DNA of 64,000 nt from Acetobacteraceae bacterium (GTDB lineage: Bacteria; Pseudomonadota; Alphaproteobacteria; Acetobacterales; Acetobacteraceae), in NCBI GenBank assembly GCA_003164135.1, contig PLSD01000028.1:62001-126000 (forward strand), given 5' to 3'. A program made the position numbers and the translations under genes. How positions within the stretch are numbered: the first letter of the stretch is position 1; the number at the start of each line of letters is the position of its first letter. A model generated the notes under the pieces. The model ran no database searches and was not told the DNA's origin. It saw only the letters and a list, made by a program, of their open reading frames with translations. This document shows positions 1 through 64,000 of the stretch, piece by piece.

Positions 1-3000
1 GTGGCGAGCCGGTCGAGCCAGAGGTAGACGACGGGGGTGGTGTAAAGCGTGAGTGCCTGGCTGACGATGAGGCCACCGATGATGGTAATGCCAAGCGGCT
101 GGCGCAGCGAAGCGCCCTGGCCGATGCCGATGGCGAGCGGCAGGGCGCCCAGGGCGGCGGCGAAGGTTGTCATCATGATCGGGCGAAAACGCAAGGTCGC
201 GGCTTGGTAGATGGCATCCTCGGGGGACAGGCCCTGGCCGCGTTCCAGTTGCAGAGCAAAATCGATCATCAGAATGGCGTTTTTCTTCACGATGCCGATG
301 AGCAGGATGACGCCGATGAGGGCGATGATGGTGAGCGGGATGTTGAGGATGAGGAGCAAGAGCGTGGCGCCCACGCCGGCCGAGGGAATGGTGGAGATGA
401 TGGTGAGCGGATGCACTGTGCTTTCGTAGAGGATTCCAAGCACGATATACACAGCGGCCAGAGCGGCGAGGATGAGCATTGGTTCGGTCCCGAGCGAGGA
501 CTGGAAGGCGGCGGCAGTGCCGGCGAAGTTGCCGGTGATGGTCAGCGGCACGTCCAGGTTGCTCATGGTGGTTTGGATGGTGGCGGCGGCCGTGCCGAGC
601 GCCACGCCGGCGGGCAGGTTGAAGGAGATTGTGGCGGCGACCCGGCCGCTGTCGTGGTTCACTGAGATGGGCGTGGTGCCCGTGGCGTAACTGGCGAAGG
701 CGGACAGCGGCACCATCGTTTCCGCCTGGGTGCTGACCGCGGAGCCGGAGGAAGCCCCGGATTTACCGCTGGCGGCGATGGAGTTGATGGCTGCATTGGT
801 GGCGGAATCTAGCGCCACGGTGGCGACGGTGCTGGCCGTATTGGTGGTTTTGGTGCTGGCGAGCACCGTGCCGGCGGGGGCGTTGGTTTGCGAGGTGCCG
901 CTGGCCTTGCCGCCGGAGGTGCTGACGTAGATGCGGCTCAGGTCCACCGGCGTGCGCTGGTATTGTTGCGCCAGCTCCATCACCACCTCATACTGGTTCA
1001 ACTCGTTATAAATGGTGGAGACGGTGCGCTGGCCAAAGGCGTCGTAGAGCGTGCTGTCGATTTCGCTGGGGGTGATGTTGAGGCGCGCCGCCTGGGTGCG
1101 GTTGATGGTGATGTTGGTTTCCAGCCCGCCTTGTTGCAGGTCGGAGCTGACATCAGCCAGGGTGTGCTGCAGTTTCAACGCGGCGACAATTTTGGGAATC
1201 CAGATGTTCAGCGCCTCTGGGTCATCGCTTTGCAGCGTGTATTGGTATTCGGCGTTGCTCTGGCGTCCGCCGACGCGCAAATCCTGTGCCGGAACCAGGA
1301 AGGTTTGCGCGCCGGCGATTTGCGCGAGCGGCTTGCGCAGGCGCGCGACGATGGCGGTGGCGGAAACGCCGCGCTGGGCCAGGGGTTTTAGCGTGATGAA
1401 GAGAAAGCCGCTGTTGGTGGAGCGCCCGCCGGTGAAGCCCGCGACCGAGGCGACGCCGGGGTCGTCCTGCACGGCGGTTTGCAACTGCGCAAGCTTCTGC
1501 TTCATCAGATCGAAGGAGATGCTCTGGTCAGCCTGGATGGTGCCGATGATTAACCCGGTGTCCTGTTCCGGGAAAAACCCCTTGGGTACCACGATAAAGA
1601 GAAACACGTTGAGGATGATGGTAAGCACCAGGCCGAAGCCGACCAGCTTGGCGTGGCGCAGTGCCCAGCGCAGCGAGCGGGCGTAGCCGTCCAGCGTGGC
1701 GTTGAAACCTTGTTCCAACCAGCCCAAAAAACGATTCGGCTTGGCTTTGGGCGGCTCAAGGCGGAGGAACATGGCGCAGAGCATCGGCGTGGCGGTGAGC
1801 GAGACGAGCAGCGAAATGAGAATGGTGATCGACAAGGTTTCCGCGAATTCCTGGAACAGGCGGCCAAGAATCCCCGGCATCAGCAAAATGGGCGTGAACA
1901 CCGCGATCAAGGACAAGCTCATGGAGAGCACGGTGAAGCTGACCTCCGAGCCGCCGCGCAGGGCCGCCGCCATGGGGTCCATGCCTTCTTCCAGGTGGCG
2001 CATGGTGTTTTCCACCACCACCACGGCGTCGTCCACCACAAAGCCGGTGGCGATGGTGAGCGCCATGAGCGAGAGATTGTCGACGGAGAAGCCGAGCAGG
2101 TACATCGGCCCAAAAGTACCGATTATGGAAACGGGCACGGCGAGGCCGGGGATGAGCGTGGCGCGCGGCGAGCGGAGGAACACAAAAACCACAGCCACCA
2201 CCAGCAACACGGCGATGAACAGGGTGCGCTCGGTATCAGTCAGCGCGGCCCGGATGGATTGTGAACGGTCCATGGCGATGCCAAATTTGATCGCCGGCGG
2301 CAGCGCGGCGCGCAGACCGGGGAGCATCGCGGTGATCTGATCCACGGTCTGGATGACATTGGCGGTGGGGCTGGGGTGGATGATGACCAGCACGGCGGGC
2401 TTGCCGTTGTACAGCCCGGCGTTGTTGAGGTTTTCGACCGAGTTGCTGACCTGCGCGACGTCCGAGAGCTTCACCGCCTGGCCGTTACGGTAGGCGATCA
2501 CCAGGTCGCGGTACTGCGCGGCCACGGTGGCCTGGTCGTTGGTGTATATCTGGTAGCGCTCGCCGCTGGCGTCGAAATAGCCTTTGGGTGAATTCGCGTT
2601 CGCCGCGGCCAGCGCCGCGCGCACGTCCTCCAGGCCGATGCCGTATTTGTTCAGTGGTCCCGGCTCCAGTTCCACCCGCACGGCGGGGAGCGCCGCGCCG
2701 CCAAGCTCGACATCGCCCACGCCGTCAATTTGCGAAAACTGCTGTTCCAGCACGGTGTCAGCCGAATCGTAGAGCTGGCCGGGGGTCATGGTGTCGGAGG
2801 TGAGCGCCAGCACCATGATTGGCGCGTCGGCAGGGTTGAATTTTTGGTATTGCGGGTTGGATCGCAGGGTGCTCGGCAGGTCGGCGCGCGCCGCCTGGAT
2901 GGCCGCTTCCACATCGCGCGCCGCGCCGTCGATATTACGGTCCAGGCCGAATTGCAGGGTGATGCGCGTGGTGCCTACACCTGATTGCGAGGTCATCTCG

Positions 3001-3233
3001 GTAACGTCGGCGATGGTGCCCAGATGCCGTTCCAGCGGTTCGGCGACCGTGGCCGCCATGGTGTCCGGGCTGGCGCCGGCCATGTTGGCCTGCACCTGGA
3101 TGGTCGGGAAGGAGATTTGCGGCAGCGGGGCGACGGGAAGTTTGAAGAAGGCCAGCCCGCCGGAGAGCGCGATGCCGATGGTCAGCAGCGTGGTGGCCAC
3201 CGGGCGTTTAATGAAGATGGACGAAATACTCAT
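1..3233 (-). CDS. RND multidrug efflux permease, MdtC-like (3' end cut by window edge)
   Basis: Inner-membrane proton-driven exporter of the RND superfamily and last visible gene of a three-gene efflux operon. The reading frame is open from the ATG at 3233 to base 1 (about 1,077 codons), so it was missed by the ORF track. It starts [17 protein letters not shown] and shows the usual first helix, two periplasmic porter halves and two blocks of membrane helices, with conserved stretches such as [15 protein letters not shown] and [17 protein letters not shown]. Its ATG overlaps the stop of the upstream permease (ATGA). Compared with that paralogue it carries about 60 extra Ser/Thr/Ala/Gly-rich residues in the second porter region, just before MVPLSAFA. 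MdtB and MdtC form mixed trimers; a similar pairing here is inferred. No outer-membrane channel gene is visible; one could lie beyond the edge. Confidence 0.93.
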
Positions 3234-6200
3234 GCGGTTTGCGCGGCTGGCCGGAATCGGCGGGCCAGACTGTCAAACGCCAGATAGATAACCGGGGTGG
3301 TGAACAGCGTGAGTACCTGGCTCACCGCCAGGCCGCCGATGATTGCGAGACCGAGCGGCTGGCGCAATTCGGAGCCCATGCCGCCGGCGAGCATCAAGGG
3401 AACGCCGGAGAACATCGCCGCCAGCGTGGTCATGAGGATCGGGCGGAAGCGCAGCAGGCAGGCCTCGTAGATCGCATCATGCGGGGATTTGCCCTCGTTG
3501 CGTTCGGCATGCAGGGCGAAGTCGATCATCATGATCGCGTTCTTCTTGACGATGCCGATCAGCAGCACGATGCCGATGATGCCGATAACATCCAGCCCGT
3601 CGCCGGATATCCACAGAAAGATAAGCGCACCCACGCCGGCCGAAGGCAGCGTGGAGATAATAGTGACCGGGTGAATGAAGCTCTCATAGAGCACGCCAAG
3701 CACGATATACACGGCAATGAGGGCGGCCAGTAGCAGGAACACCTCGTTGTTCAGCGAGTTCTGGAAAGCCTCCGCCGCGCCCTGAAAAGTTGTCGTCACG
3801 GAAGGTGGGAGCTTGAGCGAATTTTCCGCCGCCGTGATGGCTGTTACCGCGCCGCCAAGCGAGGCGCCGGGGGCGAGGTTGAAAGAGATGGTCGTGGCGG
3901 GGAATTGCCCCAGATGTTCCAGCACCAGCGGCTCGGGTTGACGGGTAAAGGTTGCAATGGCGGAGAGCGGCACCTGCCCGCCGGTGGCCGAGGAAGAGGG
4001 CAGATAGATGCCGCCCAGGGAAGCGAGACCTGTCATCTTCGCAGGGTCCACCGACATGATCACGCGGTACTGGTCCGTCTGCGTGAAGATGGTGGAAATG
4101 ATCCGCTGGCCGAAAGCGTCGTACAAGGCGCTGTCCACCGTGGCGGGCGTAATGCCGAAGCGCGAGGCATTGGTGCGGTCGATATTGATGTAGACCGAGT
4201 TGCCCGCGGCTTGCAGTTCGCTCGCTACATCAGTGAGCTGCGGCAGTGCCTGCAACTTTGTCATCAGTGCGGGGACGTATTTGGTGAAGTCGGTCTGCGA
4301 GGCGCTTTCCAGCACGAACTGATACTGCGTCGGGCTGACGGTGGTATTGAGCGTGAGGCTTTGCACCGGTTGCAGGTACAACTGCACGCCCGGCACGCTG
4401 GTGGCTTCCTGGTTCAGCCGGGGAATAATGGCCGCTGCCGAGTCGCTCCGTTCGCTCTTGGGTTTCAGGTTGATGAGAAACCGCCCCTGGTTCAGCGTGG
4501 TGTTGGTGCCGTCAACGCCGATATAGGAAGACAGGCTGACGACGTCTTTATCTTTCAACAGCGCATCAGCCAGCGCCTGCTGGTGCGCGGCCATGGCGAC
4601 GTAGGAGGTGCTTTGCGAGCTTTGGGAAATGCCCTCGATGATGCCGGTATCCTGCACCGGAAAAAACCCTTTCGGGATGAGGATATAAAGCAAAACAGTA
4701 AACACCAGCGTGCTGACGGCCACGGCCAGTGTGAGGTTCGCGTGGCCCAGAACCCAGGTCAGTCCGCGCCCGTAGGCGGCGGCGAGGCGGTTGAAATGCC
4801 GCTCGTTCCATTGCTCGAATTTTGAAGGGTGTTCCTCCGCCTTGGCGCGCAACAGGCGCGAACACAGCATCGGCACCAACGTTAACGACACCACCGCCGA
4901 GATGATGATGGTCACGGCCAGGGTAATGGCAAATTCCGAGAATAGCCGCCCGACGACATCGCCCATGAACAGCAGCGGGATGAGCACGGCAATAAGCGAG
5001 ACGGTGAGCGAAATGATGGTGAAACCAATCTGCCCGGCGCCCTTCAGCGCGGCCTGCATCGGGGGCTCACCCATTTCAATATAGCGCGAAATATTCTCGA
5101 TCATCACGATGGAATCATCCACCACGAAGCCGGTCGCGACGATCAGCGCCATCAGCGAGAGATTGTCGAGGGAGAAATTGAACAGATACATGAAGGCCAG
5201 CGTGCCGATGAGCGACACCGGCACGGAAATGCTGGGAATGATGGTGGCCCGCACATTGCGCAGGAAAACAAAAATCACCGCGATGACGAGACCGATGCTC
5301 AAGGCCAGCTCGAATTCTGCGTCGCTGACCGAGGCGCGGATGGAGGTGGTGCCGTCGCTCATCACGCCGACCACCATCGCCGCCGGCAGCCCGGCCGTGA
5401 GGCTGGGTATTGCGGCGTTAATCGCGTCCACCGTGGCGATGACATTCGCGTTAGGTTGGCGCTGCACGTTCAGGATAATCGCCGGCGTGCGGTTGGCCCA
5501 GGCGCCAAGTTCGGAATTCTCTGGGCCGGCGATGATTTTGGCGACGTCGCTCAAATACACCGGCTCGCCGTTTTTATAAGCCACCACCAGCTTCGCGTAG
5601 TCCGCTGCCTCGGTGATCTGGTCGTTATCGTTAATCGTGTAGCTCTGCGCGGGGCCGGAGAAGCTGCCTTTGGGCGTGTTGACGTTGAGGTTGCCGATAA
5701 GCGTGCGGATATTGTCGATGCTGATGCCAAAGGAGGCCAGCGCCTGCGGATTGACCTCAACGCGCACGGAGGGCGTGTTGCCGCCGCTGACGGTAACCAG
5801 GCCCACACCCGGCACTTCGGAGATTTTTGCCGCCAGCCGGGAGTTGGCCAGCGACTCCACATCCGTCAGGTTCATGGTTTTCGAGGTGATCGCCAGCGTC
5901 ATGATCGGCGCATCCGCCGGGTTCACTTTTGCATATACCGGGGGTGCCGGGAGGTCCGCGGGCAGCAGGTTGCCGGTCGCGTTAATCGCCGCCTGCACTT
6001 CCTGCTCGGCGATATCCAGGCTGAGCGACAGGTCGAACTGCAACGTAATTACCGAAGCCCCGGCCGAGCTCGCGGAAGACATCTGGTTCAACCCCTCCAT
6101 CTCACCCAACTGGCGCTCCAGCGGTGCGGTGATGGAAGACGTCATCACCTGCGGCGAGGCGCCGGGGTAGAAGGTCTGCACCTGGATGGTGGGGTAGGTG

Positions 6201-6319
6201 ACATCCGGCAGCGCCGAGACGGGCAGGTATTTGAACGCCACCAGCCCGACCAGAACAAAGGCGATCATCAGCAGCGAGGTCGCCACCGGCCGCAGGATGA
6301 AAAGTTTAGACGGGTTCAC
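3230..6319 (-). CDS. RND multidrug efflux permease, MdtB-like
   Basis: A 1,029-residue RND pump, the normal length for the family. It starts at GTG, whose GTGA overlaps the stop of the membrane-fusion-protein gene, and ends in an ATGA overlap with the second permease, so all three are likely translated together. Visible landmarks are the N-terminal helix ([19 protein letters not shown]), the central [15 protein letters not shown] segment carrying the paired acidic residues of the proton relay, and [15 protein letters not shown] near the end. The porter-domain loop that is expanded in the neighbouring permease is short here ([14 protein letters not shown]). Substrates cannot be told from sequence; MdtABC-type pumps export bile salts, novobiocin and other amphiphiles. 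Confidence 0.93.
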
Positions 6320-7533
6320 GGTGCCGCGGCGGCTTGGCCGGAAGATTGCGCGTTATGGTGGTGGTGTGTCCCCGCCTCGCCGCTGGGCGCCGCAGTCGGG
6401 GTTATGGCCACGCTCACCTTGGCGCCATCACTCAGGCGGTCCACGCCGTCCGTAACCACCACGTCGCCGGGGCTTATACCCTTGGTGATAACGGTGTTGG
6501 TGCCATCCGTGGGGCCGGTGGTCACGGTCTGCACGCTCACCGTGCTGTCTGGTTTCACCACGTACACGTAACTGCCAGGTGCGCCGGACTGCACGGCCTG
6601 GCTGGGCACCAGCGTGGCATTCTGCAAGGTGTTCACCAGCAAATGCACGTTCACGAACTCATTGGGGAACAGCGCCTCGTCCGCATTGGCGAAGGTGGCG
6701 CGCAGTTTCACCATGCCGGTGGCGGTGTCCACCTGGTTGTCCACGGCGCTCAAACTGCCGTCTTCCAGCTTGGTGGTGTCGTCACTGGCGTAGGCGGTGG
6801 CGGTGAGCGTTGCCCCCTGCCCCAGCCGCACCAGCACTGGCGCCAAATCATTCTGTGCCACCGAGAAGATCACCGTGGTCGGCGACATGGTGGTGACCAC
6901 CGCAATACCCGTGCTGCTACCGGAGGTGACGTAATTGCCGGGGTCAACGAGGCGCAGACCCACTTTGCCCGCCACCGGGGAGGTGATGTGGCAATAGGCA
7001 AGGTTCAGTTTGGCCGAGTCGATATTCGCCTGATCGGATTTGGTGGCGGCGGTGTCCTGCTCCACTAAAAACTCCTGGTCGGCCACTTGCTGCGCGGAAA
7101 TGGAGTCCTGCGCCGCCAGGATATGGTAACGCGCAAGATCGGATTTCGCCTGGGCCAGCGTGGCTTCGTCCTTGGCCAGCGCCGCCTGATACTGCTCAAG
7201 CTGGATCTGGTACGGCCTGGGGTCGATCTCGGCGAGGAACTGGTCCTGGGTAACGATCTCACCCTCGGTGAAAGCCACCTGCGTGAGATAGCCGCTGAGT
7301 TGCGGCAGCACGGTAACAGTCGCGTTGGGTGTGACCGTGCCGAGTTCATCGAGTACCACCGGCATTGGCCCTGCCACCGCCTTGGCCACGCCGACAGCCT
7401 GCGGTGCCGGAGCATGGGCCTTGGTCGAAGTACCGGAATGCCTATACCAGATGAAGGCGATGAGAAGGAGCGCCAGCCCCGCGAATATCCAGCGCTTCCT
7501 GCCGCGCTTGGGCCGTGCCACAGGGTCAACCAC
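6316..7533 (-). CDS. RND efflux periplasmic adaptor (membrane fusion protein), MdtA-like
   Basis: A 405-residue HlyD/AcrA-type adaptor that would link the two permeases to an outer-membrane channel. An N-terminal helix (about residues 15-30) anchors it. A lipoyl-like half ([19 protein letters not shown]), an alpha-hairpin rich in Ala/Gln (about 105-170), the second lipoyl half ([20 protein letters not shown]) and beta-barrel segments follow in the usual order. The tail is Ala/Pro/Gln-rich with four consecutive histidines, which could bind metal or be neutral. The start is GTG; a GGGGAGAG purine run lies about 10 bases upstream, a little far. This is the first gene of the efflux operon, and a dyad sits just upstream. 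Confidence 0.92.
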
Positions 7534-7554
7534 GTAAAGCTACTCTCCCCACCA

Positions 7555-7578
7555 AACTCGTAGAGTCTATAACGAGTT
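7555..7578. promoter_or_regulatory. candidate operator upstream of the efflux operon
   Basis: The dyad AACTCGT-N10-ACGAGTT has perfect 7-bp arms, with a second near-palindrome (TAGAGTCTA) inside the spacer. It begins 22 bases upstream of the adaptor GTG in a roughly 100-bp gap. Size and position fit a TetR/AcrR-type repressor site, but no such regulator gene lies next to it in the window. The symmetry is directly visible; the regulatory role is inference. Confidence 0.45.
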
Positions 7579-7634
7579 ACATAGCATATGTCCCGCCTGG
7601 GAGGTTGCGGGAAAATGACAAAGAGTAACGCCGC

Positions 7635-8903
7635 CTAGGTGGTGAGTGTCTCCAGCCCGCCCATATACGGCCGCAGCACGGCGGGCACGGTGACCGAGCC
7701 GTCCTCGTTCTGGTAATTCTCCAGCACGGCGATGAGCGCGCGGCCAACCGCCACGCCCGAGCCGTTGAGCGTGTGCACGAAATCCGGCTTGCCGTCCGCA
7801 TTGCGGTAGCGCGCGTTCATCCGGCGGGCCTGGAAAGCGCGGGTATTCGAGCAGGAGGAAATTTCGCGGTACATCCCCTGCCCCGGCAACCAGACTTCCA
7901 GATCGTAGGTTTTCACCGCCGAAAAGCCGGTGTCGCCAGCACAAAGCAACATGCGGCGGTAAGGCAGTTCCAGGGCTTCCAGAATGGTTTCCGCGCAACT
8001 GGTCATGCGCTCATGCTCGGCCTCGGAGTCTTCGGGGCGGGTGATGCTGACGAGTTCCACCTTGGAGAACTGGTGCTGGCGCAGCATGCCGCGCACGTCC
8101 CGCCCGGCGGAACCGGCCTCGGAACGGAAACAGGGGGTGAGTGCCGTCACGCGGATGGGCAGATTGGCGCCGGGGAGGATTTCGGCCGCCACCAGATTGG
8201 TCAGCGAGACCTCGGCGGTGGGGATCAGCCATCGGCCGTCGGTGGTTTTGAACAGGTCATCGGCGAATTTAGGCAACTGCCCGGTGCCGAACATCGCGGT
8301 GTCGTTGACCAGCAGGGGCACCACGGTTTCGGTATAGCCATGCGCGGCGGTGTGGGTGTCGAGCATGAACTGCCCGAGTGCCCGTTCCAGCCGCGCCAGC
8401 GCGGCGCGCAACACGGTGAAGCGCGAACCGGCCAGTTTGGCCGCACCGGCAAAATCCATCAGTCCCAGTTTTTCGCCGAGTTCGAAGTGCTCTCTCGCGG
8501 CAAAGGGGAACGCGGGCTTCTTGCCCCAGATTTTTTCCTCATGGTTGGCGGTCTCGTCGCGGCCTTCCGGCACGGCGGCGTCCAATGCATTCGGGATCGC
8601 GGCCAGCGTCTCACGGAGTAACAATTCCAGGCGCGGCACCTCGGCTTCCAGCGCTTCCATCTGGCCACGCAGCGCCGCACCCTCGGCTTCCAGCGGGGTG
8701 GTAACTTCCTTGGCGCGCTTGGCCTCGCCGATACGTTTGGCCAGCGCGTTGCGGCTGGATTGCAGCACCTGCAACTGCGCCACGGCGGCGCGGCGCTCGT
8801 CGTCCAGTTCCGTCAGCTCGCGCGAGAGCGGCAGAATCCCCCGCCGCGCCATCGCCGCGTCAAACCCCGCCGCGTCCTCGCGGATCGCCTTTATATCATG
8901 CAT
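7635..8903 (-). CDS. serS: seryl-tRNA synthetase
   Basis: Class II synthetase that charges tRNA-Ser (and tRNA-Sec where present) in the cytoplasm. The N-terminal half is the long antiparallel coiled-coil tRNA arm (about residues 25-105). The catalytic core carries motif 2 ([22 protein letters not shown]) and motif 3 ([19 protein letters not shown]). I moved the start from the ORF-track position to the ATG at 8903 because [10 protein letters not shown] is the normal family beginning. That ATG overlaps the tatC stop by 8 bases (ATGCATGA), giving 422 residues. It closes the housekeeping operon; the surE and pcm genes often found after serS in alphaproteobacteria are absent. Confidence 0.97.
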
Positions 8904-9705
8904 CCTCAGCCTCCAGCGGGACTTTCGGCTCAACCATTTTCACGGCGAACAGCGAAATCTCGAACAAGAATATAAGCAACCCGGCCATGAGGCACTGCGA
9001 GGGCACATCTGGTGGGGCCATAATCGCCGCCATGATGAAGCAGCCGACATAGGCATAGCGCCGGTATTTTTTTAAACTGGCGGAGTTAACAATCCCCACC
9101 CGCCCGAGCAGCGTGAGCAGCACCGGCAGTTCGAACGACAGGCCAAAGGCAAAAATCAGCTTCATCACCACGTTGAGGTAATCGCTTACCTTGGCCATCA
9201 TCTGGATCTGCACATCGCTGCCGGCCCCCGAGGTCTGGAAGCTGAGGAAGAAGCGCCAGGCGACGGGGAAGAACACGTAATACGCCAGCGCACCGCCCAT
9301 GAAGAACAAGATGGGGGTGACGATGAGGAACGGCAGCATGGCGCGCTTTTCGCGCTTGTAGAGCCCCGGCGCCACGAACAGCCAGAGCTGCCCGGCGATG
9401 ACGGGGAAGGAGACGAAGGCGGCGGCAAATACCGAGACCTTCACATAGGTAAAAAACGCCTCGAACAGCGCGGTGTAGATCATCTGCGGCTTCTCGCCGC
9501 GGGCTTCCAGCGCGTGCGCCAGCGGGGCGGCGAGGAACTCATAAATACGCGGGGCGAAATGGTAGCAGATGACAAAGGCGATGATGAACGTGCCCGCCGC
9601 CCACATCAGCCGGCGGCGCAATTCCGCCAGATGCTCCATCAACGGCATTTCCTTGTCGTTGATCTCGTCGTCCGCGGCCACTTCTGGTGCTGCTTGCTCC
9701 GTCAC
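8896..9705 (-). CDS. tatC: Sec-independent protein translocase TatC
   Basis: Six-helix inner-membrane receptor for twin-arginine signal peptides, 269 residues. The conserved family start [16 protein letters not shown] is visible after a short acidic N-terminal tail. Hydrophobic segments follow at about 35-50, 90-115, 130-155, 180-205 and two near the C-terminus. It starts at GTG directly after the tatB stop with no gap, and its own stop overlaps serS. Together with tatB it forms the cargo-recognition complex; a tatA gene for the pore is not in this operon or elsewhere in the window. Confidence 0.96.
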
Positions 9706-10140
9706 CTAAAACCCCCAGCGTTTCGTGCCCGGCGGAATAAAGGCCGGGACCGGCTTTTTGCGCGCCGCGTCGGGCGGGATGAAGGCCGGCGAATCCGGCG
9801 TCTCCGGGATCACCGGCGGCGGCGTCACCCATTCCGTCTTGGTATCATCGCCGGTGGCCTTGTTCAGCGAGTCGCGCAGCTTGCCGTCGGGGTCCACCGT
9901 CTGTTCCGCCGCGGTTTTGAAGTCGAATTTGCGCAGCTTGTTCAGCTCGCCCTTCACGTCGGAAAGGTTGGCCTCGCGCATCATCTCATCAACATGGCCC
10001 TGGAACTCAGACGCCATGCCGCGTGCTTTTTTGATCAGCGAGGTCACGGTACGGATTGCCACAGGCAAATCCTTTGGCCCGATGGCAATTAATGCCACCG
10101 CCATTATCAGACCAATCTCACCCCATGAAAATCCGAACAT
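9706..10140 (-). CDS. tatB: Sec-independent protein translocase TatB
   Basis: A 144-residue single-pass protein: short N-out segment, one helix (GEIGLIMAVALIAIGPKDLP), the Gly/Pro hinge, then a long amphipathic helix (TSLIKKARGMASEF) and a flexible Pro-rich tail. The FGFSW-E start and the longer amphipathic region favour TatB over TatA. It abuts tatC exactly. In related genomes tatA usually sits immediately before it; here that place is taken by a ChaC-family gene, so TatA must be encoded elsewhere or TatB must cover both roles. Confidence 0.93.
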   Translation of the reverse strand: MFGFSWGEIGLIMAVALIAIGPKDLPVAIRTVTSLIKKARGMASEFQGHVDEMMREANLSDVKGELNKLRKFDFKTAAEQTVDPDGKLRDSLNKATGDDTKTEWVTPPPVIPETPDSPAFIPPDAARKKPVPAFIPPGTKRWGF

Positions 10141-10161
10141 TACGCGCTTGCTAGCAGAGGC

Positions 10162-10829
10162 TTAAGGGTTGGGCAAAGCGGCGGCGATGCGGGCCAGCCC
10201 GGCATCCTCGAACCCCAGTTCGCGCAGATGCGCCATGGTGTTTTCCAGGTACTCCCGGCAGCTACCCAAATCCCCACGGGCGGTGGCGATGATCGCGGCT
10301 GTTTCCGCCACGCTCAGCTCTTTTATATAACGGGGGTGGGCCGGGTTGATAACAAAGGTGAGTGCGGGGAAGCGCTCCTGCCCCGCGCGCAACTCCACCC
10401 AGTGCGCATTATAGGCGCCGCCGTACATTTCGCGTTGCCAGAGAATCCCCAGCTCCTCGCGCACCAGCGGGGCGGTAATGCGGAAGGCAACACCCTTGCA
10501 TGCGCCGCCATGGTCCAAGGCCAGCATCAGCGCCGGGGTTTGCAGGGTGCCGCGCCCCATGAATATTTTGAGGCAAAACCGCCGGTGCCAGCCATGCAGC
10601 AGCGCCGGGCGGCGCTCCACATGCTCAAACGCCGGGTTCCAGATCAACGAGCCGTAGCCAAACACCCATAAATCCCGCGCGGGGTCGTGCCGGGCCAGGC
10701 TTGCCTCCAGCAGTTGCTCCATCTCCGCCTCGGTGCGGTGGGGGGTATCCTCAGCGCCGCAAATAACCTGCGCCTGCCGGTAGCGCCGTAACGTGCCGTC
10801 CCGCAAAGTCTCGCGGGTGATCTTCAGCG

Positions 10830-10833
<4 letters not shown>
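10162..10833 (-). CDS. ChaC-family gamma-glutamylcyclotransferase
   Basis: A 223-residue cytosolic enzyme of the ChaC branch, which cleaves glutathione to 5-oxoproline and Cys-Gly. The diagnostic substrate-binding motif FGYGSLIWNP lies at about residue 58, and the catalytic Glu is the one in WQREMYGGAYNAHW. The gene starts in an ATGA overlap with the scpB stop, so it belongs to the operon, but it is an unusual member: it sits between scpB and tatB, where tatA is often found. A glutathione-turnover role is family knowledge; a link to Tat or chromosome segregation is not implied. Confidence 0.88.
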
Positions 10834-11388
<555 letters not shown>

Positions 11389-11396
<8 letters not shown>

Positions 11397-12144
11397 CACC
11401 AACCTCGCTCTCGCCCGTATTACGCAACAGAATTGGGCCAAAAATTTGTTCCTGGCGCAATTGCAGGCTCCCACCTTTCGCCATTTCCAGCCCCGCGATC
11501 AAGGTCGCGGAGATCGCCGCGCGGCGGGGAATCCCATCCTCCAGCCCTTCCGGCAAAAACTGCTCCAAGCTCGACCAATCCGGCAGCGAGCCAACCAGCC
11601 GCGCCAGGCGCTCCAGCGCGTTCTGCACCGAAAAATACACCATCGGCTTGGGCTTGTACTGTAATTTAGCCCCGGCGCGGCGGCGCGCGGCGAGGTAGGC
11701 GCTGAGCAGCCCGCTCATCTCCAGGCGCAGGCGGCTGCGGTCCGTCTCGGTGAATTCCTCCGGGATGCCGCGATGGAAGAAATCCCACCCCAGTTGCGGG
11801 CGCTGGCCCATCCATGCGGCGGCAGCGCGCACGGCCTGCAAATCCACCAGCCTTGCGGCCAGAATTTCCGCCGCCGTTTCCGCGTCATCCGGCTCGCCAA
11901 GTGCTGGGACCAGCAGGCGGGATTTTAGCCAGGTCAGCCAGGCGGCCATCACCAGCCAGTCCGCCGCCAGCTCCAGGCGGATTTTGCGCGCGCCCTCAAT
12001 GACCGCGAGGAATTGTTCCACCAGCGCCAGGATGGAAATTTTCGCCAGATCAACTTTTTGCGCCCGCGCCAGCTCCAGCAGCAGGTCGAGCGGGCCTTCA
12101 AACCCCTCCAGTTGCAGGACGAGCGATTCAGGTTCCACTGCCAT
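11389..12144 (-). CDS. scpA: segregation and condensation protein ScpA
   Basis: Kleisin subunit of bacterial condensin, 251 residues. The N-terminal SMC-neck-binding region begins with the family signature LEGFEGPLDLLLELARAQKVDLAKISI, followed by the helical segment MAAWLTWLKSRLLVP, a variable acidic linker and a C-terminal winged helix (RAAISATLIAGLEMAKGGSLQLRQEQIFGPI). It overlaps the upstream M50 protease gene by 17 bases and scpB by 8, so expression of the three is probably coupled. Confidence 0.96.
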
Positions 12145-12814
12145 GCCCCGTTATTTGCAGGATAATGTTCTCCGACCAGGGAAGAATTCGGCCCATCGCT
12201 TCCTGAAAGGGGTCGAACTTGATGCCGACCTGCTCCAGCGCCAGAGGGAGTATGAAGATAACCAGAAGAACCAGCAGGATGCCACGCTTTTCGAACCCGG
12301 CGAGCCAGCGCGCGGCGGGCAGTGGCAACACGCCGACGGCAATGCGCCCGCCATCCATGGGCGGCATCGGGAACAGGTTGAAAATCCCCAAAAGCAGGTT
12401 GATTTCAATAAAATAAGCCAAAAAATCAAGATGTTGCCCGGTATAGAGCAAAAAGCCGCCGAGAATTGCCAGGGCAAAGTTCATCAGCGGCCCCGCCACC
12501 GCCACCACCGCCATCAACTGGCGTGGATGCGCGCGGCCATTCAGCCGCAATTCCATAGGGTTAACCGGCACAGGTTTGGCCCAGCCATACATGAAGTCCA
12601 CATGGCCAATGGTGGTGAGCTGCCCTACCGCCAGGAGAAGCGGGAACAGGATACTACCAAACAGATCGATGTGCTTGATCGGGTTCAGCGTCAGTCTCCC
12701 GGCCAGCTGCGCGGTGGTGTCCCCCAGCAGCCGCGCCACGCCGCCGTGCGCAAGTTCGTGCAGCACCACGGAGATGACCAGCGCCAGGATGATTTGCAGC
12801 GTATCAGTACTCAT
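12128..12814 (-). CDS. site-2 protease-like M50 zinc metallopeptidase, membrane
   Basis: Polytopic intramembrane metalloprotease of the small bacterial S2P group, 228 residues from the ATG at 12814, which shares an ATGA with the nagZ stop. The zinc-binding HELAHGG sits in the first helix (about residue 18), and the second metal-ligand motif is NLFPMPPMDGGR, with the Asp as third ligand. Helices flank both motifs. M50 proteins of this type occur between nagZ and scpA in many alphaproteobacteria, but their substrates are mostly unknown. No PDZ domain is present, unlike RseP. Confidence 0.9.
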   Translation of the reverse strand: MSTDTLQIILALVISVVLHELAHGGVARLLGDTTAQLAGRLTLNPIKHIDLFGSILFPLLLAVGQLTTIGHVDFMYGWAKPVPVNPMELRLNGRAHPRQLMAVVAVAGPLMNFALAILGGFLLYTGQHLDFLAYFIEINLLLGIFNLFPMPPMDGGRIAVGVLPLPAARWLAGFEKRGILLVLLVIFILPLALEQVGIKFDPFQEAMGRILPWSENIILQITGHGSGT

Positions 12815-13665
12815 CCGTTGCAAGCTTCCAGTACGGCGGTGTTCCCCGCCATGTCGCCGGGGCAGTACAGCGCGATGTCGCACCCCGCCGCCAGTGCTGC
12901 CTGGGCGCGCTCCGCCGGGGTGCCGCTGAGCGCATGCATCGCCAGGTCGTCGCTCACCAGCGTGCCGGAAAAGCCAATTTTACCGCGTATGATGGTTTGG
13001 ATCACCTTTTTCGAAACCGTGGCCGGGTAGTCAGGGTCATAGTGCTCATAGATGACATGCGCCGTCATCGCCCACGGCAGGTTTTTGCACTGTTCAAACG
13101 GGTAAAAATCCGCGCTCAAATCGGCCTCGCTCACCCGTGGCAGGGCAATATGGCTGTCTACCAACGCCCGCCCATGGCCGGGGATGTGTTTCATCACCGG
13201 GATCACGCCCGCCGCGAGTATGCCCCGGGCCAGTTCCGCGCCCAAAGCTGCCACCACCACCGGGTCGTGCGAGAGCGCGCGGTCGCCGATCACATCGCTG
13301 GCGCCGGGATAACGTAGGTCCAGCACGGGGGCGGCCACCACGTCGAACCCGGCGGATTTCACCATCGCACCCAAGGCGAGGCCGTGCACGTAAGCCGCTT
13401 CGGGTGTTTTCAGCTCCCCGGCGGCGCCCAGTGGTGGCCAGTGCGGCGGACGCAAGCGGGCGACACGGCCGCCCTCCTGGTCAACCATCAGCACCGCTCC
13501 CTGGGGCAACGCTTCACACAATTCTGCCGTAAGTTCCGCAAGTTGTGATGGGTTTTCAATGTTACGCCCGAACAAAATCACGCCCCTCGGCCGATGCGCC
13601 CGCAACAGCGCCCGTTCCTCCGCCAGGAGCCGCAAGCCCGAAACGCCGAGGATTACCGGCTTCAA
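12811..13665 (-). CDS. nagZ: beta-N-acetylhexosaminidase NagZ
   Basis: Glycoside hydrolase family 3 enzyme that removes GlcNAc from anhydro-muropeptides during cell-wall recycling in the cytosol. The family signature KHIPGHGRALVDSH carries the catalytic His, and SDDLAMHAL carries the Asp nucleophile. The ORF-track start at 13713 would overlap the SPOR gene by 52 bases. I prefer the TTG at 13665, which gives MKPVILGVSG, the usual NagZ beginning, and a TTGA overlap with the SPOR stop in keeping with the operon style; 284 residues result. The start is the uncertain part. AnmK at 31.5 kb acts in the same pathway. Confidence 0.93.
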   Translation of the reverse strand: MKPVILGVSGLRLLAEERALLRAHRPRGVILFGRNIENPSQLAELTAELCEALPQGAVLMVDQEGGRVARLRPPHWPPLGAAGELKTPEAAYVHGLALGAMVKSAGFDVVAAPVLDLRYPGASDVIGDRALSHDPVVVAALGAELARGILAAGVIPVMKHIPGHGRALVDSHIALPRVSEADLSADFYPFEQCKNLPWAMTAHVIYEHYDPDYPATVSKKVIQTIIRGKIGFSGTLVSDDLAMHALSGTPAERAQAALAAGCDIALYCPGDMAGNTAVLEACNG

Positions 13666-14366
13666 AACGGCACGACCGTGCAGGCCGCCCCTTTGGCCGT
13701 TACTGCAGCGCAAAAAGCCTGCGCACCGGCGTGATCGGCAAATCCACTCAGCCGCAGCCGCCAGACGCTCTGGCCGTTGACCACCGCGGGGAGAATGACC
13801 GGCGATTTACCCGCGAACAGGTCTGGCAATTTGTGCTTCAGCCCATCCCATACGCTTTGCGCGCCCGGCTCATCAGCCGTGGCGGCAAATTGCACCTCCG
13901 CCGGGCCGGATTGCGGCGCCGCCACCACTGGCGTCGGCGGTTGTGTTGGCGCGGGGGCAGATGCGGGAGAAACGGCGGCAGATGCGAGAGGAACAGGTGC
14001 GGGTGCCGGTAGCGGCTGGTTTACCCCGGCGGCCTGGTCCAGTTGCGCCACGTCGGGCAACGTCGCCGTGGGCGCCAGTTGCGGCGGCGGGCCGGAGGTA
14101 TCACCGGACATAATCTGTTCATCCGCTTCCGGCACAACAAGCCCGCCGGGGCTGGCCGGTGCCACGCGCAGCGGCCCCGGCGGCGCCTGAATAACCGGCG
14201 GCGGTCCAAACCCCGTGGCCCGCACCCCGCTCCACAACAACGCCACCACAATCACCAGCACGGAGATACCGCCCGCCCACAGTACGATCCTACGGACGGC
14301 CTGGTCCATCGGCTGCGCGGGCCGGTGCGTCTGGTAGACGAATTCGCCGTCGCCGGGGTCGTTCAA
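13662..14366 (-). CDS. SPOR-domain membrane protein
   Basis: A 234-residue bitopic protein. A short cytoplasmic part precedes one helix (IVLWAGGISVLVIVVALLW, about residues 27-46), a long Pro/Ala-rich periplasmic linker, and a C-terminal SPOR domain (about 155-234, with VWRLRLSGFADHAGAQAFC). SPOR domains bind denuded glycan strands and bring proteins to the division septum. It lies 2 bases after argS and overlaps nagZ, a common alphaproteobacterial arrangement. Two cysteines in the SPOR domain may form a disulfide. Confidence 0.9.
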   Translation of the reverse strand: MNDPGDGEFVYQTHRPAQPMDQAVRRIVLWAGGISVLVIVVALLWSGVRATGFGPPPVIQAPPGPLRVAPASPGGLVVPEADEQIMSGDTSGPPPQLAPTATLPDVAQLDQAAGVNQPLPAPAPVPLASAAVSPASAPAPTQPPTPVVAAPQSGPAEVQFAATADEPGAQSVWDGLKHKLPDLFAGKSPVILPAVVNGQSVWRLRLSGFADHAGAQAFCAAVTAKGAACTVVPF

Positions 14367-14368
14367 AC

Positions 14369-16108
14369 CTATCTCATCTCCTCAACCGGGGTGACGCCCA
14401 TCACCGCGAAGCCAGAACGCAGCACGGTGGCAGTGGCCGCCACCAGCGCAATACGCGCCGCTGTTTCCACCGGCCGGTCCGCCTGGATGAAACGCAACGC
14501 CGCATCGTCCCGCCCCGCATTCCACAAAGCGTGGAAATCACCCGCCAACTCATACAGATAAAACGCGATTCGGTGCGGCTCACGCGCTTCCGCCGCCTGT
14601 TCCACCATGCGCGGCCAGTTTATAAGCCGACGGATCAGCGCCAGTTCCTCCGGCGCGCCCAGCGAACCCAAATCCGCCGCCGCATTCACCGCGCCAGATG
14701 CCCGTAATACCGAGCGGCAGCGCGCATGCGCATATTGCACATAAAACACCGGGTTATCGCGCGTCTGCGCCACCGCGGCGTTGAGGTCGAAATCCATCTG
14801 CGCATCGGATTTGCGCATTAGCATTATAAAGCGCACCGCATCCGGCCCGACCTCGTCGATCAGGTCGCGCAGTTCCACAAAGGTCCCAGCCCGCTTGCTC
14901 ATGCGCACCGGCGCGCCGTCCTTCATCACGCGCACAATCTGGCACAGCAGCACGTCCAGCCGCGCCGGAGTATCACCCGCCAGGGCTTTCACCGCCGCCT
15001 GCATGCGCTTCACGTAGCCGCCGTGGTCGGCGCCCCATACGTCGATCATGGCGGTAAAGCCGCGCGCCATTTTGTCAGCGTGGTAGGCCACATCGTTAGC
15101 GAAATAGGTGTTGCTGCCGTCGGATTTCTTCACCGGCCGGTCAACGTCGTCGCCAAAATCGGTGGAGCGGAACAGGGTCTGCTCGCGCGGCTCCCAATCT
15201 TCCGGCGTCTTGCCTTTCGGCGGCTCCAGCACGCCCTCGTAGATCAACCCGCGTGCCTTTAGCAGGTCCAGCGCACGCTCCACGCCGCCGGCTTCCACCA
15301 TGGCGCGCTCGGAGGAAAACACGTCCTGCACCACGCCCAGCGCCGCCAGATCCTCGCGCACCAGCTTGAGCATTTCCTCCACAGCGAACTCGCGGAAAGT
15401 ATCCAGCCAATGCGCTTCCGGCGTCTCGGCGAATTCATCACCGTATTTTTCCGCCAGCGCCGCGCCAACGGGGATGAGATACGCCCCCCCGTACTGCATG
15501 CCGCCGGTCACGGTATCGATATACGCTTCCGGCGACAGCCCCAGCGCCTCCAGGTAGCGCACATACACCGAGCGCCCGAGCGCAATCACCTGCGCCCCCG
15601 CGTCGTTGACGTAGAACTCCTTGGTCACCGCATACCCGGCCTTGCCGAGCAAGTTGGCCAGCGCGTCACCCACCACGGCACCACGGCAATGGCCGACATG
15701 CAGCGGCCCGGTGGGGTTGGCGGAGACGTATTCCACATTGATGCGCCCGCGCCCGGCACCCTGGCCATAAGCCTCACCAGCCGCCAAAATCACCGGAAGC
15801 TGGGCCAGCAGCAGGCCGGACTCCAGGGTGAGATTGAGGAACCCCGGCCCCGCCGGCTCCGCCTTGGCGATACCCGGGCGCGCGCTCAGCTTTTCGGCAA
15901 GTGCCGCGGCAATTTCGCGCGGATTTTTCCCGGCCGGTTTGGCCGCCACCATGGCCGCGTTGCTCGCCATGTCGCCATGCGCGGAATCCTTGGTCGGCGT
16001 CACCTCGATGCGGGCCAAAATCTCCTCCGGCAGTCCCGGCAGCAAGCTCGTCAGCTCTTCCAGAACCCAGGCACGGGCCTGGGCAAATAAATTCTCAGTC
16101 ATCATCAA
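14369..16108 (-). CDS. argS: arginyl-tRNA synthetase
   Basis: Class I synthetase charging tRNA-Arg, 579 residues, close to the usual length. The N-terminal additional domain is followed by the HIGH-type motif (NPTGPLHVGHCRGAVVGD, about residue 130), the KMSKS-type motif RMSKRAGTFVELRD, and an all-helical anticodon-binding domain ending in the conserved C-terminal VMGVTPVEEMR. Three ATG codons run in tandem at the start; any could be used. It sits 4 bases after dgt and 2 bases before the SPOR gene. Confidence 0.97.
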   Translation of the reverse strand: MMMTENLFAQARAWVLEELTSLLPGLPEEILARIEVTPTKDSAHGDMASNAAMVAAKPAGKNPREIAAALAEKLSARPGIAKAEPAGPGFLNLTLESGLLLAQLPVILAAGEAYGQGAGRGRINVEYVSANPTGPLHVGHCRGAVVGDALANLLGKAGYAVTKEFYVNDAGAQVIALGRSVYVRYLEALGLSPEAYIDTVTGGMQYGGAYLIPVGAALAEKYGDEFAETPEAHWLDTFREFAVEEMLKLVREDLAALGVVQDVFSSERAMVEAGGVERALDLLKARGLIYEGVLEPPKGKTPEDWEPREQTLFRSTDFGDDVDRPVKKSDGSNTYFANDVAYHADKMARGFTAMIDVWGADHGGYVKRMQAAVKALAGDTPARLDVLLCQIVRVMKDGAPVRMSKRAGTFVELRDLIDEVGPDAVRFIMLMRKSDAQMDFDLNAAVAQTRDNPVFYVQYAHARCRSVLRASGAVNAAADLGSLGAPEELALIRRLINWPRMVEQAAEAREPHRIAFYLYELAGDFHALWNAGRDDAALRFIQADRPVETAARIALVAATATVLRSGFAVMGVTPVEEMR

Positions 16109-16112
16109 TCTT

Positions 16113-17255
16113 TCAAGCCGGCACAGCCGGGTCGGTCAGTCTTGCGTATTCATCCAAAGCATAACGGTCGGTCATGCCCGCCACATAGTCGCGCACCACG
16201 GTGGCCGCCTGCGCGCTGCCCGGCTCCCCGGCGCTCACCCGCCAGTCGTCGGGCAGCAGATACGGGCGCTCCAGCAGCAAAATGCCCAATTCGGTGGTCA
16301 CCAGCCGCGCCTTGTGCGTCATGCGGTTAACTCGCCAATGCCGGTACATGCGCTCGAACAGGAATTTCTTTACCGCCCGGTTCGCCGCCGCCATGCCTGA
16401 GGAAAAACCGATCACCGGCGCATCGGCATCACGGATCGCATCGGCATCCTTCGGGGCCAGCGCGTCCAGGCGCGCCGCGCTCTCCCGCAGCACATCATGC
16501 ACCAGCCCGTTGATCATGCGCCGGCTCAACTCGTGCCGCACCCGGTTGCTGGCGCCCGTCAGCGCCTGGGATTCGCGCAAAGCCTCCCCGATCAACGGCA
16601 AATGCGCAATATCCTCAAAACCAAACAACCCGGCGCGCAGCCCGTCGTCCATGTCATGGGTATTGTAGGCGATATCATCGGCAAACGCCGCCACCTGCGC
16701 CTCGGCCGAGGGCTGGCGCAGCAGGTCCAGCGGGTATTTCGTATCGAATTCGGCGATATACACCGGCGGATTGGTGAGCGGACCGTTGTGCTTGGCCAGA
16801 CCTTCCAGCGCCTCCCAGCTCAAATTCAGCCCATCAAACGCGGCATAGCGACGCTCCAGCAACGTCACCACTCGCAGGCTCTGCGCGTTGTGGTCAAAGC
16901 CGCCAAAACCCGACAGCGCCTCATTCAACCCGCGTTCCCCGGCATGGCCAAAGGGCGGATGGCCAAGGTCGTGCGCCAGGGCCAGGCATTCGGTCAGGTC
17001 TTCATCCAGCCCCAGCTTGCGGGCGATGCTGCGGGCAATCTGCGCCACTTCCAGGCTGTGGGTGAGCCGGGTGCGGTAAAAATCTCCCTCGCGCGTCACA
17101 AACACCTGGGTTTTGTATTGCAGCTTGCGGAAGGCCGAGCAGTGCACCACGCGGTCGCGGTCGCGCTGGTAGGGGCTGCGGTCGTCGGAGTGGATTTCAG
17201 CGAATTGCCGGCCGCGAGACTGCGCTGCCTGCACCGCATAAGGGGCGATTGTCAT
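16113..17255 (-). CDS. dgt: dGTPase-like HD-domain triphosphohydrolase
   Basis: A 380-residue deoxynucleotide triphosphohydrolase that releases tripolyphosphate from dGTP and probably other dNTPs. HD-domain metal ligands are visible as RTRLTHSLEVAQIAR, LAHDLGHPPFGHAGE (HD pair) and the distal AFADDIAYNTHD Asp. It belongs to the shorter type common in alphaproteobacteria, not the E. coli type. It is the first gene of the leftward operon and is divergent from the Fe-S carrier gene with only 63 bases between start codons. Confidence 0.94.
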   Translation of the reverse strand: MTIAPYAVQAAQSRGRQFAEIHSDDRSPYQRDRDRVVHCSAFRKLQYKTQVFVTREGDFYRTRLTHSLEVAQIARSIARKLGLDEDLTECLALAHDLGHPPFGHAGERGLNEALSGFGGFDHNAQSLRVVTLLERRYAAFDGLNLSWEALEGLAKHNGPLTNPPVYIAEFDTKYPLDLLRQPSAEAQVAAFADDIAYNTHDMDDGLRAGLFGFEDIAHLPLIGEALRESQALTGASNRVRHELSRRMINGLVHDVLRESAARLDALAPKDADAIRDADAPVIGFSSGMAAANRAVKKFLFERMYRHWRVNRMTHKARLVTTELGILLLERPYLLPDDWRVSAGEPGSAQAATVVRDYVAGMTDRYALDEYARLTDPAVPA

Positions 17256-17318
17256 AGATAAAGACTTAACCCATCCCCGGCCTTACCTCCAAGGCCCGGA
17301 CGCACTATATGTTGCCCC

Positions 17319-17660
17319 ATGAGCGAGACACTTGAAACTTTCCGGCTTTCTCCTTCCGCCGCCGCCAGGGTGGCGCAAATCCTGAGCAGCGAACCAGCGC
17401 AGAAAGCCCTGCGCGTGGAAGTGCTCGCCGGCGGCTGTTCCGGCTTCCAGTACAAGTTCGACCTCACGGCCGAGCAGCACCCGGACGATCTGGTCATCCA
17501 GGCACAGGGCGCTACCGTATTCGTGGACCCCACCAGCCTGGAATTCCTCGCCGGGGCCGAACTGGACTTCAAGGACTCGCTGATGGGCGCGCATTTCACG
17601 GTCAAAAACCCGATCGCCAAATCCTCCTGCGGCTGCGGCACCTCGTTCTCCGTTGATTAA
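17319..17660 (+). CDS. erpA: A-type iron-sulfur carrier (ErpA/IscA family)
   Basis: A 113-residue HesB/IscA-fold protein that receives and hands on Fe-S clusters. The three ligand cysteines are in AGGCSGFQY and the C-terminal SSCGCGTSFSV. It stands alone, without isc or suf genes, as ErpA often does in alphaproteobacteria; the symbol rests on that context and is tentative. The ATG has no clear ribosome site, and a TATATG hexamer ends 7 bases before it, so a leaderless or very short-leader mRNA is possible. The stop overlaps the xth start by 8 bases. Confidence 0.88.
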   Translation: MSETLETFRLSPSAAARVAQILSSEPAQKALRVEVLAGGCSGFQYKFDLTAEQHPDDLVIQAQGATVFVDPTSLEFLAGAELDFKDSLMGAHFTVKNPIAKSSCGCGTSFSVD

Positions 17661-18456
17661 GGTCACCACTTGGAACGTGAACTCGGTGCGCACGCGCGAG
17701 TCGCTTGTGGCCGATTTCCTTGCCCGCGAGCAGCCGGACCTGCTGTTGTTGCAGGAGATAAAATGCGAGGAACACCAGTTTCCGCGCCTCGCCTTTGAGG
17801 CCCTTGGTTACAAGGCCGCCATCGTCGGCCAAAAATCATACAACGGCGTCGCCGTCCTGCATCGCGCACCGGTGGAAATCCTGCACCCCAAACTGCCAGG
17901 CATGCCCGACTCCGACACCCACGCCCGCTTCATTGAGGTCCGCACGCACGGCATGACAGTGGGCAACCTCTACCTGCCCAACGGCAATTCCCGGGGGGAC
18001 GAGGGTTACGCCTACAAACTGGAATGGATGGAAGCCCTGCGCGCCCATGCGCAAAACCTCATGGACTCGGATACCGACTTCATTCTGGCCGGCGACTACA
18101 ACGTCTGCCCCACCGACGCCGATTTCGCCCCGCGCGCGCTGCCCGCCGGCGACGCGCTGGTCCGCCAGGAGACCCGCAGCGCCTTTAACGCACTAATCTG
18201 GACCGGGCTGACCGAAGCCGTGCGCGCCATGCACCCCACCGAGACACTCTACACCTTCTGGGATTATCAGGCCGGCGCCTGGGACCGCAATTCCGGCCTG
18301 CGCATAGACTTCCAACTGCTCTCCCCGCGTCTCGCGGAACGGCTGACGCACGTTACCATCCACAAGGACGAACGCGCCAAACCGCAGCCGTCGGACCATG
18401 TCCCGGTCACCGTGAAACTCGCCAAAATCGCCGAGACAAATACCCTACATATTTAG
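17653..18456 (+). CDS. xth: exodeoxyribonuclease III
   Basis: A 267-residue AP endonuclease/3' exonuclease of the EEP fold, used in base-excision repair. Active-site segments are visible in order: TTWNVNSVRTR, LLQEIKCEEHQFP (metal Glu), GDYNVCPTDAD, LRIDFQLLSP and SDHVPVTVKL (catalytic Asp-His). The start is TTG (ATTAAGG follows), overlapping the erpA stop by 8 bases, so it is probably cotranslated with it. The convergent rrf2 gene ends 12 bases beyond. Confidence 0.95.
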   Translation: MIKVTTWNVNSVRTRESLVADFLAREQPDLLLLQEIKCEEHQFPRLAFEALGYKAAIVGQKSYNGVAVLHRAPVEILHPKLPGMPDSDTHARFIEVRTHGMTVGNLYLPNGNSRGDEGYAYKLEWMEALRAHAQNLMDSDTDFILAGDYNVCPTDADFAPRALPAGDALVRQETRSAFNALIWTGLTEAVRAMHPTETLYTFWDYQAGAWDRNSGLRIDFQLLSPRLAERLTHVTIHKDERAKPQPSDHVPVTVKLAKIAETNTLHI

Positions 18457-18468
18457 TCGGAAAACGGC

Positions 18469-18909
18469 TCAGGACTCCAGCACGGCCCGCATTTTCCCGT
18501 CCGCCAGCGCCTGCGCCAGCGAGGTGCCATCCAGTTCATGCGCGATCGCATCGCGGACTCGGCGCATCACCTTGCGAATCTCGCAGGTCTGTTCGTCCTT
18601 GCAGTCGTCGCATTTGCGGTAATAATTCACACTGACGCAGGAAAGCGGCGCCAACGGCCCATCCATGATCCGTACCACCTGACCAAAAGTAATCAAATCA
18701 GCGGGCTTCGCCAGGGCATAGCCACCACCGCGGCCACGGCGGCTGCGCACCAGACCGTTGCGGTTAAGCTCCAAAAGTATCGCTTCGAGGAATTTTTTCG
18801 GCAAATTCTCGCGCTCGGCAATGTCGCTGACCAGCAGCAACTCATCGCTGTTCTCGCGGGCCAGCACCAGCAATGCCTGTAACGCGTATTTGCACTTCTG
18901 CGATAACAT
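18469..18909 (-). CDS. Rrf2-family transcriptional regulator with cysteine cluster
   Basis: A 146-residue winged-helix regulator. The start MLSQKCKYALQALLVLA, the LPKKFLEAILLELNRNGLV recognition helix and the RRGRGGGYALAKP wing are typical of Rrf2. Four cysteines at 6, 91, 100, 103 and 109 (five counting the N-terminal one) include the CX8CX2CX5C group expected to hold an Fe-S cluster, as in IscR or NsrR. Which of those it matches is not decided by sequence alone. A strong GAGGAG ribosome site precedes the ATG, and operator-like dyads lie just upstream, suggesting autoregulation. It follows the FAD dehydrogenase gene after 112 bases. Confidence 0.9.
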   Translation of the reverse strand: MLSQKCKYALQALLVLARENSDELLLVSDIAERENLPKKFLEAILLELNRNGLVRSRRGRGGGYALAKPADLITFGQVVRIMDGPLAPLSCVSVNYYRKCDDCKDEQTCEIRKVMRRVRDAIAHELDGTSLAQALADGKMRAVLES

Positions 18910-18932
18910 TTTTCTGCTCCTCGGTAACGCCG

Positions 18933-18982
18933 GATAATTATCTACTCTTTATACCATGGTTTGCCGATAGGAAATATCTATC
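18933..18982 (-). promoter_or_regulatory. rrf2 promoter with two operator-like palindromes
   Basis: Read on the minus strand, GATAG-N7-CTATC (18966-18982) lies where a -35 box is expected. TATAAA (18948-18953) makes a good -10, and the perfect palindrome GATAATTATC (18933-18942) covers the likely transcription start. The stretch is conspicuously AT-rich in a GC-rich neighbourhood. Placing AT-rich dyads over the promoter core is typical for autorepressed Rrf2 genes. The hexamers and dyads are visible; binding by this Rrf2 protein is inferred. Confidence 0.5.
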
Positions 18983-19021
18983 CCGCTTGCGAAGCCAATT
19001 ATTCTCTACTATTTTTATAGA

Positions 19022-20608
19022 TTATTCTGCCGCCAAACTCAACCCCACCGTTTCCGCGACCTTAATCCCATCCACCCCAGCGGACAGAATCCCCCCCGCG
19101 TAACCAGCCCCCTCACCCGCCGGATACAGCCCGCGCGTGTTCAGCGAACAAAAATCCCGCCCACGGGTAATCCGCACCGGCGAGGACGTGCGCGTTTCCA
19201 CGCCCGTGAGCACCGCATCCGCCCGCGCAAAGCCACGTATCTGTTTCTCGAACGCCGGCAACGCCTCGCGAATGGCGGCAATCGCGTAATCAGGCAAACA
19301 CGAGGACAAATCGCCGAGTTTCACGCTCGGCTTGTATGATGGCAGCACCTCGCCAAACACTTTGGACGCGCGTCCGGCGATAAAATCCCCCACCAACTGC
19401 CCCGGCGCCGCATAAGTGCCGCCACCGGCCACATAGGCCGCCGATTCCCACCGCCGCTGAAACTCCACCCCGGCCAGCACATCGCCCGGATAATCCGCCG
19501 CTGAAATACCCACCACGATGCCGGCATTGGCATTACGCTCGTTGCGCGAATACTGGCTCATGCCGTTGGTCACCACGCGTTCCGGCTCGGAGGTTGCCGC
19601 CACCACCGTGCCGCCGGGGCACATGCAAAAACTGTAAACCGAGCGGCCGTTGCTGGCGTGATGCACAAGCTTGTAGTCCGCCGCGCCCAAAATCGGATTG
19701 CCCGCGAAGGCACCAAAGCGGTACTGGTCAATCATCGACTGCGGATGCTCGATGCGGAACCCCACGGAGAACGGTTTCGCCTCCATGAACACGCCGCGCC
19801 CATGCAGCATGGCGAAAGTGTCGCGCGCGCTATGGCCGACCGCCAGCACCACATGCTCCGTCTCTATCCGCTCGCCGGATTGCAGCACCACCGCCCGCAC
19901 CTGGCCGCCGGTGATCTCAATATCAATCACCTTGCAGCCAAAGCGGTATTCGCCGCCCAGCGCCTCGATGGCCGCGCGCATGGTCTCCACCATGCCGACC
20001 AGCCGGAAGGTGCCGATATGCGGCTTGGCGACGTAGAGAATTTCCTCCGGCGCGCCCGCTTTCACGAACTCGGTGAGCACTTTGCGCCCCAGATGCCGGG
20101 GATCCTTGATCTGCGAGTAGAGTTTGCCGTCAGAAAATGTCCCCGCCCCGCCCTCGCCGAACTGCACGTTGGATTCCGGGTTGAGCACACCGCGCCGCCA
20201 CAGGCCCCAGGTGTCTTTCGTGCGTTCTCGCACCACCTTGCCGCGCTCCAGGATAATCGGCGCAAATCCCATCTGGGCCAGCACCAGCGCCGCAAAAATC
20301 CCGCACGGCCCGGTGCCGATCACCACCGGACGTTTCGCCGGGCGCACCTTGGCCTGGGTCACGTATTTATAGCTCACATCCGGCACCGGCTCGCCCGTGG
20401 CCACCGGCACGGCCAATTCGGCGTCGACGGTATAGACCAGCGTGATGTCGCTCTTCTTGCGCGCATCAAAGGCACGGCGGAACACGGTAAAGCCGAGCAG
20501 CTCCGTATCGGCCACGCCAAAAGCGGCGCAAACGGCGACGCGCAGCTGCACGGCGTCGTGGTTCAGGGGCAGCCGCAGGCCGGTTATGCGTTTAGGAAAA
20601 ATTGCCAT
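19022..20608 (-). CDS. NAD(P)/FAD-dependent dehydrogenase (COG2509-like)
   Basis: A 528-residue flavoprotein. An N-terminal domain of about 90 residues (RLPLNHDAVQLRVAVCAAFGV) precedes the FAD-binding Rossmann motif VVIGTGPCGIFAAL. Further conserved stretches are GEGGAGTFSDGKLYS, VLAVGHSARDTF and the C-terminal GLYPAGEGAGYAGGI that closes the FAD site. The family is widespread in bacteria and plastids but its reaction is not established. It is divergent from the glycosyltransferase gene with 36 bases between starts. Confidence 0.87.
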   Translation of the reverse strand: MAIFPKRITGLRLPLNHDAVQLRVAVCAAFGVADTELLGFTVFRRAFDARKKSDITLVYTVDAELAVPVATGEPVPDVSYKYVTQAKVRPAKRPVVIGTGPCGIFAALVLAQMGFAPIILERGKVVRERTKDTWGLWRRGVLNPESNVQFGEGGAGTFSDGKLYSQIKDPRHLGRKVLTEFVKAGAPEEILYVAKPHIGTFRLVGMVETMRAAIEALGGEYRFGCKVIDIEITGGQVRAVVLQSGERIETEHVVLAVGHSARDTFAMLHGRGVFMEAKPFSVGFRIEHPQSMIDQYRFGAFAGNPILGAADYKLVHHASNGRSVYSFCMCPGGTVVAATSEPERVVTNGMSQYSRNERNANAGIVVGISAADYPGDVLAGVEFQRRWESAAYVAGGGTYAAPGQLVGDFIAGRASKVFGEVLPSYKPSVKLGDLSSCLPDYAIAAIREALPAFEKQIRGFARADAVLTGVETRTSSPVRITRGRDFCSLNTRGLYPAGEGAGYAGGILSAGVDGIKVAETVGLSLAAE

Positions 20609-20644
20609 ACTGCTCGGTCTATAACCCGAAAGCCCTCAACGCCA

Positions 20645-22801
20645 ATGTCCCCCCGCCTCATCATCGACATGCGCTGCCTGCAGGACCCCAACTATACCGA
20701 GCGCGGCATCGGCAACCACGCGCGCTGCATTGTCCGCCATGCGCCCGCCCCCTTCATCGGCCTGTTCGACCCCGCCCTGCCGCGGCTGCCGCCGGAGTTC
20801 GCCGCCCTGGCTGCCGTGCTTTCCCCGCATGCGTACCTGCCGGAGGTGGCGCCGGGTGCTGTGTTCCTCAACCCCTCGCCCATGAGCCCGGACCAGCATT
20901 TTAACGCCCGCCTGCTGCACACGCCCGGCATTACGAAAGCCGCCTGCGTGCACGACTTCATCCCCTACGACCGCCAGGAGACCTACCTCACCCAACCCGT
21001 GAACCGGCTGGACTACTTTGCCGCCATGGGGTGGCTGCGCCGCTACGATATTTTTCTGCCAAATTCCGAGACGACGGGCGAGCGTCTGCGCGAACTCTAC
21101 GGCCCGGTGCGCGCGCACATCACCGGCGTGGCCCTACCGCCGTGGATTGAGGGGCTTCAGCCCGGTGCGCCGCGCCATATCCTCATGGTCGGCGGCGATG
21201 ACGCGCGGAAAAACCCGGAGGTGCTGGCCCGCGCCCATGCTGCCAGTGCGCTGCTCCGGCATATTCCCCTCATCATCACCGGCAATTACCCGCCGGATAC
21301 GGCAGCCCGGCTGCGCGCGATAACCCGCGTGCACCTGCCCGGCCGCGTGACCGAAGATCAAATGCGCGCGCTGTACGCCCAGGCGATTTGCGTCGTCACC
21401 CCTTCGCACGCCGAGGGCTTCTCGCTCCCCGTCATCGAGGCCGCCGCTGCCCAAACCCCCGCCATTGTCTCGGACATTCCGGCACACCGCGCCCTGGGGG
21501 TGGAGGCGGCACTACGCTTTGCCCCGGACGATGCGGCGGCACTGACCGCTATTTTGGAGCAGGTCGTCACCAATCCAGCCCGCCGCGCTGAAATTGTCGC
21601 CGCGCAAGCGCCGCTCTCGCGTCCTTTTACCGCGCAGGCCATCGCCGCCAAAGTGTGGGAAGCACTCACGCCACAAGCGGCCGCCGTGCTGCGCGGCGCC
21701 CGGCCGCGCGTGGCCATGCTCACCCCCCTGCCCCCGGTAAAATCCGGCATCGCCGATTACTCCGCCGCCCTGGCCGGGACTTTAAATCCGCTGGCCGATG
21801 TCACAACTTTCACCGGCGCGCATGTCTCCGCCTTGGCCCACACCTCGGCAAAATACGACCGCGTACTCAGCGTCATCGGCAATTCTCCGCTGCATGGTAA
21901 AATTTACGACCTGGCCGTGAAATGGGGCAGCGCCGTGCTGTGCCACGACTCCAGGCTGCTGGGTCTGGCAACGCGCCAAGGCCCCAAGTCCGCCGCCATA
22001 TGGGCCGGCAAGGAGTTGGGGCGCCGGGTTACGCCACGCGAAATCACCGCCTGGGCCGTGGATGAAAGCCGCCGCGAGGCGTGCTTCCTGGGTGAACTGG
22101 CGGCGGCCGCACGGCCCCTGATTTTCCACGCCCCGCAGCCGGTGGCCGAAGTTCAAGCGCGCTTTGGCGTGGTCGCAAAACATTTGCCCTTCGCCATGCA
22201 ACGCGCATTCGCCCCACGCACGAAGGCGGCAAGGCAACAGGCGCGTAACGCCCTGGGCATTGCGCCGCAGGAAAAACTCATCGTCAGCCTCGGCTTCATT
22301 ACCCGCAACAAGGGCATCGAAGCCGCATTGCGGGCTTTCGCGCAACTTCGCCAAAACACACAATGCAAACTGGTATTTGTTGGCGAGCCAACCGAAGACA
22401 CCCCGGCATTCGAAAAACTTGCAGCAAAACTCGCCATTTCCAACGATGTCAACTTCGGACAAACTTTTATCCCCGAACAAACCTACCGCGACTACCTACT
22501 CGCCGCCGACTGCGGGTTGCAACTGCGCGAAGGCCATGCCGGCAACATCTCCGGCACCTTGCAGGACTGTATCGGCGCCGGCCTCCCCAGTGTGGCGAGC
22601 CAAGACCTCGCCAATAACCTTGCAGCGCCTGGCTATATCAATCGTGTTTCAGACAAACTTGACCCGGCGGAAATCGCCACCGCGCTCGCCACGCAACTCG
22701 GCGCAAATCTGAATACCGAACCAGAACGCCTCGCCTATTGCGAGACGCACAGCATGCCGCGCTACGCCAAATCGCTCCTGGAATTACTGGGGCTCGGCTG
22801 A
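20645..22801 (+). CDS. tandem two-domain glycosyltransferase (GT4/GT4)
   Basis: The ORF track begins this frame a kilobase early; the ATG at 20645 (MSPRLIIDMRCLQDP) gives 718 residues and clears the divergent FAD gene. The first half is a complete GT-B glycosyltransferase with the GT4 acceptor/donor motif PSHAEGFSLPVIEA at about 255 and a nucleotide-binding region around HILMVGGDDARKNPE. The second half starts near residue 355 (RVAMLTPLPPVKSGIADYS) and ends with LREGHAGNISGTLQDCIGAGLP, a weaker version of the same motif. It probably adds two sugars to a surface polysaccharide or glycolipid; sugars and acceptor are unknown. No clear ribosome site. Confidence 0.85.
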   Translation: MSPRLIIDMRCLQDPNYTERGIGNHARCIVRHAPAPFIGLFDPALPRLPPEFAALAAVLSPHAYLPEVAPGAVFLNPSPMSPDQHFNARLLHTPGITKAACVHDFIPYDRQETYLTQPVNRLDYFAAMGWLRRYDIFLPNSETTGERLRELYGPVRAHITGVALPPWIEGLQPGAPRHILMVGGDDARKNPEVLARAHAASALLRHIPLIITGNYPPDTAARLRAITRVHLPGRVTEDQMRALYAQAICVVTPSHAEGFSLPVIEAAAAQTPAIVSDIPAHRALGVEAALRFAPDDAAALTAILEQVVTNPARRAEIVAAQAPLSRPFTAQAIAAKVWEALTPQAAAVLRGARPRVAMLTPLPPVKSGIADYSAALAGTLNPLADVTTFTGAHVSALAHTSAKYDRVLSVIGNSPLHGKIYDLAVKWGSAVLCHDSRLLGLATRQGPKSAAIWAGKELGRRVTPREITAWAVDESRREACFLGELAAAARPLIFHAPQPVAEVQARFGVVAKHLPFAMQRAFAPRTKAARQQARNALGIAPQEKLIVSLGFITRNKGIEAALRAFAQLRQNTQCKLVFVGEPTEDTPAFEKLAAKLAISNDVNFGQTFIPEQTYRDYLLAADCGLQLREGHAGNISGTLQDCIGAGLPSVASQDLANNLAAPGYINRVSDKLDPAEIATALATQLGANLNTEPERLAYCETHSMPRYAKSLLELLGLG

Positions 22802-22950
22802 ACCACGGCCTCCCGCTCCAGCGCAATCGCCAGCAACGCGCCCTCCAGCACCTCATTGCGCCGCGCCAACTCAAATCTGATCGCCGCCAGCTCCCCCAGC
22901 ACCTCCGCAAAGGCGTAGCGTTGCAGGCGGCGGATCAGTTTTTTAAGCAT
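22762..22950 (-). CDS. small basic amphipathic protein of unknown function
   Basis: A 62-residue ORF from the ATG at 22950, whose ATGCTTAA overlaps the stop of the DUF2126 gene by 8 bases, the same coupling style as elsewhere in the window. The first half is strongly basic and helical (MLKKLIRRLQRYAFAEVLGE), and the second half has a helix-like ALLAIALEREAVV stretch before a polar tail. Its 3' end runs 40 bases into the convergent glycosyltransferase gene. The ORF track shows it only inside a longer shadow frame. I recognise no family; it could be a real translationally coupled gene or a chance frame. Confidence 0.4.
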   Translation of the reverse strand: MLKKLIRRLQRYAFAEVLGELAAIRFELARRNEVLEGALLAIALEREAVVQPSPSNSRSDLA

Positions 22951-25900
22951 TGCGCCGTAAATCCAGCGTGCGCGGATACTCCACCGCCCGCACTTCCCGC
23001 GGTTCGGCCATCGGCCCCGGCGTATGGCCAAACGGGAAGAAGCGTGAGCGCCGGCGCGCCTCGGCGGAGTTCGCATTCACCGGGAAGTCGGCATAAGCCC
23101 GCCCGCCCGGATGCGCGACATGGTGGCTCATACCGGCAATGCTGCGGCCCGACCATTTGTCGTACACATCGAACACCAGCGGCACCTGCGCCGGAATTGT
23201 CGGGTGCAGCGCGGAGTACGGCTGCCAGGCTTTGAAGCGCACACCGGCCACATACTCGCCCGGAACTTCGGTCCGTTGCAGCGGCAATGCGGCACCGTTG
23301 CAAGCCAGCGTATACCGCTCATCCACCCAGCCTGAGACTTTCGCCTGCAAACGTTCCGCCGAGCTATCCACATAGCGCGCCGTGCCGCCCGAGGTTTGTT
23401 CCTCACCCAGCACGTGCCAGGGCTCCAACGCATGGCGCAATTCCACTCGCATGTCGCGCACCGCAATCTCGCCAACCTGCGGGAAGCGGAATTCCATATG
23501 CGGCGCAAACCATTCCGGGCTCAGCCCGAAGCCCAAACCACCAAGCTCCGCCAACGCATCTTTAAAGTCCGCCTCGGCATAATGCGGCAGCAAAAACTCG
23601 TCATGCAGACGCGTGCCCCAGCGGATCAACCGCCGGTCATACGGTTTGTTCCAGAACGCGGCGATCGCCGAGCGCATCAGCAGCACCTGTGCGGCCGACA
23701 TTTCCGCATGCGGCGGCATCTCGAACGCGCGAAACTCCACCAGCCCGCGCCGGCCGGAACCGCCATTCGGCGCGTACATTTTATCGATACAAAACTCGGT
23801 GCGATGCCCGTTGCCGGTCATATCCGCGAGAATGTTGCGAAACAGCCGGTCCACGAGCCAAGGCGGCGTATACTTGCCGTTGCTCACCTGCTGGAACGCG
23901 ATTTCCAGCTCATTCAGCGAATCCTCGCGCGCCTCATCAATACGCGGATGCTGGCTGGAGGGGCCAATGAACAACCCGCTGAACAGGAAGCTGAGCGACG
24001 GGTGATTATGCCAGAACCCCAGCATGGATTTCAGCAAATCCGGCCGGCGCAAAAACGGACTGTCGCTGGGCGTCGCCCCGCCCATCACCACATGGTTGCC
24101 GCCGCCGGTGCCGACATGCCGGCCATCCAGCATGAACTTCTCGGTCATCAACCCAACTTCGCGGGACACTTCATAAAGCTGCTCGGTGCGCTCGACGATC
24201 TCACCCCAGCTTGCCGCCGGGTGGATGTTCGTCTCAATCACACCAGGGTCCGGCGTCACGGAGAAATTCATCACGCGTGCATCTTCCGGCGGCAAATAAC
24301 CTTCCAGCACCACCTTCCGGCCCATGCCGGCGGCGGTCTCCTCCACCGCGGCGGTCAGTTCCAGCCAGTCGCTCACATCGTACAGCGGCGGATAGAACAC
24401 ATGCAAAATCCCATCGCGCGCTTCCACCGCCAGTGCGGTCCTCACCAGGCCTGGCTCCTCGCGCCCCACCACCGGCGCATCCTGCGGCACGGGGCGGAAG
24501 CCTTCAATTGAGCTGCCGCCATAACCTTCGCGTGTCAGCTGCATGGAATCGCGTTTGCGCAGCGGCGTGCGCGGCGCGAACGGGTCGGTCTCGAACGCCA
24601 CCTCCATATGCTCCGGGTCCGCCCAGGGCAGGCTCTCCAGCGGCAACCGCAGCCCCAAAGGCGAATCGCCAGGGATCAGGAACATCACATCGTCGCGGAA
24701 GAACCATTTGCCGCTCTGCCAGACGCGCTCGCCATCGGCGATAACCCGGCGCAGCGGCAACACGCTGCCCGCCGGCGATGCCAGCCCCTGGCCAAACACT
24801 TTCGCCAGCCGCGCCCGCTCAAGCTCGTCGCCAAGCTTGGATTCCATCGCCACCACGTTCGCCGGCAGCCGCTTCTCCCGCCACAAATAGTAGTGGATAT
24901 CCTCATACGCCTGGTTCACCAGCCCCGGATTCACCTGCAACCGTTCCGCCAGCGCGCCCGCGAACAGCGCCGCATCCGACGCTGCCGCGTTGTCCTTGTC
25001 ATCGTCGCTCGCCAACAGTTCCGGGTTCTTCCACACCGGCTCGCCGTCCGTCCGCCAGTGCGCGTGGATCGCCCAGCGCGGCAATTGCTCACCCGGATAA
25101 TGCTTGCCCATGTTGTAGGTCAGCGCCGCGCCCTTGCTCCACAGCGGCGTCAGCTTGCGGATCAACCGCCCGGCGAACTGTCTCTTTGTTGGCCCCAAAG
25201 CATCAATATTCCACTCCAGCGCCTCAAAGTCCGAGGCCGCGACAAAAGTCGGCTCGCCGCCCATGGTCAGGCGCACGTCGCCCTTGGCCAGCGCGCGGTC
25301 CACCGCCGCACCTTGCGCCAGAATATCCTGCCACACGTGCTTCGTATAAGGCTTGGTCACCCGCGGCGTCTCGGCCACGCGGGTTACCTTCATCTCAAAG
25401 TCAAATTCCGTCTCGCACTCGCCCACCAGCCCGGAAATCGCCGCCGCCGACGACGGCGAAGGCGTCGCCGCCAGCGGAATATGCCCCTCGCCGGCCATCA
25501 GTCCGGAGGTCGCGTCCAACCCGATCCAGCCCGCACCCGGCAGATAAACCTCCGCCCAGGCATGCAAATCCGTAAAATCTGAGGTCGGGCCTTCCGGTCC
25601 GCCACCTACCGGCTTCACGTCCGCCACCAGCTGGATCAGGTAGCCGGAGACAAACCGCGCCGCGAACCCCAAATGCCGCAGCAGATGAACCAGCAGCCAC
25701 GCCGAATCCCGGCACGAGCCTTTCGCCCTGGTCAACGTCTGCTCAGGCGTCCACACGCCGGGCTCCATGCGCACCACGTAGGAGATGCGCTCGGCCACCA
25801 TGCGGTTGATAAGCACCAGCATGTCCACCATGCGCAGTTCTTTGTTCTTGTGCGCCTCGTGCACCTCGCCGATCAGCTCCTGCAGCTTCTTGCCGGGATT

Positions 25901-26263
25901 GCGCAGCACGCGGAACGGCGCCAGCTCCTCGGCCAGAACTTCATCATAGGTAAACGGATAATTCTCCGCTTCCGGCTCCAAAAAGAAGTCGAACGGGTTA
26001 ATGGTCGCCATATCGGCAACCAGATCCACCACGACCTCAAAGCTCGTCACCCGCTCGGGGAACACCACGCGGGCCATGAAGTTGCCCTGCGGGTCTTGCT
26101 GCCAGTTAAGGAAGTGCGGCTGCGGCGAGACTTTCAACGAATAGGAAAGGATCGGCGTGCGCGCATGCGGCGCCGGTCGCAAGCGGATCGTCTGCGGTCC
26201 CAGGGCAACGGGGCGGTCGTATTTATACGAGGTACGATGCGTTATCGCGGCATGAACGGACAT
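22943..26263 (-). CDS. transglutaminase-like / DUF2126 two-domain protein
   Basis: A 1,106-residue cytosolic protein. Residues 1-90 are the bacterial transglutaminase N-terminal beta domain. The papain-like transglutaminase core follows with its triad in GSCRDSAWL (Cys), DLHAWAEVYLP (His) and WIGLDATSG (Asp). The remaining 800 or so residues are DUF2126, with LTMGGEPTFV, ETNIHPAASW and GTGGGNHVVMGG, a ligase-like fold often linked to circularly permuted ATP-grasp and alpha-E genes. Such genes occur here at 44-50 kb, not next door. Its chemistry is unproven; a peptide ligase or processing role is predicted. A good AAGGAG site lies before the ATG. Confidence 0.9.
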   Translation of the reverse strand: MSVHAAITHRTSYKYDRPVALGPQTIRLRPAPHARTPILSYSLKVSPQPHFLNWQQDPQGNFMARVVFPERVTSFEVVVDLVADMATINPFDFFLEPEAENYPFTYDEVLAEELAPFRVLRNPGKKLQELIGEVHEAHKNKELRMVDMLVLINRMVAERISYVVRMEPGVWTPEQTLTRAKGSCRDSAWLLVHLLRHLGFAARFVSGYLIQLVADVKPVGGGPEGPTSDFTDLHAWAEVYLPGAGWIGLDATSGLMAGEGHIPLAATPSPSSAAAISGLVGECETEFDFEMKVTRVAETPRVTKPYTKHVWQDILAQGAAVDRALAKGDVRLTMGGEPTFVAASDFEALEWNIDALGPTKRQFAGRLIRKLTPLWSKGAALTYNMGKHYPGEQLPRWAIHAHWRTDGEPVWKNPELLASDDDKDNAAASDAALFAGALAERLQVNPGLVNQAYEDIHYYLWREKRLPANVVAMESKLGDELERARLAKVFGQGLASPAGSVLPLRRVIADGERVWQSGKWFFRDDVMFLIPGDSPLGLRLPLESLPWADPEHMEVAFETDPFAPRTPLRKRDSMQLTREGYGGSSIEGFRPVPQDAPVVGREEPGLVRTALAVEARDGILHVFYPPLYDVSDWLELTAAVEETAAGMGRKVVLEGYLPPEDARVMNFSVTPDPGVIETNIHPAASWGEIVERTEQLYEVSREVGLMTEKFMLDGRHVGTGGGNHVVMGGATPSDSPFLRRPDLLKSMLGFWHNHPSLSFLFSGLFIGPSSQHPRIDEAREDSLNELEIAFQQVSNGKYTPPWLVDRLFRNILADMTGNGHRTEFCIDKMYAPNGGSGRRGLVEFRAFEMPPHAEMSAAQVLLMRSAIAAFWNKPYDRRLIRWGTRLHDEFLLPHYAEADFKDALAELGGLGFGLSPEWFAPHMEFRFPQVGEIAVRDMRVELRHALEPWHVLGEEQTSGGTARYVDSSAERLQAKVSGWVDERYTLACNGAALPLQRTEVPGEYVAGVRFKAWQPYSALHPTIPAQVPLVFDVYDKWSGRSIAGMSHHVAHPGGRAYADFPVNANSAEARRRSRFFPFGHTPGPMAEPREVRAVEYPRTLDLRRNA

Positions 26264-26531
26264 GCTATCTCCTTAAGCTTCCACTTCTCACACACCACGC
26301 AAAAGCAATTTTTGCAACGCAAGCAAGCCCTATTGTTTGCCGAAAATTCCTCGCGCAACACAACCAAAAACATAAATGCGCAGGGAATCACCAGGAGGCG
26401 CATTCACGCCGATTGCCACTGCCCTAAAATACGCCAATTTATGCTTTCCCGCCGAATGGTAGGCTTCCGCCAACCCGCGCCGCGGCACCCTCCCAGCTTA
26501 ATTTACGCGCGGATACACCAAACGGGAGCCC

Positions 26532-27383
26532 ATGGTGACAATTTCCTCACATATCCGGCTCGCCCTGCCGGGTGACGGCGTCATGCTGGCCGCCGATGCC
26601 TACGGCGAGACCGCCGCGCCGCCAGTGTTCTTCTTCCACGGTGGCGGGCAAAGCCGCCGCTCCTGGACTGGCACGGCCCGCATGGTCGCGCGCGCCGGCT
26701 ATCGCGGCATCACCGTGGATTTGCGCGGCCATGGCGAGAGCGGCTGGGCGGCGGACGGCGACTATTTCGTGGACGCCTACGCGCGCGACGTGGAACACCT
26801 GCTGGCGTGGGCCGGCCGCCCGGCGGCGCTGGTCGGCGCCTCACGCGGCGGCCAGGCGGCATTCATCGCCGCCTCGCGCCACCCAAAACAGGTCAGCCTG
26901 GTCATGCTGGCCGACGTAGCGCCCTGGAACGCCCAATCCGGGCTGAAACGCATTTTTAAATTTTTAGCGGAAAGCCTGGACGGTTACACTAGCGTCGACG
27001 AAGCGGCGGACGCGCTGGCGCATCTGCTGGAACGCCCGCGCGTGGCCGATGCATCCGGCCTCGCCAAAATGATGCGCACCGCGCCGGACGGCCGGCTGTT
27101 CTGGCAATGGGACCCAGCCACGGCCAAGCCGGACTTCCTCGCACCGCCCGAGGAGGAAGCCGCCATGGTCGCCGCCGCGCGCCGGATCACCTGCCCCACC
27201 GTGCTGGTGCGCGGCAGTTTGAGCGACCTCGTGCCGCCGGAAAACGCCGCGCGCTTCAAGGCGCTGATGCCGCACCTCGTCATGGTGGAGGCCCAAGGTG
27301 CCGGCCACATGTTCACCGGCGACCGCAACGACGCCTTCGGCGCGACGCTGCTGGAATACCTGCGGAAATTTGCCCCGGTTTAG
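26532..27383 (+). CDS. alpha/beta hydrolase
   Basis: A 283-residue cytosolic hydrolase. The oxyanion-hole segment FFHGGGQSRRSW, the nucleophile elbow GASRGGQ (Ser, about 103), the late acidic residue near GSLSDLVPPE and the catalytic His in GAGHMFTG are all in place. The type resembles esterases, haloperoxidase-like and epoxide hydrolase-like enzymes; the substrate is not predictable. Its 268-bp divergent upstream gap to the DUF2126 gene is AT-richer but shows no convincing promoter. Its TAG stop is formed at the left junction of a small inverted-repeat element. Confidence 0.87.
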   Translation: MVTISSHIRLALPGDGVMLAADAYGETAAPPVFFFHGGGQSRRSWTGTARMVARAGYRGITVDLRGHGESGWAADGDYFVDAYARDVEHLLAWAGRPAALVGASRGGQAAFIAASRHPKQVSLVMLADVAPWNAQSGLKRIFKFLAESLDGYTSVDEAADALAHLLERPRVADASGLAKMMRTAPDGRLFWQWDPATAKPDFLAPPEEEAAMVAAARRITCPTVLVRGSLSDLVPPENAARFKALMPHLVMVEAQGAGHMFTGDRNDAFGATLLEYLRKFAPV

Positions 27384-27524
27384 AGACTGTTTCAGAAGTC
27401 ACTCTGGTGAGTCGATTACGGGGGATTTTTGAGCACCGGAGCGCAACGTACTTCAGTACGTGAGCACCGGAGCGCAGAAAATCGCCCGTCAGCGGCCGCC
27501 AGAGTAGACTTATGGAACAGTCTC
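27383..27524. mobile_element. 142-bp MITE-like element with TTA target duplication
   Basis: Terminal inverted repeats of about 25 bases (left GAGACTGTTTCAGAAGTC..., right in reverse GAGACTGTTCCATAAGTC..., two mismatches and one indel) bound a non-coding element. TTA is duplicated on both sides (27380-27382 and 27525-27527), as made by IS5-superfamily transposases that target TNA. Inside are two direct copies of GAGCACCGGAGCGCA (27431-27445, 27462-27476) around a perfect hairpin ACGTAC-TTCA-GTACGT, framed by GATTTT/AAAATC. No transposase is encoded, so it would need one in trans. It could fold in RNA and act as a two-way terminator for the convergent genes. Confidence 0.75.
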
Positions 27525-28760
27525 TTAGCCCGTCACCTTCACCAGCACGTGCTGCTTCTTCCCGGCGGAAAGCTTCAGCTCCGCCGCGGGAGCAATCACC
27601 TGCGCCTCGTCGCCGACCACCAAATCGTTCAACCGCGCGCCACCGCCCCTTATCAACCGCCGTGCCTCGCCATTGCTGCCGGCCAGCCCGGCACGCACAA
27701 ACAGCGCGAACGCCGGCAGGCCGTTGCCGAACTCCGCCGCCGGAATTTCCACTGTCGGCAGCCCCTCGGCCACGCCGCCCTGGCTGAAGATTTTATGCGC
27801 CGTCGCCGCCGCTTCCTCCGCCGCTTCGCGGCCATGTGCGAGCGCCGTCGCCTCGGTCGCCAAAATCACTTTGGCCCCATTAAGTTCGGCCCCACCCAAC
27901 GACTCCAGCCGCGCGATCTCACCCAGCGGCAAATCCGTGAACAGTTTCAAAAACCGCCCCACATCCGCATCCTCGGTATTCCGCCAGAACTGCCAATAGT
28001 GGTACGGGCTCAGCTTCTCCGCCGAGAGCCACACCGCCCCGGCCGCTGATTTGCCCATTTTCGCGCCGGAAGCCGTGGTAATCAGCGGCGTCGTCAGGCC
28101 AAACACGCCCTTCTGGTCGGTCCGGCGCACCAGATCCACACCGGAGACGATATTCCCCCACTGGTCCGAGCCGCCCATCTGCAACACCACGCCATACTGG
28201 CGGCTCAGCTCGCGGAAGTCGTAGCTCTGCAAAATGGAGTAGTTGAATTCCAAAAACGTCAGCCCCTGCTCACGCTCCAGCCGCGAGCGCACCGAATCGA
28301 ACGACAACATGCGGTTAATGGAAAAATGCACACCCACTTCGCGCAGCAGCTCGATATAGCTCAGCCGGTCCAGCCAATCGGCATTATTCACCAGCACCGC
28401 ATCGTTCGGCCCATTACCAAAGGTAATAAACGCCTCGATATTCTTACGGATACCCACCAAATTCTTCGCAATCTGCTCATCCGAGAGCAACTGCCGCGCT
28501 TCCTCCCGGAACGAGGGATCACCGATCCGCGTCGTCCCCCCACCCATCAACGCCACCGGCCGGTGCCCATGCTTCTGGAACAGCCGCAGCAGCATGATGG
28601 GGATCATATGCCCCACATGCAGGCTCTCCGCCGTCAGGTCGAACCCGGCATAGCCCGCAATGCTGCCCGCGGCGCAGGCACCGTCCAGCGCCTCCTCGTC
28701 GGTGCACTGAAACAAAAAGCCGCGCGCCTTCGCCTCGGCCAGAAACCCACTCTTCGCCAT
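27525..28760 (-). CDS. tyrS: tyrosyl-tRNA synthetase
   Basis: Class I synthetase charging tRNA-Tyr, 411 residues, bacterial type. The HIGH-type motif is [14 protein letters not shown] (about residue 45), [10 protein letters not shown] binds tyrosine, and KMGKSAAG is the KMSKS-type loop. The C-terminus is an S4 RNA-binding domain ([18 protein letters not shown]). The TAA stop is the TTA at the right junction of the inverted-repeat element. A GT87 gene lies 14 bases upstream on the same strand, so the two may be cotranscribed. Confidence 0.97.
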
Positions 28761-28774
28761 ATGTTTTGATCCTC

Positions 28775-30025
28775 TTACGCGCGGGGTAGCACAGCCGCCT
28801 TGCGTGGCAAATGCGGCACCGGCAGCCCCGCCCGGTACCAGGTGCGCGCCACGGCCAGCAGCACGACCAGCGGCGTAATCAACAGCCCGGTCTTCTTCAC
28901 TTCAACAAGGCAAAGCATCGGCCACAGCCAAAGCAACACATCCAGCAGACCAATCCGCCAGCCACGCCGCTCGGCAAGCATCGCCAGCACGACCGAATAC
29001 CCTACCATATCGTCTGAATAACCATAGGGTGTGGCAAGCAGCGACAAAAACACCGTAAGCGCCAGACGGTCCAACGCGGTTAAATTGTCCCGCCGCCAAA
29101 TCCAGCCGGTTACCGCCATGGCAGCCAAAGCCACTGCCAATTGCGCCGCGTAGGACACCGTCAGCCCGGCGCCCAGGCTGCGCAGCATCCAGAATACCGA
29201 GACTCCACCTTCCTGGTAAGAAAGCCGGTTGAACACGGCATTGAGAACCTTCGTTGACTCCCCGCTGCCCAAGCCGAAATAAACCGGCCAGACGGACCAG
29301 CCGAATGCAACGGACACCAGCAGGCACAAGCATCCACACATCATCACGAAAGCGCAGAACGCCCGTAAATTACGCTGGCCCCAGAACACCGCGGGCACCA
29401 GCACGCCGATCTGCGGCTTGCACACCAGCAGCCCCAGCAGTCCGCCCGCGCGCAAAGGCTTGCGCGCCGACACCATCAGCCCCGCGAGAAGCACCGCGCC
29501 ACCGGCCACGCCCAACTGACCAAGTTCCGTGTTCCACAGTGCCGCCGGACTCAGCAGCGCCAGCAAAATCACCAGCCAGGATGCTCCCGCCCAGCGCAGC
29601 AGCAGGGCCGAGAACAGGATCAACCCGAATGTCCAGATGAAAAACCCCAACTCATACGGCAGGTAGGAAATCAGTGCGCTGGGCAACAGCATTGGCGGCG
29701 GATAAAAAAACGCATCCTGTTGCGCGCCGGCGAACAATACCTGCCGCTGCCAGGCAAGAAACATTTGCGGCTGGTATATGCTCATGAATTCATGCGCCCG
29801 CGCCAGCATGCCAGCTGGCCAGAATGCTGAAAAATCGCATTCAGGGGAGATGCAAGGCGGATCGTTGGCAATCGCGCGGTGTGCCGTCAAATACCCAAGC
29901 CGGGGTAGCATTTTGCCACAGAACACCTCGAAAATAGCAAACCAAACCAACCCCAGCAGCGAATATGTCGCCATATTCCAACCCAGCCGCGTATAGTCGC
30001 CCAGCCGTTTCAAAATCGCCGTCAT
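28775..30025 (-). CDS. GT87-family (DUF2029) membrane glycosyltransferase, copy A
   Basis: A 416-residue GT-C protein with about ten membrane helices, probably using a polyprenyl-phosphate sugar donor on the outer face of the inner membrane. I chose the ATG at 30025 ([11 protein letters not shown]), 5 bases after an AAGG site, over the longer ORF-track start. Typical GT87 pieces are [19 protein letters not shown] and [15 protein letters not shown]. It is clearly homologous to the next gene on the same strand, with near-identical C-terminal text ([21 protein letters not shown]) but more divergence in the middle. The sugar and acceptor are unknown. Confidence 0.85.
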
Positions 30026-30027
30026 GC

Positions 30028-30206
30028 CACCCTTAACTAAATCGCTTGTTGCGCGTAGCACAATCTCCATGCCAACCAAATCAACCCGCGCCATCGGCCT
30101 CATGTCCGGCACCTTGCTCGATGGCGTGAGTGTCGCTTGGCGGGAAACGGACGCCGAAACCATCACCCATTTCGGCCTTGGTACTATGCTAGAATACGAG
30201 GATACA
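30028..30206. repeat. duplicated segment, copy A (matches 31495-31673)
   Basis: An ungapped copy, offset 1,467 bases, of the intergenic region and the anmK 5' end found at 31495-31673. In the first 86 bases, which include the shared divergent promoter area and the anmK start, I count four differences. Similarity then decays and ends near base 30206. It marks the boundary of a tandem duplication that also produced the two GT87 genes. Confidence 0.85.
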
Positions 30207-30263
30207 CCGCGCCCGATCTACCACACCGCTGCACATTTCATTAAGAGCCAGGGAGGACAGTGA
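30069..30263 (+). pseudogene. 5' fragment of anmK left by tandem duplication
   Basis: From the ATG at 30069 the frame reads MPTKSTRAIGLMSGTLLDGVSVAW, nearly the same as the complete AnmK at 31536, and stays similar for about 46 residues (to FGLGTMLEYED). It then turns into unrelated sequence and stops inside the 3' end of GT87 copy B. The sugar-kinase fold is cut off after the first nucleotide-binding loop, and the Ser of GTSLDG is Leu, so no kinase activity is possible. It keeps an intact start region and may still be translated as a 64-residue remnant. Confidence 0.88.
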
Positions 30264-31491
30264 CCCGGCCAGGAAAATACGGCACCGGCAGCCCTGCCCG
30301 GTACCAAGTGCGCGCCACGGCCAGCAGCACGACCAGCGGCGTAACCAAAATCCCGGTCTGGACCGACACGAACAAACATATCCCTGGCCAGAGCCACAAC
30401 AACGCATCCAGCATACCAATCCGCCAGCCGCGCCTTGCCGCCGCCGCCGCCAGCACGGCCGAATAGGCCACCATCTCGCCGCAATAGCCGAATGGTGTCG
30501 CCAGCAGCGAGAGGAATACCGTCAGCTCAATCAATGCGGCGACGCCAACCCCTGCATAGCGCCAAAGCCAATAGCAAATGGCAGCAGCGCACAGGCTTAC
30601 GCTCGCCTGTAAAATAAAGGCGACGTGCAGACTCGCATGCATACTTCGCAGCATCCAGAACACCGAAACGCCCCAGCCCTCGTTTGACAGCGGATGAAAG
30701 GGTAGGCTCAGCATTCTGGCCTCCTCCGATCGGCCCAATGTGAAATATGCGCCCCAAACGCTAAAACCAAAAACCAATGTCACCAACGCGCACAACAACA
30801 CCACGACCAGAAAAAAAGCCCCGAGTTGGCGCCAGTTGCGCTGCGCCAAAAATACCACAGGGGCCAACAGCCCGATCTGAGGTTTGCATGCGAGCAGACC
30901 GGTAAGGCTACCACCCAGCCATGGCCGCTGCGCGGTCAGCGAAAGACCAGCCAGAAATAGCGCATCCCCGGCGATGTTTACTTGCCCTAACTGCAAATCC
31001 AAAAGCGCCGCGGGGCTGAGCAGGGTTGCCACGATCACCAGCCAGGGTAGCCGCCCCGCGCGCAGTAGCAACACGGCGGCAAGCGCCAACCCAAGAGACC
31101 AGACAAAAAATCCAATTTCAAACGGCAGACGCGAGATCAGTGCCACCGGCAGCAGCATGGTGGGCGGGTAGAAAAAAGTCTCCAACTGGCTGCCTGGCAG
31201 CAGCATCGCACTTGCCGCCTGACTAAAAAGCTGCGGCGAGTACAGAGTAACAAAGGCGTGTTCCAGCGCCAGCCGCCCGGCTGGCCAGTAGACCGAAAAA
31301 TCGCATTCCGGCCGGCCGCAAGGCAGATCATTCGCGATCGCCCGGTGCGCGGTCAGATAACCCAGCCTCGGCGCCATATGTTCGTAAAACGCATGCAACA
31401 GCACCAGCCAGAACGCGCCGAGCAACCCATAGGCCCCCATCTGCCAAGCCAGCCGCGCATATGCCCACAATCGATTCATAACCGCGCCCAT
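30241..31491 (-). CDS. GT87-family (DUF2029) membrane glycosyltransferase, copy B
   Basis: A 416-residue GT-C membrane protein and paralogue of copy A. Shared landmarks are [44 protein letters not shown] and LLACKPQIGLLAPVVF, and the last 60 or so coding bases are almost identical in the two genes. GTG (31497) and two ATGs (31491, 31479) are possible; I chose 31491 because an AAGG site is 6 bases before it, as in copy A. It is divergent from anmK with 44 bases between starts. Its terminal codons overlap the anmK fragment. Confidence 0.85.
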   Translation of the reverse strand: MGAVMNRLWAYARLAWQMGAYGLLGAFWLVLLHAFYEHMAPRLGYLTAHRAIANDLPCGRPECDFSVYWPAGRLALEHAFVTLYSPQLFSQAASAMLLPGSQLETFFYPPTMLLPVALISRLPFEIGFFVWSLGLALAAVLLLRAGRLPWLVIVATLLSPAALLDLQLGQVNIAGDALFLAGLSLTAQRPWLGGSLTGLLACKPQIGLLAPVVFLAQRNWRQLGAFFLVVVLLCALVTLVFGFSVWGAYFTLGRSEEARMLSLPFHPLSNEGWGVSVFWMLRSMHASLHVAFILQASVSLCAAAICYWLWRYAGVGVAALIELTVFLSLLATPFGYCGEMVAYSAVLAAAAARRGWRIGMLDALLWLWPGICLFVSVQTGILVTPLVVLLAVARTWYRAGLPVPYFPGRVTVLPGS

Positions 31492-31494
31492 ATT

Positions 31495-31673
31495 CACCCT
31501 TAACTAAATCGCCCTTTGCGCGTAGCACAATCTCCATGCCCACCAAATCAACCCGCGCCATCGGCCTCATGTCCGGCACCTCGCTCGACGGCGTGGATGT
31601 CGCCTGGCTGGAAACCGACGGCGAAAGCATCACCCATTTCGGCACCACCGCCATGCTGCAATACGAGGAATCG
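31495..31673. repeat. duplicated segment, copy B (matches 30028-30206)
   Basis: Parental-looking counterpart of the repeat at 30028-30206, because here the anmK gene continues intact. It covers the GT87-anmK divergent gap and about the first 46 codons of anmK. There are no indels relative to copy A. Confidence 0.85.
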
Positions 31674-32618
31674 CTGCGCGCCGACCTGCGCCGCCTGCTC
31701 GACCTCGCCCCCTCCATCGCCGCCGATGATCCCTTCCTGCTGGACGTGGAACAGCGCCTTACGCAGGACCACGCCATCGCGGTGGTGCTGGCCGGGCGCA
31801 ACGCCGATGTCATCGGCTTCCACGGCCAAACCATTTTGCACGCGCCGGACCAACACCGCACCTGGCAGATCGGCGATGCCGCGCGGCTTGCCCACCTCTG
31901 CCGCATGCCCGTGGTGCACGACTTCCGTTCCGCTGATGTCGCCGCCGGGGGCCAGGGCGCGCCGTTGGCCCCGCTGTTCCACGCCGCCATGGCGCGCGAC
32001 CTGCCCAAGCCGCTGCTCATCGTGAACATCGGCGGTGTCGCCAACATCACTTACCTCGGCGCCAACGGCGAGATCCTCGCCTGCGACACCGGCCCCGGCA
32101 ACGGCCCGCTGGACGATCTGGCGCAAAAACACCTCGGCCAACCCTACGACAAAGACGGCGCCCTGGCGGCCTCCGGCACCATAGACGCCACCCGCCTCGC
32201 CACCCTGCTTGCCCACCCGTATTTCGCCCGCCCCGCACCAAAATCGCTGGACCGGCTCACCTTCTCCGCCCTCATCGCCCAGGCCACGGCCGGGTTGCAG
32301 CCCGCCGACGCCGCCGCGACCCTGGCTGAATTTTGCACCAGCGCCATCGCGCGCGCGCCGTTGCCGGCCGCCCCGTTGCGCGTGCTGGTCGGCGGCGGCG
32401 GGCGCAAGAATCCCGTGCTCATGGCCGGGCTGGCCCGCGCCTTCACCGTGCCGGTGCAGCCGGTCGAGGCCGCGGGCTGGGACGGCGACGCGCTGGAAGC
32501 CCAGTGCTTCGCCTACCTCGCCGTGCGTTCGTTAAAGGGCCTGCCGCTGTCCCTGCCGAGCACCACGGGCGTGGCTCAGCCGTTAACCGGCGGGCGGCTT
32601 CAGTCGGTCATTTTATAA
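31536..32618 (+). CDS. anmK: anhydro-N-acetylmuramic acid kinase
   Basis: A 360-residue cytosolic kinase that opens and phosphorylates 1,6-anhydro-MurNAc to MurNAc-6-phosphate in peptidoglycan recycling. The ATP-binding loop GLMSGTSLDGVDVAW, the NIGGVANITYL segment, CDTGPGNGPLDDL and the late GGGGRKNPVLM are family signatures. NagZ in the 12-kb operon makes its substrate class. The last 19 bases overlap the convergent STT3-like gene. A truncated second copy of its 5' end lies 1.5 kb to the left. Confidence 0.96.
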   Translation: MPTKSTRAIGLMSGTSLDGVDVAWLETDGESITHFGTTAMLQYEESLRADLRRLLDLAPSIAADDPFLLDVEQRLTQDHAIAVVLAGRNADVIGFHGQTILHAPDQHRTWQIGDAARLAHLCRMPVVHDFRSADVAAGGQGAPLAPLFHAAMARDLPKPLLIVNIGGVANITYLGANGEILACDTGPGNGPLDDLAQKHLGQPYDKDGALAASGTIDATRLATLLAHPYFARPAPKSLDRLTFSALIAQATAGLQPADAAATLAEFCTSAIARAPLPAAPLRVLVGGGGRKNPVLMAGLARAFTVPVQPVEAAGWDGDALEAQCFAYLAVRSLKGLPLSLPSTTGVAQPLTGGRLQSVIL

Positions 32619-34393
32619 AGCCGCCACCCCTGGGCGTTGCTGCCCGCGGGTTGCAACCAGACCGGCTGGTTGCCGGCCGCCAGCGCATCCCACAGCGTGG
32701 TTGCCGGCAAATCCGCCACCAGCGCATAGCGCCCCGCGCGCGGGCAAAACAGCACGTATTGCGCCCCCGTCACCCGCACCGCATCCGGCACCTGCGCCCC
32801 CGGCACCACGCGCCATGCGTCCCGGTCACGCAAATATCCCGCCAAACCGTGATGATACAGCGACCCCACCGTTTTCACCTGCGTCCGGTACAGCAATTCC
32901 GGCGTATCCTGCGGTTCCGCCAGCACGATTTTACCCGCCGCCGGGGCCAGCAAAGGTGCGATGTCCCGCAAATTGCAGGAAGCCGCCCCAGCTCCCGGCG
33001 CCACCACCGTTCCCACAGCAGCGGTATTCACCGCGGCCGCCGCAACAGGAACCACCAGCACGCAAAGCAGCAGCGCCAAGCGCGAGACCATCGCCAGTGC
33101 CGGCTTCGCCTCAAAGCGCAAGCTCACCTCGCTCAAGGCGAGCGGCAACAGCACCGCCGCCACGCACGGCGCAAACCCGGCAAACAGCACAAATTCCGCC
33201 CCCAGCACCAGCGCCACCGCGGTGCAGGCCGCCACATAAAGCCACAGCCAGCGCGCCCGCCCCGGGACAATTTTCATAAACGGCGGCTGCAGCCAAGCCA
33301 GGGCATCCGGCTCCCCGGCGCCGGCACCCGAACCAGCGCCAGCACGCCACAACGCATATGCCAGCGCCAGCGCGCCCGGCCCCAGATACACCAGCAGTCC
33401 CATCCCCCGCACCGGCTGCTGCTGCGCGATAACACCGAAGAATTTGTGCATATCCGCCGCCGGCATAATGCCATACGGCCCCATCGCCACCTGCGGAAAC
33501 GCCACCACCCAGGCCGCCACCAGCGCCGCCATCAGCGCCACTCCCAGCACGCGGCGCCATATCTTCTTCCGCCCCGCCCCGCGCGTTTCCAGCGCCCACA
33601 ATCCGGCAGCCCCCGCCAGCAGCAGCATCGCCAGCGCAACGTACACCAGCGACAAGCGGTCGATTTCCGGCATGCCCCACCCGCCCTGCGGCGGGTCAAC
33701 AATCAGCGCCACGCTCAGCACGTCGAAGAACCCGGCAACGCACGCGCCAACGGTCCGGCACAACGGCGCCTGCACCCAACGGATCAGCAGCGCCGCAAAC
33801 GCCATGAGCACAAACGGCATGGTCTCGGGCGTCAACCAGATGGCAAACGCCCCGCTCACCCCGGCCAGCAGCCCGTAGGTGACATCGTCCTGCCAGGCGC
33901 GCGCCACGCAACCGGCGGTCAGCACAATCAGCACCAGCAGCAGCGTATGGTAATGCACGACCCCCGGCGCATCGAAGTACAACAGCGCCGGCAGCATCGC
34001 AGCCGCCACCACCGCCGCCCATAAATACCGCCGCGCCGCGAAAGGCTCCGCCACCCAGGCGCAAGCCACGCCCAACGCCCCAGCCCCCAACGGCCCCAGC
34101 CCCACCCCCGCCACATACAACGCCCGGTGCCAGCCCAAAAACGGCGCGAACGGCAACGCCAGCAGCCACAACACCATATCCAGCAGCCGCGACCACTCCA
34201 CCATCACCCCGGCGCCCGAATCATCGCGCGCCACGACAATCACCAGATGCCCGGCGCGGATCCCATCCTCCAGCCGCAGCAGCCGCATGTAGCTGTCCGG
34301 GTCGGTCAAACTCCCCGCCAGCACGCCCGGCCACTCATGCGCCCCGAGCAGAATATTCAACCCCGCGCCGAGCAGAAACAGTAGGAGGTACAT
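32600..34393 (-). CDS. STT3/GT-C-like polytopic membrane protein
   Basis: A 597-residue protein from the ATG at 34393 (the ORF track used an upstream TTG). About 12 helices are followed by a C-terminal soluble domain (about 470-597, LRDIAPLLAPAAGKIVL to the end) with three cysteines. Two short motifs recall oligosaccharyltransferases of the STT3/PglB/AglB type: an acidic DPDSYMRLLR after the first helix and APGVVHYHTLLL in a later loop, comparable to their DxD and DHH elements. It may transfer lipid-linked sugars, but it lacks a recognisable WWDYG, so the name is only a fold-level guess. It starts 3 bases after the FMN-protein stop. Confidence 0.6.
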   Translation of the reverse strand: MYLLLFLLGAGLNILLGAHEWPGVLAGSLTDPDSYMRLLRLEDGIRAGHLVIVVARDDSGAGVMVEWSRLLDMVLWLLALPFAPFLGWHRALYVAGVGLGPLGAGALGVACAWVAEPFAARRYLWAAVVAAAMLPALLYFDAPGVVHYHTLLLVLIVLTAGCVARAWQDDVTYGLLAGVSGAFAIWLTPETMPFVLMAFAALLIRWVQAPLCRTVGACVAGFFDVLSVALIVDPPQGGWGMPEIDRLSLVYVALAMLLLAGAAGLWALETRGAGRKKIWRRVLGVALMAALVAAWVVAFPQVAMGPYGIMPAADMHKFFGVIAQQQPVRGMGLLVYLGPGALALAYALWRAGAGSGAGAGEPDALAWLQPPFMKIVPGRARWLWLYVAACTAVALVLGAEFVLFAGFAPCVAAVLLPLALSEVSLRFEAKPALAMVSRLALLLCVLVVPVAAAAVNTAAVGTVVAPGAGAASCNLRDIAPLLAPAAGKIVLAEPQDTPELLYRTQVKTVGSLYHHGLAGYLRDRDAWRVVPGAQVPDAVRVTGAQYVLFCPRAGRYALVADLPATTLWDALAAGNQPVWLQPAGSNAQGWRLYKMTD

Positions 34394-34396
34394 CAA

Positions 34397-35821
34397 TTAA
34401 AGGTGCGCCCTAAAGCCGCCGACGCCGCGCTCGATTTCCGTCACATGCCGGGGCTTGAAGCCGCTGGCATCCGTCAACCCGCAGGAATGCGCGATCATTT
34501 CCACTTCCTCGATCATCCGCGCCGCATAACGGCTCACCCGCACAGCCTTATCCGCCGGGTCCAGCCCCGCGATCAACCTAGGGTCCGCGGCAGTCACCCC
34601 GGTCGGGCAACGGCCCGAGCCACATTTCATCGCCTGGATGCACCCCAGCGAGAACATGAAGCCCCGCGCGGAGTTCACAAAATCCGCGCCGTTGCACAGC
34701 GCCCACGCCACCTTGTCCGGCGTTATCAATTTGCCCGCGGCAATAACCCGTATCCGCCCGGTCAGCCCATGCTCATCGCGCAGCGCCACCACATAGGGCA
34801 GCGCCTGGGTAATCGGCAGCCCCACATAATCAGCCAGCGGTTCCGGCGCCGCGCCGGTGCCGCCCTCGCCGCCATCCACCTGCACATAATCGGGGCAATG
34901 TTCCGGGTGCTCCACGCAATCAGCGAACCATTCATCCAAAAATCGTGGATCGCCGACGACGAACTTCACCCCCACCGGCTTGCCGGTAATCCCCCGCACC
35001 TTGGCGATGAACGCGCCCAGTTCGGCGATATTGCCGATATCGCGGTGCCGGTTCGGGGAAATACTGTCCACGCCCTGAGGAATCCCACGTATCGCGGCAA
35101 TCTCCGCCGTCACCTTGGCGGCCGGCAGCACGCCGCCCTTGCCGGGTTTGGCCCCCTGCGCCAGCTTCACCTCGAACATTTTTACCTGCGGCAGCGCCGC
35201 GATCTCGCGCAACCGCGCTTCGGAAAGCGCGCCATTTGCATCGCGCACGCCATATTTCGCGGTGCCGATCTGCATGATAATGTCCGCCCCGCCTTCCAGA
35301 TGGAAGCTGGAAAGCCCGCCCTCGCCGGTGCCCATCCAAACGCCCGCCATTTTCGCCCCGCGCGAGAGCGCGCTCACCGCCGCATGGCTCAGCGCACCAT
35401 AGCTCATGCCGGAAATATTGAAAAAATGCTCGCCCATATACGGGTGCGCGCAAGCTCCCGGCCCACTCGCCACGCCGATCAGCTTGCCCGGAAAGCGCTT
35501 CTTTTCCTCGTCGAGCACCGGAAACGCCGCATTGCGGAACACAAAACTGGGCACATTCTCCGAGCCGAAACTCACCAGGTTGGAAACCCCTTTGGCCGAG
35601 CGGTACACCCAGCTGCGCTCCAGCCGGTTAAATGGCCGCTCCGCCCAATCCGGCAGATACTGGTACTGGCGCATGGCATCGCCCCAGGTCTCGGTAAAAT
35701 ACCGGACATGCCCAATAACGGGGAAATTGCGCAACACCGTATGCACTTGCTGATGCTTGTCATGCCAATAAACCGCCGCCAACCCGGCCACGATACAGAC
35801 AAGAATAACCCCCAGAACCAT
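34397..35821 (-). CDS. glutamate synthase-like FMN-binding protein
   Basis: A 474-residue protein with an N-terminal membrane helix (VILVCIVAGLAAVYW) and the FMN/Fe-S barrel domain of GOGAT large subunits. Visible parts are ISGMSYGALSHAAVSALSRGA, GTGEGGLSSFHLEGGADI, QGAKPGKGGVLP, VDGGEGGTGAAP and the cluster motif CGSGRCPTGV. There is no glutaminase domain or small subunit, so it is not a full glutamate synthase; the true reaction of this stand-alone branch is not established. It is divergent from ppk2 with about 108 bases between. Confidence 0.88.
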   Translation of the reverse strand: MVLGVILVCIVAGLAAVYWHDKHQQVHTVLRNFPVIGHVRYFTETWGDAMRQYQYLPDWAERPFNRLERSWVYRSAKGVSNLVSFGSENVPSFVFRNAAFPVLDEEKKRFPGKLIGVASGPGACAHPYMGEHFFNISGMSYGALSHAAVSALSRGAKMAGVWMGTGEGGLSSFHLEGGADIIMQIGTAKYGVRDANGALSEARLREIAALPQVKMFEVKLAQGAKPGKGGVLPAAKVTAEIAAIRGIPQGVDSISPNRHRDIGNIAELGAFIAKVRGITGKPVGVKFVVGDPRFLDEWFADCVEHPEHCPDYVQVDGGEGGTGAAPEPLADYVGLPITQALPYVVALRDEHGLTGRIRVIAAGKLITPDKVAWALCNGADFVNSARGFMFSLGCIQAMKCGSGRCPTGVTAADPRLIAGLDPADKAVRVSRYAARMIEEVEMIAHSCGLTDASGFKPRHVTEIERGVGGFRAHL

Positions 35822-35893
35822 GCTTTCGCTCCCCAGCCGAGTACCCCAGCCTCATAGCCTTGTTTTTACGCCATGTCGCCGCCGCCGGCTGAT

Positions 35894-35923
35894 CTGGCAT
35901 CAACGCCCGTATGTGCCTATAAT
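35894..35923 (+). promoter_or_regulatory. candidate leaderless promoter of ppk2
   Basis: A perfect TATAAT (35918-35923) ends 6 bases before the ppk2 ATG, with CTGGCA (35894-35899) 18 bases upstream as a weak -35. At the usual -10 to start distance transcription would begin at or within a base of the A of the ATG. No Shine-Dalgarno sequence is present (the gap is CCCCCC). Both facts point to a leaderless mRNA. Confidence 0.5.
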
Positions 35924-35929
35924 CCCCCC

Positions 35930-36685
35930 ATGCCCAGCCAAAAAAAATACGAAGAAACCCTGCACCACCTGCAAGTCGAGCTGGTCAAACTCCAGCGCCA
36001 CGTCATCGCGCGCGGCCAGAAGGTGCTCATCATCCTCGAAGGCCGCGACGGCGCCGGCAAGGACGGCGCCGTCATGCGCATCACCGAGCACCTCTCCCCG
36101 CGCGACATCCGCATCGTGGCGCTGTCCAAACCCTCGGACGTTGAGACCACGCAGTGGTATTTCCAGCGCTACGTGAGCCATCTGCCCGCCGCCGGTGAGA
36201 TCGTGCTGTTCAACCGCAGCTGGTACAACCGCGCCGGGGTGGAGCACGTCATGGGCTTCTGCACGGAACAGCAACATGACGAATTCCTGCGCAACGCCCC
36301 GGCTTTTGAATCCATGCTGGCACAATCAGGCATCACGGTCATCAAATACTATCTCGACATCGACCGCAAAGAACAAAAAAAGCGCCTGAAGGACCGCCAC
36401 GAAGACCCGCTGAAACAATGGAAAATCAGCCCGATCGACGAAAAAGCCATCAAGCATTTCGACGATTACACCAAGGCCCGCAACAGCATGCTGCTCGCCA
36501 CCGACACCGCCGCCGCGCCCTGGATGGTAGTGCGCGCCAACGACAAAAAAGCCGCCCGCCTAGCCATCATCGCCGACCTCATCACCCGGGTGAGCTACCA
36601 CGACGCCACACCGCACGACACCCACCCCGAGATCGTCTGCCGGTTCGACGAGACCTGCCTCACCAACGGCATGCTCGCCTCATGA
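35930..36685 (+). CDS. ppk2: polyphosphate kinase 2
   Basis: A 251-residue PPK2-family enzyme that uses polyphosphate to phosphorylate nucleotides (or the reverse). Walker A is EGRDGAGKDGAVMRI, the lid and Walker B region is FNRSWYNRAGVEHVMGF, and the conserved ISPIDEKAIKHFDDY follows. I start at MPSQKKYEET instead of 19 codons earlier, because family members begin with a helix like this and a -10 box overlaps the extra codons. One-domain size fits the classes acting on nucleoside mono- or diphosphates. Its stop overlaps hisI by ATGA. Confidence 0.93.
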   Translation: MPSQKKYEETLHHLQVELVKLQRHVIARGQKVLIILEGRDGAGKDGAVMRITEHLSPRDIRIVALSKPSDVETTQWYFQRYVSHLPAAGEIVLFNRSWYNRAGVEHVMGFCTEQQHDEFLRNAPAFESMLAQSGITVIKYYLDIDRKEQKKRLKDRHEDPLKQWKISPIDEKAIKHFDDYTKARNSMLLATDTAAAPWMVVRANDKKAARLAIIADLITRVSYHDATPHDTHPEIVCRFDETCLTNGMLAS

Positions 36686-37062
36686 GCGAGCTGCTCGACC
36701 GCCTGACTTTTGACGCCAACGGCCTCATCCCCGCCATCGCGCAGCAGCACGACACCGGGGAAGTGCTGATGCTGGCCTGGATGAACCGCGACTCCATCGA
36801 GGAAACCATCCGCACCGGCCACGTCTGCTACTGGTCGCGTTCGCGCCAGAGACTTTGGCGCAAGGGCGAATCCTCCGGCCAGGAACAAAAGCTGGTGGAA
36901 CTGAGACTCGACTGCGACGGCGACACGCTGCTGCTGCTGGTCGACCAGAAGGGCGTTGCCTGCCACACCGGCCGCCACAATTGCTTCTTCATCGCCCTGC
37001 GCGACGGAAAACTGGTGGAAATCGCCGACCCGCTCGTCGACCCCGAGCTGCTCTATAAATAA
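36682..37062 (+). CDS. hisI: phosphoribosyl-AMP cyclohydrolase
   Basis: A 126-residue zinc enzyme for the third step of histidine synthesis. The start at 36682, inside a longer shadow ORF, gives the canonical MSELLDRLTFDANGLIPAI and an ATGA overlap with ppk2. Landmarks are LMLAWMNRDSIEETI, the SRSRQRLWRKGESSG loop and the metal-binding DCDGDTLLLLVDQKGVACHTGRHNCF. It is detached from other his genes, which is common for hisI in alphaproteobacteria, but coupling to ppk2 is unusual. Confidence 0.96.
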   Translation: MSELLDRLTFDANGLIPAIAQQHDTGEVLMLAWMNRDSIEETIRTGHVCYWSRSRQRLWRKGESSGQEQKLVELRLDCDGDTLLLLVDQKGVACHTGRHNCFFIALRDGKLVEIADPLVDPELLYK

Positions 37063-37123
37063 GACGCACCATATCCACTTGATAGATTTTCAATTTTAGC
37101 GAAATAAGGGGGGCAAAATATTG

Positions 37124-38782
37124 ATGGGTCTATTCATGCCGCTCGCTCTGCCAAAATTCCGCTCCGCCCGGCCGCTTCTCGCCCTGAGTGCCTTTGCCCT
37201 GCTGCTCGGCGGCGCCGCACTCAGCCGTTTCGCCAGCGCGGATGACACCGCGAATTACCCGGCGGCCAGCCTGTCCGCCCCCACGGACCCCGCAGCGCTG
37301 ATCGCACGCGGCAAATACCTCACCGCGGCGGCGGACTGCATGCCCTGCCACACTGGCCCCAACCATGCGCCCTTCACCGGCGGCCTGGTCATGGCCACGC
37401 CCTTCGGCGGCCTCGCCAGCCCCAACATCACAGCAGACCCCACCACCGGCATCGGCAAATGGTCGGATGACGATTTTTACAACGCCGTGCATTACGGCAC
37501 CGCGCCGGGCCACTCCTACTTGGTGTTCCCCAAATTCCTCTACCCGGCGATGCCCTACACCTCCTACACCAAGCTCTCCCGCGCGGACGTGATGGCGATC
37601 AAGGCCTATCTGTTCTCGCTCCCGCCGGTGGCCGTGGCGCCAACCCCGAACTCCCTGTTCTTCCCCTTCAACCAGCGCCCTGTCCTGCTCGGCTGGCGCA
37701 TCATGTTCTTTCGCTCCGGCCCGCTGCATATGGACCCGAGCTGGAATGAAGACATGAAGAACGGCGCCTACCTCACCGAGGCGCTCGGCCATTGCGGCGA
37801 ATGCCACACCCCGCGCAACCTGCTCAGCGCCATGATCCTAAGCAAAGCCTACGCCGGCTCGCCGATCGACGCCTATTTCGCCCCGAACATTTCGTCCGAC
37901 AAGCAATACGGCGTCGGCGGCTGGGCACAGTCAGACCTCGTGGCCTACCTGCATGACGACGGCAACATGGTCAAAGGTTCCCCCTACGCCGCCATGGGCG
38001 AGGTCGTGGACAATTCCACCAGCCAGATCCCGGCCTCCGACGATGTGGACATCGCCAACTACCTGCAAAACGCCACCGCGCCGCAGCCCGTGCCGCCCAC
38101 GCCAAACGTGAGCAAAGCCGCTGACTCCGTGGCCCTGGGTGCCACCGTGTACGCCGCCAACTGTGCGGGCTGCCACGGCAAAACCGGCGGCGGCATGGCC
38201 CCGATCATCCCCAACCTCGCGGGCAATGACTCCGTCACCGCCTCCGCCCCCACCAACGTCATCGGCGCGGTGCTGAGCGGGTTGGACGCCTGGAAGCCCC
38301 ACGGCCCGCCGATGCCCGCCTTCTCGACCAGCCTGTCGGATGCGCAGATCGCCGCGGTGAGCAACTACGTGCGCACCAACCTCGGCAACACCGCCACCGC
38401 CAACGCCACCGCGAAGGACGTGCTGGCCCTGCGCGCCATCGCCGTGGTGCCGCCGCTGGGCAACTTCGCCTCCGACAAGTTCGGCTGCCCGCATGTCTCC
38501 CCGGCCGGAGGTGCCACCACCATCGCCGACCCCGGCAGCAGCCTGCTGGACAGCTACGCGGACGCCACCCCGGCCACCATGCCCAACCGCACCCGCACGC
38601 TGATTGCCAACATCCGCTCCGGCAACAGCACCATCAGCGGCGCCGACCTGACCAACGACCTCATCGCGGCCTATTGCCCGGTGATCGCCAACCAGCCAGG
38701 CCTCAGCGATGCCGCCAAGCATGCCGCGCTGCTGAACTTCCTCGCCGGGGCGCAGCCGCTCATCGCCGCGAAGAGCAATTAA
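37124..38782 (+). CDS. tri-haem cytochrome c, dehydrogenase-subunit type
   Basis: A 552-residue exported protein. A basic N-terminus and a hydrophobic stretch (LLALSAFALLLGGAAL) form the signal or anchor. Three haem sites follow: CMPCH (about 72), CGECH (about 230) and CAGCH (about 350). The layout matches the cytochrome subunits of membrane-bound alcohol, gluconate and related dehydrogenases of acetic acid bacteria, which pass electrons to ubiquinone. About 110 residues with two more cysteines follow the third haem domain. No catalytic dehydrogenase subunit lies next to it. The ATG follows an AAGGGGGG site; upstream is AT-rich with TTGATA. Confidence 0.9.
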   Translation: MGLFMPLALPKFRSARPLLALSAFALLLGGAALSRFASADDTANYPAASLSAPTDPAALIARGKYLTAAADCMPCHTGPNHAPFTGGLVMATPFGGLASPNITADPTTGIGKWSDDDFYNAVHYGTAPGHSYLVFPKFLYPAMPYTSYTKLSRADVMAIKAYLFSLPPVAVAPTPNSLFFPFNQRPVLLGWRIMFFRSGPLHMDPSWNEDMKNGAYLTEALGHCGECHTPRNLLSAMILSKAYAGSPIDAYFAPNISSDKQYGVGGWAQSDLVAYLHDDGNMVKGSPYAAMGEVVDNSTSQIPASDDVDIANYLQNATAPQPVPPTPNVSKAADSVALGATVYAANCAGCHGKTGGGMAPIIPNLAGNDSVTASAPTNVIGAVLSGLDAWKPHGPPMPAFSTSLSDAQIAAVSNYVRTNLGNTATANATAKDVLALRAIAVVPPLGNFASDKFGCPHVSPAGGATTIADPGSSLLDSYADATPATMPNRTRTLIANIRSGNSTISGADLTNDLIAAYCPVIANQPGLSDAAKHAALLNFLAGAQPLIAAKSN

Positions 38783-38783
38783 G

Positions 38784-38924
38784 GTCGAGACTCTCACAGG
38801 AGCGGCCATCGTGCCGCTCCTGCCCGCCCTGCGCATCGTCGTGTTCCGCGAGTTTCCCTATCGCTATGACGCCCCCCCCGCCGCGAGCACCAAAACCCTC
38901 GTCTTCTGGACCAAAACCCGGTGA
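38784..38924 (+). pseudogene. internally deleted GNAT acetyltransferase remnant
   Basis: Absent from the ORF track. From the GTG at 38784 (two bases after the cytochrome stop) a 46-codon frame reads VETLTGAAIVPLLPALRIVV, then a FREFPYRYD stretch. This strongly resembles the start of the GNAT N-acetyltransferases that precede or are fused to this nitrilase branch. It jumps at once to KTLVFWTKTR and a stop, like the end of such proteins. The stop overlaps the nitrilase GTG (GTGA). I read it as a GNAT gene that lost its middle in frame while keeping both ends and the coupling. Assignment rests on remembered family sequence. Confidence 0.55.
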
Positions 38925-39787
38925 AGCTCGCCCTCGCCGCCTTCGGCGTGGCCCCACCACGCGATCTCAAATTCTTCCTCGCCCGCATCGAGCGCCTGGC
39001 CGCCGAGTCCGGCATGGCCGGGGCCGATCTGCTGGTCCTGCCAGAATATTTCTCCATGGTCCTGGCCGGCGCGGAGATAAAATCCCCCGACCTCGCCGCC
39101 GAACTCGCCTACGTCGTGGACCGCGCCGATGAGCTGATCGCCGCCCTGGTGTCCATCGCCCAGCGCCACAAGCTCCACATCCTCGCCGGCTCCGTGCCGA
39201 TGCGCGACGGCGCAAAAATCCGCAACCGCGCCCCCTTCATCGCCCCCTCCGGTGCGCTCGCCTTCCAGGACAAACAAGCCATGACCCGCTGCGAAGCCGA
39301 GGAATGGGGCATCACCGGCGGCAGCGGCCCAAACGTGTTCGCCACCGCGCTGGGCAAAATCGGCGTCTCCATCTGCTATGATTCCGAATTCCCGCTGCAT
39401 GTCCGCACCCAGGTCACCGCCGGCGCCAAACTCATCCTGATCCCCAGCTGCACCTCCACCCCCGCCGGCTTCAACCGCGTCCGCCTTTCCGCCCGCGTCC
39501 GCGCCGTGGAAAACCAGTGTTTTACCGCCATCGTCCCCCTGGTCGGCACCGCCGCCTGGTCCGCTTCCATTGACACCAACATCGGCCACGCCGCCCTCTT
39601 CACCCCCTGTGACGAAGGCTTCCCCGATGATGGCGTCGCCGCCGCAGGCCCGCTCAACGAGCCCGGCCTCACCTTCGCCCAGGTGGATTTCACCGCCATT
39701 GACGCTGTGCGCGCCCATGGAAATGTGCTGAATGACCGCGACTGGGCGCAGAAAATTCCCCCCTGCCCGGTCGTGGAGTTGGTGTGA
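38921..39787 (+). CDS. carbon-nitrogen hydrolase (nitrilase superfamily)
   Basis: A 288-residue cytosolic amidase. The Glu-Lys-Cys triad is seen in DLLVLPEYFSM (Glu), LAFQDKQAMTR (Lys) and GVSICYDSEFPL (Cys). It belongs to the branch often encoded with or fused to a GNAT acetyltransferase, and a remnant of such a gene lies directly upstream. It starts at GTG in a GTGA overlap with that remnant and ends in a GTGA overlap with lpxB. The amide substrate is unknown; the family includes omega-amidases and deaminated-glutathione amidases. Confidence 0.9.
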   Translation: MKLALAAFGVAPPRDLKFFLARIERLAAESGMAGADLLVLPEYFSMVLAGAEIKSPDLAAELAYVVDRADELIAALVSIAQRHKLHILAGSVPMRDGAKIRNRAPFIAPSGALAFQDKQAMTRCEAEEWGITGGSGPNVFATALGKIGVSICYDSEFPLHVRTQVTAGAKLILIPSCTSTPAGFNRVRLSARVRAVENQCFTAIVPLVGTAAWSASIDTNIGHAALFTPCDEGFPDDGVAAAGPLNEPGLTFAQVDFTAIDAVRAHGNVLNDRDWAQKIPPCPVVELV

Positions 39788-40920
39788 CTAAAATTTTCCT
39801 CATCGCCGGCGAAGCCAGCGGCGACGTTTTAGGCGCCCGCCTGATGGCGGCGTTACGCGCCCAACGCGAAAACCTCGCATTCTCCGGCATCGGCGGCGCC
39901 CGCATGGAAGAATCCGGGCTGGTCTCGCAATTCCCCATGCAGGAAATCGCGGTCATGGGCCTGGCTGAAATCCTCCCCCGCATCTTTGCCCTCAAGCGCC
40001 GCATCAACCAGACCATCGCCGCCATCAAAGCCACCCGCCCGGACATCGTCGTCACCATCGACAGCCCCGGCTTCTGCCTGCGCGTGCTCAAGGGCATCGC
40101 CGGCGAACACATCAAGCGCGTCCACTACGTTGCCCCCCAGGTCTGGGCCTGGCGGCAGGAGCGCGTCAAAAAATACCCCGGCCTGTGGGACGAACTGCTC
40201 TGCCTGCTCCCCTTCGAGCCCGCCTTCTTCGCCCCGCACGGCCTTAACCCCGTCTTCACCGGCCACCCCGTCCTGGAATCCGGCGCCGACCAAGGCAACG
40301 CCGCCCGCTTCCGCGCCCAGCACAACATCGCCCCGGACGCCGTCCCCGTCATCCTCATGCCCGGCTCGCGCGTCACTGAAACCTCGCGCCTTCTCCCAAT
40401 ATTCCGCCAGACCATGGCGCTGCTCTCCACCACCACGCCCCGCCTGCAACCCGTGCTCGCCGCCGCCTCCGGCATCGCCGACACCGTGGCCGAGCAGACC
40501 AAGGACTGGCTAATCAAACCCATCGTCGTGCATGACGTAGCCACCCGCTACGACGCCTTTGCCGCGGCACACGCCGCGCTCACCAAATCCGGCACCTCCA
40601 CACTGGAACTCGCCATGGCCGGCGTGCCCATGGCGGTGACCTACCGCGTCAATCCAATCAGCGCGATGCTGGCCCGCCGCCTCATCAAGGTAAAACACGT
40701 CGCCATGATCAACCTCCTGGCCGGCGGCGAGCTAGTCCCGGAATTGCTGCAACAGGACTGCACACCCACAAAGCTCAGCGAAACCCTGCATCGCCTCATC
40801 ACCACGCCGCAAGCCGCCGCCGCTCAACGCGCCGGGTTCGCTGCCGCGCTGGCAACCCTGCATGCCCCAATCGGCACACCTTCCGCCGCCGCCGCCGCCA
40901 GGGTTCTCGCCAATATCTAA
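39784..40920 (+). CDS. lpxB: lipid-A-disaccharide synthase
   Basis: A 378-residue GT19 glycosyltransferase that joins lipid X to UDP-2,3-diacylglucosamine on the inner face of the inner membrane. It shows the signature IFLIAGEASGDVLGARLM, IDSPGFCLRVLKGI, HYVAPQVWAWRQERVKK and the C-terminal KSGTSTLELAMAGVPM. The start is GTG, overlapping the nitrilase stop. It is separated from lpxA, lpxD and fabZ, with which it is usually clustered. Its TAA overlaps the stop of the convergent FkbH-like gene (CTAA). Confidence 0.96.
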   Translation: MTKIFLIAGEASGDVLGARLMAALRAQRENLAFSGIGGARMEESGLVSQFPMQEIAVMGLAEILPRIFALKRRINQTIAAIKATRPDIVVTIDSPGFCLRVLKGIAGEHIKRVHYVAPQVWAWRQERVKKYPGLWDELLCLLPFEPAFFAPHGLNPVFTGHPVLESGADQGNAARFRAQHNIAPDAVPVILMPGSRVTETSRLLPIFRQTMALLSTTTPRLQPVLAAASGIADTVAEQTKDWLIKPIVVHDVATRYDAFAAAHAALTKSGTSTLELAMAGVPMAVTYRVNPISAMLARRLIKVKHVAMINLLAGGELVPELLQQDCTPTKLSETLHRLITTPQAAAAQRAGFAAALATLHAPIGTPSAAAAARVLANI

Positions 40921-42692
40921 TCCGCACCGAACCTGGCGGCGATCATCCCCGCGATGTGTTCGGCCACCCGCTTGTAAACCAGCCTGTCAAAGTGAAAATC
41001 ATACGGCAGCATAGTACCCGGCTCGACAAAGTCGAGAATATTGACGAGATGCACATCAGGTTTCCCAGCCAGCACCTCGCGGACCCAGTTGTTGAACCTC
41101 ATCTCCTTTGGCCTTGGCACCCACTGGCCGGATTTCTCATCCGTCATATATTCCGGCGTGAGCATCACAAAAACCAGCGCCTTGCCCGCCGCCGCCGCAA
41201 CCATTTTCTCCAATGCCGGGCGCAGCAAACCCTCAAATATCGGACCAATGCCCCAGAAATCCCGCTTCAAGGCTGCATAGTCCCGGTGCTGCTCATCGCT
41301 CCCCAGAAAATTCCGCAGACGCTCTTCGCTCAGCGCGGTAACATCGCAAATCGCATGGGGGTCATTTTGCAACAAAAAAGGCGCCGCCACGTCCAGTTGC
41401 TTGTGCTTGTATAAATATGCATAGCCATCCGTCCAAAAACTGAACATCCACACATCCCGGCTACCCTCGGCCATCGGCCGCGCCAGGGCTGAAGTCCAGT
41501 CTTCCGGCCGGTAGCCAATGCTCTGCAGCGCCTGCGCATCATCCTCCGGCACCTCGCCAAAAACATGGTTCAGGAACATCGCGTTGTCGGTCCGGAACTG
41601 CCGGCCGCCGCGCCCGCGGTTCATCTCCTCAAAATATTCCCCAGTCAGCGGCTTCAAATAATGCGACATCGCGCTCAGATCGCAGCCGCCGCGCAACACC
41701 AGCCGGTCCATCAGCCGCCCCGCGCCAGCCCCCCCCACCTCGCCGCCGGTTTCGGTAATCCAGTCGATCTCCCGCCTATCCTGCGTCACATCATGCACCG
41801 CGCCAGGCGCCACGCGCAGCGGCGGCCGCCCCAGCCAGTTGTAAGTCCAGGTCTCGACCCCCATGCTCAGCAACCGGCAGGAAAAACAAAAATACTTCAG
41901 ATCGATATAGTGATGTTCTCGCTGCCGTAGGAAAAACCCGGCATATCCGTAATCGCCATAACGGTCGCTTACCTTGATAAACCCGCAGAACACATGGAAC
42001 TGCCGCACCAGCCCCCGCAATTCCTCGCGCGCGGCATTCATATCCTCGGGCAGCCGGTTCTTGGTAAAATTAAGCTGATTGGTCCGGTTAATCAGCTCGA
42101 TCGCGCGGTCCAAGTTCGCCTCGACATCGTAATCAAAACTCACCTGAATCCCGCTGGCACGCAAAAACTCCAGGTTATCGCCACCCAGCACCGCCGCATC
42201 CGCCTGCCGTGCCTCCAGCACTTTATACTGCGCCAGCCGTGAGAGTTCCGGATCAGCCTTACCGGCCAAGCGCGGATCGTCGAGCAGCGCCGGAATAATC
42301 GTCTCGGCCGCAGTTTGCAGCCCCGGCACGTAGTACAGCGCCTCGGCCAAATTCGCCGGCTCATCGTCAATGAACAGCACCGTCCCGGGCCGCAATTGCG
42401 CCGCCTCAATCAGTGCAGCAATCCGCGGTCCTTTCGCTTCCCAGTTGATGCTCGGAAAAATAAAATGGTCCCAGATTTCATAACCTTCCAGCAGCGGCTT
42501 TATCCGCGCCGGATCGTTCTTCGAGCAGATGGAACTCATAATGCCCCGCCGGGCCAGCTCCACGACAATATTGTGGCATCGCACCACATATTGCATGGTT
42601 CCTTCGGCAAAATTACCCCGCCAAAATGTACCGTCGAGATCCCAGATAACCAGCCGGACAGGTTCCACCGCGTCTTCCCCATTTTCGCGCAT
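40917..42692 (-). CDS. FkbH-like HAD-superfamily protein
   Basis: A 591-residue protein. The N-terminus is a HAD phosphatase-type domain with motif 1 VIWDLDGTFWRGN (both Asp present), a SKND motif and FIDDEPANLAEAL, as in FkbH-like (HAD-IIIC) proteins that load glyceryl groups onto carrier proteins. A GNAT-like middle (LINRTNQLNFTKNRL, DRYGDYGYAGFFL) is also typical. The C-terminal 250 residues (from about GRQFRTDN) look like a further alpha/beta domain that I do not recognise. It is last in the operon after GT39, alpha-E and ATP-grasp genes. The ATG at 42692 was chosen over a GTG one codon earlier. Confidence 0.8.
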   Translation of the reverse strand: MRENGEDAVEPVRLVIWDLDGTFWRGNFAEGTMQYVVRCHNIVVELARRGIMSSICSKNDPARIKPLLEGYEIWDHFIFPSINWEAKGPRIAALIEAAQLRPGTVLFIDDEPANLAEALYYVPGLQTAAETIIPALLDDPRLAGKADPELSRLAQYKVLEARQADAAVLGGDNLEFLRASGIQVSFDYDVEANLDRAIELINRTNQLNFTKNRLPEDMNAAREELRGLVRQFHVFCGFIKVSDRYGDYGYAGFFLRQREHHYIDLKYFCFSCRLLSMGVETWTYNWLGRPPLRVAPGAVHDVTQDRREIDWITETGGEVGGAGAGRLMDRLVLRGGCDLSAMSHYLKPLTGEYFEEMNRGRGGRQFRTDNAMFLNHVFGEVPEDDAQALQSIGYRPEDWTSALARPMAEGSRDVWMFSFWTDGYAYLYKHKQLDVAAPFLLQNDPHAICDVTALSEERLRNFLGSDEQHRDYAALKRDFWGIGPIFEGLLRPALEKMVAAAAGKALVFVMLTPEYMTDEKSGQWVPRPKEMRFNNWVREVLAGKPDVHLVNILDFVEPGTMLPYDFHFDRLVYKRVAEHIAGMIAARFGAD

Positions 42693-42728
42693 CACCAGGG
42701 AGTTCCCTGCCCGCCGAGACTATCGCGT

Positions 42729-44300
42729 CTAACTGCACCCCGCCAGATTATACCCTGGCACCGGCAGGCCCTCCACGCAGCCCACACTCACCCCATCACC
42801 AGGATTCGCCGGGTCGTAAAGCGCGATCAATATCCGGTTACCCGCCACTTGCATCATGCTTGGTGTACCCAGCGCCTGCGTCTCGGCAAAAAAGCTCAAA
42901 AGCGCCTTGGAATCTCCGCTTTGCCCGGCATGGCCATAAACCGCCCACACCCGCTTACCCTGCCTCATCGCCTGTTTGGCGTGGTTCAAATCACCGGCGG
43001 AATCATTCAGCACCACGGTCTGCGTGCCTGGCGGCAAATACACGCGCAAAATCGGCAACGCCCCGCTATCGTACAGATACACCACGTCGCCTGGCGCCAC
43101 GTCCTGCGCCAGCAACTTCGCCGCAATGTCCCAGCGCGGTTTGGTTTCAGCATTGTAGTACGGCACCAAATTCGCAAACAGCAGCAACGCAACCCCGCCC
43201 ACCACAATGGCGCGCACCCGCGGCGAGGTATGGTCCAGCAACGCGGAAGCCCCGATACCGGCCAAAATCGCGAACGGCGCCGCACTCCATAGAATATACC
43301 GCGGCAGCAAAATCGGCCGCCAGATGGAAATAACCGTGAACATCAGGGGCAGGAACACAAAGGAAATACCCAGCACTGCAAGCATCGCGGGGCGGCGGCG
43401 CAGCACCCAAGCGGCGGTGCCCACGGCCACGGCCAGTGCTGCATCGATCAGGTAGATCAGCGCGAACGGCGTCGGCACATCCATGAAGCGGAAGGTCACG
43501 GAATCGGCCACCCGCATAAAATAAACCGAACCCAAATTGTACCACAGCCGCTCGCTGGTCAGCGGCGGAATCCACATCACGCTGTTAATGTAGCCCTGGC
43601 CCTGATACATCGTCATCGCCGCATAAAACGGCGCGCAACATACCGCGACGATCAGGTCCGCGATGATAAAATTGCGCAGCAACTGCCCCCGGTTGGGCGA
43701 TTGCACCAGCAGCGTGGCGCCTATCAGGTTACCAATCAGCAGCCAGGGCAAACCATCCCCCAGCACATCCAGCGCCGCCACTGAGCCCAGAATGAATGCC
43801 GCCCAGCCCCCCCGCGCCACCGGATTACGCAGCGGCTGGGAAGCACCGGGAATGTCCAGCGCCAGCCTGGTCAGGCCGTAAAGTGCTACCAGGATCAGGC
43901 ACATTTCCAGCATGTAGGAGCGCGCCTCCTGGCTGAATGCCAGTGCCACCGGTGAAAGCCCGATAATCAGCGCCGCGATAATCCCGGCCGTGCGCCCGGC
44001 GACACGGTAAGCGATCATGAACACCAGCATCACCGCAACCGCGCCAAACACCGCCGAGGGCAGCCGCAGCCAATATTGCGGATTCCCCAGCCCCACCAGC
44101 GGCGAAAGCAGCAAGAAAAAGCTCGGCATGTGGTGATTGAGGAATGAATCGGCCACCAGCGCCGCCGGCGCCAGCGAGGCGCGTTGCAGCGTAAACACCT
44201 CATCCAGCCAGAGCGGTCTTGCCCCCAGGAAACTCAGCCGTGGCAGCAGCGCCAGCACGAAGGCCGCGAACGGCCAACGCAAATAACGCAACCTGTTCAC
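42729..44300 (-). CDS. GT39-family (PMT/ArnT-like) membrane glycosyltransferase
   Basis: A 523-residue GT-C enzyme with about 11 helices and a C-terminal periplasmic domain. The first periplasmic loop carries the catalytic acidic pair in RPLWLDEVFTL, and SPVALAFSQEARSYML is the hallmark of the PMT_2 group, which transfers sugars from polyprenyl phosphates to lipid or protein acceptors. It starts at GTG in a GTGA overlap with the alpha-E gene, so it is probably made together with the ATP-grasp/alpha-E pair. The donor sugar and acceptor are not predictable. Confidence 0.87.
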   Translation of the reverse strand: MNRLRYLRWPFAAFVLALLPRLSFLGARPLWLDEVFTLQRASLAPAALVADSFLNHHMPSFFLLLSPLVGLGNPQYWLRLPSAVFGAVAVMLVFMIAYRVAGRTAGIIAALIIGLSPVALAFSQEARSYMLEMCLILVALYGLTRLALDIPGASQPLRNPVARGGWAAFILGSVAALDVLGDGLPWLLIGNLIGATLLVQSPNRGQLLRNFIIADLIVAVCCAPFYAAMTMYQGQGYINSVMWIPPLTSERLWYNLGSVYFMRVADSVTFRFMDVPTPFALIYLIDAALAVAVGTAAWVLRRRPAMLAVLGISFVFLPLMFTVISIWRPILLPRYILWSAAPFAILAGIGASALLDHTSPRVRAIVVGGVALLLFANLVPYYNAETKPRWDIAAKLLAQDVAPGDVVYLYDSGALPILRVYLPPGTQTVVLNDSAGDLNHAKQAMRQGKRVWAVYGHAGQSGDSKALLSFFAETQALGTPSMMQVAGNRILIALYDPANPGDGVSVGCVEGLPVPGYNLAGCS

Positions 44301-45337
44301 GCAACCGCCTCAGCCGGTCCCTGCGTCTGGGATTGCGACTGCCCGCCGACAGGCGCCGGCTCAGCCGGCTGCCAGTCGCGGAAAAACGCCCGGCCAATCG
44401 CGGCGGCAAGTTTCTGGATATGGATTTGCACAATGTCCAGATACTCATGCAGCCCTGCAGCAAGAATATGACCAATCGGCATTTCCAGCAGCAGCTCGCG
44501 CAAATATTCCGCCAGCTCAATCGCCTCGCCCGCCGCCGAAAGCCCGTAAATCCTGCGCAGATCATCCAGATGCGACTCCGCCCGGCGCACACACAGCAAT
44601 GCTGAACGCGGTGAGGAGGGATCGCGCAGCAGGAAATGCACCACGTCCTCGCTTGAAAAACTCGCCCGGGTGCGCCGCTTGAAGGCGTGATACCCGGCAG
44701 CCGCCCGCAAAATCGCGTTCCACTGCGTCAACTCGGCGACACGCTTTTCCTCGCGCCCCTGCGGCAGCAGCGCGGTATATTTAATATCCAGCATACGCGT
44801 GGTCTGGTCGGCGCGCTCGATCAACCGGCCGAGTTCATAAAAATACCAGCCCTGGTCGCGGTACAGCGTGCCCTCGGTAATCCCGGTATGCGCCTGCACA
44901 CCGTCCTTCAACTTGGTGCACAGCCGCGAGAGCGCATCCCCCTCCAGATCCTCCGGCGTAATCCGCCCGACAAAACGGTGGAATACGTTAATCTGGCGCC
45001 ACATCTCAGTGCTCATCAGCGGCCGCAGCGTGCGCGCGTTGGTCCGCGCATCCTCCAAATTTCCCGGCACCGAGGTCGGGTTGCCACGATCGAGTAAATA
45101 AAACCGCTTCACATGTGTCGCATCCGGCGAGAACCCGCGCGCCTTGAAGTTCTTTTCATCCGCATTGATACGGATCAGCCCGAACCAGGCGTCCGTCTCA
45201 AACCCCGGGCTCTCAAAACTCTGCGTCACGTCGATCAACCGCGCCAGGTTTTCCACCCGCTCCAGGTAGCGCGCCATCCAGAACAACCCCTCGGCATCGC
45301 GCGCGAGCAGCACGGCATCGAATCGCATCTGGTTCAT
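44297..45337 (-). CDS. alpha-E domain protein (DUF403)
   Basis: A 346-residue all-helical protein of the alpha-E family, starting with the usual LLARDAEGLFWMARYLERVENLARLIDV and later YFYELGRLIERADQTTRMLDI. Alpha-E proteins nearly always accompany circularly permuted ATP-grasp and transglutaminase genes and may be their partner or scaffold; no activity has been assigned that I know of. The tail is Gln/Ser/Pro-rich. It overlaps the ATP-grasp stop by ATGA and the GT39 start by GTGA. Confidence 0.92.
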   Translation of the reverse strand: MNQMRFDAVLLARDAEGLFWMARYLERVENLARLIDVTQSFESPGFETDAWFGLIRINADEKNFKARGFSPDATHVKRFYLLDRGNPTSVPGNLEDARTNARTLRPLMSTEMWRQINVFHRFVGRITPEDLEGDALSRLCTKLKDGVQAHTGITEGTLYRDQGWYFYELGRLIERADQTTRMLDIKYTALLPQGREEKRVAELTQWNAILRAAAGYHAFKRRTRASFSSEDVVHFLLRDPSSPRSALLCVRRAESHLDDLRRIYGLSAAGEAIELAEYLRELLLEMPIGHILAAGLHEYLDIVQIHIQKLAAAIGRAFFRDWQPAEPAPVGGQSQSQTQGPAEAVA

Positions 45338-46809
45338 GCCCCGTCTCCTTGCCCGAAATCATCGGCCAGCACCCAGGTATCTTTCGACCCACCACCCTGG
45401 CTGGAGTTCACAATCAAACTGCCGCGCTTCATCGCCACCCGGGTCAATCCGCCGGGCAGCACCCAGCTTTCCTTGCCGGTAACAATAAACGGCCGCAAAT
45501 CCAGATGCCGCGGCCCGATCCCCTCCTCTGCCAGCGTCGGCGCCACGGAAAGCCCGATCATCGGCTGGCTGATCCAGTTGCCTGGATCGGCCAGGATGGA
45601 AGCCCGCGCCACATCCAGCTCTTCCTTGCTCGCACGCGGCCCAATGGTAATGCCGTAGCCACCGGATTCACCCACCGGCTTGGTCACGAGCTTGTGCAGA
45701 TTATCCAGCGTATATTGCAGCCCCTCCGCCTCGCGGCAGATATGGGTCTCAACATTCTGAATCAACGCCTCTTCGCCCAGGTAGTATTTGATAATGCGCG
45801 GCATATACGCATACACCGCCTTGTCATCCGCAACACCCGTACCAACCGCGTTGGCAATCGCCACGTTCCCCGCCTTCCATGCGCTGATCAACCCGCGCAC
45901 GCCCAGCATGGAATCCGGACGGAACACCGCCGGGTCGAGGAAGTCATCGTTCAAGCGCCGGTAAATCGTATGCACCCGCCGCAGCCCGGAAATCGTGCGC
46001 ATGTACACACGCTCGTTTTCCACCACCAGGTCAGCACCCACCACCAGCGGCACGCCCATTTCACGCGCCAGGAACACGTGTTCAAAATACGCCGAATTAT
46101 AAATGCCAGGCGAGAGCAGCACGACCTGCGGATCATCATCCCCGCCCGGCGCAATCTCCGTCATCGCCGCGCGCAGCCGCCGGCCATAATCATCAACCGG
46201 CAGCAGCTTTATCCCCGCCATCAAATCGGGGAAGGTCCGCAGCATCAAATGCCGGTTCTCAATGACGTAGGACACACCAGATGGTGTACGCGCATTATCT
46301 TCCAGCACGCGGAAATCGCCGAACTCATCGCGGATAATGTCGATGCCGCAAACATGCACATAAGTGCCGTGCGGCACCGGAAAATCCTTCATCTCCGGCC
46401 GGTAGTTGGAATTGCCGTACACCAGCTCGGCCGGGATAACCCCGTCGCGCACAATATGCCCCGGCCCGTAAATATCCCCCAGGAACGCATTCAACGCCGC
46501 GACGCGCTGAATGCACGCCCGCTCCAACAGGTCCCATTCACCCGCCGTCAACACCCGCGGAATACAGTCAAACGGCAAAATCCGGTCAATCGCGGTGGCG
46601 TCGGAGTACACGGTAAACGTCACGCCAAGGTCAATCAGCTCCGTCTCCGCGGCCGAGGCCCGCGCGCGCAACGCGTCCAACCCGATTCTACCGAGTCGTT
46701 GGATCAACCAATCCGGCACGGGCCCGGCGCCGGGCCGCTTGCGTGTCAGTTCACAAAAATATCGGCCCGGATCGTAATCCGGCCAGGTGTTGCGAAAAAT
46801 ATCGTTCAA
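45334..46809 (-). CDS. circularly permuted ATP-grasp ligase-like protein
   Basis: A 491-residue cytosolic protein of the circularly permuted ATP-grasp family. All expected motifs look intact: FRVLEDNARTPSGVSYVIENR, VLLSPGIYNSAYFEHVFLAREMGVPLV, RRLNDDFLDPAVFRPDS, NAVGTGVADDKA, LVTKPVGESGGYG (nucleotide-binding Lys) and PGGLTRVA with SSQGGGSKDTWVL at the end. ATP-grasp enzymes join a carboxylate to an amine through an acyl-phosphate, so a peptide-bond-forming role is predicted, but substrates are unknown. It is first in a four-gene operon and divergent from the degenerate fusion paralogue. Confidence 0.92.
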   Translation of the reverse strand: MNDIFRNTWPDYDPGRYFCELTRKRPGAGPVPDWLIQRLGRIGLDALRARASAAETELIDLGVTFTVYSDATAIDRILPFDCIPRVLTAGEWDLLERACIQRVAALNAFLGDIYGPGHIVRDGVIPAELVYGNSNYRPEMKDFPVPHGTYVHVCGIDIIRDEFGDFRVLEDNARTPSGVSYVIENRHLMLRTFPDLMAGIKLLPVDDYGRRLRAAMTEIAPGGDDDPQVVLLSPGIYNSAYFEHVFLAREMGVPLVVGADLVVENERVYMRTISGLRRVHTIYRRLNDDFLDPAVFRPDSMLGVRGLISAWKAGNVAIANAVGTGVADDKAVYAYMPRIIKYYLGEEALIQNVETHICREAEGLQYTLDNLHKLVTKPVGESGGYGITIGPRASKEELDVARASILADPGNWISQPMIGLSVAPTLAEEGIGPRHLDLRPFIVTGKESWVLPGGLTRVAMKRGSLIVNSSQGGGSKDTWVLADDFGQGDGA

Positions 46810-47120
46810 ACCAACGGCTCCGATCGGAAATAGTCCTGGCCGGCCAACGGCACCAACCCCGGAACGGTCATATCCTGGTCACAAACTGCGCAAATCCGCG
46901 CCAAAGTATAAAAAACCACGAAGGAATTCATCAATTATTAACCATCCAACAGCATTTTCTCACCATCGTCCCCCAACAGGCTGCCCCCAAAATCGGTACG
47001 GCCGCAAGCCCCCCGTGCTGACAATGCAAACCCCGGACCAACCGCATGATTATGACACCCGTGTTGCGGCGCAACCGATTCCCCGTAGCCCACTGCCGAT
47101 CAGTCTGTTAACCAGGAAAA
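46810..47120. other. 311-bp divergent intergenic region of the ATP-grasp locus
   Basis: No gene is visible. The left half holds an AT-rich patch (46900-46945) with a plausible leftward promoter. The right half is GC-richer and contains TTGCGGCGCAA, a perfect 5-bp dyad around one base, about 50 bases before the rightward ATG, with only a modest GGAA ribosome site. I see no convincing rightward promoter and no repeats. Confidence 0.6.
46905..46934 (-). promoter_or_regulatory. candidate promoter for the ATP-grasp operon
   Basis: On the minus strand TTGATG (46929-46934) and TATACT (46905-46910) are 18 bases apart and match the -35 and -10 consensus at four and five positions. They lie in the only AT-rich patch of the gap. 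The implied leader of about 90 bases is long. Visible hexamers; function inferred. Confidence 0.4.
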
Positions 47121-49331
47121 ATGTATGCCGTGGCTTCCAGCGATGAAATGATCGACCGGTCCGGCCGGATCCGGGCCTCCTGGGTTCCGGTCATGGAGGC
47201 CGTGCGCGATATCGGGCATGACGAATTGGCCCGCCGCTCCGCCGCACTGAACCGGCAGATGCGCCTCGCAGCCCCCTTCGGCGCCTCGCCGGTCCGCCAC
47301 TATGACCCCCTGCCCGCGCCGCTTACCGCGGTAGAATTCTCCTGGCTTGAGGCCGGGCTGCTGCAACGCGCCAAACTGCTCAACGCCGCGCTGGAGGACC
47401 TCTACGGCCCACAAACCCTGCTGCACGACGGCAGCCTCCCCCCGGCACTGGTGCTGGGCAACGAGCATTTCCTGCGCAGCCTGCACACCGGCGGCCTCCT
47501 CCGCTTCCCCCGCCTAACTTTCTACGCGGCGGATGTCGTGCGTGGATCAGACGGCCGCTTCCAGGTCCTGCGCGACCACACCGGCGTCATCCCCGGCCTC
47601 GGCCACGCGCTTTCGCTCCGCCGCATGGCCTCCAGCACGGTCCCGGAACTCTTCCGCGCCGGCGGCCTGCGCAGCCTGCGCCCGGTGCGGGAAATGCTGG
47701 TCGACCATTTGCAACGCTCGGCCGCGGGCGGCCTGGTCGCCGTGCTCTCCGCCGGCGCCGCCAGCCCCGCTTTGGCGCAGGACGCCATGGACGACGCCCT
47801 CCTCGCCCGCGCGCTCGGCGTCCTGCTCATCGAGCCCGGCGACCTCGCCACCCGCAACGGCGGCCTACACATGAAAACCCTGAGCGGCCTGCTGCCCGTC
47901 TCCAGCCTCATCCGCGGCCTTTCGGGCATAGACCTGGACCCGCTGGAGCAAGGCGGGCGCCCCGGTGCAGGCATCCCCGGCGCGTTCGGCGCCATCCGCT
48001 CCGGCGCCCTCGCCATGCACAACGCCCCCGGCAGCGCCCTCATCGAAGCGCCCGAACTTGCGGGATATATCGAGCCGCTGTTCCAGCGCCTGCTCGGCGA
48101 GGCCCCCCTCCTGGCCAAGGCCTCCGGCGACCCGGTGACCAACGCCTCCAAAGCCCCCTTCGTCAACGGCACCAACCTGGTCTCCACCCCCATCCTGTTC
48201 CGGATGTACTCCTGGCACGACGGCAACACCTGGCAGGTTCTCCCCGGCGGCCTCGGCTTCGGCCTGGAACAGAACAGCGCCGCGCAGGGCATGGTCGTCA
48301 CCGGCATGAAGGACGTCTGGATTCTCGACGCCGACGAGCCGCATTTCATCACCGGCGCCACGCATAGCGACCCGCCAACCCGCACCAAATTCCTCGCCGC
48401 CGCGCATCTACCCTCGCGCGTCGCCGACAATCTGTTCTGGCTCGGCCGCTCGGTGGAACGCCTGGAATCCGCCTCCCGCCTGCTCATGCTGGCCCTGCCC
48501 CGCCTGGAATCCGGCACTTCACTCCCGCGCGACCTCGCCGAGCGCGGCCTCATCGCCAAATGCCTGGCCCAGGCCGGGCTGCTCCCGGCGGACCTCGCGG
48601 GCGGCGCCCTTTCCGGCCGGCAGCTGCGCAGCACGCTGGCGCGGCGCAAACCCATCGCCGGTCTGGTCAAGGAGGTCGCCCGCCTGATCAACGCCGCCAG
48701 TGAACGTTTGAGCCCCAGTATGCTCGCCACCGTGCGCTTTGCCCTGCATCAGGCCAACGAATCCCTGCCCAACGAGGAAACCGCCCTCCCCTCCATGCTC
48801 AGCTTCGCCGCCACCTTCGCCGGCATCGCGGCGGAGAACATGTCGCGCGACGGCGGCTGGCTGTTCCTCGAAATGGGCCGCCGCCTGGAGCGCGCCGAAA
48901 CTTTAGCCGAAACCCTCGCCATCCTGCTCAACGCCGCGCCGGAGCGCCTGGAACCCGGCATGGCCCTGGGCATCGAGCTTGCCGACTCCGTGCTGAGCTA
49001 CGATCTGCGCCACGCCGGCATTCTTTCCCCCGGCCCGGTGCTGGAAATGCTGCTGGCCGATACCGGCAACCCGCGCAGCCTCGCCTACCAGTGCATCGTG
49101 CTGCGCAACTGCCTGTCGTACCTCGGCGCCGAGGACGACGCAGAATCCCTGAAACTGCTGCAACAGGAAGTGGTGAACCTCAGCGGCGAAGTCTCCGGCC
49201 TGTCCAAACCGCTCACCGCCATCGGCGCCCGCCTGCGCCTGCTCTCAGACCACGTACACCGCCGCTTCTTCACCCTGCTGCCCGAGGCGCATCAGCTCGA
49301 AGACGAACAGGAGCTGGAAGCCGCGCAATGA
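47121..49331 (+). CDS. circularly permuted ATP-grasp/alpha-E fusion, ATP-grasp half degenerate
   Basis: A 736-residue fusion. Residues 1-430 align with the ATP-grasp family (SGRIRASWVPVMEAV, LLNAALEDLYGPQTLLHDG, VLGNEHFLRS), and 430-736 are a full alpha-E domain (LPSRVADNLFWLGRSVERLESASRLL). Compared with the divergent neighbour, ligand positions have changed: LEDNARTPSG is LRDHTGVIPG, the SPGxxNxxYFEH block is missing, TKPVGESGGYG has no counterpart, and GGGSKDTWVL is GMKDVWIL. The protein is also shorter than I recall for this fusion type. It may be a non-catalytic partner. A short bridging ORF couples it to the transglutaminase gene. Confidence 0.88.
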   Translation: MYAVASSDEMIDRSGRIRASWVPVMEAVRDIGHDELARRSAALNRQMRLAAPFGASPVRHYDPLPAPLTAVEFSWLEAGLLQRAKLLNAALEDLYGPQTLLHDGSLPPALVLGNEHFLRSLHTGGLLRFPRLTFYAADVVRGSDGRFQVLRDHTGVIPGLGHALSLRRMASSTVPELFRAGGLRSLRPVREMLVDHLQRSAAGGLVAVLSAGAASPALAQDAMDDALLARALGVLLIEPGDLATRNGGLHMKTLSGLLPVSSLIRGLSGIDLDPLEQGGRPGAGIPGAFGAIRSGALAMHNAPGSALIEAPELAGYIEPLFQRLLGEAPLLAKASGDPVTNASKAPFVNGTNLVSTPILFRMYSWHDGNTWQVLPGGLGFGLEQNSAAQGMVVTGMKDVWILDADEPHFITGATHSDPPTRTKFLAAAHLPSRVADNLFWLGRSVERLESASRLLMLALPRLESGTSLPRDLAERGLIAKCLAQAGLLPADLAGGALSGRQLRSTLARRKPIAGLVKEVARLINAASERLSPSMLATVRFALHQANESLPNEETALPSMLSFAATFAGIAAENMSRDGGWLFLEMGRRLERAETLAETLAILLNAAPERLEPGMALGIELADSVLSYDLRHAGILSPGPVLEMLLADTGNPRSLAYQCIVLRNCLSYLGAEDDAESLKLLQQEVVNLSGEVSGLSKPLTAIGARLRLLSDHVHRRFFTLLPEAHQLEDEQELEAAQ

Positions 49332-49410
49332 TTATTTGCACCATGTGCAGCCGCGCAATGATATTTCCCCTAATGCGCCACCGCGAAATGAAGTATCACC
49401 TCTCCGCATG
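49321..49410. repeat. three tandem imperfect 30-bp repeats between fusion and transglutaminase genes
   Basis: Units begin at 49321, 49351 and 49381 with CCGCGCAATGA, CCGCGCAATGA and CCGCGAAATGA; the other 19 bases of each unit are diverged. The first unit contains the stop of the fusion gene and the third reaches the ATG of the transglutaminase gene. The 30-base period keeps a frame open across the gap. Confidence 0.7.
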
Positions 49411-49411
49411 A
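49328..49411 (+). CDS. 27-codon bridging ORF (possible translational coupler)
   Basis: Too short for the ORF track as a separate entry. Its ATG overlaps the fusion stop (ATGA at 49328) and its TGA overlaps the transglutaminase ATG (ATGA at 49408), so ribosomes could pass through all three frames without leaving the mRNA. The 27-residue product (MIICTMCSRAMIF...) repeats Met-Ile/Lys every ten codons because it is built of three 30-bp repeats. No domain is evident; the peptide itself may not matter. Confidence 0.5.
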   Translation: MIICTMCSRAMIFPLMRHREMKYHLSA

Positions 49412-50274
49412 TCTACCGCCTGCACCACGCCACCACCTATGACTACGCCAAAGCCGTCGTCCTCGGCACGCATTTCATGCATTTGCTGCCGCGCGACCGC
49501 CCCGGCCAGTCGATCCGCGAGGCCGAGCTGAGCGTATCCCCCCAACCGGAAACGCGGCGCGACGAGACCGATCACTTCGGCAACACCACCACCACCGTCT
49601 CGCTCACCGGGCCACACCGCCAGTTTGTCGTCGCCCTAAGCGCCACCGTGGACGTCGAACAACCCGCCCCGCCGCCGCCCGCGCAAACCCCGCGCTGGGA
49701 GGCCATCGCCGTGCGCGGCCTTAAAGACCCCGACGTCGCCGAATTCTGCCTGCCCAGCGCATTGGCCAAACCCACCGGGGAAATTGCCGACTACACCGCC
49801 GTCAGCTTCCCCCCCGGCCGCACCATCCTCACCGGCCTGCTGGAGCTGAACCTGCGCATCTGGACGGACATGACCTACACCTCAGGTGTCACCAATAATT
49901 CCACCACCGCCGCGCAGGTCTTCAAAACCCGCGCGGGCGTCTGCCAGGACTACGCGCATTTCATGCTCGCCTGCCTGCGCTCGCTTGGTCTGCCGGGGCG
50001 CTACGTCTCCGGCTACCTGCGCACCTCGCCCCCCGCCGGCCAAACCAAACGCCGCGGCGCCGACCAATCCCACGCCTGGGTCTCCGCCTGGCTCGGCCAG
50101 GACATCGGCTGGGTCGACTTCGACCCCACCAACAACCTGCTGGTCTCCAATGAACACGTAACATTAGCCTGGGGCCGCAACTTTCAGGACGTGAGCCCCC
50201 TGCGCGGCATCATTCTGGGCGGCGGCCGGCATACCTTGCGCGTAAATGTCGATCTGGACCCGGTGCTGACCTGA
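49408..50274 (+). CDS. transglutaminase-like cysteine peptidase
   Basis: A 288-residue cytosolic protein. The ATG at 49408 (MIYRLHHATTYDYAKAV) is the family start, and the ORF-track start is 24 codons too early. An N-terminal beta domain is followed by the papain-like core with its triad in RAGVCQDYAHFML (Cys), QSHAWVSAWLG (His) and WVDFDPTNN (Asp). Proteins of this type accompany ATP-grasp/alpha-E genes and are thought to hydrolyse or transfer the peptides those enzymes make. It ends the rightward unit; no Anbu gene follows. Confidence 0.93.
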   Translation: MIYRLHHATTYDYAKAVVLGTHFMHLLPRDRPGQSIREAELSVSPQPETRRDETDHFGNTTTTVSLTGPHRQFVVALSATVDVEQPAPPPPAQTPRWEAIAVRGLKDPDVAEFCLPSALAKPTGEIADYTAVSFPPGRTILTGLLELNLRIWTDMTYTSGVTNNSTTAAQVFKTRAGVCQDYAHFMLACLRSLGLPGRYVSGYLRTSPPAGQTKRRGADQSHAWVSAWLGQDIGWVDFDPTNNLLVSNEHVTLAWGRNFQDVSPLRGIILGGGRHTLRVNVDLDPVLT

Positions 50275-50448
50275 TTTTTGCGGTTCCATTATTTGCGGCT
50301 TTCAACGTCCGCACCATCAACGCAGTCATCCCGGCTTCATCGCGCCATACGGTATTTCATTGTTTTTTCGACACAAACCCGCACAGATTGGGGTGCAAGC
50401 TATTTCTTTAGCTTTACAATCAATCCACTACAAAGCGTTCTTCACAAG

Positions 50449-50464
50449 TGTTCCACGTGGAACA
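50449..50464. promoter_or_regulatory. parS-type ParB-binding palindrome
   Basis: TGTTCCACGTGGAACA is a perfect 16-bp palindrome that fits the bacterial chromosomal parS consensus TGTTNCACGTGNAACA. It lies in the 196-bp non-coding gap after the transglutaminase gene, 6 bases from the stop of a small membrane-protein gene. I found no second copy. ParB would load here and spread; parA and parB are not in the window, but the ParB-interacting MipZ is encoded 11 kb away. Confidence 0.75.
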
Positions 50465-50470
50465 CCCCGC

Positions 50471-50701
50471 CTACCGTCCCTGCAACTTCATGAACACAAA
50501 TCCCGCCAGCCCAAGCAGCACCAGCACCGGGATCACAAACACGGCGGTCCAGAACATCACCCAGACCATCACACCAGCTACACACAAAAACAGCCCGAAC
50601 ATTATCAGCCGGAGCAATATCGCCCCCAGCGTGGGTTTGGGCGGCTCGATGAAATTGCCGTCCGGCGTCATGTCGATAACCGGACCATTTGAATTTGCCA
50701 T
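50471..50701 (-). CDS. small two-helix membrane protein
   Basis: A 76-residue protein from the ATG at 50701 (a GTG one codon earlier is also possible). A polar, acidic N-terminal 25 residues (MTPDGNFIEPPKPTLG) precede two closely spaced hydrophobic segments (LLRLIMFGLFLCVAGVMVWVMFW and VFVIPVLVLLGLAGFVFM). I recognise no family. It follows the phosphotransferase gene by 30 bases on the same strand and ends next to the parS-type site. Confidence 0.75.
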   Translation of the reverse strand: MANSNGPVIDMTPDGNFIEPPKPTLGAILLRLIMFGLFLCVAGVMVWVMFWTAVFVIPVLVLLGLAGFVFMKLQGR

Positions 50702-50731
50702 CACCCCAATATAGCCCCCGGCCGCCGCAAT

Positions 50732-51598
50732 TCAACCAAGCCTCGCCAGCACCGCCTCAAACCGCGCCAGATTCTCCGCCGTATAAGCCTTGTAGTCAAA
50801 ATTCAGCCCCGAGGTGACCTCCGAAACCGCGCTCCACAGCGTCTCGCGCAATAGCGAGGCGCATTGGCTCACCCGGAACGCATCCCAAACCCGCCCCCCC
50901 GGCGCCTCACCAAAATACGCCTCCAGCAGCACCGCGTCGTGTTCAGGTTCAAACCCGTTGTTCGAGGCCAAGTTCGCCAGGTCAAACAGGGAGCTATTGA
51001 ACCCCGCATAATCCCAGTCCAGCAGCCAAAGCCGCTCACCGTCATCGAACACATTCCCCGGCAGCAGGTCATTATGCGAAAACACCACCTCCACCGGCCC
51101 CATCCGCCGCTCCAGCATGTCATTCACGTCCAGCAGCCGCGCCAGTTCAGCCTCCAAGCTGGAACTATTGACCAGCAGCGCCGCGCCGTAGGAGCGGTTA
51201 ATGTGAAACACCCAGAACGCCAGCACTGGCCCCTGCAAATACGGCCCCAACCCGGTGTGGCACTGCTTTATCAACGCCGCCACGCGCGGCAGATTCTCCG
51301 GCCGCCGTATCTCTTCGGGCGTCAGAGTTCGCCCCGGCAACAGCCGGCTCACCATCACCCCAGGTGCCGTGTAATAAATCTCCGGTGAAAGCCCCGCCCG
51401 CGCCGCCGCCCTGGCCGCCGCCTGCTCATTAAAGCGCATCACCCCATGTTCAGGAATATCCTTGCCCAGCCGCACCGCAAAGTGCTGCCCATCCTCCTGC
51501 TCCACGCCATAGTTGCGGTTGGTAATCCCCCCGGTAAGCGGCCAGATTTTAATCTTCCCGGTCCAGAACGGCAGCGCCTCAACCTCAGCCTCGCTCAT
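50732..51598 (-). CDS. choline/ethanolamine kinase-like phosphotransferase (APH fold)
   Basis: A 288-residue kinase of the aminoglycoside phosphotransferase/choline kinase fold. The N-lobe begins with LTGGITNRNYGV, and FAVRLGKDIPEH carries the nucleotide-binding region. The catalytic loop is VFSHNDLLPGNVF (Asp base) and the metal-binding motif is LWLLDWDYAG. It resembles choline kinase or LicA-type enzymes more than resistance enzymes, so the substrate is probably a small alcohol or thiamine-like compound. The neighbouring genes do not help decide. Confidence 0.85.
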   Translation of the reverse strand: MSEAEVEALPFWTGKIKIWPLTGGITNRNYGVEQEDGQHFAVRLGKDIPEHGVMRFNEQAAARAAARAGLSPEIYYTAPGVMVSRLLPGRTLTPEEIRRPENLPRVAALIKQCHTGLGPYLQGPVLAFWVFHINRSYGAALLVNSSSLEAELARLLDVNDMLERRMGPVEVVFSHNDLLPGNVFDDGERLWLLDWDYAGFNSSLFDLANLASNNGFEPEHDAVLLEAYFGEAPGGRVWDAFRVSQCASLLRETLWSAVSEVTSGLNFDYKAYTAENLARFEAVLARLG

Positions 51599-51664
51599 TT
51601 AGCCCCCAAGGTGGAATGTTGCGGTCAGGTTTCCACATTCCCCCGTCCCCCGCAATGCAACCCG

Positions 51665-52537
51665 CTAGGGCGCGGGAGCATGCTTCACCGAGCGCTTCCA
51701 CTCCCGGTCCATCGCCGCGTTCACCTCGGCGCCAAACAGCACCACATAGGCCGACAAATAGAACCACATCATCAGGCCGATCAGTGTGGAGAGCGGACCA
51801 TAGGTCACGTTGTAAACCGCGAAATGCCCGACATAAAAGCCAAACGCCCAGGACACCAGCAACCACAACACCGTCGCAATTCCCGCCCCCGGCGCATAGA
51901 ATATCCGGTTCCCCCCCGCCGGTCCAAACCGATACACCAGCCCCAGCGCCATCAGCACAAAAAAGATCATTGCAGCCGAGCTGAGCAAGTTAACGAACAA
52001 CTTCGTATCCCCAGGTACCCCAAGGAACGCCAGCGCAAAGGGAATGAACACCAGCAACCCAACCGCCATCGCCGCGCCGATCACCGCCACCAGCGTCATG
52101 CCCAGCGAGATCAACTGGAACTTAACAATCCCGCGCTCCTCTCGTTCATGATACGCCATTGAAAGCGCGTTCAGGACCGATTTCGTCCCCGTCGTGGCCG
52201 ACCAGAACGAGATCACCAGACTGATGACAAAACTCAGCCCCAACCCCTGCGCCGGCGCCTCCACCAGGCTCTGAATCCGGTCCGAGATCAGCGAAAACAC
52301 GGCCGGCGGCATAAAAGTCTGCAAATACTGCAACTGCGGCTGCACCGTGTCCGGGTTGTACAGCAGGCCGTAGAAAGAAATCAGCATGGTAATGGTGGGA
52401 AACAGCGCCAGAGTCGCATAAAACGCGCAGCCCGCCGCCACCAGCGATACCCGCTGCGATGCCGTCGCCTGCCCCGCCGCCACCATGGCCCGCCGTATCA
52501 GCGGCAGGTGGTGCTTATGCATTAATTTCATCAGCAT
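51665..52537 (-). CDS. YihY/virulence factor BrkB family membrane protein
   Basis: A 290-residue inner-membrane protein with about six helices. The conserved start region ASQRVSLVAAGCAFYATLALFPTITMLISFYGLL and the later SYVVLFGAEVNAAMDREW are typical of the family, once misnamed RNase BN. Its function is uncertain; some members export or tolerate solutes. It stands alone between same-strand genes with short gaps of about 55-65 bases. Confidence 0.92.
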   Translation of the reverse strand: MLMKLMHKHHLPLIRRAMVAAGQATASQRVSLVAAGCAFYATLALFPTITMLISFYGLLYNPDTVQPQLQYLQTFMPPAVFSLISDRIQSLVEAPAQGLGLSFVISLVISFWSATTGTKSVLNALSMAYHEREERGIVKFQLISLGMTLVAVIGAAMAVGLLVFIPFALAFLGVPGDTKLFVNLLSSAAMIFFVLMALGLVYRFGPAGGNRIFYAPGAGIATVLWLLVSWAFGFYVGHFAVYNVTYGPLSTLIGLMMWFYLSAYVVLFGAEVNAAMDREWKRSVKHAPAP

Positions 52538-52593
52538 GTTTTAATCCTACGGCTTTTTCCGCGCCGGGCAAACACGCCACAAAACCGTAACAA

Positions 52594-53445
52594 CTACCCG
52601 CGCAGCAAAAACGCCCGCACCGCCGCAATCGCCGGCGCATCCATCAACGCCGGCGCATGCCCGGCGTCCGCCACCACATAGCCGTGGGCACCGGATTTCT
52701 GCATCCGCTCAAACGTTTCGGGCAACAGCAAATCGCTGGAAGCCCCGCGCACCGCCAGTATCGGCATTTTCAGCATGTCCCACAGCGGCCACATATCCAC
52801 ATCCAGCGCCACGGTGTTGCGCACCGGCTCGGCGATTTTCGGGTCGTAATGCAGCGCAAACGCGCCCTGCCCGGTCTGGTCCGCCACCACCCGTGCGGAA
52901 AACCGTGCCAGATGCGCCCATTGCTTGTCAGTCAACTTGCCAAACGGCGCATAAATTTCCCGCAAATGCACCTCCAGCGCCGCCAGGCTGGCAAAGCGCT
53001 CATTCGGCGTGGTCAGCGTACCGCCAATCCGCTTGAGCGACGCCGCGGGAATATGCGGGCCAATATCATTGAGCACCAGCTTGGTAATCGGCGTATTCCC
53101 CGCCGCCGCGATCATCATGCCGCAGATGCCGCCCAGCGAGGTTCCCACCCACGCCACCGGCTTGTTCAGCGCCGCAAGTAAGTGCGCCAGCGCCACCACG
53201 TAGCTCGGCGGCTGATACGCCATGGCATCGGGCAGCCAATCGGACTTTCCGCGCCCCGGCAGATCCGGGCAGATCACATGGAACCGGTCCGCAAGCCCTT
53301 CCGCCAAGGGGTCGAAGTCGCGCCCGTTGCGTGAGAGCCCATGCACGCACACCACCGCCGGCGCCGCCGGGTTGCCGAATTCAACATAGGCCATTTTGTG
53401 GAATTTCGTGCCGAGCAGATAGTTAACCGAATTCGCCCGCGCCAT
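52594..53445 (-). CDS. alpha/beta hydrolase
   Basis: A 283-residue hydrolase with the oxyanion segment CVHGLSRNGRDF, the nucleophile elbow WVGTSLGGICGM (Ser about 103), an acidic residue in RGASSDLLLPE and the catalytic His in ADAGHAPALMD. The HGLSRNGRDFDPLA start is typical of a group of alphaproteobacterial hydrolases of unknown substrate. A strong GAGGAG site precedes the ATG. It is divergent from the third GT87 gene. Confidence 0.88.
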   Translation of the reverse strand: MARANSVNYLLGTKFHKMAYVEFGNPAAPAVVCVHGLSRNGRDFDPLAEGLADRFHVICPDLPGRGKSDWLPDAMAYQPPSYVVALAHLLAALNKPVAWVGTSLGGICGMMIAAAGNTPITKLVLNDIGPHIPAASLKRIGGTLTTPNERFASLAALEVHLREIYAPFGKLTDKQWAHLARFSARVVADQTGQGAFALHYDPKIAEPVRNTVALDVDMWPLWDMLKMPILAVRGASSDLLLPETFERMQKSGAHGYVVADAGHAPALMDAPAIAAVRAFLLRG

Positions 53446-53508
53446 GATTTACTCCTCACAAATTCCCGCGCGGGCATCGACCGCCCCGCACGGCTCCGTT
53501 AGGCTTAA

Positions 53509-54684
53509 ATGATGCCGACGCCCGCCACAACCAGCCCACGCAACCTCATCATCGCCGTGGTCGTCGCCGCCTGCGCCGCGCTCAACCTCGCGGTACTTGC
53601 AATCTGCCTGCTCCACCCCCCCGGGCTGAACAGCGATTTCATGGCGTTCTGGTCGTTCCCGCGCTTCGCCGCCACGCATCCCATCGCCCAGATTTATGAC
53701 GCTGCCACCCTGCAAAGCTTCCAGCAGACACTCTATCCGGGCTTCCATAGCTTCTACCCCTACCTCTACCCGCCGACCTTCCTGCTCCCCAGCTGGTGGC
53801 TCAAATTCTTCTCCTTCACCGCCGCGCAATGGCTCTGGACGCTCTCCGGCCTCGCCCTGTTCACCGCCGCCACGTTCGCGTTCTTCCCGCGGCGGCGCTG
53901 GCTCATGCTGCTCGCCCTGCTGGCCAGCCCCGCCTCGCTGCTCTGCGGCGTTACCGGGGAGACCGCCTATTTCACCTCGGCTTTGCTGTTGTTCGGCTTT
54001 GCCGCGCTACCCACGCGCCCGCTGCTTGCAGGCCTCGCATTCGGCCTGCTCACGCTCAAACCTCAGCTTGGCGTGCTCATCCCCTTCTTCCTGCTCGCAC
54101 GCGGCGACTGGCGCGCCATCCTCGCCGCCAGCGCCACCGCGCTTGGCCTCGTCGCACTCTCCTGCCTCGCTTTTCCGCCAAGCCTGTGGCTGCTCTGGGC
54201 ACACACGCTCCCCACCTACCAGACACAATATTTCACCGGCCACGGCCTCAACCTGAACATCATCGTCACCCCCGCCGCCAACCTCGTCACGCTCGGCGTG
54301 GCCCCCGCCAAGGCGTGGCTGGTGCAGACGCTTTGCAGCATCGTCATCGCCGCGCTGGTGTTCCTCACCGCCCGGCGGCGGGCATCTTACCCGCTGGCGG
54401 TGGCCGTGCTGCTCACCGGCAGCTTCCTCGCCGTGCCGCACGCCTATGCGTATGACAGCATTACCCTCACCGCCGCCATGGCGCTTTGCCTGACGACCAA
54501 AACCCCGCTCTGGCAGGTGCTACTGGGCTGCCTGGTCTACCTCGCGCCGTTGATGCTACTCTCCCCGGCCGCGCATTGGTTCCTCTATTCCCTGCCCGAA
54601 ACCCTGCTTTTCGCCAGCATCGTGGCCCTCGCGCTGCGTTCATCTGCCAGCAACCACAAATCAGTTATTGACGCAGGCTCCTGA
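53509..54684 (+). CDS. GT87-family (DUF2029) membrane glycosyltransferase, third copy
   Basis: A 391-residue GT-C protein with about ten helices. NSDFMAFWSF corresponds to the catalytic DFxxFW loop of the family, YLYPPTFLLPSWWL to the YPP segment and FGLLTLKPQLGVLIPFFLLARG to the cytoplasmic KPQ loop. It is more distant from the 28-31 kb pair than those are from each other, so it is an older paralogue. The sugar and acceptor are unknown. Its end lies just before bpt, which may be cotranscribed. Confidence 0.85.
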   Translation: MMPTPATTSPRNLIIAVVVAACAALNLAVLAICLLHPPGLNSDFMAFWSFPRFAATHPIAQIYDAATLQSFQQTLYPGFHSFYPYLYPPTFLLPSWWLKFFSFTAAQWLWTLSGLALFTAATFAFFPRRRWLMLLALLASPASLLCGVTGETAYFTSALLLFGFAALPTRPLLAGLAFGLLTLKPQLGVLIPFFLLARGDWRAILAASATALGLVALSCLAFPPSLWLLWAHTLPTYQTQYFTGHGLNLNIIVTPAANLVTLGVAPAKAWLVQTLCSIVIAALVFLTARRRASYPLAVAVLLTGSFLAVPHAYAYDSITLTAAMALCLTTKTPLWQVLLGCLVYLAPLMLLSPAAHWFLYSLPETLLFASIVALALRSSASNHKSVIDAGS

Positions 54685-54703
54685 ACGCCCAAACATACAC
54701 ATA

Positions 54704-55471
54704 ATGAGCTTCAAGCCCGCCCGCCGCCCGCATTTCTTCTACACCACGGCACCCCTGCCGTGCCCCTATGTGGCTGGCCGCACCGAGCGCAAGGTGGTGA
54801 CGGAGCTTGCCGGCGTCTCGGCCGAAACCCTGCACGACCGCCTCTCACGCGGCGGCTTCCGCCGTAGCCATAACATCGCCTACGCGCCAGTCTGCCCCAA
54901 CTGCAACGCCTGCATACCCATCCGCATCCGCGCGCGGGATTTTGCCCCCAACCGCACGCAAAAACGCATCGCCCGCGTGAATGCCGACCTTGTGGTGCAG
55001 GAAATTCCGCCCCGCGCCACCACCGAGCAATACCAGCTTTTTCAGCGCTACCAGCAGGCCCGCCACGGCGAGGGCGACATGGCGACCATGAGTTTTTACG
55101 ACTACCGCGCCATGGTGGAAGACACGCCGATCGAAACCTCGATCGTCGAATTCCGCACCCCCCAAGGCACCCTGCTCGGCGCCTGCCTCACCGACCGCCT
55201 GGGCGACGGACTCTCCGCCGTCTACAGCTTCTTCGAGGTCGGCATGGACGAACGCTCGCTAGGGACCTACGCCGTCATCTGGCTGGTCTCCCGCGCGGTG
55301 GAGTTGGGGCTGCCATTCGTCTACCTCGGCTACTGGGTCGAGGAGAGCCGCAAAATGGCCTACAAAGCTAAGTTCAAGCCCAGCGAAGTGCTAAAGCACG
55401 GGCAGTGGGTGCCTCTGGTGGAGCAGCGGGCGCACCAACCGGCGGTTGCAGCGTTGGTGACGGCCGAGTAA
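54704..55471 (+). CDS. bpt: aspartate/glutamate leucyltransferase (Bpt)
   Basis: A 255-residue aminoacyl-tRNA-protein transferase of the ATE1-like bacterial type, which adds Leu from Leu-tRNA to N-terminal Asp or Glu and so marks proteins for ClpAP. The ATG at 54704 (MSFKPARRPHFFYTT) is the natural family start; the ORF-track start overlaps the GT87 gene. The cysteine motif CPVYAGRTE-like PCPYVAGRTE and CPNCNACIPIRIR, and the C-terminal YLGYWVEESRKMAYKAKFKPSE, are diagnostic. No aat or clp genes are nearby. Confidence 0.94.
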   Translation: MSFKPARRPHFFYTTAPLPCPYVAGRTERKVVTELAGVSAETLHDRLSRGGFRRSHNIAYAPVCPNCNACIPIRIRARDFAPNRTQKRIARVNADLVVQEIPPRATTEQYQLFQRYQQARHGEGDMATMSFYDYRAMVEDTPIETSIVEFRTPQGTLLGACLTDRLGDGLSAVYSFFEVGMDERSLGTYAVIWLVSRAVELGLPFVYLGYWVEESRKMAYKAKFKPSEVLKHGQWVPLVEQRAHQPAVAALVTAE

Positions 55472-55520
55472 TGTTCGGCATGGTCTGAGTTCCGCCGAGG
55501 CGGTCGCCTTGGGAGTAAAG

Positions 55521-56273
55521 ATGATCCGCCTGATTAAAAGCCTACCACTGGTGCCTCTCCTGCTTGCAACGGCATGGCCGTCAGCATGGGCCCAAACGGC
55601 CACAACTGAAAAAGTCCCTTTCGTCGGCTGCGATTCCGACGGGCAAATGGATCAGCGCGCTGCCCCCGCTGACACTGGACGAGCCCCATTGGTTCCTGAA
55701 CCGGCCGCTTCTTCCTTGGCCTATTACGTTGCCTCGCAGGGGGCTGGCGTGCTTGCGCCGCACGGCTGGTATTGCTTTGGCTATTATGGTTCGAGCGGAA
55801 GTGACCTCGTGTTATCCCCAGACCCGGCGACGGGGAAAGATATGTTGTTAAATGAACCGGCTATGTCCGGCCCAGGCATCCAGATCAGCTTTTCAGATAG
55901 TGGTACATCGGGAAGATTTGACGTGGCCCGGGTAGCTGCCCGCCTCTTTCCTACGCACCGGGCATTCGCGCAAAGAGTAATCGCCGAAGGACTTTTACCA
56001 GCCAGCAATTTTCCTTTCGACCCTTACCCCGCCGACGCCCTGAGGCGCTACAACGACAACGATGTTGGCTTTGTAACGCCGGCGAACAAGGACGGCATGG
56101 GAACCGCGTTCTCCAAATTTATCAAGAATGATGACCCGATCATGGGCGAAGCAATCATGGTCGACGAAGGCTTGGTTCTGCTCACCGTCCGGTTGCCGCC
56201 AAAGCTCCATTATCTCGCGCCCGTCATTTTCAACACGACACGGCAGAAGTATCCCGCTTCAAGCAACCAATGA
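55521..56273 (+). CDS. secreted protein of unknown function
   Basis: A 250-residue protein with a clear signal peptide (MIRLIKSLPLVPLLLATAWPSAWA, cleavage after AWA). I chose the ATG at 55521 because GGGAG lies 6 bases before it; the ORF track used a TTG upstream. The mature part has single cysteines in FVGCDSDG and HGWYCFGYYG that could pair, and a long acidic/aromatic mixed sequence without repeats. I do not recognise the family. Base composition is visibly less GC-rich than its neighbours, so recent acquisition is possible. Confidence 0.8.
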   Translation: MIRLIKSLPLVPLLLATAWPSAWAQTATTEKVPFVGCDSDGQMDQRAAPADTGRAPLVPEPAASSLAYYVASQGAGVLAPHGWYCFGYYGSSGSDLVLSPDPATGKDMLLNEPAMSGPGIQISFSDSGTSGRFDVARVAARLFPTHRAFAQRVIAEGLLPASNFPFDPYPADALRRYNDNDVGFVTPANKDGMGTAFSKFIKNDDPIMGEAIMVDEGLVLLTVRLPPKLHYLAPVIFNTTRQKYPASSNQ

Positions 56274-56274
56274 T

Positions 56275-58161
56275 TCAAAACCCAAACATATGGTCAAACG
56301 AAAACCCGCCCGCGCCATCATCCACGCCATGAAACCCAAACAACCGGCAGGTGGTATCGCGGATCAGCACATACCCGCTCTCCCCCGCCACATTTAATTC
56401 CTCCGCGGCAAAATACTTAGCCGGATACACAATCGCCGACCCGGAACACGCAATCCGCAACCCCGCCGTCGCCACCAGCACCCCGGCGGCATCGTAAAGT
56501 TCCAGCGCCGTGCTGGAAAAATCCACCCACGGCCCGGAGGCCGGATAGATCAGCACGCAAAAACTCTCCCGCCCGCCAAAGCCCAGTTTCAAGAACAACC
56601 GCGTGGAAAGCCCCGGCGCCTTGCCGGTATAGCTTTGCGGCTCGTTCTTATACGTCATGATCGTATTGAAAATATGCCCGCCAAAACTGCTTTCCGCCGC
56701 ATGGCCGCTCGCCCGGTCCTCGAAGCGGAACAGCGCATGCAGCCACCCGTTCGCCTCGCCGCCCTTGCGAAAATCGTAGACCAGTTCGGCATGTCCGCCA
56801 TCCGCCAGCACGCCGGGGCGCAGCACATCGTCCAGATCCACCGCCAGACCATGGTCGCGCGGCAGCACGCCCAGAAACCGCTCGACAACCTTCGCACCGT
56901 CGGGCGCAAACACATCCAGCCGCAGCGGCATGTTATGCTCAAGCACCGCCATCGGCGTCGGCTGCACCAAAGTTTTAAAGCGCCCACGCGGCAGCACCGG
57001 GAAGGGGAGCAAAAACCCGCGCCCCAGCTCCGCATGCAGCGTCTTTATCCCAACATCGTCGCGCAAATCGCCGCGCTCGACATTCACATGCGCAATGCGC
57101 GTGCGCCCGCCGCGCACAACCTCATAACGCGGCCGCACCACATGCCGCCCGGCGCGCAATTCCACCTGCGCCGGCCAAGCAACTCCGGGCAGCACCGCCG
57201 CCACATCCACCGCCAGCGTCGCAAACGGCGCAATCACTTGCGCAATCGCCACCGGCTTTTCCGCGCCCATGCGGTCCAGCGCCAGCGCCCCGGCGGGGAT
57301 CGGCACGGCGTGGCTGTTCTGCACCCACAATATCACCCGCTCATCGGCACGCGGCGCCGGCAATCCGGCAAAGCGTTCCGAGGGCCACGCATTCGCATCA
57401 TGCGTGCAGGAGAGCGACGCCCCGTTGTCGGAGGCGTAGGTATCCAGCGCATATTTCACCACATCATGCCCCGCCACGCCGATGGCGTGCATGAACAACT
57501 GCCCGGTGAATGGCCCCAGGCCGAAGCGCGCGCGCACCACCGCACTATCCAGCACAAACCCGCCCGCACCTGCCGGAGCCGCGTCTTCCCACTCGGCCAG
57601 CACCTCACCCGCCGCGCCATACAGGCGGCAGAAAAACCGCACCGCCTTCGCGCCATAGCCGGCCCAGTAATTCGCCGTCGTCAGCCGCGTGGAAAAATGC
57701 CCGTCCTCGCGGAAAAACACAAAATTGGTGGCAAAATTCACCGCGTCCAGATAGCGCGCCGCATTGGTCAGCATCGCCTCCGGCAGTTTCGCCCCGTCCA
57801 GCGTCAGCACCTGCGCCCCCGCCGCGATAAAGCGGGCCAGCCGCTCCACCACCCGCCCGGCATCAAACGCGGCGATCAGCACACTATCCACCTTGGCTGC
57901 ACGCAAGCAGGTGAGTGCCCGCGCCGCATGCCCGCCGCGCACCTGGCCGACTGCCAGACTGTCCTGCACATACACACCCTCGACATCCAACCCAGGGCAC
58001 AGCGCCAGCAGCGGCCCGGCGATACCGTCGGGGTCAAATATCGCCACCCGCCCGGCCCGGCTCGCCAGCGCCGCCAGCGAAGCCGCCGCCACCGGATGCG
58101 CCAGCGCCTTATAGGCCACGTTGCCGCCACGCAGATTATCGAAGGTCTCAATATCCAGCAT
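56275..58161 (-). CDS. large protein of unknown function coupled to ELM1-family gene
   Basis: A 628-residue cytosolic protein from the ATG at 58161, two bases after the stop of the upstream gene. The first 150 residues have alternating hydrophobic strands and helices (RVAIFDPDGIAGPLLAL, VDSVLIAAFDAGRV) suggesting a Rossmann-like domain. The rest is rich in beta strands and aromatic residues (FKTLVQPTPMAVLEHNMPLRLDVF, HALFRFEDR, HIFNTIMTYKN). No signal peptide or helices are seen. Context suggests a partner of the ELM1-like protein in envelope or surface-glycan work, but that is only context. I do not recognise the family. Confidence 0.75.
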   Translation of the reverse strand: MLDIETFDNLRGGNVAYKALAHPVAAASLAALASRAGRVAIFDPDGIAGPLLALCPGLDVEGVYVQDSLAVGQVRGGHAARALTCLRAAKVDSVLIAAFDAGRVVERLARFIAAGAQVLTLDGAKLPEAMLTNAARYLDAVNFATNFVFFREDGHFSTRLTTANYWAGYGAKAVRFFCRLYGAAGEVLAEWEDAAPAGAGGFVLDSAVVRARFGLGPFTGQLFMHAIGVAGHDVVKYALDTYASDNGASLSCTHDANAWPSERFAGLPAPRADERVILWVQNSHAVPIPAGALALDRMGAEKPVAIAQVIAPFATLAVDVAAVLPGVAWPAQVELRAGRHVVRPRYEVVRGGRTRIAHVNVERGDLRDDVGIKTLHAELGRGFLLPFPVLPRGRFKTLVQPTPMAVLEHNMPLRLDVFAPDGAKVVERFLGVLPRDHGLAVDLDDVLRPGVLADGGHAELVYDFRKGGEANGWLHALFRFEDRASGHAAESSFGGHIFNTIMTYKNEPQSYTGKAPGLSTRLFLKLGFGGRESFCVLIYPASGPWVDFSSTALELYDAAGVLVATAGLRIACSGSAIVYPAKYFAAEELNVAGESGYVLIRDTTCRLFGFHGVDDGAGGFSFDHMFGF

Positions 58162-58163
58162 TG

Positions 58164-59096
58164 TTACAATCCCAATCTGCGCCGCATTTCGGCTGCCGCC
58201 CACGGCGTGTCATCCAGTGGTTGCGTATCCCACAGCTCCAGTTTTCCGGCAAAATCGCGCACACGGCCGTCGGCCACCAGCCCGTCCATGAACGCGCCAA
58301 TCCGCGTGGATTTCCCCGGCAGCCGCAGCAAATACACCGGCGCGGAGGTCGCCACCGCCTCGGAGGCCATGGAGACCGAATCCGCCGTGCAGAGAATCGC
58401 ATCGGCGCAGGCCAGCATGCCGAAATACGGGTTGTCACCGGTGCCGTCCCATATCCAGGCGCCCAGTGGCTCCAGCGTCTCGCGCAGAATTTTTACCACC
58501 TCCGGCCCGGTGCGGCGGGAGGGCGTAATCACCACCCCGATTTTGTCACGCCGCATCAGCACCGCCAGTTGTTCGGCCAGCGCGACGCCCTGCGCGTGCT
58601 CAAACCGGTAGCGGCCGTTGCTGCCGCCCAGCAGCACCGCCAGCAACGGCCGCTTGTGCGGGGCGAACACCGGGGCCCATGCCTCCCGCTGCGCAGCGAG
58701 CCGCGCCTGCGTCACCCGGTGCAGCGCCGTGCGGGTCACGATCACATTCTCGCCGGTAATCCCATCGTGCCGCGCGGCCAGCACCAGGTCGAACTTCCGC
58801 AGGCTCATGCGCGGGTCCTGAATGGCCACCACCTTCACCCCCGGCCCGCGCAGGCTCGCCGCCACCCGCGCGCCGGCCCCGCCGCAGCCAATCACCACGG
58901 CGGGCAGCGGCGGTGCATAGGCGTTTTCCCGCACGGCCCAGCGGATATTCGGCCACAACGTGACCGGCACCCGGTCCCACGGCGGGATAAACTCCAGCGT
59001 GCGCATATCCGGCACCATGGCGGCAGCCTCGGCCAGCCCCAGCGCCTGCGAGCGCAGTCCGGCGATATCAGTGCAAATAATTCTAGCAGTTACCAT
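58164..59096 (-). CDS. mitochondrial fission ELM1-family protein (DUF1022)
   Basis: A 310-residue protein starting MVTARIICTDIAGLRSQALGLAEAA. Conserved pieces include VVIGCGGAGARVAASLR, VAIQDPRMSLRKFDLVL and ADAILCTADSVSMASEA with VYLLRLPGKSTRIGAF. The family name comes from a plant dynamin-recruiting protein; the bacterial members look like GT-B glycosyltransferases related to LpxB or MurG in fold, and are often next to lipid A or polysaccharide genes. The start was moved from the ORF-track position to the ATG at 59096. It is divergent from the aspartoacylase-family gene. Confidence 0.82.
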   Translation of the reverse strand: MVTARIICTDIAGLRSQALGLAEAAAMVPDMRTLEFIPPWDRVPVTLWPNIRWAVRENAYAPPLPAVVIGCGGAGARVAASLRGPGVKVVAIQDPRMSLRKFDLVLAARHDGITGENVIVTRTALHRVTQARLAAQREAWAPVFAPHKRPLLAVLLGGSNGRYRFEHAQGVALAEQLAVLMRRDKIGVVITPSRRTGPEVVKILRETLEPLGAWIWDGTGDNPYFGMLACADAILCTADSVSMASEAVATSAPVYLLRLPGKSTRIGAFMDGLVADGRVRDFAGKLELWDTQPLDDTPWAAAEMRRRLGL

Positions 59097-59164
59097 GCGG
59101 CGGCTTTGCTGCGCGGCCGCGTCTGCGTCAATCCCGTGCAGCCCTGGCCCGCACAACCCTGGCG

Positions 59165-59193
59165 ATTGCACCTTGCCGCAACATCGTTACACT
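59165..59193 (+). promoter_or_regulatory. weak candidate leaderless promoter
   Basis: TACACT (59188-59193) ends 6 bases before the ATG at 59200, and ATTGCA (59165-59170) is 17 bases further up. The spacing copies that of the ppk2 promoter, including the C-rich gap without a ribosome site. Hexamer matches are poor, so this is tentative. Confidence 0.25.
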
Positions 59194-59199
59194 GCCCCC

Positions 59200-60171
59200 A
59201 TGACTCCTGGCCCCACGCCGGCTGCTTTTGCCCTGAGTGACTCCGCCCTTCCCGCGGACGTGCCGGTATTTCCTGTCCATATCGAGACCCCGGACATCTC
59301 CGCGTTCCGCGCGGGCAACACCGGCATCCCCGGCTTCACTACGCGGGACTCCGGCCAGCCCGGCCCGCATGTGGTCATCGTCAGCCTCATCCATGGCAAC
59401 GAGATTGCCGGGGCGGCCATTCTCGCCGAGCTGCTGGCCGAAAATTTTATGCCGCTCGTTGGCAGTGTGACCTTCGGCTTCGCCAACCTCGCGGCGTTTG
59501 ACCGTTTTGACCCGGCCAACCCGCTCACCTCGCGCTACGTTGAGGAGGATATGAACCGCGTCTGGGACGATATTCAGCTGTTCGGCGTGCGCCGCTCGCT
59601 GGAGCTGGACCGCGCGCGGGAAATCCGCCCGCTTATCGACACGGCCGATATCCTGCTGGACCTGCACACCATGCTCTGGCCCTCAGCCCCGGTGCTGCTC
59701 TGCGGCCCCACTGCCCAGGGGCGCGACCTCGCGTTGAGTCTGGCCACCCCGCCCACCGTGATCGCAGATTGCGGCCATGCCGGCGGCAAACGCCTGATCG
59801 ACTACGGCCGCTTCACCGAGGCCACCGGCATACTGGCCGAGACCGGCCAGCACTGGGAGCCCGCCGCCCTGCTGCAAACCCGCGCCACCGTGCGCGCCCT
59901 GTTACGCCAGACCGGCATGGAACTGGCGCCAACCCCCGCCCCCGCGCCGGTCACCTTTGCGCAGGTCACTCACACGATCACCGCGCGCACCAACCGCTTT
60001 GTGTTTCTCCAGGATTTTTGTGGCGGCGAGATCATCCCCGCTACGGACACGCTCATCGCGCATGATGGCGACGAGGAAATCCGCACCCCTTACGACAACT
60101 GCATGCTGGTCATGCCCAGCCTGCGCGTCAGCCACGGTCACACTGCCGTGCGGTTGGCGCGGCTCGGTTAA
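59200..60171 (+). CDS. succinylglutamate desuccinylase/aspartoacylase family hydrolase
   Basis: A 323-residue M14-type zinc amidase; the ORF track begins it 80 codons early. The metal ligands are in VSLIHGNEIAGA (His, Glu) and LLDLHTMLWP (His), and DMNRVWDD is the conserved substrate-binding region. A C-terminal beta domain carries DFCGGEIIPATDT and IRTPYDNCMLVMPS. The family removes acyl groups from N-acyl amino acids; the exact substrate is not clear and no arginine-degradation genes are nearby. Its TAA overlaps the cobA stop in TTAA. Confidence 0.87.
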   Translation: MTPGPTPAAFALSDSALPADVPVFPVHIETPDISAFRAGNTGIPGFTTRDSGQPGPHVVIVSLIHGNEIAGAAILAELLAENFMPLVGSVTFGFANLAAFDRFDPANPLTSRYVEEDMNRVWDDIQLFGVRRSLELDRAREIRPLIDTADILLDLHTMLWPSAPVLLCGPTAQGRDLALSLATPPTVIADCGHAGGKRLIDYGRFTEATGILAETGQHWEPAALLQTRATVRALLRQTGMELAPTPAPAPVTFAQVTHTITARTNRFVFLQDFCGGEIIPATDTLIAHDGDEEIRTPYDNCMLVMPSLRVSHGHTAVRLARLG

Positions 60172-60926
60172 CCCTCGGCTTCCACGCGCAGCAACACGTC
60201 GTCCAGTTCGTCGGGCATCTCCAGCGCCTCGCCGATCAGCACGATCACCGGCCCGGTGGCCTTCGCGCCCAGCACCAGCCCCGGCAGCGTGCCGATGGTG
60301 CCGCGCAAAACCCGCTGCCCTTCCAGGCTGGCACTTTCCACCGCCACCGCTGGCATATCCGGCGCCATCCCCGCCTCGATGAAATGCGCCGCCAGGCCGG
60401 GCAACGTCTGCCCGCCCATATACACCACCAGCGTGCCTCCGGATTTGGTCAGCGAGACCCAGTCATGTGCCGGCAGGCCACTTTCCGCGCCGTGCCCGGC
60501 GAGGAAATGCAGCGAACGCGCCACCTCCCGCTTGGTCAGCGAGCATTGCAGCACCGCCGCCGCGGCCGTCGCGGCCGTCACACCCGGCACCACTTCAAAG
60601 CTGATGCCAGCTCCGTGCAGCGCGTCCATTTCTTCAGTGGCGCGGCCAAAAACCATCGGGTCGCCGCCCTTCAGCCGCACCACATTCCTACCAGTATGCG
60701 CCTGCGCCACCAGCAGCCGGCAAATCTCCATCTGGCTGGCCGAATGCTTGCCACAGCGCTTGCCGACATCGATGAGTTTCGCGCCGTGCCTGGCCATTGC
60801 CACCACGCGTGGGTCCACCAGGCTGTCATACAGCACCACATCCGCCGCCGCGATCACCCGCGCGGCCTTCAACGTCAGCAATTCCGGATCACCGGGGCCA
60901 GCCCCCACCAGAAACACGCGCGTCAT
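60168..60926 (-). CDS. cobA: uroporphyrinogen-III C-methyltransferase
   Basis: A 252-residue SAM-dependent methyltransferase that makes precorrin-2 for sirohaem and cobalamin. The start at 60926 (MTRVFLVGAGPGDPELLTLKAA) follows a GGAG site and replaces a long ORF-track extension. Signatures are DVVLYDSLVDPRV, VVRLKGGDPMVFGRATEEM and VVPGVTAATAAAAV. It stands alone, without other cob or cys genes, 67 bases after mipZ on the same strand. Confidence 0.95.
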   Translation of the reverse strand: MTRVFLVGAGPGDPELLTLKAARVIAAADVVLYDSLVDPRVVAMARHGAKLIDVGKRCGKHSASQMEICRLLVAQAHTGRNVVRLKGGDPMVFGRATEEMDALHGAGISFEVVPGVTAATAAAAVLQCSLTKREVARSLHFLAGHGAESGLPAHDWVSLTKSGGTLVVYMGGQTLPGLAAHFIEAGMAPDMPAVAVESASLEGQRVLRGTIGTLPGLVLGAKATGPVIVLIGEALEMPDELDDVLLRVEAEG

Positions 60927-60993
60927 CTCACACTCCAGCATTTTCCCGCCATATAGTGCGGGCGCGGCTAAAGCGTGAGTCCTAAAAGCGGGC

Positions 60994-61833
60994 CTAGGCC
61001 ACCAGGGACAATTTCGCCGGCGGCAGTTTAATGGCGCTGACCAGCGCGCGCACCTCAGTCCGGGCCGCAATATGCGAAAGCCCCATGGCGATGCCGATAT
61101 TTGCCTCGCGCACGTCCATCAGCGTCAGCCCTTGCAGGTAGAGCTCCCGGAAAATCACGCGTTCGCCAAAGCCTTTCAACGTGCGGAAGCCGATCCGCTT
61201 GGCCAGCAGTTCCAGCGTCGCCCCCACGTCGCGCTTGTTACGCGCCTCGGAGGCGGCCAGCCGGTTGCGCATCACAATCCAGTCGATCTTGCCGCGGTCA
61301 CGCGAAAAGCGGTTTTTGCGCGCCTCCCACACCATTTCCGAATAGATGCTGGGGTTAACGATGTCGTGGTTGTCCGGGTCCACTTTCGCCAGCATCGAAA
61401 AATCCACGAAACTGTCGTTGATCGGGGTAATCAGCGTGTCGGCATGCGAATGCCCGTAGCGGGAGAGATACGTATCCGCCCCCGGGCAATCGATCACCAC
61501 CACATCCATTCCTGAAAACTCACCCGCCGCGGCATCAAAGCGCTCCCGCTCCTCGGCCTCGGCCTCCACCCGGTTGTCCAGGCTGGAGCGATGCACGGAG
61601 CGGAACTCCGGCAATGGCAGGTCTATCCCCTTGCTCTCCACAAAATGCTTGCGCGCCGCCAGCGTGCCGGCCAGCGTGCCCTGGCGCGCATCCAAATCCA
61701 TGGCGCCAACGCGGTAGCCCTCGCGCAGTAGCGCCACGATAATGTGGATGGAACTGGTAGACTTGCCCGAGCCGCCTTTCTCATTGCCAAGCACAATGAC
61801 ATAAGGACGCGATTGGGCAGACACGCTGGCCAT
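60994..61833 (-). CDS. mipZ: division plane positioning ATPase MipZ
   Basis: A 279-residue P-loop ATPase of the ParA/MinD superfamily. The deviant Walker A is VLGNEKGGSGKSTSS; then AMDLDARQGTLAG, IDCPGADTYLSRYGHSHAD and the MipZ-specific block TPINDSFVDFSMLAKVDPD, followed by WIVMRNRLAASEARN. In Caulobacter MipZ forms gradients from ParB-parS complexes and inhibits FtsZ away from midcell. I use the ATG at 61833 with GGAGAG eight bases before it. A hairpin lies just upstream. A parS-type site is at 50.4 kb. Confidence 0.93.
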   Translation of the reverse strand: MASVSAQSRPYVIVLGNEKGGSGKSTSSIHIIVALLREGYRVGAMDLDARQGTLAGTLAARKHFVESKGIDLPLPEFRSVHRSSLDNRVEAEAEERERFDAAAGEFSGMDVVVIDCPGADTYLSRYGHSHADTLITPINDSFVDFSMLAKVDPDNHDIVNPSIYSEMVWEARKNRFSRDRGKIDWIVMRNRLAASEARNKRDVGATLELLAKRIGFRTLKGFGERVIFRELYLQGLTLMDVREANIGIAMGLSHIAARTEVRALVSAIKLPPAKLSLVA

Positions 61834-61845
61834 AGGCAACTCTCC

Positions 61846-61876
61846 GACTCGGGTTCAACCCCTGTTTACCCGAGTC
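61846..61876 (-). promoter_or_regulatory. hairpin in the mipZ leader next to the ribosome site
   Basis: GACTCGGGT and ACCCGAGTC form a perfect 9-bp stem with a 13-base loop. On the minus strand the 3' arm of the stem runs directly into the GGAGAG ribosome site, so folding could affect translation initiation of mipZ. There is no T-run, so it is not a simple terminator. A role as operator instead is possible. Confidence 0.4.
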
Positions 61877-61953
61877 ACCCGATTCGAACCAAGGATTCGT
61901 TGTAAGCGCGCGCGACGCCTGACTATAAGGTAGGCAAAAGGGAGACCAAACAA

Positions 61954-62562
61954 ATGCAGCCCTACCGCCTTACCGGCGCCGCCTCCGCCTGGTTCGCCGT
62001 GCTGGCCCAGTACGGTATCAGCATTTCGCAATCCGGCCTGGTGCCCGGCACCGTCATTTATTTCGCCTTCTTCACCATGCTGGGCAACATCCTGGTCGCC
62101 CTGGCCTTCACGGCACCCTTGCTGCCCGCCGGCCACCGCCCGGCGTTCTTCCTGCGCCCGGGCGTGCGTAGCGCCATCGGCGTGTACATCCTGGTCGTCG
62201 CCGTCATCTTCTATCTGCTGCTACGTAAAATCTATCACCCGTCCGGGCTCGGCTGGTTCGTCAACATCCAGCTCCACTACATCAACCCGCCGCTCTATTT
62301 GCTGGACTGGGCGCTATTCGTGCCCAAGCGGGAGTTGCGTTTTGTACACATCCCGTTCTGGCTGATCTTCCCAGTCGCCTACGCCAGCTACACCATGCTG
62401 CACGGCGCATTCAGCGGCTTCTACCCCTACCCGTTCCTCAACGCCGCGACGCTCGGCTACACCCATGTGGGCATCAACATCGGCGGTCTCACCTTGCTGT
62501 TCGCCGGCGCCTCGGCCGGGTTCGTGGCGACTGGGAGGTACCTGCTTGCCGCTACTGACTGA
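61954..62562 (+). CDS. Pr6Pr-family membrane protein
   Basis: A 202-residue inner-membrane protein with about six helices, matching the Pr6Pr/FAR-17a-like group (ASAWFAVLAQYGISI, TMLGNILVALAFTAPLL, LQLHYINPPLYLLDWALFVPK, IPFWLIFPVAYASYTMLHG). The YINPPLYLLDWALF region is the most conserved part of the family. Function is unknown. A GGGAG site precedes the ATG. It is divergent from mipZ and its last bases overlap the convergent small membrane-protein gene. Confidence 0.82.
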   Translation: MQPYRLTGAASAWFAVLAQYGISISQSGLVPGTVIYFAFFTMLGNILVALAFTAPLLPAGHRPAFFLRPGVRSAIGVYILVVAVIFYLLLRKIYHPSGLGWFVNIQLHYINPPLYLLDWALFVPKRELRFVHIPFWLIFPVAYASYTMLHGAFSGFYPYPFLNAATLGYTHVGINIGGLTLLFAGASAGFVATGRYLLAATD

Positions 62563-62944
62563 ATCCCGCGCCCGCCAAACAAATCCCCAGTAGCAGCGTC
62601 ACGCCCATGTACAGGATAAAAAACCGATCATATCGCAGCGCCTCAAAAAATCGGCGCAGCATGGAGCTTGGCATTAGCAGCAGCATCGCCCCCTTCGCGG
62701 CAATCACCCAGCCAACCACGGTGACCGCTATGGGCAACACCCCGCCAGTCCATACATTATGGCCGAGTACCATCGCGATGCCGCCCATCAGGGCGATCAC
62801 CCCGGCGATCATGATCATCCCGGGATCATCCACCATGGCGTTGATCGTGCGAATGGTCTCGCGACGCCGCAGCAGCATCGCTGCGGCAATCACGACACAA
62901 TAAATTCCGATTAATTTAGCGAGAAAAACAGTAAGAAACGGCAT
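62552..62944 (-). CDS. small four-helix membrane protein of unknown function
   Basis: A 130-residue protein with four hydrophobic segments (FLTVFLAKLIGIYCVVIAAAMLL, MIMIAGVIALMGGIAMVLG, GVLPIAVTVVGWVIAAKGAMLLL, FFILYMGVTLLLGICLAG) and short polar loops. I do not recognise a named family. It overlaps the convergent Pr6Pr gene by 11 bases and has a GGGAG site before the ATG. Expression from its own promoter in the 86-bp gap is likely. Confidence 0.78.
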   Translation of the reverse strand: MPFLTVFLAKLIGIYCVVIAAAMLLRRRETIRTINAMVDDPGMIMIAGVIALMGGIAMVLGHNVWTGGVLPIAVTVVGWVIAAKGAMLLLMPSSMLRRFFEALRYDRFFILYMGVTLLLGICLAGAGFSQ

Positions 62945-63030
62945 GGCACGCTCCCTTATCAGGCAACCTGCCTATACCGCCCCCAAAGCCCGGCTGTCAT
63001 TGATTTTACGCAAGACAGTCGGAGTGGCAG

Positions 63031-64000
63031 CTATTTGCCGGTGAGAAGCCGCGCCACCAGTTCGCGCACGGTCGGGATGAAGCCGTTGGAGTAGAACGGG
63101 TCCGTGCCGAACCGGCAGGCGTTATGCCCGGCGAACATCAAATTATTATCCAGCGCCGCTGCGTCATCCGGCGCGGCATGGGCAATGTCCTGCAAAGTCT
63201 TCTGGATGCAGAAGCTGCGCGGATCGGCTTTTTTGCCGTTGTCATAATCAGGCGGCGTCTGGCTCCAGTTGGAAAAGCGGCACTGGCTCAGGCAGGCCAT
63301 GCAGTTCACCTGGTCGGTGTGGATTTCCTCGGCCTTCGCCGGGGTCACGAAGATCAGCGTGGAATCGGGGGTCCGCAGCGCATCAACAAAGCCCGCGGCT
63401 TCCCACTCCTTCACCCGGGCATAGTCAGGTGCGGTGAGGTACACGGAGCGCTTGCGCGCGCCCACGCCGTATTCCACCACATGTTCGCCAACCGGCTCGT
63501 GCGAATACGCCACCTGGCGCTCGTTACGGCCACGGAGTTCCTGAATGAAGCTGTTGTTCACGGCGGAGGAATAAAACCCGGTGGGGGAAAATTTATTCAG
63601 AAACACATCGCCCGGCTTCAATCTGCGCAGGCGCTCTTTCCAACTGTCTGGAATCGGGCTTTCCTTGGTCAGCAGCGGGCGGCTGCCGAACTGGAAGGCG
63701 ATCGGCCCCAGCTCCGGGTTGCCAATCCAGTCTTCCCATTCCTCCAGCGCCCACACGCCGCCAGCCATGATAATTGGCGTCTCGCCGAGGCCGAACTCAC
63801 GCATGATCTTGCGCAGCGCCAGCACGCGTGGAAACGGCGTCTCGGGGTTGTTCGGGTCTTCGCTGTTGGAAAGCCCGTTGTGCCCGCCGGCCAGCCAGGG
63901 GTCCTCGTACACCACGCCGCCGAGCAGGTCCGCGAATTTGGAATAGGCCCGCTTCCACAAGGCAGCGAACGCGCGGCCGGAGGAGACGATGGGGTAATAA
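63031..64000 (-). CDS. nitronate monooxygenase/NPD-type FMN protein (5' end beyond window)
   Basis: The frame is open to base 64000, so the ORF-track start inside it is artificial; at least 323 residues are visible. The sequence fits the 2-nitropropane dioxygenase TIM barrel: YYPIVSSGRAFAALW at the edge, GGVVYEDPWLAGGHNG, TPIIMAGGVWA and GPIAFQFGSRPLLT, which bind FMN. The C-terminal extension has CMACLSQCRFSNW and later cysteines (SFCIQKTL, NACRFGTDP), which might hold a metal or Fe-S centre. Substrate is unknown; nitronate oxidation is the family activity. Confidence 0.85.
   Translation of the reverse strand, partial: YYPIVSSGRAFAALWKRAYSKFADLLGGVVYEDPWLAGGHNGLSNSEDPNNPETPFPRVLALRKIMREFGLGETPIIMAGGVWALEEWEDWIGNPELGPIAFQFGSRPLLTKESPIPDSWKERLRRLKPGDVFLNKFSPTGFYSSAVNNSFIQELRGRNERQVAYSHEPVGEHVVEYGVGARKRSVYLTAPDYARVKEWEAAGFVDALRTPDSTLIFVTPAKAEEIHTDQVNCMACLSQCRFSNWSQTPPDYDNGKKADPRSFCIQKTLQDIAHAAPDDAAALDNNLMFAGHNACRFGTDPFYSNGFIPTVRELVARLLTGK

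Follow-up and report, generated by a model that had tools for sequence, protein, structure and literature searches.

Two old GT87 lineages with young ends in a probable recombination slot between tyrS and anmK of Acidocella

How do two neighboring genes come to have closely similar ends and very different middles? The question is raised by a 64,000-nucleotide stretch of DNA (contig PLSD01000028.1 of assembly GCA_003164135.1), here called the window, which belongs to a genome of Acidocella, the genus being taken from its named relatives. From left to right, it holds tyrS (tyrosyl-tRNA synthetase, minus strand, 27525-28760; Pfam tRNA-synt_1b, E 1e-74), a first glycosyltransferase gene, GT87-A (minus strand, 28775-30025), a divergent gap of 43 bases (30026-30068), a 5' fragment of anmK (plus strand, 30069-30212), a second glycosyltransferase gene, GT87-B (minus strand, 30241-31497), a gap of 38 bases (31498-31535), the intact anmK (anhydro-N-acetylmuramic acid kinase, plus strand, 31536-32618; Pfam AnmK, E 4e-85) and a gene for a membrane protein of 598 residues on the minus strand. 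The two flanking genes are conserved, tyrS being 93-94% identical at the amino acid level to its counterparts in the five closest Acidocella genomes. The left gap, presumably the promoter of GT87-A, matches the right one at 38/43 bases, and the right gap, presumably carrying the promoters of both GT87-B and anmK, has 35 of its 38 bases in common with the left. GT87-A likely starts at the ATG at 30025, with which the ATG of GT87-B at 31491 aligns; the reading frame opening at the GTG at 30166 reads across the anmK fragment. The repeat period of the two units is 1466-1467 bases, and the repeat is the one originally predicted: each GT87 gene is followed by the same type of divergent gap and an anmK start, one anmK being complete and the other recognizable over about 48 codons (the prediction had it ending after about 46). 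The near-identity of the 86 promoter-proximal bases (38 of the gap and 48 of anmK) was also confirmed, with five differences instead of the four that had been counted.

Judged by sequence and predicted structure, both genes encode GT87-family membrane glycosyltransferases of the GT-C type. The Pfam family (PF09594) is matched at E 2e-24 by GT87-A and 1e-26 by GT87-B (86.9 and 94.5 bits, with the curated cut-off at 25), and the AlphaFold model of GT87-A (pLDDT 88.7) finds mycobacterial PimE as its top solved matches (9dm7 and 9dm5, probability 1.00, E 1.5e-3 to 2.3e-3), with TM-scores reaching 0.58 (query) and 0.63 (target). PimE was reached through fold comparison only, a sequence search of solved structures with GT87 giving no match. 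PimE is a polyprenyl-phosphate-mannose-dependent transferase with D58 as its catalytic residue (PMC12041525). Where this residue would be expected, in the first outer loop, 22 Acidocella genes share an invariant aspartate (D64 in GT87-A), a candidate counterpart of D58 by its place in the loop. GT87-A and GT87-B are putative polyprenyl-phosphate-sugar-dependent transferases, similar to PimE in their Pfam match and in the predicted fold of GT87-A, and possibly in the first-loop aspartate, but sharing only 15% identity with it and implying no mycobacterial-type PIM pathway.

The two genes have separate histories. In a tree of 31 GT87 genes, GT87-B pairs with the gene of A. aquatica (G009; support 100/98, 71% amino acid identity) and next with those of G006, G061, G027, G005 and G031 (99/99), while GT87-A groups with genes of G012, G021 and G026 with moderate support (81/85). 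Forcing GT87-A and GT87-B into one clade costs 112.6 log-likelihood units and is rejected (p-AU 4.8e-10), so that they are not the mutual closest relatives that a local tandem duplication would have left. The bodies of the two genes represent two old lineages, each with relatives of its own among other Acidocella species, and are not local duplicates. Separate orthologues of this kind are what the original prediction, which saw here the tandem duplication of one GT87 gene, had itself held to be incompatible with it.

The space between tyrS and anmK is variable throughout the genus. In the 26 genomes with both genes on one contig, the flanks are conserved; 10 of the gaps are empty and the other 16 contain one GT87 or more, the content ranging over zero, one or two GT87 genes, remnants and mosaics. 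Some slots hold two minus-strand GT87 genes, others a distant GT87 on the plus strand, which is either the only one or accompanied by a GT87 on the minus strand. The GT87 copies of G007 and G023 are frameshifted, and G002 is without the minus-strand GT87 that G011 and G023 retain, although these genomes are about 94-95% identical around it. Two single C-terminal pieces, in G036 (C60) and G004 (C276), were dropped as candidate remnants and left out of the slot analysis, both being at contig ends. Among 120 genomes sampled evenly over the family, only five from outside the genus had a match at E 1e-30 or better, with at most 39% identity. Literature searches on the anmK-tyrS locus and on Acidocella glycosyltransferases turned up no title or abstract that describes the slot.

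The ends and the bodies of the two units differ in age. GT87-A and GT87-B align without gaps over 414 residues with 56% identity. By position along the genes, which are 62% identical as a whole, the figure is 92% at codons 381-400 but only 69% over the last 16 codons. Synonymous divergence (dS) is 1.26 overall. It falls to 0.31 over the final 36 codons and, in most of the body, including the middle, exceeds 1.2 or is saturated, which bears out the claim that the middles are far more diverged than the ends. Between the anmK fragment and anmK, dS is 0.30. For comparison, dS of tyrS and anmK against the near sisters with the same GT87 type (A. aquatica and G016) is 0.5-0.7. Since the ends fall below this range and the bodies above it, both unit ends postdate the species split and the GT87 bodies predate it, the age of the bodies being a lower bound because their synonymous sites are saturated. 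The left copy of the edge points the same way: the gap and anmK start of the fragment copy share the state of the window at 18 of the 23 sites that set its lineage apart from the two sisters, which indicates that the edges were copied after the split. The left gap copy has 55% identity to A. aquatica over 38 bases.

Recombination has also left its mark within the genes. With GT87-A and the A. aquatica gene as references, GT87-B is A. aquatica-like over codons 22-380 (240 versus 119 informative sites) and A-type over codons 381-418 (30244-30357, minus strand), where 30 of the 31 informative sites are GT87-A-like and only one is A. aquatica-like. None of 20000 permutations reached this value, in a test that treats sites as exchangeable and whose exact breakpoints are therefore to be taken loosely. 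The 3' divergence between the two genes climbs gradually, without one sharp breakpoint, making several conversion events as likely as one. The single GT87 gene of G016 is also a mosaic, B-like at codons 6-129 and A-like at codons 130-420, with a breakpoint near codons 130-167. Gene conversion at the ends, which had been proposed as one explanation of the unequal divergence, is therefore supported as recombination at the ends, by the A-type 3' end of GT87-B together with the lineage states on the left copy.

Taken together, the gap between tyrS and anmK is very probably a recombination slot for GT87 genes, in which two long-separate alleles came to be stacked in tandem in the lineage of the window, with ends that are young. 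The edges of the slot would be conserved through regulatory DNA, namely a putative tyrS promoter within the 3' codons of the GT87 on the tyrS side and the short gap, presumably with divergent promoters, that leads into the start of anmK, and the GT87 bodies between these edges would be exchanged, lost and recombined. After the split from A. aquatica, a segment that begins at a GT87 stop codon and reaches approximately codon 48-57 of anmK would have been added beside the resident unit. As to the route, we infer either that a chromosome with A crossed over with one carrying B, or that a piece containing B and the anmK start was integrated by a single crossover.

The order of events may have been a different one. 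In a variant of the same explanation, the A unit was duplicated in tandem after the split from A. aquatica and a B-type body (about codons 1-380) then replaced that of the right copy by recombination at the ends. Such a sequence would account for the equal age of both ends and for the A-type 3' end of GT87-B from codon 381, at the cost of two events, as compared with a single additive crossover involving a B allele that already bore the shared 3' end. We regard it as a serious possibility, albeit not the favored one; on sequence alone, the two routes fit about equally well.

A simple local duplication is another matter. Here, one GT87 unit would have been duplicated in place, its middles diverging fast under selection for different sugars while constraint kept the ends, as the collinearity of the units over their full length and their common flanks could suggest. 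Each GT87 is nevertheless closer to the gene of another species than to its neighbor, and the clade that this history demands is the one rejected above. A promoter constraint cannot explain the A-like 3' end of GT87-B either, because this gene no longer adjoins tyrS. Selection for different sugars in the middles, the other explanation offered originally, found no support: whole-gene dN/dS between the two genes is about 0.30, and no window along them with measurable dS has dN/dS above 1, in a test weakened by saturated dS. A ratio near 0.3 means that purifying selection maintains both genes; altered sugar specificity is possible, with no sign of it in these data. With the tree and the AU test against it and dN/dS giving no support, local duplication followed by positive selection was dropped as very improbable.

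The anmK fragment provides a record of the junction. It comprises 48 codons with 83% nucleotide identity to anmK, and weak similarity continues to about 30240, towards the stop codon of GT87-B. There are 24 differences over 144 bases, of which 16 could be polarized with eight relatives. Fifteen of the 16 fall on the fragment side, 11 of them non-synonymous, including changes at positions that are invariant in the intact anmK of all eight relatives (S16L, D21S and L25R). This one-sided accumulation identifies the fragment as a decayed pseudogene, a recombination footprint, and its decay speaks for a real, old join and against a chimera made up of living alleles. That the assembly, which is in several contigs and has an estimated contamination of 5.4%, joined two strains with different alleles is thus barely credible and was set aside as unlikely, since a fragment with 11 polarized non-synonymous changes, several at residues invariant elsewhere, is no live allele of another strain, and the order B-anmK is also found in A. 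aquatica. The first 48 bases of the fragment hold only two of the 24 differences (Fisher p 0.004), as would be expected if they still served as upstream region of GT87-A, although in the intact anmK, too, these bases are conserved.

On the tyrS side, the edge of the slot coincides with a conserved element. Of 31 Acidocella loci, 28 have the motif TGCTACC at a distance of 29-35 nt upstream of the tyrS start codon; it occurs irrespective of the presence of a GT87 and is often preceded by a TTTGCC-like box. In the window and in G016, it lies within the final codons of the tyrS-adjacent GT87; in the window, TTTGCC, 14 nt and TGCTACC occupy 28785-28811 on the minus strand, the latter -10-like and 31 nt upstream of the tyrS ATG. 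The model of GT87-A is disordered at the residues of the element (406-416). In GT87-B, which has lost contact with tyrS, the element has decayed (GTGCTACC to GTCCTCCC). A. aquatica, for its part, has a complete B-type gene and, next to tyrS, a stranded A-type C-terminus of 46 codons in which the element is intact. From its position and conservation, the element is likely the tyrS promoter. The spacing of 14 bases between the boxes is short of the usual 17. Most alphaproteobacterial promoters of the primary sigma factor are without the usual T at -7 (PMC8407463), so an atypical -10 is no objection to such a reading. More tentatively, the promoter of this essential tRNA synthetase gene, lying within the 3' codons of the adjacent glycosyltransferase, might itself fix the recombination edge, making a specific and recurrent exchange site at which surface-sugar transferases are swapped with the expression of tyrS and anmK undisturbed, although we find this doubtful.

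The locus is a well-documented example of a kind of locus already known. Surface-polysaccharide loci have conserved flanks and variable glycosyltransferases, and the Acidocella slot resembles them in its conserved housekeeping flanks, its variable sugar-transferase content and its recombining edges, but it takes zero to two single-gene inserts instead of a multi-gene biosynthesis cluster. In the C-terminal displacement of enterobacterial rhs loci, new gene parts recombine in at a conserved segment, and fragments stay behind next to the intact gene (PMC2935791). Entry at a conserved segment and stranded fragments are common to both systems, whereas Rhs, to which GT87 is unrelated, changes its C-terminal tip and the Acidocella slot changes the body between two regulatory edges. 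Near-identical ends with diverged middles can pass for a duplication followed by selected divergence; here, it is the recombined ends that are young, and the diverged middles are old alleles. The slot is compact, and its own pseudogene gives it a date. Because it is present in cultured species (A. aquatica and A. facilis), a direct test can show whether enzymes of the surface glycan are exchanged in them.

Several observations were made around the slot. In G012 and G015, more GT87 genes lie across anmK, between it and the gene for the 598-residue protein (L041 6383-7384 and L046 3936-6183), suggesting that the insertion-prone zone may exceed the tyrS-anmK gap. The assemblies of G008 and G016, which are different species, have in common a stretch of 4 kb with another GT87 (L071 3270-7269 and L072 1-4001) at 99.65% identity, which may reflect either a recent transfer or contamination in binning. 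The slot of A. facilis (G061) contains one GT87 and a minus-strand reading frame of about 420 residues (L064 4014-5415) that by eye looks like a PAP2-type membrane phosphatase. Finally, the gene for the 598-residue membrane protein (32600-34396, minus strand) overlaps the end of anmK and is kept beside it in most Acidocella loci compared; the protein matches no Pfam family, and its predicted structure (pLDDT 76) matches the oligosaccharyltransferases STT3, PglB and AglB as well as DPY19 (E 2e-7 to 7e-5, probability 1.00).
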